Assembly: GCA_963930775.1 (NCBI GenBank) | Contig: OZ005705.1 | Location: 7,502,001-7,566,000, forward strand | Length of the DNA: 64,000 nucleotides | Direction: 5' to 3' | From: Cliona cf. orientalis | Lineage: Eukaryota > Porifera > Demospongiae > Clionaida > Clionaidae | Shown here: positions 1-64,000 of the stretch, piece after piece | Position numbering within the stretch: the stretch's first letter is position 1 | Layout: the number at the start of each line of letters is the position of its first letter | The notes under the pieces: model-generated | The model's input: only the letters and a program-made list of their open reading frames with translations | The model's database searches: none | What the model was told of the DNA's origin: nothing | Translations under genes and position numbers: made by a program

Positions 1-153
1 CCCAACTCGGAGAGCACTGAAGTTAGTCCTAGGTCCACCAGACAATCCAGCACAGAGTCACGCAGCACTGAGTAAAATAAGATACGCATAATACTAGACT
101 CCATAATATTGGTAGTCTACATCATCTTTATAGCATCAATATTATGAGCAGTC

Positions 154-818
154 TTATATAAGAGTAATATAATTATTAGACTTACTGACAGGGCATCCAT
201 TTCTCCTTAGTGATTTACTGCCATATGAGTAGCCACTTCGTCGAGATCTTCCCCCGAAGTATCCCCCGGAGCTGGATAGTGATGGATCCTCTTCAAATCC
301 GTCACAGCAGTCCAGCTCAGTCTTGGTCACATTGATCACATCGCCATCACAGTTGTCCGTACGTTTGCATTGCAAGCTGCACTGAGTCCCGAAAAAGAAC
401 AATCTCCTGCACTTATTCTGGTAGATACTGGAGTACGTTTGAGTTTCATAGACCCTCTTAGTTTCGCAGAGATTTGGTCTGTAGAGGAGGCAAAAGCACA
501 TAATATAGCTAATATTATGATCGGCTGCATGCATGTTCAGTATGCTATTAAATGTCAATGCTCTCACAGCAGAGCTGCAAAAAAATTTTTAGAGGAAAAA
601 CGCAAGTGTAGCTATCATTCTTACCCTACTCGTCCCTCTTCCTCTTCAAGAGCAGTGAGAGTTTCATTAACCAACTTAAGATCTCCACACCTCCTCAGGT
701 ACCTTGGAGTGCAGGGGTCACCTTCTTGAGCATCAGGAGAGGGTTTTCCACCACCGAAACCGCAGCTGCAAGCACCAATCAGCAGCAAACAGGTAACCAG
801 TTGAAGCAAAGAAGTCAT
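154..818 (-). CDS. Small secreted cysteine-rich protein, two exons
   Basis: I do not recognise the family. Exons are 625-818 and 154-406; the donor reads GG|GTAAGA, the acceptor TGCAG|GAG, and the phases fit, giving about 148 residues. The first 19 or so residues form a hydrophobic signal peptide (MTSLLQLVTCLLLIGACSC), so the protein is probably secreted. The mature part has about eight further cysteines, including a CSLQC pair and a CC pair, two N-glycosylation sequons (NET, NVT), an acidic run and a Gly/Ser/Arg-rich C-terminus. The even cysteine number suggests disulfides. Many short secreted animal peptides look like this, so no function is assigned. Start chosen because it gives the signal peptide. 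Confidence 0.6.
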
Positions 819-1488
819 TCTCAGTGGTTGCTCCAGTTATAACTCTTGTAGTTGTAATTTCTTTCTTCTTTTGTCAGAGAAGCTCTGGATTACTCTTTGC
901 TGATCAAGATCTGATGATCTTACCCTTAGCCAAGGAGGCCTCTTTTATAGGCTCAGGCCCAGTCCACTATGAGATAAGCTGTGACCACTTCCTGCATCAT
1001 GATGCTCAAGTTCCATGGTCACGCACAGTATATAGGGATGCAATGAGAGTCTCAGCTACCACCCACGGGCCATCTGCTGAGTGAGTGATATAAGGATCAT
1101 ACAAATGATCTCCATGTTAGGAAGCAGCTACAGCAACAGTTCCAAGGGCGTAGCTATTTCTATTGTTGTGCATTTTTGCAGCCTCAGCTGTGATCTCATA
1201 TGCATGTGTGCACCCAGAAAAAACCACTCATCAATACAAGACTGACCCTCCACACCCTTGCTGTCAATAATTTCAAGGTCATCAGTTCTATTCAATTAGG
1301 AACTTTGTGATGATTGGCTGTGAGCCATGTAAAATTAGTGCATTCTGAAACTAGCATATTTTGCCTGTGAATGACTACAGATATTATATAAATTTTAACA
1401 ACTGCTCAATAATATTTATCTAGAAAGTATTGTTTACCATAAATAGTGCAGTTAATGATCTTATTGACACAAAGGAGCTATTACTAGT
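819..1488. other. Intergenic stretch between the secreted protein and the phosphatase
   Basis: No open frame with family features or splice context is visible on either strand. It probably contains the promoter of the small secreted protein and the 3' UTR of the phosphatase. Confidence 0.5.
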
Positions 1489-6635
<5,147 letters not shown>

Positions 6636-6771
6636 TTCTATAGCCTGTAGGTTCACGACTTCATTAATTAAAACCACGCCTACTAGTCGTGTGCAAGTTT
6701 TTAGGGGTGGGGCTGACAGCTTGAGCGTAAACAAGGTTGAGTTAACAAGTAACAAGCCCGTTAATTGGTCG
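6636..6771. promoter_or_regulatory. Putative bidirectional promoter
   Basis: Only 136 bp separate the start codons of the phosphatase (-) and the disordered protein (+). Both genes therefore probably fire from one shared core region. No TATA-like element is evident at a canonical position. Transcription start sites cannot be read from sequence. Confidence 0.45.
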
Positions 6772-9700
6772 ATGGAAAGAGACGTGAGCTTGTTGCGCTG
6801 CTCAAAGGTGAGTGTATTTGAATATTAAAACTAGAGGTCTATGGCGCGATGATTCACTTTACAACTACCCGCACACACTCACGCACACTTTTAATACACA
6901 ATTTTGTATACAGTTGAGCTGCTATTCTGAGTTCAATCGTATGGTGCAGGCTATTGCAAGGAACGGAGGAGAAGGAGATATAACCACCATCCCCGGAACG
7001 AGGCCACAGTAAGTCTTAATACCTATGTGGCATCAAGGTCAACTTTATCATAAATCAAGCAATAACTGAGTTCTTACAAAATCTCACTGAGCTTAAATAC
7101 TGCATGAACAATTCTATAAGGGCTGCCTGCCAGACAATGAGGGTCACACAAATCAATACAGTACAAAGAAACATAATAGTTTTGTCTCGGTTTGTATTCA
7201 GAACATAATTAGTGTGTGTAGTTCGCTACACCTACCTGTATCAGATATCTCGAACATAAAATTATACCTCCTTCCAGGACAGGGACAAGTGCTGAGTATA
7301 ATTTCTACACAACTCTGGTTTTGATGTTGAAGCAAGTAATAAGGTGTGCTGGCCAATAATTTGTGATATAGCTATACATCATGTTTTTTTTATAGAAACA
7401 GAGACTCACTGACGCAGAAGCGTGAGCTGCAAAGAGTGTACGAATGGTTCTGCCTCAATAAGCCATTGATAAGGTCCAAGACCAAGCCCACCCAACGAAA
7501 GCCAAAACTCTCCATCACCACTGCCCCTGAGAGGACAGACCGGGCAGCTTCTGCTGTCCCATTCCCATTCCTGGAGCTAGACCGACCCCAAACAGCTCCA
7601 GCCTCACTCTACCAGGTAGCTAATAAAACACACAAGAACATTCACTTGTTTGAAGATCTATAGCTAATTTTCCTCCACACAGAGACATCAAATACATGTG
7701 TTAATGAAAGGAATTTTTAATTCATAACTGCCAATCTCTTTGAAGCCTCACAGATTTTCTGGTGGAGACGCTGGGATACTCAGGAGCAGTGATAGGGAAA
7801 GGTCATCACCTCCCAAAAGAAGATCCACGTTCACGGCCATGTACATTAGTCGATCTCTCAGCAGAGGAATGGATCTGATTGGTCAGCCGCTTGATCAACT
7901 ACAGCTGCAGCAGAAACGATCCACTGTACCCTCAAAGTCTCAAGAAAGAATCAGGTAGCTAGCTATCAATCTGTTGAGTATTTTGGCAGAAAATTGATAA
8001 AAGAGTTCATTCTATAGCATATCAAGGGAGAAAGTTGTGGCTATGGATGATAATGCAGCTATGACAGAGAGCAAAGGAGCAGCCATCAATGTGATCGATT
8101 TTCCACCTTCTGATTTTCCCACCCATCAACGGCTGGATACTGCTGAATCAGCGGTCAGTCTTGCCACAGTGTTCTCCATGGCTCCTGGTGTGGCTGCACA
8201 AATGATTCTTGAAAAAGAACTGGTACGTGCTTGGTGTTAGTGTATTTAAGTTAACAGTTAAACTCTAAATTTTACTTTCAGAATGAGCACTATGAAAGCA
8301 ATAGGAAGAGAGCGCTATCATTTCACACAACACAGACAATGAGAATTGGAAGCGATTATCAACCAACCAATCGTCGACTTGTCAACACACCCACTGACAG
8401 TGCAACAGTGGAGCCTTTCTTCATGAAGAGGTACTCAGTAGCAGACACCCTCGGCACCAGTGAGAGAGTGAATCTGCAAAGGGTAGGCCATGGTGTGCAA
8501 GCATCACCAAGACACCAGCAGAGAGCCATCAAGAAATCTAGAAGTCCTCAATCAGAAATAAGATCAGAAAATAATGAGGCTACTACAACCAATCGATCAT
8601 CCGACTCAGTGGGAGATCAAATTCAGGTGACAGATTTGCCATCTGAAGCTCAAGAGATGATGCTAGACATGAAGGCAGTGGATAGCAGAACTAGTGCCCT
8701 CAGTCTATCTCAGATTTCGCTGAAGCAGAAAGACAGTCCAAGGACAAAACATAAGCAAAACAGCCACGGTATTGATACTGTGAACCATCTACAAATTGAA
8801 GGACAAGGTGTGAAGCAGACCTCGTCAGAAACTGCTAAATTGAGCCCTAGGCTTGCCAGCTCAGCTGCAGCTGCAGCACAGAGGGAACAGAGAATGAATT
8901 CACCAAGATCATCCACTAGGGTAGCAGCACACGAAGCCAAATCTTCAGGAAGTCTAGCAAGTCTTCTCATTAGACCAGTCAGCCTTCAGCACCACTCTGC
9001 AAAGCCAGCTGCCACTTCTAGAGTGAATCAAGAAAGAGAGAGAGATGGTGATAGGAATTTGAGTATTGAGAAGCCAGGTGATACTGATGATACAGGAGAG
9101 AGTAAAGATGCAGCTGCTCCAGGAGACAGTGTGGGTAGTGATGAAAATCATGTGATTGCAGATTCTGAAGCAACAGCTCCATCACCAGAAGGTGCACCCA
9201 CAAGACCAGGAGAGAAAGATTTACCAACTAAATCTCAAGATGATGGTGCTACAAGTCAGAATAAACTAATAGAATCTGAATCTCAGAATATCGCTGAGGA
9301 GGAATCAACTTCTGTTGACTGTATAAATGAAGAATGCGAGGAAAGAGAGACATCTCCACAGAAGAAGGAATTTGAAGATCTTCAGGCTACCAGCGGAGGA
9401 GCCTCGGGTCCAACTAAAGAACTAACTGAAACAAGCAGTAGTATATCGCAAGACCAACCATTGGACAGTCACGATAGTGAGACACCAAAGTCACCTGTCG
9501 TGGTGATAAAAGCATCTCCAACTCCAGCTGGACCTCACTCAAATAGACCCTCCTCCTCTTCACATAAATCAAGGTGCGCTTCCATGCCAGAGACTGAGCT
9601 AGCTAACTATATAGCTGAATGACTTGAGCTATATAAAAAAACAATTAATGTTACACTGCTTTTATCCCACATAGGCTACTTTCTCCAATGAATGTGGTGT

Positions 9701-10155
9701 CCCTGTCGTTTCCCTCTGACAAGCTAGGCAACAGACAACAAGCAAACAGGTACAAAAAAAGGAGACTAAGTAAATAGGTATCATAATAGACCTTGTATAT
9801 GCATAAACACTCACACATGTACAATAATAATATTATTATTATTGTACATGTGTGAGTGTTTATGCATATACCCGGTAATTATGTACAAGGTCTATTTGCC
9901 TATACATGTAATTGTAATAATAATAATATTATTATTATTATTACAATTATAGGCAAACTACTACAGCTGAAGCTGGGAGGAAAACCCCTACTATTATTGC
10001 TGGATTTAACAGAAAGAGGTTAATATCGTGTGCAAATTAAAATTATGATTCATTCTTGCCTATATTATATACAATCAGCCACTTTCTCTCTCTGTCCATT
10101 TCCATGATGCAGATATCGAAGGTTGAAGTCCAGTCCAGCCGCATGCAGCACGTGA
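6772..10155 (+). CDS. Long disordered Ser/Thr-rich protein, function unknown
   Basis: Not recognised. Nine exons with agreeing phases: 6772-6807, 6914-7008, 7396-7615, 7746-7954, 8018-8222, 8282-9573, 9675-9749, 9953-10018, 10113-10155, about 746 residues. The N-terminal 70 residues contain the only ordered-looking part, an aromatic helix (KRELQRVYEWFCLNKP). The rest is rich in Ser, Glu, Gln and Thr with many SP and RSxS sites, typical of a phosphorylated scaffold. If the donor at 9573 is not used, the large exon reads on to a stop at 9620-9622, giving a shorter C-terminus. AATAAA-like sequence near 10191 could be the polyadenylation signal. The ATG at 6772 is the last in-frame one before the first donor; another lies at 6625, inside the phosphatase coding sequence of the other strand. 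Confidence 0.6.
9786..9957. repeat. Nested fold-back (double inverted repeat) in an intron
   Basis: Two adjacent palindromes. In the outer one, about 45 bases (9786-9832) recur inverted at 9835-9895 with a 13-base interruption (CCCGGTAATTATG). The second spans about 9895-9957 around an ATT/AAT core. Together they could form long hairpins in DNA or pre-mRNA. The acceptor AG and first bases of the exon starting at 9953 lie inside the last arm. Looks like a fold-back MITE; no coding capacity. Confidence 0.75.
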
Positions 10156-10375
10156 ATGTCACAGTTTTGTGTGAATAACGATTATTATACAATAAAAAAA
10201 TATGGCACAAAATTGCTTCAAATTAAATAATTATAATATAGTAGCAACAACAATCTTGATAGAATTGGATATCTCATAAACAGAAAACAACAAAGACAAA
10301 AAATTCTGCATTAAAAAAGTAGCCATATTATCATAATAAAGCATGTAACAGGTCAATTTCAAGTAAAAAAAATTA

Positions 10376-13300
10376 TCACCGAAAGAACGGTTCTACGTGG
10401 CTAGTTGGAAACAATCCAGTTGATCCATTATCTAACATTCCATAATAAAACCCTTTTTCACGACGGTCAATGAATATCAGTACGTCTCCAGCACTGAAGC
10501 TTAGCTCTCCGTCCTTTGCAGCCTCATAGTCTTTCAAAGCTCGGTAGAAATTTGTCCCTGTCGGATTTGTGGGTGACATTTCACCACCAGGTGTGGGGGA
10601 GGAGCTTTTCTGCCGAGGCGTGGGAACCGGAGCGGCAGGGGCTGCTGAGTTTACCGTTCCATTGCTCTTCTGTAATAGATCGGACTGTGACTCCTTACGT
10701 GGAGCTGGCATCGGCTTCGGCTTTTCGGGAATGGTTGCTGATGTTGGTGTCTTGATTCCTGGTGATTTTGGGCCATTTTGCTGCTCCAGTGAATTTGAGC
10801 TAGTCTTGTTGACTGGTGTCTTAGGTGGAGGTGGTCGTGAAGGGATGCTTATTTTTCGTTTCTCTGAGGGGCTAGTCCTTGGAGGTGGCGGTCGAGAGGG
10901 AATCCCACTAGCCACCGCCTTCGTTTCTTTCTTTTCTTCCCTCTTCGCAGGAGGAACAGGCTCTTCGGTCTTCTTCTCCACTGCTTTCTCATCAGCTACT
11001 TCAGCTTTTCTTGGACGAGGCTTAGGAGCTACAGGTTCACTTTTCACTTCAAAACTAAGAGGAGCTGGCTTCTCTTTCACGATGGCCACCGCCTCTCCCT
11101 TCTTTTCAGCTGCTTTCTGTTCTGCTTCGCATTTAGCTTGCAGCTGTTCGCTGCTAACCTTCCTTGGTGGGGGAGGATTAGGCTCAGTAGCTTTGGGCTC
11201 AATGGACGATTCTTGCTTCACTTCATGTTTTACTTGCGCCTGCTCACTAGTGCTGATCTTCCTAGGAGGTGGTCTTGTGGGGGGAGGCTTAGGCTCAGTG
11301 GTAACTGCAGCTGTCGTGACTTTGGGCTCTTGAGAAAGGACAGGAGGTGGTCTAGCTGGAGGAGATCTTGGTTGCTCTGTTACAGTAGCGCCATTTTCTT
11401 TGGTATTTGGTGACAGGGGCTTAGGCACTGCAGCTGCCACGGAGCTGTGGTCCGTTTTACTAACAGGTGGCGGTCGGGCTGGAGGCGACTTTGGTTCAGC
11501 TGCAGTACCACTATCCTGCGGAGTGTCTGCTTTCTTAGTCGATGTCCGTTTGGTGGGTGGAGTCTTATTACTATTAGCTTCTGTAGCAGCTGTTCTATGG
11601 TCTGAGGAGGAGGAATCTGTAGTACCCGAGTCACGTTTCACCATCTTTTTCAGTGACTTCATGAATCCTCCTCCCCTTGGTTTGATGTCATTCCCAGAGT
11701 CACCGTTCGTAGCAGCTGCACTTCCCTGCTGCTGCTGTTGTGCTGATGCATCGAATAAGACTTTTCCTTGGCTAGATGAGCTGAGAAGTGGAGCCACACC
11801 TCCTCCCTGTTTGGCGTCAGAGGAGTTACCACTACGCTTGGTGGTCGGACTACCAGCAGCGATCGATGAAGGAGGTGGATGCTCTGGTTTTGATGGTTTT
11901 GAAGCTGATTTATCGGACTTATCTGCTGGATTGATTTGACCAATCTTTGAGCTGGTGTTTGAGGCTGCGCTAGGAGGCCTGGGGGGAGGGGGACGCTCCG
12001 GAGGAGCTGATTTAGTAGCCTTTCTATTGAGTGGGCTGTCGGTGACCAATGGTGAATCTGTCTCCTCTTTCACTACTTCCTCTGATGAAGATGGCAGCTG
12101 TTGTCTCTTTGCTGGTACTGGTGCTGTAGTTTTTGCTGATGAGCTTTCATCATTTCCAGGCAGTTTGTCCCTTCGAGTGGGGGGTGTGGTCGGTTTAGTG
12201 GAGACAGCCATCTTACTTTCGGTCGTTGCCGTTGCTGTAGTAGCCTCGCTAATAGTGGGTGGATTCTGTGGTGTGAGTCTTAATTTCTTCAAAGGCTCTG
12301 GTGTGAGGCTGCTCACTCTTGCTGGGGGAGCTGGCTTTGGTCCTCTTGGTCTTGGGACTTTCACTGGCGGTGTACTGGCATTCTGAGGAGGAGGACTAGG
12401 GGCTGAGGAAGTCTGCGGCTCAGCCTTATTCTTATTAGCAGTGGGAGGGGTTGTTCTGACGGGGGGCGGGGGGAGAGGAATGTTTGGTGGAGGAGGGATC
12501 ATTCGACTGATGGGACGCTTCACCTTTTGAACTCGTGCCTTTGCTCTTACCTTTGCTCTTGGAGGTGCGACAGGTGTGCCTTGTGATGGCGGTACAGCTT
12601 TCTTACCCTGCTGCTGAGGTGTGCTACCACCTGCAGGTGCAGACATACTCTCAGTAACCTCTGCTTTCTTTGCTATGGAACTGGGAGATGGTTTTCCCGG
12701 CTGTTTGACCGGGGGAGAGGTCAGAGTTCCTGGAGGTGGGGGAGGAGGCCTTCTTGCCGGATATTTTTGCTTCAAATCTCCAGCTGTTGCTTGTCTCTTG
12801 ACTGGCCTAAGCTTTCCTTTTGGCTGAGTGGCTCCTTTGGCTCCCGGGGCAGCTGTAGCTGCTGTGGTGTAAGATCTCCCAGATTTATCTGTTTCAGGAG
12901 CTGTTCTTGAGGGGTGTGGCTTCTTATCAGTTTCCTGTCCGGGTGCTGGCTTTGCTCGTTCATGTATTAAGGGTGAAGGGGCTGATGTTTTTCTCACTTT
13001 TGGTGATGGCTGTGCAGCTTGAGGTGATAATTTATTCACTGGACTTGCTGCAGGTTGAGGGGTGTTTGCAGTTCCCCCTGCAGGCTGGGGGGCAGCTGTG
13101 GCTCCCCCTACGGGTGGAGGGGGAGGTCTTCTCTTTGGTCTCCCAGCCACTGTTGATTTTCTTGCTTTGGCCTCTGGTCTTCTTGGAGGAGGTTCTTGAG
13201 GGGGAGATGATATCACTGGTGCCGCCTTTTGCTCGGCCACCGGCGTCTTTGACGTCTCTACTTTCTTCTCCTCGGGCATCTTTGATGTCCCTTCTTCTTT

Positions 13301-16300
13301 CTTCTCTTCAGGTTTCTTGGTGGGTGTGGCCAGAGAATCTGCTATATTAGTCACTGGCTCTTTGGGAGCCTATAATAAAGGAATAATATTATAGTTACAC
13401 TATAATTATACTGTACTAAAAACAGTACATGACAATTGTACCTGATTATCTTCCTGCGATGAGCCTGTAGCTGTGCTGGAGTTTTCGAGCACTACTGGTG
13501 CTTTTTCAGTTGGACTCAGTGTTTCAGCAGGTGCAGCAGATTTCTCTGCCGTGGAGCTACCACTCTGTTCAGTGCTGGCTTTTCTCTTCTTTAATGCCTT
13601 CAAAAGTTCATTTTGTGGCTCAGACTCTTTATCTTGTTTGGCTTTTGCCAGTCGCTCGTCGATACTCAGTGTGGCCTCTCGACCAATGGAGTTACGACGA
13701 ACAATAGCAGATGCCAGCTCATCTATGAAAAATAAAAAAATATACTTTCACTCCTCTCTCTCTCTTCAACTTGATATCAACTCACTTTGAATATCTCCAC
13801 CTTCACTGCTGTTTGGAAGCAGCCTTTCATTGTCTGGTGATGCTATTTCAGCATCTCTTCCTCCCAACTCAATCTCTCCCCCTTCTCCCTCCCCAGCACC
13901 ACTCACAGCTGCAGCTTCACTCACAGACGCCTCTTTCTTTTGAGAAGGACTCTCCTGCGCTCGGTTAGCTGAAGGGCTACTCTTGTTCTTGTCTCGAGAC
14001 TTTCTTCTCAGCGACCATCTTTTCCTAAAGGAGCTCCTTGAGTCCTTCTCCTCCCCACCACTCTCTCCTCCCTTCTCTTTCTTGGTCTTCCTCTTCTTGA
14101 TGGCAGCTGTTAGTTGGCTGGCTAGGTTTCCGTCCTCCTCTCCCTCTGCCCCTGCTTCTTCTTGGGTCAGTTGGACGGGAGAGGCTAACACACTGCCAGC
14201 CTCAGAATTCTCAACCACAGGCTAGAGAAGAGGGAGGGGAAAATGAACCGTGATAGCTTATACATGTATTATTCCTTCATAAGGTCAATTGTGTATAATA
14301 GCTCAATCTGAGTGTAAAGCTCTCAACCTATGTCTAAATAGCTTCCTACAAATAAAATCGCTGATTCTCACCTCAACGTAGGACCCTGGGAACCATCCCT
14401 GTGCGCTGCCAGCAGACCCGAACCACCAGCCATTCTCATCAGCCCAGTAGACGAGCACCGTCTCTCCCTCACTGAACCGAAGGTCTCCCTGGGTTTCTGA
14501 CTCGTAGGAGAACACAGCTCTGTACTCGGACGCCTCAAGATCATCCCCTGTGCCAGGGTGAGTGGATGAGTATGAGGATAGAACAAAGAGAAGCATGAAC
14601 TAAGCATTTTATTATAGTGAAGAGCGAGCTACATGTATAATTATCATTGAAATTCTAGCTACAGACACGAAAAAGACAAAGTCACATGATAGTCACCTGA
14701 TGCCATCATCTCGTCCATCCCTCGAGGCTGCTCCACCTGCTGCCGCTCCTCCAGGGAGGCGGTGGCATTGGGGGCGTGGTTTGACTCCGGCTTTGTTGTC
14801 TCGGCCTTGGGGGCGGGACGTACGTAGGACTCCGGGAACCAGCCGACCTGTCCCTCGCAGATCCCCTTCCACCATCCGTTCTCTGCCTTTTCTATCACCG
14901 TGACAACGCTGCCCTTCTTGAACCGAAGTTCAATGTCTGTGGAGCCACCAAACTCATACTTGGCTAGGTACTTCTCACTTATCAAGAACTCGGCGCTGAC
15001 ATTCAGAGTTTCCAATTCCTATAATTATTCCAAAACGCATTCAATATTTGCATACACTGAAGTATTAGAGCAGTAGTGTGTTCTATAATCTTGTATATAC
15101 AGTAAGTTTACAATTTGTGACTAAACACTGTCCGGTTTGGTTGACAAAACAACAAAAATTGCACAAACTGTGATTTTTCTTGCTAAAGTAAATATTTTCC
15201 TGTCTACCACATGTAGGTCACCAATGTTACACAGCATAGCCAGTAGATGTGTCACACACCTCTCCTCTCTCTTCTCTGACTCACTCCACTCTCGTGCGCT
15301 ACAACTGACCTTGCTAACGTTTGCTTCATTATTGTCCTCCTGGCTGCTCCCCGTCTCCATGGCAACCTTGTTGGTGATGACCTCGGAGGCGCTCCTCTGG
15401 CTGGCGGGGGTGCCAGGTTGACTGCCGCCCACGGAGCCGGGGGCAGAGTTCGCGATGACCATTCCTGCCACAAGTCCATCAGGGGGAGGCTCAGTACTAC
15501 AGTGTGTGTGTGTGGGGGGGGGGGGGGGGGGGGGAGGGGGGTGTAATAATTAGAAACATCAGTATTGTAGGTAATATCCCAATGCTACTACAGTAGCCTC
15601 GAACCCCCCGAAAGTGAGCCTGGGTTCGAGGCTATACGTTGACTTACTCCTGTAAATAGGGTTTGTCCAACTTGGTGACCATCTTAGGGGTGGAGTCAAT
15701 GTCCCTGCGGCTGAACGTCTGGGCTCTCTTTGGTTTAGCGTCGACCTCTGTGTTCTCACGTTTCTTTCTTGAGAGTGAGGGGTGGCGTGTGCTGAAGGAG
15801 GTGGAGGCAGCTACGATAGCAGCTGCTGCCAGTTTGAAGTTTTCTGAAGGAAATAAAAAGAAAGAAGTGTAGTCACAAATCTATGAAACTACTACTCTGA
15901 GGTAGATAAAATGGAGAGAGCAAAGAAAAAAGGAGGAGGGAGAGAATAGGGGGAGAATAGGGAGCTTTACTTACCAGCTTCTCTCTTCTTCTTCTCTGCC
16001 TCTACGTCCACGTATTTGACATAATTCTTGGGGAACCATCCTTCTCCCTTTCCCTCCACGGCCCCCCGCCACCAATCCCCCCCATAGGGGGTCTCCTTCA
16101 GTGTCACCCAGTCACCGATAGCCAGTTGCAGGTCACCTTCGTTCTGCGGCTTGTAGTTGTACAGCGCTTTGTAGTTGGGAACTGCATAAGGACAGACTAA
16201 CATAATTACATGTACATGCCTTATGAGTAGAAATGATCGATGCATTAAGATATGTCCGAAAGAGAGAGATATTTTGCTTGATATGTCCGGCAAAAGAAAA

Positions 16301-16722
16301 TATTTTGCTGGACATGTCCGGCAGAGAATATTTTGCTAGACATGTCTGGCAAAGAGAATAATATTATGCTAGCTGGCAGAGAGATATTCAGAGGATATTT
16401 TTGCTGGACATGTCCGGCAAAGAGATATTTTGCTAGACATATCCGGCAAAGAGAATTTTTTGCTAGATATTATCCGGCAGAGAGATATTTTGCTAGACAG
16501 AGGATATTCTGCTTGACATGTCTGGCAGAGAGAATTTCTTACTTCCAATGATTGGTTTTGAAGGATTGATGGTTCCCAGTTCGATCTTGGAGGTTTTGGC
16601 CAGGTTGTAATGGTTTTTACTTCGCCTCTTCACACACACTGCGATGATCACCAGCAAAAGGATCAACAAGATGACTCCAACGGACCCCCCTACAGCTGCA
16701 CCAATGATCACTGCTGTGTTGT

Positions 16723-16795
<73 letters not shown>

Positions 16796-19700
16796 TGAGG
16801 GAAGGAGGGAGGGAGAGAGAAGAGTGAAAATACATGTACGTTGTAATTCTATCTTCATTCTGCGTACCTTTTTGAGAAGGTACTGGTGTGTTTCCAACAG
16901 TTGTAGACTCTGGCATAGTGGGTGGAGCCATGGTATTGGGAGGTGGAGGTTCAGTTGGAGCATCTACTAGCACTGCCACTCCTCCTCGCTCACAGACCAC
17001 ATTTCCGGATGACATCATAGCTCCACCCATTTGCTGAATCAGCAATAGGGGGTTGGAGTTGTTCCCCTGTTGAAAGACAGCCCCAGGTCCAGAGAGAGGA
17101 AGGTTTGAATCGGTGAAGACGGCTCTTAGGCTAGCACCAGCCATCTGGGGGAGAAGGAGGACTCCATGTTTAGAGGTGAGGTCTCCAGCTGAGCAGGCCA
17201 GCTGGTTGGTCGGCGAGCATAGGCCAGTGTTGCTACAAAGTCAAAATAAAATTTGATCACAATCATTGTACTAACTAAGCTATGAAATTAATAAAATGTT
17301 TGCAATTTACAGTACGGCACTATATGAATCATAATAATATTATAAATACCTTGGAAAGGCATCAACTATCAGTGAACCACAGTCGGCTGGACTGATAGCT
17401 CCTGGGGTGCCCTGGGTAGGAGGCATTCTCAAGCTCCACTCAAAAGGCACAGCCATGCCAGAGTCACCGTCCATTTGCCTAGGCAGCCTTCTCCTTTCAT
17501 CCACACCTCTTCTCCTTCTTCCTGAAGGCATGTTGGTTGGCTCCACTGATACCGAGGGAAGAAAATAAAATTTCATTTTTAGCTGTAGATTAAAGCTTAT
17601 ATGTACATGTGTACATTCGACATGCCAAAAAAGGGTACAGAGCTACAAGACTAAAAAGCATACCTGTGACTTCATCGCTAAATGGCATCAACAAGCTATT
17701 GCCACCACTTCCAACGTCGATGGTGGAAGAGATCAAAGGTGAGGGGGAGGGGCTTGGGCTTGAGATGGGGGTGGGCTCTGGTCGTATCTCCAGCTGAGAG
17801 GTGACAGACGTGGGAAGCTCCTGGGCTGCAGAGGACGTGAACGGCTGGAGCAGGGAGACAGAGGATGATGTCATCATTACAGAGCTAGTTGTCATGGTGA
17901 TGGGATTGGTCGTCATGATAGTAGCAACACTTGAAGATGCTTCATGAAATTCAGTTGTAGCTACAGTAGTGGTTGCCATGGTAGTGGTAGTTGGAGTCAC
18001 CTCCAATGGCGTTGAGCTAGATACCACTACTGGAGGTGGCTGAAGCATTTGATTCACGACTATTGCCACGGTGATAGTCGTCTCAGCATATGGGTCATCA
18101 GCAGGCTGCGAAAAAGTCACGCTTCCTGAAAAACTGTCCGAAGTGAAGTTAGTCACAATCTGTAAGATCTGCCTCGTGCGCTGAATATCACTACACAACG
18201 AGCGGCTGCCACCCTGGTCGTCTAGGTGAATCACGATCGATCGACCAATCACAGAGAAGGGGCCAAAGAGAGGAACATTGGGATCAGTGTAGTTAGCTGA
18301 TATCTCATCCAATCCGGACAGACCTCCAAACTTGCCACTGAGATCACCAATCTCAAACTGATCACTAGTTCTACCCGGAGTAGAGATATTGGTGGGATTC
18401 CAGTGCCCTCCTGTGAATGTTGCACTGCACTTATCGGGCGAGCCAAGGCTGGGAGGACCTACGGGATATTCGTGAACGTGGTAGCCATCGAATCTTTGCT
18501 GCAGACCACTCAGTGAGACTGAGACTTGAGTTTGATCGTACGGCGAACGCTGGTAGAATCGAACGCTGCCAGAGACCCCCTGATCATTGAATACGCTGAT
18601 TGCCTCCAGCGGCTGGTACTGGGTGAGATTGGCACAGTCTATCCTTGGGCCACCACGGTTTTCTGCGTGAATCACAGTGGATAGACCATCAATCGAATAT
18701 CCATCAATATCTGGAAGCACGGGGAGGTCTGTATCTGTGTAAAACTGTCTAATTCGCCTGTTCAGCACATCAAAGGGGGCACCCTTATTTGACAGATCCC
18801 CAATCTCACAATTTCTCTGCAATGTGGCATTTGCATTTCCACAGTTTACTGCGTAGCTTGGATCGCTAATATTGACTTCACGAGGATTGTAGTGAGGGCC
18901 AGCCACCGTACAGTCCATCCCGGCTCCATCGAGGGGTCGATCGTGGACATGCCAGTTGTGTAGAGTTGAATTTGCTCTATCACCGCCTACTCTCTCTAGA
19001 TTGGTATAGACTGATGAAGTGGAGTTGTCTGGGGTGTGCTGGCGAAAGAAAATGTCGCCTTTGAAGGAGTTTCTGAACGGAGAGTAGAGTATTGAACCAG
19101 AGACAGAGGTGGGGTAGCCAATATTAGCACAGACCAGACGACTGCCGTTAGCAAAATGGATGACGATTGAGCGTCCAATGATACTATTCACTCCATACAA
19201 GGAAAGGAATGAGTCACTGTATTGCAAACTCAGAGGATCGGTTTGGGGGAAACCTCCGAACTTTCCACTCAGGTCACCGATTTCACAGTTCTGTGGAGAT
19301 TGCGTGCTGCAGTCTGTGTCGTAGTTTGAATTTTCAGCGGCCCCCAGGGGGTCAAAGTGGCCCCCCGTGATTTCTCCTCCACAGGGGGTCACTGTCCCGT
19401 CGTGAGGAAAGGGGTACTCGTGTACATGCCAGGGGAATGGAAATGCGTCGCTAGGGAAATCGCTCAATCCTGCAAGTGATAAAAACTCAATAATTAACAA
19501 ATCATCGACAATTTTCGTGGTGGAAAACTTAAGAAGATCACATGCATATACATTCTCCACAAAATAAACGAATGAAACCTTCCAACACCTGCCCGGCCAG
19601 GATAATCCGTGCTATATCCATATATGTACTCATACTCAGATAACTCTCAAGATGCACAGCCTATAGCTACACGTACATGTACGTGTGGGGTCGAAGGTTA

Positions 19701-20123
19701 GTGAGGGTGTGCATGAATCAAATTTGTCAGAAAGCAAGGAATTTGGCATCTTCGGGCACGAGCAGGCTACACAAGAATGCACACTGTGTGCACCAACACT
19801 ACAAGAGATCAATGGCCGAAGGAATGACAGCCAAACAGCCGTGATAACACAAGATGACCAGGGAAATATGCCAACAAGTTTCCCATTTCAAATTCAATCG
19901 AGTAATTTGTTCCGTCTCCTCTCTCTCCCTCCTTACCTGTCAAATTCACGTCAATGGTGGTGTTTCCATCAGGAGTTTCTTGTGTGAACCTTATCATCCC
20001 ACTGATCCCACTCTGGTTGAAGGTGGCAGTGACGCTGAGAGCGGCTGAGGTGCTGAGAGGAAGGAGAGAGATGACCACAGAGATCACAGAGAGTAGAAAT
20101 CCGTTACTGTAACGTCTTGTCAT
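10376..20123 (-). CDS. Transmembrane copper-only SOD repeat protein with four cytoplasmic SH3 domains
   Basis: Exons, 5' to 3': 19937-20123, 17664-19469, 17350-17545, 16868-17232, 16543-16722, 15975-16181, about 15648-15791, 15310-15464, 14697-15018, 14372-14547, 13786-14221, 13442-13722, 10376-13369; about 2,480 residues. Order: signal peptide; three Cu/Zn-SOD-fold domains (about 27-200, 200-360, 360-495) each keeping four copper histidines (His77/79/100/167; 236/238/255/330; 393/395/418/477) and the active-site Arg, with zinc histidines missing as in copper-only SODs; half a fourth SOD, a Ser/Thr-rich stalk (about 537-664), polybasic RRRR (674-677), the degenerate second half; transmembrane helix (855-879); SH3 domains near 912-970, 1090-1150, 1192-1246 and 2420-2482; a proline-rich region with repeated PPARPPP-type SH3 ligands. 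The expected role is superoxide handling outside the cell coupled to scaffold assembly inside; that coupling is inference. The seventh exon is uncertain in frame. Confidence 0.8.
15514..15534. repeat. G21 homopolymer in an intron
   Basis: Uninterrupted run of about 21 G on the plus strand (poly-C in the sense strand of the SOD-SH3 gene), preceded by a short GT repeat. It lies in the intron between the exons ending at 15648 and starting at 15464. Confidence 0.85.
16236..16540. repeat. Minisatellite with GGACATGTCC-type palindromes
   Basis: Eight or nine degenerate copies of a roughly 28-bp unit (TTTTGCTGGACATGTCCGGCAAAGAGATA type) within the intron between the transmembrane exon and the first SH3 exon. 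Many copies carry the palindrome RGACATGTCY: exact decamers at 16310-16319, 16338-16347 and 16406-16415, others with one or two changes. These decamers match the p53-family half-site consensus RRRCWWGYYY. Confidence 0.8.
16725..16793. repeat. (GA)n microsatellite acting as polypyrimidine tract
   Basis: About 34 GA units on the plus strand, hence (CT)n in the sense strand of the SOD-SH3 gene. The tract runs directly into the CAG acceptor of the transmembrane exon (exon starts at 16722), so it is the intron's pyrimidine tract. Confidence 0.85.
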
Positions 20124-23100
20124 CGTTGTCACACGTGGCAGGCAGCTGTAGAGAAACAAGAACAGGAAAACAGTCACCAGCTGTTTATGGCACTAGAACA
20201 GAGATTATTGATAGGATACCATTATGAACAAATAGTACACCAATTAAAGATCTCCCATATATGGTCAACGAGTCATCATGAAGGGAGTTCCCCTACGGGC
20301 CCCTCCCCCCTCGGTCTGGGTAAGCCCTTGGGACGAGCAGGAGAGGTGGGTCGCGACAGACAGGATATTTCTGACGTGGTTGTGTCCCTGGAGTATAGTA
20401 AGTGGGGGAGAGCCTAATGAACTGCATGCTTGTATAATCGTAAAAAATGTAAATTTTTATGGAGCAGAATAGGACATAGGGAGTATACATGAACACGTGT
20501 AGGTACAATGGTCGTCCATCTATTACAGGAGTGAAACAGAGGGGTGCATGGGCCTCTTATATTATATAACAATAAATTAAATTATTATTAGAGATTCAAT
20601 TAGCCAAAGCTGGTGAAATTGATAAGGGACAAGCAGTGTCATGCCCTTCCACCTAAAGCTTTATGTAATAATGAAGCAACAGTTTAGCCTCGTGCTGCTG
20701 CGCTGTTGAATGGGTGCCTGGAGGAAGTGTGAATGTTTGAAGAGAGGAGGGGGTATTGTTTGGAAGCTGACAATTAACAGCCCTGCTCTGGGCCTAAAAG
20801 GCAGATCTGATTTCATTAATTGCAATAGAAAACCACATCTATCAGCAGTTACAGGTCACATGACGGAGGGATTTCCTTACATGCCACGCTCAATGGCTAA
20901 TCCATTAGCCTCAGCATACCTCACAGTAGTAAACAATGAATCAGACCTCCCAGTCTTCCTGTGCTACTGCATGCCATGCTGCTGGAGAATGCCAGTCATA
21001 CTACACAGCATGGATATGCACAACATGAGCACTGCTCCTAGACTAGTCATATCCGCAAAAATTAATGGCTCAGTAGTCAACAGCCATTACATCATCACAA
21101 TAAGGAAACCAGACACTCCCACAAATGTTCACCCCTTCGTGCGACTGCTCAAAACAGAGAAAGGGCTTGGATGGGGTCTCATATGCAGGTAGGTAGGGTG
21201 CTCGATCATCTATTATTAAATTTTAGAGGCCAATTAGCAGACTTATTTACGAAGCCAAAACTGCACCTAATGCGCTAATCAGAACCACTCAAGTATGGCC
21301 TTTTGAGAATGTCACTACATTCAGCTAGCAAAACACACTCTAATTATTACACTCAGCATGTACAGCCACTTCATGCTATTGACACGAATAAGCACGGTCA
21401 TATATGCAGTCTTCTCATGTAGGAATGGTCAATATTCTCATCATCATCAATCACTCACAAGCTGAGCACATGCACTAGAGGATAGACTTGTTTCTCCATT
21501 CGAACGTGAGAATGGATGTGTTGGGATGATCACAGCTGTACAACCATCCCTTCAGACAACACAAACTGGCTCTTTAGGAACACAAAAAAGGTGTGTTTTG
21601 TTCTCTCCATACACCACCCAATGCCATGGCTTATAGCTGGCTGGTAGACGCCATCAGTTAATATGGTCATAGCCCCTTTAATAAAGCCACCTTATTACAC
21701 GAAGAGGTGTGTACCCCCTCGATATCGGGATGTCTCGTTTAATGATTAGGAAGCGATGCCTACTCGTTGAGGCTTCATTGAATGTATACACTGTTAAAGC
21801 ATCCATTGTGTGCAGGGAGCTCTGAGAAAGTTCATAGCATTGAAGAGAGTTGGGGAGAATGAGGCAGGAAAAGACATCTTGAACGGATAGATAAGGAAAA
21901 TTGAAATTTTAGCTGATGGTATTTGACAACAAAGCGACCACTGTAAGGATATGGGATTGTTGGGATAAATAATAATCATGACAATGATGGAGGGGGTGCT
22001 ACCATCCTGTTGTTGGGGAACATAATTAAGGGTCACTTATCACATCCTATCGATCTTTGTCCCCCCCTCTCTCTCTGTACTCAATACTCCCCCCTTAGTG
22101 TTTATGAAGTCCAATCTGGATTCGCTTCACAGATCCTACGAAGGAATGTTGTGATTAACTACCCTCCATTAAACCCAAATAAGCTGTATCTTGTTAGCTG
22201 AAGAGAGCAAGAGGTCTATTATGCAAGTCATTCGTAAAGTTTTGATACTTTTGATGAGAAATGATACTAAACACAGACACCCAGCACTCATACACAATGG
22301 ACACTCACACACACACACACACACACGCTCACACACACTCTATCGGACTCAAGTAATCAGAGTGAAAAAAACAGTGCCAAATCTTTCCTACAACCCTCCA
22401 TGCAGAGTCTAATACAAGACATGATACAGTATACCTTAAACGACATACCTCTGCATTTCAACAACAAATAGCACCAAATAAATATATCCGCCCACTCTTC
22501 TAGCCAGGCCATGCTGTCTACACGAGTGAGTGATGCTGATTGACCGACCACAACTCCATGCTATAGCCATCTAAGTACATGTCCAGCCACAGAAGGACAA
22601 TTGAAACTACAGCGACTGAAGTATCTAATCACTTGGCTGACGATCTGGTCTGCCAGAGAAATGAATCAGTACCAACTTAGTGGTTGTTACGACTATTGTG
22701 ATCACAGTACAAAGTGCCCCGCTAACTATCATGTGCGGCCAGGGAAAAGCAGTGTCATAGCTCTACGTACACACATAGACAGTATAGCAGGAGAAGGCCG
22801 TGATATCTAACACGTGCATACCTTCAAGTTTCCCCCAAACATACAGGAACTACCTTAGTATTTACGATTCATTGTGAGATTTTAATCGTGATAACAATTA
22901 ATTCCTGCATGCAAGCTTCCCCTGCAAGAGCCTATCCTGAAGAGACAGGTGTGGGGTGTACCACCCAAACATGAATCAGATCTTTAGACCCAGGCTGCTA
23001 GCTATCATTGCTATCTGGCTGATCACTACAAGGTATACTACACGCCACGCACTGTATTGAAGTCATTCCTTTACTCAATACTCACACGTTAACACACACA

Positions 23101-23693
23101 ATCTGCTCCTGTAAACACTGGGAACAATCACTCTGTAAACAATTAGGAGGATCGGCTATTACTCTCTCACTCTAAAAAGGTTCATGCAGTGCAAAGCAGT
23201 GAGCTCGCACTGAGTAGAGTATTAAATCGCTAAGGCTTCGATCGAATACCTTAGCTAGTACGATCGAACTTACGTGATATCATCACTGATACATGCAGGC
23301 AGACAGACGATCCTTCTCGATCAAGTTCTCTCTCTCTTTCTTCACGCGCCTGCTCCTAGCTGAGCTCCACACGATCTCTCAGAATGTTCTAGTCCGCTTC
23401 CAGCTACGAATCGAACTAAATCACGGAAAGCTTGCAAAGCGATCCTGTGTTGCTTTTAGATTTTGCACGACAACTCGTCTCGATCTCGAAACAAAACACC
23501 TACAGTACAGGGAGGCGTGGCACACACCTAGCGATTAATTATCACATGACGTCATCGATAGGGCCGCTCAGGTCCATTCTTAGATCTTCGTTCCGATCGG
23601 TGGATCTGGGATCGAAAATGTGTCGAACTGCTGCGCATGCTCATACAATAGACACATGGCTGGGGTCGTTCTTTCCGGTAAGGTGTGTACAAG
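20124..23693. other. 3.6 kb without a recognisable gene
   Basis: No reading frame with domain features or consistent splice context on either strand. It contains a short CA repeat (22303-22336), AT-rich and ordinary unique sequence, and must hold the promoters of the SOD-SH3 gene at its left end and of RPS3A at its right end. An RNA gene or enhancer could be hidden here; none is supported by what I can see. Confidence 0.5.
23542..23554. promoter_or_regulatory. E-box overlapping a full CRE upstream of RPS3A
   Basis: The sequence TCACATGACGTCA combines an E-box/M-box (TCACATGA, 23542-23549) with a palindromic cAMP response element (TGACGTCA, 23547-23554), about 140 bp upstream of the RPS3A start codon. 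Full CREs are typical of CREB/ATF-bound promoters. Binding is inferred from sequence only. Confidence 0.45.
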
Positions 23694-25439
23694 ATGGCTG
23701 TAGGCAAGAACAAACGGCTGACGAAAGGCAAGAAGGGCGCCAAGAAAAAGATGTGAGTAGCTTCTAGAGTGCCATAATGTACCTACTAATGCCTGAAAAC
23801 GTCACAAAATGCCAAATAACCTCTCTGAAGTGGAGGATTGAGTCGGATCGTGATACACCCCCTGACCATGCTCACCATATTGTCAATTGAATACTGAAAT
23901 GATTGTACCATAATCTATGATTGTACTCTTATTGCAGCATCGATCCATACACGAAGAAAGACTGGTACGATGTCAAGGCCCCGGCAATGTTCACACAGAG
24001 AAACATTGGCAAGACTCTAGTCACAAGAACGCAAGGAAAAAGTACGCACATTCAGCTAATAATAATTTAAAGATTAAGTATAATATGAGGTACTCAAAAT
24101 CATGGTTATTTGTGGTTTTTCTTGCAGAGCTTGCCAGTGATGGTCTAAAAGGTCGTGTTTTTGAAGTGTCTCTGGCAGATTTGCAGAATGATGAACAGGC
24201 GTTCAGAAAGTTTCGCCTGATCTCAGAAGACATTCAGGGCAAGGTGGTCCTCACCAACTTCCATGGAATGACCATGACCACTGACAAACTCAGATCACTC
24301 GTCAAAAAGTGGCAGGTGAGTTGTGTTGGATCGTTTCTGAAATATCTCTACTTCATAGTACACACATACCCACATACACGTAATTATGATCTAACTAGTG
24401 CACATGTACTTGCCCACATATTGCATATAGTATTATACTGATGTTACTTAGTGATTTTGTCTCCGTCTATGCTCCCTCTTTGCTAGACTCTAATTGAGGC
24501 CCATGTGGATGTGAAGACCACTGATGGTTTCTACCTTCGAGTATTCTGCATTGGATTCACCAAGCGTCAGCCAAATCAGATCAAGAAGACAACCTACGCC
24601 AAGACCTCTCAGTGTAGGAGCATTCGCAGGAAGATGGTGGAGATTATGACAAGAGAGATCAGCCAGATAGACCTCAAGGAGACAGTCAATAAGCTGTGAG
24701 TGCACCTAGCTGGCTGACGACCCTTACCTATAGTTGCGTGTGCTGACGATCTTTACCATGTCGTACATCTCCTGTATGGCATCCCATTTCGCATTCTTGG
24801 GACTGTGATCTAATTAATAATGAATATAAGCTTGGTCTGTTGTATTATTTAACCATTCCCCCACTTACAGAATCCCTGACAGCATTGGCAAAGACATAGA
24901 AAAGAAATGTCAGTCCATCTACCCTCTACATGATGTCTACATCAGAAAGGTCAAAGTTCTCAAAAAGCCCAAATTTGATAGTAAGTTAATTTTTACTAAA
25001 TCACCATCTATCTTGCGTAATCTTGTGTCCTGAGCCGATTATCTGTGGTGTGCTTGATTTAGAGTCATGTGCCGCATTCCCATCGTGTTGTTGTTGGCCA
25101 GCATTGCATGTGTTTGTGTGGTAGTGGGTGGCTTCTGTGATGGTCTCTGTTGACCCTAAAAGGACTGACAAAGCCAGAACAGTGTTGGGTGGTATGTGTA
25201 TGTGACCAGGAAAAGCTAAGTGGGTGCAGAACATGTGAGACCAGTTAAAAGCTGAAAATATTTTAGCTTGTGCTACGTATATTGAAGTGGTGGTGTCAGA
25301 CTAACTTCATCTCTCTCTCTCTCTCTCTCTCTCTTTTCCCCCTCTAGTTGGTAAGCTGATGGAGATGCATGGCGAGGGTGGATCAGGTGCCAAGGTCTCA
25401 GGCACCACATATGAACCACCTGTCCAGCAGTCTGTCTAA
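23694..25439 (+). CDS. RPS3A: Small ribosomal subunit protein eS1 (S3a)
   Basis: Component of the 40S ribosomal subunit. Six exons: 23694-23752, 23938-24041, 24128-24315, 24487-24695, 24871-24980, 25348-25439; phases agree. The product starts [12 protein letters not shown] and ends YEPPVQQSV, like animal eS1, and carries the family blocks [33 protein letters not shown] (20 residues), HVDVKTTDG and [12 protein letters not shown] pyrimidine-rich stretch (GTTCTTTCC, near 23668-23676) about 20 bp before the ATG fits a 5' TOP element, expected for translational control by growth signals. The last intron ends in a CT microsatellite before its acceptor. Vertebrate RPS3A introns host snoRNAs; I could not make a convincing snoRNA here. 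Confidence 0.97.
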
Positions 25440-26595
25440 ATTAGTGAGGTTGACGAATCCAGATGATTTATGACTAACTATTTAGTGCCATCTTTAAGCC
25501 TTTTCTCTGGTGTTTCAGTCCAGATTGATCAATGATGTTTCTTAATATTAAAATTAAACAGATCGGAGACAATTGTGAACTAATTTAGTCAGTGAGGGAG
25601 TGATCAATGGTATACCATACGTTAAAAATTGACGAGTGAACTCGTCAAACTACGCTGTATGTAGATGAACTAGTTGACTGCACCTGTCACACATCAATTT
25701 AGTTTAGTGAGAGGGGAAGTGGTGTATGTTGGACAGTCAAGAGTAGATTAGGAGATACCCTTGATAAAGATGCTTACTGCCAGCTGTCTACAGCTGCTTG
25801 GGTCCATGCTAATGGCAGGGGAAGTGGTGAGTAGTGGCTAATGATAATGGCCCTGCTCCAAGTGCCCTGCTTCCTTCAACAGCAGTTATAGTATAGTTAT
25901 GGGATGGGAAATTGGCAGGAGCCCCCCCTTTCCCTGCACCTCCGCCAGCTCACATCCCATGTCCAGACAAAAGCATTAGATAGTGAGTGAGCAATGGGCT
26001 AGCAAAATATCGCATCTATTAAAGCAAGAGAATGCGGCCCACACACAAGGGGGGACATAATACTTGGAGAGTTGTGCTTTCAAACTCTATAATACATGTA
26101 CTGATCCATAGCCAGTGGTTAGTAACAACCCTTTGTGCTTTGGGAGAAGCCAACAGCTGCCATGACCTGAATTCCTAATTGGTTGGTATCCATGCTTCCC
26201 ATGCTTCAACCGCCACCATACGTACGCTGACTACCTACCCGCCTGACAGTCGCATGCTATGGGATACAACTGGTCATGCATACACTCAAGGCATGACTGA
26301 CTATAATAGGAAGAACTACATAGCGCTATATAGAGGGATGGCTGCTCAGGTAGAGTAGAGTAGAGAATTGTTATTAATTTAGTACAGGAATGAACAAAGT
26401 TGATTGGTGAAACATTGATATCAATTATAATAGAGTGGATGGCTGAAATGACTGAGAGAAAATGCATGAAGTACTTACAGTATAAATTTACAAAAAATAA
26501 TGTTAATAATTACAAATAATAATAATAATAATAATGACGATGAAATATTTAACCACTTAAAATGAAAATTATAAAAGTTTTAGTTCATACAAAAC
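25440..26595. other. Convergent intergenic region
   Basis: Lies between the 3' ends of RPS3A (+) and the adenylyl cyclase (-). It should contain both 3' UTRs; an ATTAAA-like signal is near 25548. A TAA repeat occurs at 26517-26535. No coding feature seen. Confidence 0.5.
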
Positions 26596-29500
26596 TCACT
26601 GTCTCCCTCGAGCATGGCAAGGGTCAAGGGTCACAAACACAGTCCTCATTTCTCCCTTGCCCTTGACGTTGACAATCTTGTGTACTTCGTGGGAGACAAA
26701 CGGCGCTAGTCGCTCGAGACAGTGCTCTGGCATGTGGATCTTGTTAACGAGCCCAGTAGTGTCCATTCGACTGGCGACATTCACCGTGTCCCCCCAGATG
26801 TCGTACAGCATCTTGTGACTACCAACTACCCCTGAGGTAACGGGGCCGTAATTGATCCCGATTCGCATACGAAAGACGAATCCATGACGGTTGACTTGTT
26901 CGAGAACGTCTATCAAGTGCTGAGCAAAGTCTATGAGCTCAGTGAGGTGATGCTCGTCACAGGGCTGATCGGGAGGTAAGTTGAGACCAGACGCAGACAT
27001 GTAAGTGCTTCCAATCGTCTTTATCTTTTCGATGTTTGAGAACTGAGGGAGGTCTAGGAGTGTGTCAAACTCGGTGATGATCTGATTCAAAAGACGAAGT
27101 ACGTCTTCGTGATTGTGGTGCGAATTGAGAAACTCGCTGAAATTCACGATCGATGCAAACATGACTCCGACACACTCATGGTTCTGTGAAAACTTTCCAG
27201 TCATTCGGAGACTGTGCGCCACGTGTTGGGGGATGATGTTGAAAAGAAGCCACTCTGCTTGAACCTTCTTTTGACGAGTGAATCGTCTTCTAGCGGAGGC
27301 CTCCAGTCGACTGACAAAACTTAGACGATCGGAAGTCTCGGACATTCTATTCACGACAGTAAGCAAAATAAGAACGAGAAGTAGCAGAATACTCACTTCT
27401 GGTGCTACGTGGCGCGTGTAGTAGCGCTTGAGATAGTCAGGTATGCCACTGATTGGGATGTCTCGTTCATCATCACCTGGAAGGGGGATCACGGTCGCAG
27501 CAGGTGTAGGCACCTCGGTGGCGGTAGAATTGACGTTGCTTATGCAAAGCTCCAGGTGAACACCGATCAGCATGGAGATGAATAGAATACAGCTGAGAAA
27601 CCCACCAATCAGTTTTGCGATGTGACTGACACCCATGAACGTGATGCTGCTCATGAGCACGACCACGGTGACAAAAAAGGCCATTTGGACGTGAGCCAAG
27701 CCAGGTATCGTCTCCGAGATGTCCGTCTGACAGCGAGAAATGCTCACCAAAACGATCGTCATGGGGTAGTAGATCATAAAAAGACCGACCATCGAGCGAA
27801 CGAACCACTGGATGATGAACTGGGAGAAATTGACAAACCTCGTGGGGAAGAGGCTCGGCATGAACACGACAAAAACAAAGAAAAGAATGATCAGTTCAAC
27901 GATGAGACCGAATAGAAAAATGCCGAGCCAAGCAGACCACAGGAAGCTGAATGCTTCGTCCGAGCTGAGGCAGACGGCACTGCCAATCATGACGAGGAGG
28001 TAGCTGACAAATAAGGTACAGGTGTCCACCATGTAGCTCTGCTTGGCAATACGGAAGCCAAGCTGGGTCTCAGTCATTTCTCCATCAGATCCTTCGTCAA
28101 GATCTCTCCCATAGTCTCGATAGGTAGCTTCCAAATCGGTGTCTTTAAAGTTAAGGGTGATGACTTTCAATTTTGGATCAAAGTACGTGTCAAAGTTCAC
28201 GTTGTGTCCCTCCATCAGCTCGACAATCTTTCTATCCATCACGTCTACTCCACTGTTGTGGTGCTGCGGCACGGCCAGCTCAGCGTAAGACGTGCACTTC
28301 TGCAGCTGCTTCTGTTTTGAGAAGATATCAACGATGGAGCTGGAGGCCTGACGGTCCCTGGCCCCAAGGGAGTGTCGAGGCGAGTTGATCTCTCCTCTCT
28401 TTGTCCTCATGAAGGGGCAGAGGGGGCTGGGTTCCGATTCTTCGACGGCTGTAGTGGGAGGGTAGATACGCACGGGAGAGGCAGGAGGTTCGGAAATTGT
28501 ATCAATGTCATCATAGGCTTCGCCTGATACTTGATTCCTCCAATCAGAGATCATAGTGCCGCTGCCACCGTACCCTTGCGATCGTCTCCTTTGACCTCCG
28601 TTCACATAGAACAGCTGAAGCTCAGACAATTCGGCATCTTTGCGAGTGATCTCGGCATCTTCGAGAGTGAAGTTGCTGGTTAGGTGTGATTTCGTAATCG
28701 ATGAAATCAAAACGCGTCCTGGCGATCCAATCGACTCGATATGATTGGCAATTCTGACGTCCTTCGACCACACATCAAATTTGAATCGTTTGGTTCCCAT
28801 CACCCCACAGTAGACCGATCCGGTGTGAATGCCGATTCGCATTTTAATTGGGTGGCCGGTTCTTTTCCGAATATCCTCCAGAGCATCGATGATGGCAAGG
28901 CCCATGTTGACACAGTTGTCTGCATGGCTAGGTTCAGGCTCAGGACAGCCAGAAACACAGAAATAGCAGTCTCCAAGAGTACTAATCTTCTCACAGTTGT
29001 GCTTAGTAACAAGATCATCGAATGTTGAAAAAACTTCATTCAAAATTCCCACAAGTTCGGCAGCCGAGAGGTCTGACGAGAACTTTGTAAAGTCCACGAT
29101 ATCGGCAAAGAGTATGGTGACGGTGTCCATGCTACAGATAGTGAAAGGAGCGGAGAGGGTCTGGAAAACGGGATCGAGGCTCTCCTCTCCCTCGAGGTCA
29201 AGTTTCTGCTTCAACATGAAAGTCAGTTGATTTTCAACCTTCATCAGTTCGTCTGCAAAGGGCTTGGGCATCATCGAGAGGATCGTTTTCTCCTTCAGTT
29301 CTCTCTCGAGCTCAAGAGCCTCCTGGGAGAGGACACACTGAGCTATCTTCCAGAAGGTGGCGTGTTGTCGAATATCGAGCAGATAGGCAGTGCTGACCCC
29401 AGCTAGGATTAAGGTGACGTAGAACAGCACTCGACCGATGAGAGAGTGGACGTAGACGTTCATGGGGTACGAGTCCTTGTGACTTTGATACGCAAGAAAT

Positions 29501-30615
29501 CCCACCAGTAGCTCGAGAATGATAATGTAGACAACGGAGAGGGCGAGGGATACGACAACGGGCATGCGAGAGAGTGAGAATATCGCAAGAATTACAATCG
29601 CTGTGAGAGCAAATTGTGCCACGAAGGACATTGTGAGGAAGCCTTGTGTATCGGAGTCAAAGTAGAGCGCCAAGGCTAGAGCGAATGAGCACACCATCAG
29701 CACCAGCGTGAGAGAGACGGAGAGAAAAAATGCGATACAGGTGACCGAATAGATACGAGTGAATGTTGACACAAAAAAGAATCCCACGATGACAAATAGA
29801 ATGACGGCACCGACGACATAGCCGGGGCTGTACTGGACACTAGCGTACGCCAAATTGCTGCTGGAATCTTCCCCCTGTGTGCCAGGGTCTGGGGTGAAGG
29901 GGATGTTGACTGAAAAGAACACTACCCAGAGGAGGGCAAATAGGCCGATGAACATGAGCGCTATGCGGAACCGTCGGCGAATGAATTCTATGACGATTTT
30001 GCCGAAATGCTTCTCTATGATTGTCGAGTTAAATTTCGGTATCCACCAGTTCTGAGTTGGACTGGGGCACGTAAACTTGGCCGCATCAGCGAGCTGGCGC
30101 GAAGAGCCGCCCATGCTCGAACTACGCTGGAACGAGCGACCGCTTTCATCTTCCATCGAGTGTATATCCATAGACGGGCGTCTGTACGACTGGTACATCA
30201 ATTCGACGTCTGGTACGGGCACGTTGTTCAAGTTGATCTCGGGAGAGCCTCGCTGGTTGATTATGATCCCGCCGCTGTTTACCATCTCTACGATCGAGGG
30301 TCGGCGAATGTCGACCAGCTGCGCGGCGTGCGAAGGGTAAGGATAGCCGCCGCCTCCTCCTCGCTCCGACATTGGGAGACCGCTCATTCCGATTCCTCTA
30401 CCACCAGGTAGACGAGAGTTGAACACAAAGTTTCCCAATGAGGCGTTTCGACCAAACGAATTGGTAGCGCTGCCGTAGGTGCTCGAATTGAGAACGACGC
30501 CCGAGTCTCGCTGTATCGGCTTCTCATCATCGGCGGCCGACTTTGGCGGTTTATTGTCGAGAGAGATCGAGTCGGCATTGCTCTCTTCTATCGTGGGGCT
30601 TTTCTTTGACGACAT
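26596..30615 (-). CDS. ADCY9: Membrane adenylyl cyclase, type-9-like, intronless
   Basis: Makes cAMP from ATP downstream of G proteins at the plasma membrane. One open frame of 1,339 residues. A disordered N-terminus (1-190) is followed by six membrane helices (about 217-413), catalytic domain C1 (about 496-645) with the two metal aspartates in FADIVDF (Asp505) and LGDCYF (Asp549), a linker, six more helices, and C2 with WLLFNIIPQHVA, FASIVNFSEF and the IWGDTVNVASRMDTTG block carrying the catalytic Asn and Arg. The C2 blocks FASIVNFSEF and IEKIKTIG-YM-ASGLN resemble vertebrate type 9, hence the symbol; orthology is not proven. The absence of introns in 4 kb, amid intron-rich neighbours, suggests retroposition or intron loss. 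Transcribed toward RPS3A. Confidence 0.93.
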   Translation of the reverse strand: MSSKKSPTIEESNADSISLDNKPPKSAADDEKPIQRDSGVVLNSSTYGSATNSFGRNASLGNFVFNSRLPGGRGIGMSGLPMSERGGGGGYPYPSHAAQLVDIRRPSIVEMVNSGGIIINQRGSPEINLNNVPVPDVELMYQSYRRPSMDIHSMEDESGRSFQRSSSMGGSSRQLADAAKFTCPSPTQNWWIPKFNSTIIEKHFGKIVIEFIRRRFRIALMFIGLFALLWVVFFSVNIPFTPDPGTQGEDSSSNLAYASVQYSPGYVVGAVILFVIVGFFFVSTFTRIYSVTCIAFFLSVSLTLVLMVCSFALALALYFDSDTQGFLTMSFVAQFALTAIVILAIFSLSRMPVVVSLALSVVYIIILELLVGFLAYQSHKDSYPMNVYVHSLIGRVLFYVTLILAGVSTAYLLDIRQHATFWKIAQCVLSQEALELERELKEKTILSMMPKPFADELMKVENQLTFMLKQKLDLEGEESLDPVFQTLSAPFTICSMDTVTILFADIVDFTKFSSDLSAAELVGILNEVFSTFDDLVTKHNCEKISTLGDCYFCVSGCPEPEPSHADNCVNMGLAIIDALEDIRKRTGHPIKMRIGIHTGSVYCGVMGTKRFKFDVWSKDVRIANHIESIGSPGRVLISSITKSHLTSNFTLEDAEITRKDAELSELQLFYVNGGQRRRSQGYGGSGTMISDWRNQVSGEAYDDIDTISEPPASPVRIYPPTTAVEESEPSPLCPFMRTKRGEINSPRHSLGARDRQASSSIVDIFSKQKQLQKCTSYAELAVPQHHNSGVDVMDRKIVELMEGHNVNFDTYFDPKLKVITLNFKDTDLEATYRDYGRDLDEGSDGEMTETQLGFRIAKQSYMVDTCTLFVSYLLVMIGSAVCLSSDEAFSFLWSAWLGIFLFGLIVELIILFFVFVVFMPSLFPTRFVNFSQFIIQWFVRSMVGLFMIYYPMTIVLVSISRCQTDISETIPGLAHVQMAFFVTVVVLMSSITFMGVSHIAKLIGGFLSCILFISMLIGVHLELCISNVNSTATEVPTPAATVIPLPGDDERDIPISGIPDYLKRYYTRHVAPEVSILLLLVLILLTVVNRMSETSDRLSFVSRLEASARRRFTRQKKVQAEWLLFNIIPQHVAHSLRMTGKFSQNHECVGVMFASIVNFSEFLNSHHNHEDVLRLLNQIITEFDTLLDLPQFSNIEKIKTIGSTYMSASGLNLPPDQPCDEHHLTELIDFAQHLIDVLEQVNRHGFVFRMRIGINYGPVTSGVVGSHKMLYDIWGDTVNVASRMDTTGLVNKIHMPEHCLERLAPFVSHEVHKIVNVKGKGEMRTVFVTLDPCHARGRQ

Positions 30616-30947
30616 GACTGAGTTCAGATCTCTCGAGCAGACGGTGGATCTTTCAGCCCTTCGCTACTGCGGCTATTATTGGCAGTGCTGCATTTCTACT
30701 TCCCGATTCAATTTATTAGGGAATAGTAATGGCGTGTTTGTGGACAGAAAGGTATGCTTTGGCTGCCGAATCTTTTGTCCCCGTATTAACTGCGCATGCG
30801 CAATTAATATCACACAGTATGGTAGCACAATAACGAGAATGATGCGTGAAAAAGAAAGGTTGAAAATTAATGTCAGTTTTTGTAACCCTATAGCAGAAGA
30901 AAGTTCTTTGATTTTTTAATAATCCAGTTTATTAAATATCACAATAA
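30616..30947. other. Cyclase promoter and 3' flank of ISWI
   Basis: Tandem arrangement: ISWI ends here and the cyclase starts here, both on the minus strand. A GCGCATGCGC palindrome (NRF1-like, near 30791-30800) lies about 180 bp upstream of the cyclase ATG. No coding feature supported. Confidence 0.45.
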
Positions 30948-36794
<5,847 letters not shown>

Positions 36795-36915
36795 GGAGAC
36801 GTTTTGAAACGTGAAATTTAAGAGAAAGATAACAATTTCAAGATAAGTCCAGAGGAATCGTTGCTTTGAATGTCGAGAGGTTTGAAGCCGCCTTTTGGCG
36901 CGATAGAGACCGCAA

Positions 36916-36945
36916 TCACATGACAATCATGTGACAATCACATGA
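36916..36945. promoter_or_regulatory. Three E-boxes (M-box type) at exact 11-bp spacing
   Basis: TCACATGA at 36916-36923, TCATGTGA at 36927-36934 and TCACATGA at 36938-36945, each separated by CAA; repeat period 11 bp. Palindromic CACATG/CATGTG cores preceded by T are the M-box/CLEAR-like sites of MITF/TFE factors and also fit USF. They sit in the head-to-head gap between ISWI and the microprotein gene, so they may drive both. Confidence 0.6.
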
Positions 36946-37013
36946 CCACCCAAGAATCGCTTAGTCAGCAAAGAAAGAAAACTGCTAAATCAGCAAAAAT
37001 TGATGTCCACAAC

Positions 37014-37301
37014 ATGTCTGACAATAACGGTAACAATAACAGAGATACGTTCGGTATGGGTGGAAGCGGGGGAGCTAGAAATAGTGGAGAGAGCCAACTG
37101 AGGCCTATGTTGGAGCCTGGCGTCATCAAGGCGTTCGTTGCGGGGCTGGTGATAGGAAATTTGAACAAGGGGATGATGATGGGTTTCCTGATAGGGGCCC
37201 TGGGAGGAGTCTACCTGCAGCAGAACGTTGCTGGCGTACCTAACGTGGCTCAGTCATGGAGAGAATTGATGCAAAGGTGGAACAACTCTGGAAAACGATA
37301 G
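37014..37301 (+). CDS. SLC35A4-type mitochondrial microprotein, stand-alone gene
   Basis: Single-exon product of 95 residues from this ATG; an in-frame ATG at 36942 would give 119, but that codon lies inside the E-box array, so I prefer the internal one. The C-terminal two thirds (VIKAFVAGLVIGNLNKGMMM, GFLIGALGGVYLQQNVAGVP, then NV) resemble the human microprotein encoded upstream of SLC35A4: one hydrophobic GxxxG-rich segment, Gly-Val-Tyr-x-x-Gln, then VPNV and an amphipathic basic tail. The human protein sits in the inner mitochondrial membrane. Here no SLC35A4 transporter follows; the next gene is TMBIM4 on the other strand. Assignment rests on remembered similarity over about 60 residues. 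Confidence 0.72.
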   Translation: MSDNNGNNNRDTFGMGGSGGARNSGESQLRPMLEPGVIKAFVAGLVIGNLNKGMMMGFLIGALGGVYLQQNVAGVPNVAQSWRELMQRWNNSGKR

Positions 37302-37494
37302 CTTGTATAGTCCAATATATGTTGTTCAAAGTTTTAAATTTTATATGTCGTCTTTGTATACCTCATATTCGTATAATACGGTATTGTATAACTATTAAAT
37401 TTTATCACATAAAAGATGTTTTCAATCAGCTGGAATATAACACTCAAAGTGTACTAGAAATGACATCTATAAACTAATCTTGTGTTAAACTGTA

Positions 37495-38715
37495 TCAGTC
37501 TTTTCTTGCTGCTTGGAGAATCCGCAAGATGTAGATGAAGAGGTTGATAAAGTCGAGATAGAGGTTGATGGAGGCGAGGATGTACTCCTCCGGCGAGAGC
37601 TTGTGCATGATGATGTGAGTGTCAAAGATGATGAAGCCACAGAAGAGCAGAGCACCACCAATCGAGAGAACAAACTCGAGAGTCTGGCTCCAGAAGAACA
37701 GCTGCCGGGAGGAGGGGGGGAGGGGGGAGGGTGGTTAGGATAGGCATGATTCATTGTGTATGTGTATAGAATGGTGTCATTGCATGCAATGAATGCCACA
37801 AATTGTATGCAAACATGAGACAAGACACTGTGTGTATTACTAGTACTATAGTGTAGTATTGCTGTACCTGAACGATCCCTCCAACCATCAGCACAAGGAG
37901 AAAGGCAAACAAGCTGAAAGGAAAGAGAAATAAGACCATGGATTACTTCACAATTACTTTAATTTCTCTCTAACACAAAACGCTTCAATTTTCAAGGCTG
38001 TGTGCACATATTCCCTACTTTTTACCTTGCTCCCCATGTGCTGAAGTCATACTTGCTCTGCATGGTGTAGGCGGTGAGGCCAATGAAGACGGCAGCGGTG
38101 ATGACGAAAGCCTTCAGCACCAGGTCCACATCAAAGTAAGTGACTACAATGCCCAGGGACAGACCCTCAAGAATAGTCTGAGAAAAAAGAGTCACTACAA
38201 AGTAGACCATGTATCACAGTAGAGGGACATTTGGCACTTACAAATGTGAAGAGTAAGATGTAATTTGTTGGAGCAGTATCTTTCTTGAAGAAAAGTGCCA
38301 CAAGAACAACCAATGTACCAATGACCAGCCCAATACTCAGCAGAGCACTGTGCATGTGAATATCATGTTGGCGAGAGGGTGTATATATACATAATAAATA
38401 TACTGTGTGATGACAATAATATCACAGGCTTCTATGCATACCTGCCCTGGACAGCAGCTCTGACCTGTGGCACTGTAATACACACAGCTCCAATGAGAAC
38501 TGTGATGAGCAGCTGGGCTGTCAGAATCCCATACACCTTACGAAGGAAACCTAGTGTTTGTAATAAAAAAAGAATAATTTAGTTTTCACCACCAACACAT
38601 TTCACTCACTGAGTCTGAGAGCGACTTCTGCCTGCCATACAGACACAGAGACTCCTGATTTCTTCCCCGAGCTGCCCGTGGAGAGAGGACCGTCAAATAC
38701 CGACTCCAGATCCAT
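37495..38715 (-). CDS. TMBIM4: TMBIM4 / Lifeguard-4 (Golgi anti-apoptotic protein)
   Basis: Bax-inhibitor-1 family membrane protein of Golgi/ER that modulates calcium stores and cell death. Six exons: 38610-38715, 38442-38550, 38242-38347, 38026-38177, 37868-37913, 37495-37701; phases agree, 241 residues (human about 238). Seven hydrophobic segments are visible, with family signatures FLRKVYGIL near the N-terminus, [17 protein letters not shown] in the middle, [20 protein letters not shown], and [20 protein letters not shown] (20 residues) at the C-terminal end, whose Asp/Glu residues belong to the pH-sensing pair region. The sequence is closest to TMBIM4 rather than TMBIM6. Divergently transcribed from neurochondrin, with 106 bp between the start codons. 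Confidence 0.95.
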
Positions 38716-38821
38716 AGCTTCCTACTGATGACCTTTAGTTGCTGACTGAGCACTTTTGTAAATCGCTGAATCAGCAAAACTGTAGCGTTGCTAAATAAAG
38801 CACACCATAGTGTTCTTCACG
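38716..38821. promoter_or_regulatory. Putative bidirectional promoter of TMBIM4 and neurochondrin
   Basis: The start codons are 106 bp apart on opposite strands. A TGCTGACTGAGCA near-palindrome (38743-38755, Maf-recognition-like) is inside. No TATA box. Shared promoter use is inferred from spacing. Confidence 0.45.
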
Positions 38822-41800
38822 ATGGACTTAGAGCGCTGCATCAAACTGATCAAGAATGCGAAGACCGATAACGAGATGATGGCTGCACTGATGCTAGTAA
38901 GTACTATAATAATTATGAATAATAAGTTATGCCTGGGAGATCAGAGTCTCGCCATAGAGATCTGACTCGTCTCTTGCAGGTCGCAAAGTTGGTCAATTCC
39001 AGCGATATCGGAGCTGATGGTCGCAAGAAGATCTTTGATGCAGTGGGATTTTCCTTCATCAATAGATTACTGGCTACAAGTACGTGCATTCACGTGGTAA
39101 CCTCATTCACACAGGATAGCTAGGAGCCCAGTGCAGCGTGGTGGTTCTTATTCTACCTCATTTTGCAGATAAGCCACCAGAAGGATGTGCTGAAAATCCG
39201 TATCATAAGATAGCCGTAACCATACTAGCCTGCTTTTGCACTGATCCGGATCTTGTGAGTCCCTTATTGAAGATTCAAAATCTAACCCCACGATGACAAT
39301 TTTTTTGTTGTATGCGCAGGTAGTCCATCCTCAAATCACATCAAAGATTCCAACATTTAATACTTTCATCCTAGAACAGCCGTGAGTTTCTCAACAGCTG
39401 CCATGGTCAGTAGGGTATGTTAACAGCTGAGCTGCTTTCTTGTTACTATTCAGGGCCCCTGATACTAAAGTTGAAAATGACAGCTGCACAGTGGCTAGTG
39501 AGTCCCTGCAGTGTCTTCAAGCTCTAAGTTCATCAAAAATTGGAATCCTGCACCTTTTGAGACACAGAAGTCCTGAAGCGCTAGCAAAAATTATCACGAC
39601 ACAAGCATCAGGTTCAGTCTCTGCAGCTGTGCTTTATTTGTATCATGCTCTCATTAATTTTATACCATAATGATCGTTGTAGCTGTGAAGCCAGAGGCTG
39701 CCAAAGATCTGCTGCTGTACATTCTTGGAGATGCAGAAGCTCAAAGTGCCAGCAACTACTGCACCACTGCTTCAAATGTGCTGAGCCTACTGGCTAAGAA
39801 GTTCAATGCCACCCAGGCGAGTTAGTACATTATACACAATAATTTAAAGATGATAAAATAATTTTGTTTAGGATGAACTGAAATTTACTCTCTGTGATAT
39901 TTTGTACTCAATACTGTCACTGTCAGGAGAGCCATTGGTGAGCTCAGAGGCTACATTCATTTCTGTAGTCATTTATTTTGCAACCATCTCTCTCTCTCTC
40001 TCTGTAGCTGCAGTCTGCTGAGTCAGTGTCTGTTCGTGATACTGGCTGGCTTGGTGACATCGCTGGTGGTCTTCAAGCCATCCTCACTAGCAGACTTGAC
40101 CCGGCTAGAAGGAACAAGGCTCTCCATCTGGCAGCGATGCTCACCCATTTGCTGGGAGTCAGCTGGGCTGCTGAGGTGAATGTCAAGTTCTTCATGATCC
40201 TAGTCAACTTAGTTGCTGTGGTAAGAAGGAAGGATATAATATTATTTTTACGTGAATGAAGTAGAGAATTATTGCACCCAATAGGAGCTGAGACTATTGA
40301 CTGAAGGCCAGGAAATGATGCAGATTATTGAAAATTCTCCACTTCTTTGCTCGTATTTCATAATCCTTGAGAATTCAGTGGTCTTTATCTGCCATCAGTC
40401 GGACCTGGCTGAGACAAATGCAGGTACACGGAATGCCTTAACTCTTATTCTTAATTTTTTTTGTTCTCTCTCTCTCTGTCAGAATGCTTACTAAGTCAAG
40501 GAGACCTCTCCCAGATTCACACTACCCTCACTGAAGCATTCACTTGTGTCATTCGCATCTTACAAACATTCAAAGAATCATCTTCCAGTGAAGCTAGTCG
40601 TAGCGCTGTTGAGAGTGCGGAGTCACTCACCACTGCAGCTGTGCGTGTTCTTGGAGCGTGGCTGGCCGAGGAGACACTAGCTCTCTCCAGCGATGTCTAT
40701 CACTTACTGCCTTATCTTCTCGAACTCTGTCACCATCGCCTCATCACTCAGCAAACTGAAGACTTGCTTAAATTTCTTCTCCCCGGTCTGAGTCACTTAA
40801 CTGCCGAAGATAAACCAAGGAGGGTTCTTCTCAAAGCTGAGCTTCAGAAGCTGTTGCTAGCCTACATGCAGCATCTAGTCCCTCTTCACCAGTCATCAAG
40901 GTAGAGCTACCCAGTACCATGAGTGGGTGATTTTGCAATTATGGCATATACCGTAAATCTGAAAATTTTCGTTGTAAAAATATTTTTGTAGTCAATGGCA
41001 GCTACGAAAATTAATCTTACGAAAATTAGTGTGCACTATTAACGCTAATGCGGTAAGGGGTCGTTCCTACGAAAAAAAATTTTTTACACGAAAATTTATC
41101 ATACGAAGGTTTCTTTACACGAAAATTTCCAGATCTACGGTATAGCTATCGTTATTACATGTAGTGAGTTATCTGGGCGACTGGCTCTTGTCTGTGAGGT
41201 GTTGACTAATGTCTGTATCACTGAGTCTGATGCAGTGAAGGCTGATGAGATATTTACCTCCATTGCTGTTCTTTCGCTTCAAATCAGTAAGCCCCCCCCC
41301 CCCCCCCCCCAAGCCCCAGCCCTCCACTCCTCCAAGCTTGGTTTTGCTATGACACTATTTTCTATGCAGTGAAGGAGAAAGAGTGTTCTAGATTGAGCCT
41401 GAGTGCAGCTCTGCTCTCTCTACTCATCATCAGAAGACAAGGTAATGCTTACAGTTGTATATCTAGTCCCCATATTACTACAGTGATCGTTATGATCTGC
41501 AAGTGTAATAAAATAAATAAAGTAAAATTTATACAGATTCCTGTAACTTTATATGCATTGTATAATCACTATTCGATGGGCCTGTATGGTGTGGTACATT
41601 TCTCTATCACTCTATAGCACCTCTCTTCTCCATCTGGGTGTAGCTCGGTGTACAAGTTGAAGGCATGTCTCTGAAATGATCCCCCTCCCACGAATATGAT
41701 ACACTTTGCCTTCACCACTAATACCTCCTGTAGCATGGCAATGTAGCCGCCGTCCGTGGTGTGGGCAACTGTCTCAAACGTTCTCTCCCATTCACAAATG

Positions 41801-44800
41801 TCCATCTTTCCGTGATAAACCTGACGCACAAATGATTCCATATCTGTCAAGTGATTGAAGTAGTTCTTCAGTCCGAAGCTGTGGCTGCCATACTTGCCGA
41901 TGTCTATCGAGAGAAAGGTATTTCTGAGGCCCGACTTCCACTGCATCCACTCCATAGTCTTCATGGTCAGCTGGAGGCAGTATGGTATGATGGCGTGGGA
42001 GTCATTGCCTTGCTTGAGGCTCCTGGTCAGTCCTGTCATCTCGTATCTCGCAATAATGGCAATATACTCTGAGCTACTACTACTGCTAGTATTGCTGGTA
42101 AGACTGTTATTTGATGCAGCTGTGGTACTATCTTGAGTGAGAAATCGCTTGGCATATGCCTCGGCATCTTTGAGTAGACGTTGACTTGGCTTCAAGTATT
42201 CTCTATAGGGGTGCTCCTCTCGGCAAAAGTCACCCTGTAGTAGTATCCTTTGGTTTTCCTTAATACCTCTCCATTCATCAAAGATTATGGTCACATTTCC
42301 CGGCTGGTACTCTCCGAGAATATCTGAATGAAATTGCTCCAAAGAGAGCTCATCGCCTGTCAAGAAGTTGAAACAAACTTTTCGCACAACTCTGAAAGAT
42401 TTTGCTCTGAGAGCCGTACCCAGCTTGCCGCTGCTGGAGAGCATTTTGAATCGGCACCCCTCTTTGTATTCATCTCCCTGGGGAGGGTGGGGGAAGGGGA
42501 GGCCTTGGCTGCGTATAGCTTTCACATGTGTCAGTGTCGGGTACTTAATCTGTACGACAATGACATCTCTAGGAGCATTTCTAACAAAGTGATACCAGTC
42601 AACGAGAGGGGCGTACCCTAATTTGGCTGTGTGTTGGCTCCAATCACCCATATCAAAGGTATCATCGAGCGTTAGCATGGTGTAGTGTTTGGTGTCGTCC
42701 ATGGGGGTGCTGAGAAAGGAGTCTTTCATGAATGGTTTGACCACAGCCAGGTTGAGGAGCTTAGCCCAGCACTGCAGCTGCATGAGATTCCCCGACGCCA
42801 TCGTCTGCTGTTCGTAGATCTTCAGTGCAACGACAAAGCCAGCTGTCTCAGTGTGTGTTGGCTGAAAACTAGCTTGCCCTTTTAGCTCATTACTATTTCT
42901 CTCATTTTTACTTCGATCCGGTGGAGTACTATACTTCTCTAATTTCTGTTGCTGAGTATCACTACTCTCAGTACTAGGCACCATCTGTCTTAACGTTGGT
43001 GGATGTATGATCACCTCCTGACCTGTGTCAGTTCCTGTGTTTGCTGACTCAGGGCTCACCGACAGCTTGTCTGTTGGCCTCTGAAAGTCATCTTTACGAG
43101 TGAGTATATTTGCCTCCAGCACAACTTCTGTTGGTAGACTAGCATCTTGGTAGTTGGGAGAGTGAAGTTCTGTGGTAGTTTTAGCATTTTGAAATCTTGG
43201 TCCAACTCTAGAGGGTGGAGCCAGTGTTGAGTAGATGTAAGTTGAACTCTCGTATTGGTAGTAAAGACTGTAGTTCATGAAACACAGTAGGACACTGACT
43301 AGTAGGCAGAATACGAGCTTGAAGGCGCCAGCATAAGTCATCACTTTGGTCACCACAAACTATAGCATCCATACACACTAATAACAACTAGCTAGTGCAT
43401 GAAAATACTACCTATATGCTGGGCTAGCCTCATGAAGCATTCTAGGGGCAGAGAAATGTTTGGAGACTCCAGCATGGCACCTGGTTACTCAGCAACTATC
43501 ATGGAATGCATGTGCACTGCTATACAGGAAGCACCATTCGTACAGCTGTTAATTTGTTTACAGACATCACCAAGCTAAGCAATATGAGTTTGCTTTTTAT
43601 ATCAGTCATTTGCTATGCCAGCCTGTGCCCAATATATACTTATAGTGATAATGCACACTCAATAAATAAATAGAATCTGATATGGCTATTGGTTGTCCAT
43701 AGGTAGGTTCTTGTCAGTTGTACACTCCTTGATGATCCTGATGCACCACTCTTCCTTTGGGCGTGAAGACTGGTACAGATTCAGGGCATGTTTCTGAAAT
43801 GCTCCTCCTCCTACAAATATCACGCACTTTGCCTGCACTGTGATCATTTTCTGCAGCAGTGCGATGTAGCCAGAGTCGTTAGTGTGGGAAGTGTCTTCAA
43901 ATGTTCTCTCCCACTCATGAATAGTTAGCTTGCCTCCATAAAAATTCATAAAAAATTTGGCAAATTCTTCACGTAGATCGCTACTATCTCCAGTATTCCT
44001 AAAGCTGTTACTGCCATATTTTCCAATATCTATGGAGAGAAATGTCGTCCCTATTCCACTTTCCTCTACTAGCTTTCTCGTGTACTTTATCGTCTGTTCG
44101 AGGCAGAAGGGCACAATTCCTTCACGCTTGTTGAAGGATAGTTTTGACTTCTCCAGTCTTGCCATCACTGCAATGTATCCTCCTCCAGTGCTGGACTGCT
44201 GCAGAGAGGCTGACAGTGGAAGGCTGTACTTTGAATGGTTACTACTGAGATAGGTGGAGACGTATTTGTTGGCATCATGATAAAGTCTCTGGCTTGGGTG
44301 CATATTTTCTTGTATACCAGTATTGACACAGCCAGAGTCCTTCACCAGTATGCGGCCAACCATACCCAGCCCTCTCCACTGTCTGAATATAACTGTGACT
44401 TCATTTGGCGAATAGTCTCCAAGTATTGCATCACGAAACTCCCTCAGGCTGAGGTATTTGCCGTATTCAAAATTTAGGCATACTTTTCTCACTATGGTGA
44501 AGTTGTGTGACTCCAACATGGCAATTTGACCAGATTTTGGCCAACCTGTTTGTGGCTCACACTCTATTTTCACCTGCAGCTGTTTGGGATTTGCTTTTAG
44601 TTCAGCCTGTTTTTTGTGCACGTCCTTGGAGTAGGCATATTTAAATTCAACACTAATCACCCGCCTTGGTGCTTTAACTAAGAATTCATCCCATGGCACC
44701 AGTGTAGAGTGGTTTAGCCTCACACTCTCTCTGTTCCAGTCGCTCATATCAAACATTTGGCTGTATCTCAACCATTTGGGCGTGGCTGATGAAGGTAGAG

Positions 44801-47800
44801 TGCGGACAACTGAATTGACGAGGAATGGCTCGACGACCTTCATATCCAGCTTGGCTGCCCAGCACTGAAGGCTTTGTAAGTTTCTGCAGCCAGAGTTCTG
44901 TTGCTCCCAGTAGTCATCAGCTAGCACATATCCACCTACACCTTCAGTAGCTGGTCGTTTCAGCTCCGTAAGTTGTCGTTTTAAAACATTGGCTCGATTT
45001 TTTGAACTTGCTCTTTGATGGATTTCTTGTCTTCTATGATCACTGCTGAGAGATTTTGCTACTTCAGCAGCTTCAATTGCTGTCTCTTCGAGTGTAGTGG
45101 TCAAAAGTTCTTTGTCTGTCATTTTTGATGGTCCCACCTCTCTCAAGTGTGTGTTCGATCTGCTCAGATTCCCATAGTTTAGCACAATTGTGGTGAAGAC
45201 AAAAGCACTTAAGATGAGTAGTTTTCTCCAGAATTCTGCTGCCATCCTAGCTATATTATTGTACTACAGCTATAGCTAACTATGCCCTATGACTAACAAC
45301 TTCATACACATGCAGACCACAGCTATCATCGGTGCATAGCTGTGTTGATGGGAATTTTTGCTTGCCTGGTACAAGCAGGCCAAGCAGCTGGGAGTACATC
45401 AGTGCACAAATTTACCAATTAGTAACATTCCACTCTGGAATTTGTGTTTCTGTGGCACCTCTTGGTAACAGGCTGTGCCATGTTTTATCTCACCTAGGTC
45501 TTCTGTGTATGCCGTGTAACTGACATAGCTATTAGAGAGTGTAATCAAAGCTGCATGAAGGAAAGCTAGCTCAGCCTAACGATGCACTCAGGAGTCAAGC
45601 CTTTACTGCTTCGTTTGCTTGGGCTGATCTCTCTCATTGGACTGTATGTGGCTGTCATAAACATTGAAAACTCTTCAGATTTAGCCTATTTGGACAAGAG
45701 AAGCAAGCTGGGTGATTGGAAGGGCAAGGAGTTCATTGATAACCTATACGCCTCTCTGAATGATGTTCAAGATGTTGATAGAGAGCAGGCGTCAAAAACT
45801 GTCATTTCAGCTGCTGCAGCAAAAGTGGTTCATTTTGAAAATGTGAAGAATATTGATTATCATGATCCTCATTTGGTGATACCTGGGTCTCTGAGAATAG
45901 AGCATGATGATGATGATGATGATATTATGCCAACTAAGAAACTGCAAATACAACCACTCCGTAACCTTGAGTCACTTAAATACAGTCAGCAGCCAATGAT
46001 AGACGGCCCGCCTCACTTCTCCAATATTCGACTATCCAACACAATCTCAAAAGCTCGAGAAATAAGCAAGTTGGAATCGCCCATCACTAAAGGCTATGTT
46101 TTAGCCGTCAACTACTATGAGCAGCAAAGTATGGGGTCTCGGAATCTATTCCAGCTTCAGTGCTGGGCCCGTCAGCTGGGCTTGGCAGTGGTTAAGCCAG
46201 TGATGAAGGATTCATTCTTGCTGACTCCACTGGATCAGCATCAGCAACAAACATTTCTCAAATTCGAGGATTCCTTTGACTTGAACGAATGGACCCTACA
46301 GAGCAGTATTTCACAGTTTGCTCCACTAGTTGAGTGGTCCGAATTCCTCTCAAATGCTCCAAGGAACGTGATACTTGTGTCGTACAACTATCCTAGCGTT
46401 AGTGTGCTCAAGACAAGGCAGAAGGCTGGTGAGCCAGTATTACAAGATCACATTGGTGAGAGATATAAATCAGGCTGTAGCTCCAAATGGCCGACGTCTT
46501 CACAGCTTTCCTTTCTCGGCTCAAACGGCTTCCACGTTGTGCGTACAGTCTGCTTTAACTTCTACTTTGGAGACCAGCTGACGATAGATGAATTTAATAC
46601 CCATCTTCTGGGGGAGCATCGTGCGAGTAATGTGACGATCATCATGGATATGTGGAGAGGTCTGGGCACAGGACAGAGGGTGCTTATTAAAGACACCTGC
46701 TTCACCACATACCCCATCAATGAACACATAAAGCTTAGCAGCAGATTGCTTGGCGACGCTTCCAGGTACATAGAGGCCCACCTGGGAGGTCAGCCGTTTA
46801 TTGCAGTGATGGGGCGACTAGAAATGACTCTTCTTACCGTACACAAGAAGGACCAGCCTATTGTACCATATTGCTTGAAAGAGATTGTCTCTGAGCTTGA
46901 ACTATTCAAGAAGGATACTGGCCTCAGTGCCACATTCCTCTCCATTGATATTGGGAAATATGGAAGTAAAAAATGGCGGGCTAGAGTCGATCCAGATCTT
47001 AGACATGATTTTAGTAGCCTCGTTCAGAACATTTACGGCCCTTCTGCATCAATCAGTAGCTGGGAAAGAACTTTTGAGGACATAGCGATGACAAAAGATG
47101 CTGGTTACATTGGACTGCTCCAGAAGGCGATCGTGACCCAGGCAAAGTGTGTGCTGTTCGTGGGAGGTGGAGCATTCCAGCGGCACGCACTGCACCTCTA
47201 TAGGCAGCTACACACAAGGAAGGAGGAACAGTGTCTCAGAGTAGTCAATTCATGCACTAGTCCAACAAAATTTAGACTATAGCTCTAGCTATTGCTAGCT
47301 ATAATATTATACAGAATCTGATATTAATTTTGACTATCTCTACATGTAATATTTAACTAAATAATAATATATTATTAGTGTGCCATGGGGTGGCTATCTG
47401 TGTGTTTTTCTCCGCATAGGTTTGCAATGCCTAACCACAAAAATGGAGAAATCAGAGCAGATGCTGTCATGGCGTTGGATTCTTCAGCTGCTGTTAGATG
47501 CTGTGAAGCTGTATCCACATGCATCAACTATATCACACAAATCATCAGTTTCAGCCGTAGACTCTCACTGCCAGTGGACTGACATTTCAGAGCTGTGGTT
47601 TCTTGCAGTGCAAGGTTAATTTGAAGAAAAATCCAGCCTTTTCTGTGTCAAATGAAAATTGTTATTTTTTCCCAGAATTGAGTGCTTTGGTGACACATTC
47701 TCATCAGTTTGGTGCTGATCTCCTCCAGGTGTCCATGTCAGAAGGCAACAGTGTCATTGTGCAGCAGTTTGCTGATGTTTTGAGAAGTCTAGTTCAGCTT

Positions 47801-47952
47801 CAGAGCAGTGAGTGACGAATATCATTACATTAGTATGACATTGCATATTATCAGTGTGGTTGTCTGTACTTGCAGCTGATGATGAACGCGAGTCCATCTC
47901 TTCAGCGATATGCTCCCTTTTACCACAACTGGCAGCTTCAAAATCACAATAA
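38822..47952 (+). CDS. NCDN: Neurochondrin
   Basis: Armadillo-like helical cytoplasmic protein; in vertebrates it affects neurite growth and CaMKII. Fifteen exons: 38822-38896, 38980-39079, 39169-39254, 39320-39381, 39454-39611, 39683-39816, 39872-39937, 40008-40220, 40285-40423, 40483-40900, 41165-41286, 41370-41441, 47420-47614, 47676-47807, 47876-47952; phases agree, 682 residues (human 729). Recognised by the N-terminal block RKKIFDAVGFSFINRLL, then ACFCTDPDLVVHPQ and SKIPTF. The sixth intron uses a GC donor. Intron 12 (41442-47419) is about 6 kb, against 50-260 bp for the others, and contains three other genes. The last three exons are joined mainly on phase, so their link to the upstream part deserves transcript proof. 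Confidence 0.87.
40951..41140. mobile_element. Tc1/mariner-type MITE, copy 1
   Basis: 190-bp element in a neurochondrin intron with terminal inverted repeats of about 23 bp: CCGTAAATCTGAAAATTTTC on the left against the complement of GAAAATTTCCAGATCTACGG on the right. It is flanked by TA on both sides, the target duplication of Tc1/mariner transposases. The interior is built of further ACGAAAATT motifs and has no coding capacity. Confidence 0.8.
41292..41310. repeat. C19 homopolymer just after a splice donor
   Basis: Run of about 19 C starting six bases into the neurochondrin intron whose donor is at 41287. Confidence 0.85.
41569..43356 (-). CDS. Type II membrane protein, glycosyltransferase-like, paralogue A
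   Basis: Intronless, 595 residues. Short cytoplasmic end, a membrane anchor (about residues 11-31), a Ser/Thr-rich stem to about 170, then a globular domain shared with the two neighbouring genes. Shared blocks: EQQTMASGNLMQLQCWAKLL, DTFDMGDWSQHTA, VTIIFDEWRGI, TFLSIDIGKYGS, CEWERTFE and a C-terminal AKCIIFVGGGSFQRHAFNLY. The Golgi-type topology and a late FVGGG-FxRHA block recall GT-B O-fucosyltransferase-like enzymes, but no diagnostic motif was certain, so substrate and activity are unknown. Lies antisense inside intron 12 of neurochondrin, tail-to-tail with neurochondrin's exon 12. Confidence 0.8.
   Translation of the reverse strand: MVTKVMTYAGAFKLVFCLLVSVLLCFMNYSLYYQYESSTYIYSTLAPPSRVGPRFQNAKTTTELHSPNYQDASLPTEVVLEANILTRKDDFQRPTDKLSVSPESANTGTDTGQEVIIHPPTLRQMVPSTESSDTQQQKLEKYSTPPDRSKNERNSNELKGQASFQPTHTETAGFVVALKIYEQQTMASGNLMQLQCWAKLLNLAVVKPFMKDSFLSTPMDDTKHYTMLTLDDTFDMGDWSQHTAKLGYAPLVDWYHFVRNAPRDVIVVQIKYPTLTHVKAIRSQGLPFPHPPQGDEYKEGCRFKMLSSSGKLGTALRAKSFRVVRKVCFNFLTGDELSLEQFHSDILGEYQPGNVTIIFDEWRGIKENQRILLQGDFCREEHPYREYLKPSQRLLKDAEAYAKRFLTQDSTTAASNNSLTSNTSSSSSSEYIAIIARYEMTGLTRSLKQGNDSHAIIPYCLQLTMKTMEWMQWKSGLRNTFLSIDIGKYGSHSFGLKNYFNHLTDMESFVRQVYHGKMDICEWERTFETVAHTTDGGYIAMLQEVLVVKAKCIIFVGGGSFQRHAFNLYTELHPDGEERCYRVIEKCTTPYRPIE
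43357..43685. other. Spacer between paralogues A and B
   Basis: 329 bp holding the 3' end of B and the promoter of A (tandem, minus strand). No other feature seen. Confidence 0.4.
43686..45245 (-). CDS. Type II membrane protein, glycosyltransferase-like, paralogue B
   Basis: Intronless, 519 residues, with the shortest stem of the trio. Membrane anchor at about residues 8-25 (LLILSAFVFTTIVLNYG), stem to about 120, then the shared domain: GYVLADDYWEQQ, NLQSLQCWAAKLDMKVVEP, QMFDMSDWN, VTVIFRQWRGLG, TFLSIDIGKYGS, HEWERTFE and AKCVIFVGGGAFQKHALNLY. Same likely Golgi location and unknown activity as A; the conserved acidic and aromatic residues in these blocks argue that all three copies are active proteins, not pseudogenes. 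Same strand as A, divergent from C. Confidence 0.8.
   Translation of the reverse strand: MAAEFWRKLLILSAFVFTTIVLNYGNLSRSNTHLREVGPSKMTDKELLTTTLEETAIEAAEVAKSLSSDHRRQEIHQRASSKNRANVLKRQLTELKRPATEGVGGYVLADDYWEQQNSGCRNLQSLQCWAAKLDMKVVEPFLVNSVVRTLPSSATPKWLRYSQMFDMSDWNRESVRLNHSTLVPWDEFLVKAPRRVISVEFKYAYSKDVHKKQAELKANPKQLQVKIECEPQTGWPKSGQIAMLESHNFTIVRKVCLNFEYGKYLSLREFRDAILGDYSPNEVTVIFRQWRGLGMVGRILVKDSGCVNTGIQENMHPSQRLYHDANKYVSTYLSSNHSKYSLPLSASLQQSSTGGGYIAVMARLEKSKLSFNKREGIVPFCLEQTIKYTRKLVEESGIGTTFLSIDIGKYGSNSFRNTGDSSDLREEFAKFFMNFYGGKLTIHEWERTFEDTSHTNDSGYIALLQKMITVQAKCVIFVGGGAFQKHALNLYQSSRPKEEWCIRIIKECTTDKNLPMDNQ
45246..45581. other. Divergent spacer between paralogues B and C
   Basis: 336 bp separating the oppositely oriented start codons of B (-) and C (+); likely holds both promoters. 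No other feature seen. Confidence 0.4.
45582..47282 (+). CDS. Type II membrane protein, glycosyltransferase-like, paralogue C
   Basis: Intronless, 566 residues, same strand as neurochondrin and wholly inside its intron 12. Anchor at about residues 7-26, stem with an acidic HDDDDDD run near residue 110, then the family domain: GYVLAVNYYEQQSMGSRNLF, LQCWARQLGLAVVKP, DSFDLNEWT, VTIIMDMWRGLG, TFLSIDIGKYGS, SWERTFE and AKCVLFVGGGAFQRHALHLY. By eye, C and A look closer to each other than to B (shared VVKPVMKDSFL-like block), which suggests duplication with inversion. Function unknown as for A and B. Confidence 0.8.
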   Translation: MHSGVKPLLLRLLGLISLIGLYVAVINIENSSDLAYLDKRSKLGDWKGKEFIDNLYASLNDVQDVDREQASKTVISAAAAKVVHFENVKNIDYHDPHLVIPGSLRIEHDDDDDDIMPTKKLQIQPLRNLESLKYSQQPMIDGPPHFSNIRLSNTISKAREISKLESPITKGYVLAVNYYEQQSMGSRNLFQLQCWARQLGLAVVKPVMKDSFLLTPLDQHQQQTFLKFEDSFDLNEWTLQSSISQFAPLVEWSEFLSNAPRNVILVSYNYPSVSVLKTRQKAGEPVLQDHIGERYKSGCSSKWPTSSQLSFLGSNGFHVVRTVCFNFYFGDQLTIDEFNTHLLGEHRASNVTIIMDMWRGLGTGQRVLIKDTCFTTYPINEHIKLSSRLLGDASRYIEAHLGGQPFIAVMGRLEMTLLTVHKKDQPIVPYCLKEIVSELELFKKDTGLSATFLSIDIGKYGSKKWRARVDPDLRHDFSSLVQNIYGPSASISSWERTFEDIAMTKDAGYIGLLQKAIVTQAKCVLFVGGGAFQRHALHLYRQLHTRKEEQCLRVVNSCTSPTKFRL

Positions 47953-48271
47953 AAGCAGAAAAAACCTCTTATATTATATTAATTTTACATGGCTCTATCA
48001 CCATGCATGAGTATGCTAGTGTGTTATAATGATCAGCAACAATCATTCTCAGATCTCTTGCACAGTGTTGAGTTAGTCTGGGCCAGCCCCTATATACATG
48101 TACACAAGGCGGAGTTGGGCGTGGCATTCTGGTATTAACTTCCGGGTTGTTTCGATCTAAATACGCGAAGCAGAGCCCCCCGTTGGAAAATAATGAAACG
48201 ATAAGTAAAAGGGGGAAACCATTTAACAGCAGCGTATGGTCGACCGGTCTGGAAGCTAAGTATGCTGTTTG
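47953..48271. other. Gap between neurochondrin and phosphorylase kinase alpha
   Basis: Tandem arrangement on the plus strand. Contains the neurochondrin 3' end and the promoter/5' UTR of the kinase subunit; the last 100 bases are GC-richer. No other feature seen. Confidence 0.45.
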
Positions 48272-50051
48272 ATGACGTCTCCAGCGAGGAAACGTAGCAG
48301 ATTAGAAAGTGATGATCATTCTCCCAGCGTCGACATGAGCACCATGAAGCGTACGAGAAGCGATTCGAGAGCCGATCTCAACGAAATCTACCGGCTGCTT
48401 CGTCGCACCATTCTCACCTACCAGGTATATGAAATTATCTCGATTGGTCCAGGTGTCTCAAAATTGGTCCATATATTAAGCTATTAGAATGATATGATCA
48501 TGAGTCCAAACGTGTATGAATGTATATAATTTTTGAGTCTGGCTGTCAGTGAAAATGGATCCTATGAAGTTTTATGTTAATGACTGATAATCAAAGAATG
48601 ACTCAAATAAATTAAAGAAGTGTTGTGCTAAACACACCTCCCTCCCTCCCTCCCACCCACCAGCACCCAGTGACTGGCCTCCTGCCCGCCTTTCTCTATG
48701 AGGACCTGACCCCTGGCTGGGCAAAGAACGACGCCTGGGTCAGGGACAATGTCTACAGCGTTCTCTCTATCTGGGGAATGTCTGTCGCCTACAAGAGAAG
48801 AGCTGACACTGAAGATGACCGACTCAAAGCCTATGAGCTGGAGCAGGTCAGAGAGAGAGAGAGAGAGAGATTATAGTGCGTGCACCAATATAATATTTTT
48901 TTCTTTGTTGCTCAGAGTGTTGTGAAGCTAATGAGAGGACTGCTCTTCTGTATGATGAACCAGGTTAGTTAGGCTTAACCATGCATGATTTATGTTGTTA
49001 TGGCAACACCAATGTACCTCTACCCGGTACCCAACACGTACATACCTACAGGCTCACAAAGTGGAGCAGTTCAAAGCAACTCTGGACAAGAACCACTCCC
49101 TACATGCAAAGTATAGCCTCAGTGAGTCATCTCTCTCTTGATAGCCGGCCATGATCTGATGATAATAATTATAGCTGATCTGAGCTGGAAACAGCTGTTT
49201 TTAGTTAGTGTACATGCACATGTAACCAACATGTACGTACATGCCTACCACTAGTACCCACAAATCTCTCCACCTGCACATGTGTGTGGTATACGGCATG
49301 TGCTGTTAGAATTACATCAAGAGTATAATACTTTTGACACACACACACATACACTCACACACACACACATGCAGGCACCTGTTCAGCTGTGGTTGGTGAT
49401 TTTGCATGGGGTCACCTCCAGATAGATGCCATCTCCCTCTACCTCCTCATCCTGGCAGAGATGACAGCCACTGGACTCCAGATCATCTTCACTCTGGACG
49501 AAGTGGCCTTCATACAAAACCTTGTCTTCTACATCGAAGAGGCCTACAGAATACCGGTAAATATCTCCCTCCCCTCTCCCCTCTCCCTCTCTCCCTCTCT
49601 CCCCCTCTTTTTGATGACCTCTCCGTGTGATGTGGTATAAAGTAATTTGTAATGGATTTGCAGATGTGTTGTATTGGCCTGACCTTCCTACTGTACTTGC
49701 TTGTAGCAACTCCGATCCTTTCTTTCTTGTGAGGCCTTTTTTCACTGCTACACACATTGTTGGTCAAAGGGTTTTGATAGTTACTGTCCTGGGGTGGGAT
49801 ACACCATGCATCAATGACTTGACTCTCTGTGTGAACATGTTTGTGTTGATGGGTGAAAAGCTATACAGGAAGTTAGGGAGCCTTTGATGAGGTGTGTTTT
49901 GGGATGTAGCTAAATGAAATTCATAGTAATCCCATACTCACGGGTAATTAGTGCAGTGGCTCCAGTCATCATGATTAATGAGAAATTAACAGCTAATGAT
50001 TATCAATTTCGTATGCAATAATTGGCTACATTCTAAATTGAAATGTGTTTA

Positions 50052-50148
<97 letters not shown>

Positions 50149-50343
50149 TCCAGGACTATGGCATATGGGAAAGGGGAGATAAGACCAACCATGGAGAGAC
50201 TGAGCTGAACGCTAGCTCCATTGGGATGGCCAAGGCAGCTCTGGAGGCCATCAGTGAGCTGGACCTCTTTGGACCAAGGGGGAGTCAGTCGTCTGTCATA
50301 CACGTTGTACACGATCAAGTGGCTCAGTGTGCGGTGAGTAAGC

Positions 50344-50374
<31 letters not shown>

Positions 50375-50405
50375 TCAGTATCTCCAAGGGAGGGGGAGGG
50401 AGAGG

Positions 50406-50448
<43 letters not shown>

Positions 50449-51568
50449 GGGTGGGAGTTCATCTCTAGCAGATTTCCATATTTGCACTGATTTCTCTTTC
50501 CATTGTTCAAAGTTCAGGAAGATAGTCCTACACTGAGCCTGATATCCCAGCTGGGGGTCACTGACCTGAAGCTAAAGTTCAACCCCCTGTGCCCCCTGCA
50601 CTGGATACTGTGGTAGATACACCATATAGGGGATATCCCCCCTGCCGGTGCAAAGGATAATTGCTCCCCAATGATCGATTGCATGCGTATCAATCATGCC
50701 GTTGCACAGAAATGTGTCTGCATCACCAGGCTCCTCTAGCTCGCTACTCATTTACAGCAGTGACAAGGGTAGTCTTGGTAATGTTGGTAAAGTGAGTAAT
50801 TTTGGTACCGTAGGCGATGGCAGTGACAAGGGTAATGTTGGTAAAATTGGTAATTTTGGTGCTGTAGGCGACAACAGCGACAATGGTAATGTTGGTAAAG
50901 TTGGTAAAGTTAGTAATATTAGTGCTATAGGCGACGGCAGCGACAAGGGTAATGTTGGTAAAATTGATAAAATTAATAATTTTAGTGCTGTAGGCGACGA
51001 CAGCGACAATGGTAATGTTGGTAAAGTTGGTAAAGTTAGTAATATTAGTGCCATAGGTGACGGCAGCGACAAGGGTAATGTTGGTAAAATTGGTAAAATT
51101 AGTAATTTTGGTGCCGTAGGCGATGGCAGTGACAGAAGTAATGTGGTAAAATTGGTAAAGTTAGTAATATTAGTGCCGTAGGTGATGGCAGTGACAAGGA
51201 TAATGTTGGTAAAATAGGTAAAATTGGTGAAGTGAGTAATTTTGGTGCCGTAGGCGATGCCAGCAACAAGGGTAATGTTGGTAAAATTGGTAAAATTAGT
51301 AATTTTGGTTCCAAAGTAAATACATATTATACATGCACACGCACATAAACTATCAAACAGACAAAATTGAATTCTCTTTTGCCTCGTGAGTCTAGCTCTA
51401 AGGAGATTGACGCTGGTCTCCTCACCATCATCAGCTACCCCGCCTTTGCCATGGAGAACCCAAACCTCTACCAGCAGACAAAGGAGCAGATCACTGAGAA
51501 GCTACTCGGAAAATATGGCTGCAAGAGATTCCTGAGAGATGGCTACCAGACAGTGAAAGAGGTGAGGG

Positions 51569-51600
<32 letters not shown>

Positions 51601-54600
51601 AGAGAGAAAAGGGGGGGGGGGGGGGGGGAGAGACAGAGAGATGTTAAAAATTGCTCCACCACACACCCCCAGGATTCATCTCGGCTTCACTATGAGCCTG
51701 CAGAGCTGAAGGTGTTTGAGAACATTGAGTGTGAGTGGCCACTGTTCTTCATCCTGCTTCAGATGGATGCCCTGATAGAGGGAAACATTGTCAAGGCTCG
51801 GGAGTACAAGGAGAAGCTAGACAGCATCCTCCCTCACTCCAGCGACGGACTGCGCAGGGTGCCTGAGCTCTACTATGTCCCAGCAGACAAGGCAAGAAGT
51901 AGATAATGACGACCTTTACCGAATATCCACACAATGTATTATAGTGTGCACTGTACATTAACACAAGTTCTCTCTCTCTCTCTTTCTTTCTCTCCCCCTC
52001 CAGGTTGATCGTGAGTACCGTGAGCCGCACAGCCAGCCTCGGTTGATGGGCAAGAAGATCCAGCATATGTGGTCTCAGAGCCTGTACATCCTCTGCTGCC
52101 TGATGGAGGAGGGACTGCTTAACATTGGAGAGATTGACCCTCTCAATAGACGCCTGTCCATGCTCCCCAAGCCAGACACTCTAGTGCAAGGTACAGCTAT
52201 GAAATTATTAGGAACTCAACCATTCACAAGTTTCAATCAAATTTTTTTTTATTTCTCTGTACTACTGTAGATCGCAAAATTTTCGCTGTTAAAAATTTTC
52301 GTCAATGACCTTTTCCATCGAAAATTAAACATGCGAAATATCTTGTGTAATTTTTTTGTTGACCTATACCTATTTTGATTGCTAAAGTCTGGCGACGAAA
52401 TTTAGACTACATGAAAAATTTACAAACGAAATATTTTACCGGCGTAAATATCCTGATCTACAGTAGTTGATATGCATATTGGCTAGATTTTTGCCAAGAG
52501 ATTATTCTTATTAATTTTTTTTCAACATCCTCTATCACTTTCACTATTATTTTCCCCCAACTCTCAGTTGTTCTCCTTGCTGAGGACAGGAAGCTGCACA
52601 GTCACCTGAAGGCCTTGGACATCAAGACGGACACGATCCACCACGCAGAGCACAACCATCACTGCCCCGTCCGTGTCCTCCCGGCCCGCTACCTCGGCAG
52701 GGTCTACAAGAAGCTGGGCATCTGTGAGAAGGTTTCTCTGACGGGCAGGCCTCACCGAAAGCTGGGGGTGATAGCAACCAGCCAGCTCTATAGCTACCAA
52801 TACCACTCAAGGCAAATGATGGTCGCTTTCACTCCAAGTGTGAGTTGAATAATAGGTATCACTACGTAGTTAGAATTCTGGTCCGGTAAAGGGTCGTCGA
52901 GGCACTATGCTACTATGGTTGTAATGTTGACGATCTTTTCCACACTTGCATATACTCAATTGTTGCTATCAGTTTCTTGACCATGAGACGTTCTACCTCT
53001 CCCTTGACAACCGTATGCTGGTGGACCTTGTTCGAACTGACCTCGCCTACCTCAAGTCCAACTGGAAGCTGATGGGCAGACCAACGCTGGTACTACCCAT
53101 TCTATGGTGAGAGCTGTCAATCCTAGCAGATTAAATTATGCCGTATTAGTGCACAATTGAGACATAGCTTTTACATGTACTTCAACAGCTGAGAGAGAAT
53201 TGCAAGCATAAACATTGAGCTTACTATGATTTGCTGTCGTCGTCAATACTGTGTTGTGTGAAAGTTTGCTTTTCATAGGTTATAATAGTTGTTTTGATTG
53301 GAGTGTTAACTTGGTATTGTACTTTTAGGTCGATGGTTGGTGAGACAGGGATGTGGGAGCACTCGTCTGTCGTGAAGCTGCTGACCTCCCTTGCCAGCGG
53401 CTACACGGCCGGGGTCCGGATACACCTAGGCTACCTTCAGGATGTCATCAACACATCTAGTGTCTGTAAACTCCACTTCCTCAAAGCCTCTGAAGCCAGT
53501 ACGCATTCATGAAATAATAATATATTAACGTAGCTAATACATACTAATATTTTCAAAAAGTATGCTCGAGATGAAAGTGAAATATTAATTTACATCTCTT
53601 TACTCAATCCCCCCCTCCCTTTGGTCCCCCCTTGCCCCCTTCCCCAGTTGAAATTCTTGACATTCCCCCCTCTGACTTGACCCTTCATCGCTCGTCAACG
53701 CTCCTCCAGCACACCAACCGTCGCGAGAGCCTCATCCAGCTGCCCCTCTCCAGGTCCTCACCACAGCAGAAGAAGCTCCTGGGCTCCGTTCGCAGGAGCA
53801 GGCGAACCCCGCCCACCAAGAGGAAGCATCAACCACTGTCAAAGCAGGACTCCATACTAGGTAACAAGTGGTATGACATTATTGAAGGTGTAATGAAGTG
53901 AATTTAAACTTTTTTCTCTCCCCCCTCCCCCCCTCTCTCTTCCTTGCAGAAGCTCGTGAGTACAAAAATACTAATGTGTTGGACATTGAACAACCTTTTT
54001 TATATATGTGATCATCGTTCTCTCTCTCTTCCCTCCCCCCCCCCCCCCCCCAGCCCCTACCCCTGACTCAGACCACACCCAGCAGCTCTCCATCGAGGTT
54101 GCCCGTGGTTACTCCCATCGTCGCTACTCCCTTCGTTCCGGGCACCTGTTATCGGAGCAAGGGGGGATCTCCCCCTCCCCCTCCAGCAACTACCTCAAGG
54201 GCAAGGACCTCTATGAGGGAATCACAGTAAATGATGTCGTGCAAAAACTTCAGACAGAGTCTAATATATTCGTACAGGCAGACTATCTACACTGTCTCTT
54301 TGATAGATGGTATGTAGTTCACTGACAGCATTCCATTCCTGGGCTCAGGCATGAAATTCATTCCCAAACCCCATTCCATCATCAATGTTAATGCTTTTTT
54401 TTGTCTTCTCTATTAATTTTATCTCCATGCAGTGGTCCACAGTACAAGATAGAGATCGGAGGTCAAGAGTGCACCGTCGAGAAGCTGCTTGAGGAGCTGT
54501 ACCAAAAGGCGGCCATTGCCAACCTATGGTCACTCGTCAGACACACGGCGGGCATGCTCAGAAAAAGCATAGAGAACCTTGGAGCAGTAAGTCCAGCAAC

Positions 54601-54793
54601 AAGAATAATTTGTTTATGGGATAGTGTCCTGCATAGAGTAATTTTTGTGGGACATTGTCCTGCTTAGAGTATTGTTTTTATTGAGGCATTTTGTTGTTGT
54701 CTGTTGTTTGTAGGCTGCGACTGATCTGCTAGTGAGACAGAAGACATTCACTGTGGGCCAACCTAACCATGAGATACACATAGCACAGTGAGT

Positions 54794-54835
<42 letters not shown>

Positions 54836-56809
54836 CAATCACTCTACCTCTGCTCTCACCCGATAACAGGCCTAGAACATCGAATGAGCTTCTTCAGAAC
54901 ATCATTGACGTGTGCAGTGGTGACCACAGCGCCGTCTCACTCACTCAAGAGATTCTTGTCTACCTGGCCATGTTCATCCGAGCAGAGCCGGACCTCTTCA
55001 CGGAGATGCTCAGGCTGAGGATTGGGCTGATACAGAATGTCATGATCTCTGAGCTATCCAGAGCCATGTCCTGCACACGTAAGTTAACCCTTTACTAGAG
55101 AGCCTCAGCTTCAGTAAGAACTCCTCCCAGTGCCTATGTAGCTGAAACTTAAGGATGTTGTTATTTCTCCAGTGGATGATGCTATTGACAAGTTGCTGGA
55201 CCTCAGCCCGTTTGATTTGAAACACCTCCTACTACTGATCTTTAGCAGCAAGGAGTTCACTGTGGATGAAAGTGAGTTCTCTCTCTCTCTCTCTCTCCTC
55301 CTCTCTCCCTCCTATTTCTCAACCATGGTGTTGATACTTCCTTCATTCCTTCCATCCAGTCAAGTGTCGTGAGTCTCTGATCATTGAAGGTCAGATTATG
55401 AACCTTCCTACGAGGCAGCTGTCCATCGTGGCTTCCAGCAAGAAGCGCGCTCACGGAAAGCTACAGAAAGATGTCCAAGTGAGTCAGTCCATGGGCCTCA
55501 GCTGTAGATGAAGTACACACATAATAATATTATAGCTATGCTATGGGCCTCTCGTAAAATTTAAGGAAGTATATCCATGTAGCAATGCTATGTGCACAGT
55601 GTGTAGAGCTTGCCTAACAGTCTCTCTATGTAATAACAATGTGTGATAGGAGCTTGGTATGAACCATGGCAGTCCGGATGATGTATTATTACGTCATGGT
55701 CACAATCACCAAGACGAGACGTCTGGGCAGGGTCACTGGCTGCGTAGGCGGAGACTGGATGGAGCGCTCAACAGAGTCCCTCCAGAGTTCTACTCAAACG
55801 TTTGGCACACTCTGGAGAAGGTGAGGCCTAGCTAATAGCTAGCTAGCTACTGGTAGCTACATGCATTATGTGAAATTTTGGATCTAATGTTTCTTCTATT
55901 TCTTCACAGTGTCGAGGAATCTGCCTAGGCCCAACTCCGAACTCTGACCTCCCACAGTACCCCACCATACACGAGGTGAGACTCGCTCTATTTAAGGAGC
56001 CTTGTTTGTTCCAATTAAGTGAAATTATAGAGAAATTTCACGTGGAGCCTTGTTCTCATTTCTTTAGACAACTCCTGGCGAGTTGAAGTTTGCCCTGACG
56101 GTAGAGTCGAAGCTGAACAGCCTTCCTGACCCAGAGTATCGCCAGCTGGTTGTTGAAGTCCTCATGGTTCTAGGACTGGCCGCCAAATCCAGCAGTTTGA
56201 CGTCGTTTGGGGATTTCCCCATCGCCGTGGAGCACATCATCAACCAGGCCAGGGACATGTTTCTACGTGACCAGGTACAGCATCAGAAATTTGTGGCACA
56301 AAAGCTCTGTATCTCTGTATCTCTGTGTCGCTACATGCATAGCCAATAGTAGGTACACATCAAGTTACATTGTTATGTATGTGTACATGCAGAGGTATAA
56401 TAATTTATTGTTATAGTAGTCAAGGAGTACTAGATCTAGAGTGCATGTCCGCGAACAGCTTACTTAGTTATAAGAAACATTTGTAGGGCTTTGTTAGCAA
56501 AATTCCTGTACATATATACCACCATTTCACTTTCAACATTTGTTCAAATCTCTCTCTTCCCTCCCTCTCCCCCCCCCCCTCCCTTACCTTTCCTCTTTCT
56601 CCCTCTCCCTCCAGAAAACTAACCGAGGTCCAGCTGTAAACTGTTGTTGTGTTCAGATTGGTAAGTGTGGCTCTCCTTGTAGCATCTGCGTACATTTCTA
56701 CGACAGTGCGCCTAGTGGTCGCTATGGCACCATGAGCTACCTTTCCCAGGCTGTGGCTGACAAACTAAGAGGGTTTCAGAAACCAACTGACGAGTGTAAA
56801 ATCAGTTAG
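48272..56809 (+). CDS. PHKA: Phosphorylase b kinase regulatory subunit alpha
   Basis: Regulatory subunit of the kinase that activates glycogen phosphorylase. Exons: 48272-48424, 48664-48846, 48916-48963, 49052-49121, 49375-49556, 50154-50333, 51361-51561, 51673-51891, 52004-52190, 52568-52839, 52973-53106, 53329-53498, 53648-53860, (53950-53955), 54054-54309, 54433-54586, 54714-54787, 54870-55078, 55173-55271, 55360-55478, 55650-55820, 55910-55975, 56068-56274, 56615-56809; phases agree, about 1,255 residues (human about 1,235). The N-terminal glucoamylase-like domain has [24 protein letters not shown] and [18 protein letters not shown]; the C-terminal part ends [16 protein letters not shown] and then CKIS, a CaaX-type prenylation box as in vertebrate alpha. 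Sequence blocks such as [15 protein letters not shown] and IRIGL-type helices fit alpha better than beta. A Cys-rich insert precedes the C-terminal block. Confidence 0.95.
50057..50145. repeat. (CT)n microsatellite as acceptor tract
   Basis: About 44 CT units ending eight bases before the exon starting at 50154 of the phosphorylase kinase gene; it serves as the polypyrimidine tract. A GA tract (50345-50371 and 50410-50443) follows the next donor. Confidence 0.85.
50755..51310. repeat. Minisatellite, about 60-bp units, open on both strands
   Basis: About nine diverged units built from GGTAATGTTGGTAAAATT and GTAGGCGACGGCAGCGACAA pieces, in the intron between exons 50154-50333 and 51361-51561. 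The forward frame 50696-51181 encodes repeated [13 protein letters not shown]; the reverse complement is also open (50752-51072). No flanking splice sites make it an obvious exon. GGTAAA/GGTAAT recurs many times. Confidence 0.8.
51611..51628. repeat. G18 homopolymer in an intron
   Basis: Run of 18 G following a GA-rich stretch that begins right after the donor at 51562 of the phosphorylase kinase gene. Confidence 0.8.
52265..52463. mobile_element. Tc1/mariner-type MITE, copy 2
   Basis: 199-bp element in a phosphorylase kinase intron, flanked by TA, with ends CTGTAGATCGCAAAATTTTC and the inverted GATCTACAG. Ends and interior ACGAAA/TTTCG motifs match the element at 40951-41140, so the two belong to one family. 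Confidence 0.75.
53950..53955 (+). other. Candidate 6-nt microexon
   Basis: AAGCTC is bracketed by a good acceptor (TCCTTGCAG) and donor (GTGAGT) and is phase-neutral between the phosphorylase kinase exons ending at 53860 and starting at 54054. Inclusion adds two residues in a linker that is basic and disordered; skipping also keeps frame. Confidence 0.4.
54035..54051. repeat. C17 homopolymer as acceptor tract
   Basis: Seventeen C run straight into the AG of the acceptor at 54052-54053 of the phosphorylase kinase gene. Confidence 0.85.
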
Positions 56810-58601
56810 TTTACAATCATAATTTATTATTATTATTACATCCTATTGTGCGATTTATATATTATGTAGTTGCTATGGTGACGGTCTTGTTATAATTATT
56901 ATACTATAATATACAACAAAAAATATTTTTCAGACGATCAATTTTCTTATATAGTCCGTGTCCTAACCTGGAGGGAAAAAAAGATGCACTCTGCTACAAG
57001 TTCAGATGACTCACAATTGCTCAGAATTGTTGTGCCGTGTGCACAAACAAGGTTGCCAGGGCCTAAGTAATAATCTTACTTGTGAAAAAAAATTATAAAT
57101 AAAAATGGTCCCAATCATCCCTCCCCTCGGGCCGAGTCGCCGCAGCTTCGGTGATCCGTTTTGGAGTGACAAATACTGTGATCTGATTGGTCACTCAGTG
57201 GCCCGAGGCTGTAGCATTCCGATCAAAATAAAGGACCGCCTACTGATCAATCAGATTCCTGACCTACATTACCCTACAATATCTTACAATACCTTACAAT
57301 ACCTACATTACCCTATATATGTAGTAGTAACAAATACTGTGATCCGATTGGTCACTCGGAGGCCCGAGGCTGTAGCATCTATAGCAAATCAAAGCGAAAT
57401 ATATAGTGGAGGGCAATACTGTGAATAATTTATGATTTTTGAAAAAAAAAAAAATAGTCCCAATCATCCCTCCCCCCGGGCCGGGGTGCCGCAGCTCCGG
57501 TGATCCGTTTGGGAGTGACACTGCGGACATTACCGCAATTGGCCATACTTCCAGGGATGGGGGGTATTCAAGGGAGGAACCTGGGCGACCCCTAAGCCAT
57601 ATATGCCCAGGACCATGTGCAGTTTTCAGCTGCAGGTGCCAGAGGGGGTACCCCTGACACCGTCTAGCCCCGTTATCGATAGTACCTCCCAGAAAATGCT
57701 ATTTATTGAGCTGGGACAGGGGGTAGCAAAACGCGTATGGTTTTCACGTTGGAATGTACGGACCGTGACGTAATTAATTGAAAGCTATGAATATCATTAA
57801 CTCTACACCGCGGCGCGCGCCAAAGTGTATCTCAGCAACGGAAAGGGCTATGGAGCTGGAACAAAAACCAAAATGTAGCTCTTGAGCAGATGAAAGCAGC
57901 TACCATAGTCCTGACATGTTAGACTATGCCATAGTATACATACCAAGCTTCTTCAGAGACAACCTTACATGTATGATTGTCACATTTATACACAGATAAA
58001 AAAAAAAACGTATTTCAGTAACGGTAATAGTTATGGAGCTGGAACAAAGACCAAAATGTAGCTCATAATCTAATGAAAAATATTTTTCAGACAATCAGTG
58101 TCCTCAATACCTGGAGGGCATTACTGTGAATAACTCATGCACATTATCCCATCATTGTTACATCAAACATACTTCTTGTGTTAGTGCTCGACGGCTAGTG
58201 CAGTTATGGTTCCATGACTACCACCAATAAAAACGCAACGCTTGCCTTACAAACTCGATCACTGAAGCCATGGAGCTTATCGCTAATTCTGTCAGATTCG
58301 TTATACTTAAGAGTTGTATGTGGTCAGTGTCGACCAATAATAAATTGATTTTGTTAATTCACAAAAAAAAGCATAGGATAAGGAGATTACATACTTTCTG
58401 TACAGCTTTAATAAACATAATAATAGTAATAGCTTGTATATAAAAAAATTTCAGTAAAGGGCAGAAAAATGTGTTATGCCTAAAAAAATCTTCTCATTAT
58501 ACAAAAGACAAGTGAGTCAAAAAATATCAACAAACACAAATTTTATTACACATGCAGCTATATCAGCTTATTTTGGGGACTATTTGTAAGATAGTGTTCA
58601 T
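56810..58601. repeat. Intergenic region of decayed repeats
   Basis: No gene seen. Internal similarity is high: a 60-bp block (CCCAATCATCCCTCCCC...GGTGATCCGTTT) occurs at about 57111-57172 and 57460-57520; AATACTGTGATCYGATTGGTC with GGCCCGAGGCTGTAGCA recurs at 57171-57213 and 57331-57378; GCTATGGAGCTGGAACAAA with CCAAAATGTAGCTC recurs at about 57846-57884 and 58031-58068; TATTTTTCAGAC with CCTGGAGG recurs at about 56925 and 58081. This looks like two or three interleaved copies of old non-coding transposable elements. Confidence 0.65.
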
Positions 58602-60837
<2,236 letters not shown>

Positions 60838-63800
60838 GATGCAGTACTACAGTGATTCTACTGTGTAAGAGAAGGGGAGAGATGGAGGGAGGGAGGGAGG
60901 GAGAGAGAGAGAGAGGGAGGGAGAGAGAGGGCGAGAGAGGGAGAGAGAGGGAGAGAGAGAAAGAGAAGAGAGAGAGAGAGAGAGAGGGGGGGGGGGGAGG
61001 GGGAGAGAGAGAGATGGGTGTAACAAGTATCGACTATGAAGGGTACTATGAATACACTTCACCTCATCACAAAAATGTATGGCGTCCTAAAAATGGAATT
61101 ATCTCATTAATCGCACACCCCATGAAATCGATCAAAGACGTGTGTGCCATGCATGGTGCACAGGGTCAGTGGGGCAAAGTAGAGTCATAGCCAGCCCTCC
61201 AGGGAGACACAGCTATAGGCCAGCAAAGAACAAAGAAGCAGCAAGGGTCAGCTAACTGTGAATATGTAGCTGAGCACATGCAACCTCAACAATAGACAAA
61301 GCACTTGAGCTCACTTGAATAATACTTGACCAGTTGCCAAAAATTGCTTTTATCTTTATCACTGTACTCCAGTCTCTATAGGATAGTCTACACAATAACT
61401 TACTTTAAATGGTAGACAAAATTTACTAGCTACTAGTACAATTGGCCCATGGGCTGTCAATTCAGATCGATCATATCCCCACCAATGGTCTAGTCGGTAA
61501 CATTACAACACAAAAAAATCACTGATACATGCACACCATTATATTATTATTATTATTATTATAGTACTATGGTACATATAAAAAAACATCTCCTCCAAAT
61601 GAGGTAGCTTGCCCAACATGGTAGTAAATTGAACTGGCTTCTTTGTGGGTGAGTGATCGAATGAGTTATCCCTTGTAGGGCTCCTATTATTGGGAGCAGC
61701 TGGCTAACAGCACTCCCCCTCCTCCCCGGCCCCCTCACTGGCTGAAGAAGGGAGGGACAGGACAGCAAGGGCTTATATAAGCCCTTAATTAACAACAGTG
61801 ATCAACTGTAAGGCTACACGAAGTCATGTGACCCAGCCCTCCACATGTTACTCACCACAGCCAGCCACGAGCGAGTACCAGCTGCAACTTACATTCACAG
61901 CTACATAGGTTGCACCACATGTAGCCAGTTGTAAGTAAGTGAAGCTAGATGTAGCTGAGGCAGTTAGCACATGACATAAGCCATCAACACTAACTGCTGC
62001 TCCATTCACAGAGTTTCTTTGCCTGAAAGAGGTGTCTACAGACCATCCAATGAGCAGCTAGCTCTTTTTAGCTCTAGCTCCTAATCTACACCTGTTGCTT
62101 ACAACAGAGATTTCCAAAAGTTATTAACAGAAAGCTAATAATATTATGGTAGATTTTGATAATAATTACTGCATGGCCCACACCTGGTTGTAACAATGCT
62201 ACGTACATCTTCTCTGTTTTCCAAATAAAGCTATCTGGCCTAAATGTCCCTATATGGCCAGGCATGAGCTTTTATGTTATACATAGTCACATGAGCAACC
62301 GAGCTCACAGGCCAGGGGAAATGAGTTCAGGAGTGTGCAATCCTTTCCTATTTATGTGGCCTATGAAATAAAGACTACAGAATTTCAACATGAATGGTGG
62401 ACATGTGGAGAGCTAGACCACAGTCTACATACATGTACATGTACATCACATGCATGTGATACATGTATGTCCAGTGCAGTCTAGTATAGTCCAGGTGACC
62501 CCCAAACCCCTTGACCACTGGTGGGGAGAATACAGGCCTTGGCAAATTAGAGGTTGGTAATTGAGTGCCACCTTCAGAGCAGGGCAAATAGACGGCTGGA
62601 AATCTGCAAACAGTGATGGACACTATGGGATGAAGCCTGTATGTTATGTGGTCCAATATTATGGCAGCTGTGGCCCTCTCTCCCTCTCTCCCTCCCTCTC
62701 TCCTTGTTTTCACACCAGAGGCCCAAAATTATTCCATGATTAGATTTAAAAGGTCATAAATAATGGGAATTTAGGGCAGTAAGGCATTAAAATGGTGGAT
62801 GTGTCCCCCTTCTCAACTTGTTTTGCCAGAAAATTTTTGTTAATGTCATTTGCAGATTAATTTTTTATAATTACCAAGCCTTAGGCATAATATTTTACCA
62901 CTTATCATACCAAGACCACACTCATCCAATAAGATCACTACAGCTTAGTACAGCCATGCACGGATTTTTGACGGAATAAAAGTCGATCATGTTTGACTCC
63001 TGTGAGTCTGAGCTTGTAGCTGGGGCCAGTGGGAGGGAGGGGGTTCTATATACACAGGACTATTAATTAACATACCTTAATCAAACAGAGGTTAACCACA
63101 GCAGTGAGCAAGGCTACTCAACTGAACACACCCATTAAATTTTATGAATGGGTACAGGGGAGGGAGGGAGGGAGAGGAGGATCTAGGAGAGGGCTTAAAA
63201 AGAGTGGAGCTCTAGGGAAGAGAAAGGAAGGTCACAGCATCTTATCATTATGGACAAAATATTTTATTATTTGCAGACAATAGCGAATGCCATTGGTAAA
63301 TTTGTACATAGTGTAACCAACTAAAGTTAGTACAGTGTTTAACAATAGCAGTTCCAAAAATAACTGCCGTTGTAATATGGCAATGATCTCTACCTCGGGA
63401 TAGGAAGGTAACTGAGTTCAGATTTAATAGCCTGCCATCAACCTGCACCCTCTGGGAGGCAGTGAACGTGCACTGCAACAGTGGCCCTTTCAGCTGATAT
63501 CAGCAGTATTTCTGCACAGGCAAAGGTCACACTATACTGTGAACTTTCCCATAGAATATTAAATACACAATACCACTAGAAATACATATTTTCATAAAAA
63601 TTATCCTGATTTGCAGCGAGCACTGATTTATCCAATAATAATGTAAAACCCCACAACACACAGCTACCATAACGTGGAGAAACTAACTGATCTCCCACGC
63701 AAGGCCCTCGACTTTTGCACAGTGATGGTTTCAAGTGACCACACCCAGCGTGCAAAAATTATTATTATATCAAAATTGATTACAATCCCTTTCTCTTTCA

Positions 63801-64000
63801 TGCGTTTATTTCGTCTATAGGAGTCGGAGCACACCGCTGCAATTGCAGGCAGCTTGGTGACTGATTTTTATGCTAGATGTACAATTTTATGGCTCTCGAC
63901 TGTTGCTCAAATCAAGGATCGCGATGAAAAGCGATATGCAGATCGCTTTACAGCAGCAGCCATATACACACGCAATCATTATCCCACAGCTGCAGTTTAC
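60838..64000. other. 3.2 kb without a recognisable gene
   Basis: Starts with a GA/G-rich stretch (about 60870-61015) upstream of the PH-domain gene. Further on there are short simple repeats (TTA at 61543-61562, TACATG palindromes near 62430-62460, GGGA at 63160-63178) and otherwise unique AT-rich sequence. No frame with domain features or splice support was found; a regulatory region, non-coding RNA or far 5' exon of a gene beyond the window cannot be excluded. Confidence 0.5.

Follow-up and report, generated by a model that had tools for sequence, protein, structure and literature searches.

The window, by which we mean the whole 64,000-nt stretch of Cliona cf. orientalis DNA that was analysed, carries on its minus strand a predicted gene at 10376..20123. 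By spliced translation, the gene was modelled with 13 exons and 12 GT-AG introns, running from exon 1 (20123-19937) to exon 13 (13369-10376), with the stop codon ending at 10376. The spliced frame encodes 2,510 amino acids and contains zero internal stops. An earlier note on this DNA had proposed that extracellular copper-only SOD repeats are joined here to intracellular SH3 domains. Its coordinates, domain list and phase statement for 20123-10376 were borne out by the 13-exon splice. All elements that it listed were recovered, but the list had omitted a degenerate fourth SOD domain and the minisatellite nature of the intron 16542-16182.

The SOD ectodomain and related loci

The predicted protein starts with a signal-peptide-like N-terminus (aa 1-27; 20043..20123, minus strand, as for all features below) with a hydropathy of 2.05. 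The hydrophobic peak covers aa 9-27 and ends STSA/AL. As judged from Kyte-Doolittle hydropathy, the only basis used, the signal peptide named in the earlier note is thus present as a signal-like sequence. It is followed by three SOD domains connected by short linkers. SOD domain 1 comprises aa 28-180 (19117..20042, with the intron 19936-19470 inside), SOD domain 2 aa 186-345 (18622..19101) and SOD domain 3 aa 350-493 (18178..18609). All three were detected with the Sod_Cu profile (PF00080), which matched three stretches of the spliced ectodomain (7.2e-38). The corresponding genomic matches scored 64.7, 30.2 and 31.1 bits, each of them alone above the family cut-off of 28.9.

Complete copper ligand sets had been claimed for these domains, and four histidines were indeed found in each: H77, H79, H100 and H167 in domain 1, H236, H238, H255 and H330 in domain 2, and H393, H395, H418 and H477 in domain 3. 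In the alignment of domains 1-3 (three rows), the copper histidines and the E..D pair of EIGD were invariant. The positions of the zinc ligands were assessed by eye, using the residue numbering of SOD1. The best solved match of SOD domain 1 was the copper-only SOD5 of C. albicans (1.3e-17). HVH, the two further histidines and the E..D pair of this fungal enzyme (4N3T) align with the domain, but the solved SOD5 chain has a single SOD domain, no repeats and no cytoplasmic part. In the alignment with SOD5, the stretch from the last His to the last Cys is short and the long electrostatic loop is absent. An AlphaFold2 model of SOD domain 3 built with 3 window rows reached a mean pLDDT of 46, which is too poor to use. 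By most features tested, the ectodomain is that of a copper-only SOD repeat protein (CSRP), in line with the wording of the earlier note. We infer that SOD domains 1-3 would bind copper and turn superoxide into H2O2 at the outer surface of the cell.

The fourth SOD domain is split into two parts, both placed by hhalign to domains 1-3. The first part (aa 497-538; 18043..18168) contains no Cys. In the second part (aa 697-813; 16983..17450, with the intron 17349-17233 inside) the copper histidines are lost. When the fourth domains of the window gene and of a paralog on contig C2 were combined and compared with the profile of SOD domains 1-3, hhalign gave 96.1% (E 3.1e-9). The two parts are separated by a 158-aa insert (aa 539-696; 17451..18042, with the intron 17663-17546 inside), which is absent from the C2 paralog. 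The insert is mucin-like: of 151 residues counted, 46% are Ser, Thr or Pro. It also contains the polybasic segment RRRRGVDERRRLPRQ (aa 674-688; 17475..17519), in which a motif match revealed a putative furin-like RRRR site at aa 674-677; within the ectodomain, RX[KR]R is matched by RRRRGVDE alone. From aa 488 to 720 there are zero Cys residues, and therefore no disulfide within SOD domain 4 could span a cut at RRRR. Disulfides from SOD domain 4 to cysteines of domains 1-3 may still hold the halves together.

Across the assembly (216.8 Mb, 149 contigs), the Sod_Cu profile matched eight times. Three of these matches belong to the gene described here, two to the C2 gene, one to a locus on C12 and two to a locus at C17:1.86 Mb. 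The higher score of the C17 locus suggests an ordinary Cu/Zn SOD. The C12 locus shows an ORF of 254 aa which, as judged by eye, contains one SOD domain plus part of another. In the same assembly, a Wnt profile gave 10 matches that are spread over three contigs and agree with three genes, which marks the genome as that of an animal; the demosponge Amphimedon has three Wnt genes, and the count would thus suit a sponge.

The C2 paralog (L009), which is closer to the window gene than the other CSRP locus (C12), resembles the window gene in having three complete SOD domains and one degenerate SOD domain, and two of its introns lie at corresponding places (by eye). It differs in its length of 707 aa, in an uninterrupted SOD domain 4 without the insert, and in lacking the transmembrane exon plus tail. 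Where the window protein has a transmembrane segment, the paralog ends in a hydrophobic, GPI-signal-like sequence with no cytoplasmic part (by eye and from hydropathy). None of the 30 SH3 matches listed for the genome lay near C2:8.06 Mb or C12:5.79 Mb. On these features the C2 paralog looks like the ordinary form, and the window gene like one that carries a transmembrane exon plus SH3 scaffold where the paralog has its GPI-like end.

The transmembrane segment and the SH3 tail

Only one transmembrane segment was found (aa 855-882; 16631..16714), with a peak hydropathy of 3.19. In the translation it is followed by KRRSK (16616..16630), basic residues of the stop-transfer type, and so agrees with the helix and basic residues described earlier. 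A GPI anchor was rejected here, because the hydrophobic stretch of the window protein belongs to exon 5 and has the basic residues and further open frame after it.

Four SH3 domains had been reported, and profile searches detected all of them, as three stretches within aa 912-1513 and one at the C-terminus. SH3-1 (aa 914-969; 16009..16176) is encoded by the class 1-1 exon 16181-15975 and was also found when searched alone. SH3-2 covers aa 1124-1176 (14815..14973) and SH3-3 aa 1223-1275 (14219..14527, with the intron 14371-14222 inside). After SH3-3 comes a basic, serine-bearing segment, SSFRKRWSLRRKSRDKNK (aa 1337-1354; 13982..14035). A long proline-rich region, recognised by its composition and encoded by a single exon, follows at aa 1514-2446 (10571..13369); Pro accounts for 19% of the residues over aa 1514-2450. 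SH3-4 (aa 2453-2510; 10379..10552) extends up to the stop codon, was likewise found alone and is the only Pfam match from aa 1514 onward. The part after exon 5 (1,599 aa) contains 46 PxxP motifs, with 11 matches to the class I pattern and 5 to the class II pattern.

The best solved matches of the SH3 domains were GRB2 and mixed families. SH3-2 and SH3-3 also matched p47phox (Neutrophil cytosol factor 1; 1ng2, 4.1e-14, and 1wlp, 1.0e-12, respectively), though GRB2 and sorbin scored better. In the genome, six of the 30 matches listed for SH3-1 to SH3-3 were the gene itself, and the 24 others were 30-49% identical, with only the best candidates scored. No named SH3 family (SORBS, CD2AP, POSH, Tks or p47phox) was accepted for the tail, the similarity being not specific. 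We also rejected the notion that the tail had been copied from intersectin, endophilin or Abi; these three were recognised by eye elsewhere in the genome. With the multi-SH3 scaffolds SORBS/CAP, CD2AP/CIN85, intersectin, POSH and Tks4 the tail shares several SH3 domains and long linkers, and POSH and Tks4 have one SH3 domain at the C-terminal end, as in the window protein. These scaffolds are cytosolic and carry RING, PX, EH or coiled-coil parts instead of a membrane ectoenzyme. Yeast Sho1 has one SH3 domain and no enzyme ectodomain. According to PMC4411306, Sho1 likewise sits in the membrane and carries its SH3 domain on the cytoplasmic side, but it has four transmembrane domains.

The joint between the two halves

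The SOD and SH3 halves are connected by intron 5 (16182..16542), which is 361 nt long and consists of a minisatellite (~16540-16248) and unique sequence (16247-16182). The minisatellite is dispersed: the genome gave 103 matches, among them the site of the query itself. Without the satellite, ~66 nt of unique DNA remain. This is an ordinary intron size here, two other introns of the gene measuring 63 and 72 nt, and it would leave very little room for one gene to end and another to begin.

The phases are compatible exactly as the earlier note had stated, the exon end at 16543 leaving one base and the exon start at 16181 supplying two. Both the transmembrane exon 5 (16722-16543) and the SH3-1 exon 6 are of class 1-1, that is, phase 1 at either end. 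With a score of 8.59, 16543/16181 was the best of 25 in-frame donor/acceptor pairs between the transmembrane segment and SH3-1; the runner-up (7.05) uses the same acceptor. The donor score at 16543 was attained by 2.5% of GTs on the minus strand of the window. For the acceptor at 16181, the evidence varies with the model chosen. A first, position-specific matrix gave -1.09, a score attained by 29% of AGs; it had been built on 13 sites, probably overfits and was replaced by a pooled pyrimidine model. With the pooled model the acceptor reached 1.35, attained by 6.1% of AGs on the minus strand of the window, which is a middling value, introns 7, 8 and 9 scoring lower. The training set of either splice model comprised 13 introns, of which the same predicted gene model had supplied 11. 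When the arrangement was placed at random 20,000 times outside the gene, such a donor was met in 16.3%, such an acceptor in 11.9% and an equally good in-phase pair in 0.75% of cases, the last figure applying to the second acceptor model and to window sizes of 131 and 30 nt that we set ourselves.

Based on these observations, the single polypeptide proposed in the earlier note stands as the best-supported model, carried by the clearly best in-frame joint with its good donor, the two class 1-1 exons, the ~66-nt spacer and the 0.75% figure; the joint itself is still a prediction. Two alternatives bear on it. In the first, both forms would be made: retention of intron 5, or early polyadenylation, would yield a short-tailed CSRP and splicing the long SH3 form, the tail being an optional module. 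Read through the donor, the exon 5 frame stays open for 16 aa before a stop ending at 16493, and thus retention of intron 5 would still give a complete protein. Neither AATAAA nor ATTAAA occurs in intron 5. Since both are also missing from the 576 nt that follow the stop codon of the gene, their absence from the intron carries no weight; in the paralog only one ATTAAA was seen in 600 nt past the stop. We regard the production of both forms as unlikely, yet worth keeping in mind.

In the second alternative, the minus strand would carry two neighbouring genes. One would encode a transmembrane CSRP whose short tail is read from the satellite. The other would encode a cytosolic scaffold with four SH3 domains and start either at an ATG (16203 or 16245) or in a further 5' exon not seen here. 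Both ATGs are in frame and precede exon 6 by 22 and 64 nt; the nearer one has an A at -3. The 16-aa extension of exon 5 up to its stop would provide the first gene with an end, the C2 paralog exists without an SH3 half, and the first acceptor model scored 16181 poorly. Against this stand the rarity of such an in-phase pair by chance, the little unique DNA that is left between the halves, and an alternative tail that lies largely in satellite. Two separate genes are therefore improbable in our view. That SOD and SH3 halves belong to one gene, always or in some transcripts, is probable on the predicted splice. For the complete reading, namely one gene encoding a type I membrane protein with a CSRP-type ectodomain, a single transmembrane helix and an SH3 tail of ~1,600 aa that would mainly position the ectoenzyme, we estimate a probability of about 60%.

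Comparison with animal CSRPs and possible roles of the tail

Animal CSRPs were first described in 2018 and, according to the main text of PMC13017621, their function has "largely remained enigmatic". The same text describes them as secreted or GPI-anchored, a location given there as a prediction and not as a definition. It attributes SOD activity to an oyster CSRP and mentions that some CSRPs without a copper site may act otherwise than as SODs. The words sponge, Porifera, transmembrane and SH3 do not occur in this main text. Compared with the animal CSRPs as described in that source (CUSR in fish, SOD4 in amphibians), the window protein shares the signal-like start, the tandem SOD domains with short linkers, the full copper ligands, the E/D pair and the predicted extracellular location. 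In contrast to them, it has a transmembrane segment and a tail of ~1,600 aa with SH3 domains and proline-rich sequence, not a GPI signal or secretion, and its last repeat is degenerate and split by a mucin-like insert. Thus the ectodomain is CSRP-type, but the whole protein, with its transmembrane segment and predicted long cytoplasmic part versus a GPI end, is a variant and no plain member of the family. Among the papers listed by literature searches that covered few subscription papers, no transmembrane or SH3-bearing CSRP was found. Searches with tblastn confirmed no relatives with the joined layout in viral contigs (SH3-2 and SOD queries) or prokaryotic contigs (SOD and SH3-1 queries), collections that say little on animal relatives.

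For the preferred one-gene layout, a mechanism can be proposed in which the copper-only SOD domains would convert superoxide to H2O2 outside the cell, and the tail would bind proline-rich partners and/or other SH3 proteins. Such SH3 and proline-rich contacts might place the enzyme at endocytic, adhesive or oxidase-bearing membrane sites, where there is a superoxide source or membrane remodelling. The tail would then mainly position the ectoenzyme rather than relay a ligand signal. A tail that only positions the enzyme fits as well as, or better than, receptor signalling. The terms receptor-like and signalling to actin had been inferred for this architecture in the earlier note; the presence of SH3 domains is by itself no indication of actin, and any outside-in signalling would be hypothetical. 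As to a superoxide source, the NAD_binding_6 domain occurs in NADPH oxidases among other reductases. It was matched at 10 places in the genome, possibly representing fewer genes, which suggests such a source, though the domain is not specific to NADPH oxidases.

A true receptor would go further than positioning. Its SOD-fold ectodomain would bind a ligand, or react with superoxide or H2O2, and thereby alter the assembly of the SH3 scaffold inside the cell. The single-pass layout is consistent with this, and the CSRPs without a copper site mentioned above would offer a precedent for SOD folds acting otherwise. However, the three intact copper sites argue for kept catalysis, and beyond SH3 and PxxP no signalling motif was found. 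We consider a true receptor doubtful. In a further version of it, cleavage at RRRR would give two chains that the split SOD domain 4 keeps together, in the manner of furin-processed receptors. The sole RX[KR]R match falls within the insert, a part missing from the paralog, and the cysteine-free stretch leaves no disulfide internal to SOD domain 4 across the cut; both points would suit such a form. Any disulfides between SOD domain 4 and domains 1-3 would speak against it. The protein would in this case be a furin-processed two-chain transmembrane SOD, in which the split, copper-less SOD domain 4 acts as a snap joint, linking a catalytic ectodomain that can be shed to the membrane-bound SH3 scaffold, an idea that we put forward as speculative and rather improbable. 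If it were true, one molecule would control extracellular superoxide and H2O2 handling as well as SH3-dependent assembly inside the cell. Such a receptor-enzyme hybrid is not described in the literature searched.

Quite improbable, finally, is a role as partner of an NADPH oxidase, in which the SH3 domains of the tail would serve as organiser (like p47phox and the Tks proteins) and superoxide made outside would be turned into H2O2 at once in the same complex: the p47phox matches of SH3-2 and SH3-3, the NAD_binding_6 matches in the genome and the basic serine-bearing stretch after SH3-3, which we take to recall the autoinhibitory region of p47phox, would favour it, but the SH3 similarity is not specific, and a profile search of the cytoplasmic part detected no PX domain. 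The 0 matches of p22phox (PF05038) in the genome carry no weight here, coming from a search run without a positive control.

If the single-gene model holds, the cell interior could determine where superoxide is dismutated outside, or receive reports from that reaction. An SH3-wired CSRP would offer a handle on the function of CSRPs through the partners of its tail. It would also be an example, probably from an early animal branch, of a gene whose ectoenzyme part is followed by class 1-1 exons for a transmembrane segment and an SH3 domain.

Neighbouring reading frames in the window

An adenylate/guanylate-cyclase-type frame runs uninterrupted for 1,355 codons on the minus strand (26599-30663). 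A Pfam scan of its N-terminal 675 aa detected one cyclase domain (PF00211, 2.9e-53). No introns interrupt this frame, in contrast to the nearby SOD gene, which has 12. Further along the window, at 41572-47279, three long ORFs resembling paralogs were observed, two on the minus and one on the plus strand (596, 525 and 570 codons, measured stop to stop). Their N-termini are hydrophobic as judged by eye, and the two of the three that were scanned gave no Pfam match at E 0.01.

CSRP-like and candidate SH3 loci elsewhere in the assembly

The third CSRP-like locus (L010, on contig C12 at 5.79 Mb) is represented by a 254-aa ORF (L010 3567-4331), in which one SOD domain and part of a second can be recognised by eye. 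Contig C7 has a 200-kb stretch (1.92-2.12 Mb) with seven SH3 matches, all weak and each in an ORF of ~80 aa; they may represent a tandemly arranged family of genes with SH3 domains.

A dispersed minisatellite

The minisatellite at 16248-16540, which fills most of the predicted SOD-gene intron between the TM and SH3-1 exons, has a unit of about 28-31 nt and is dispersed over many places in the genome assembly. Many matches lie within ~141 kb of contig coordinate 1 (e.g. on C1, C6, C9, C11, C12 and C13), as subtelomeric repeats would.
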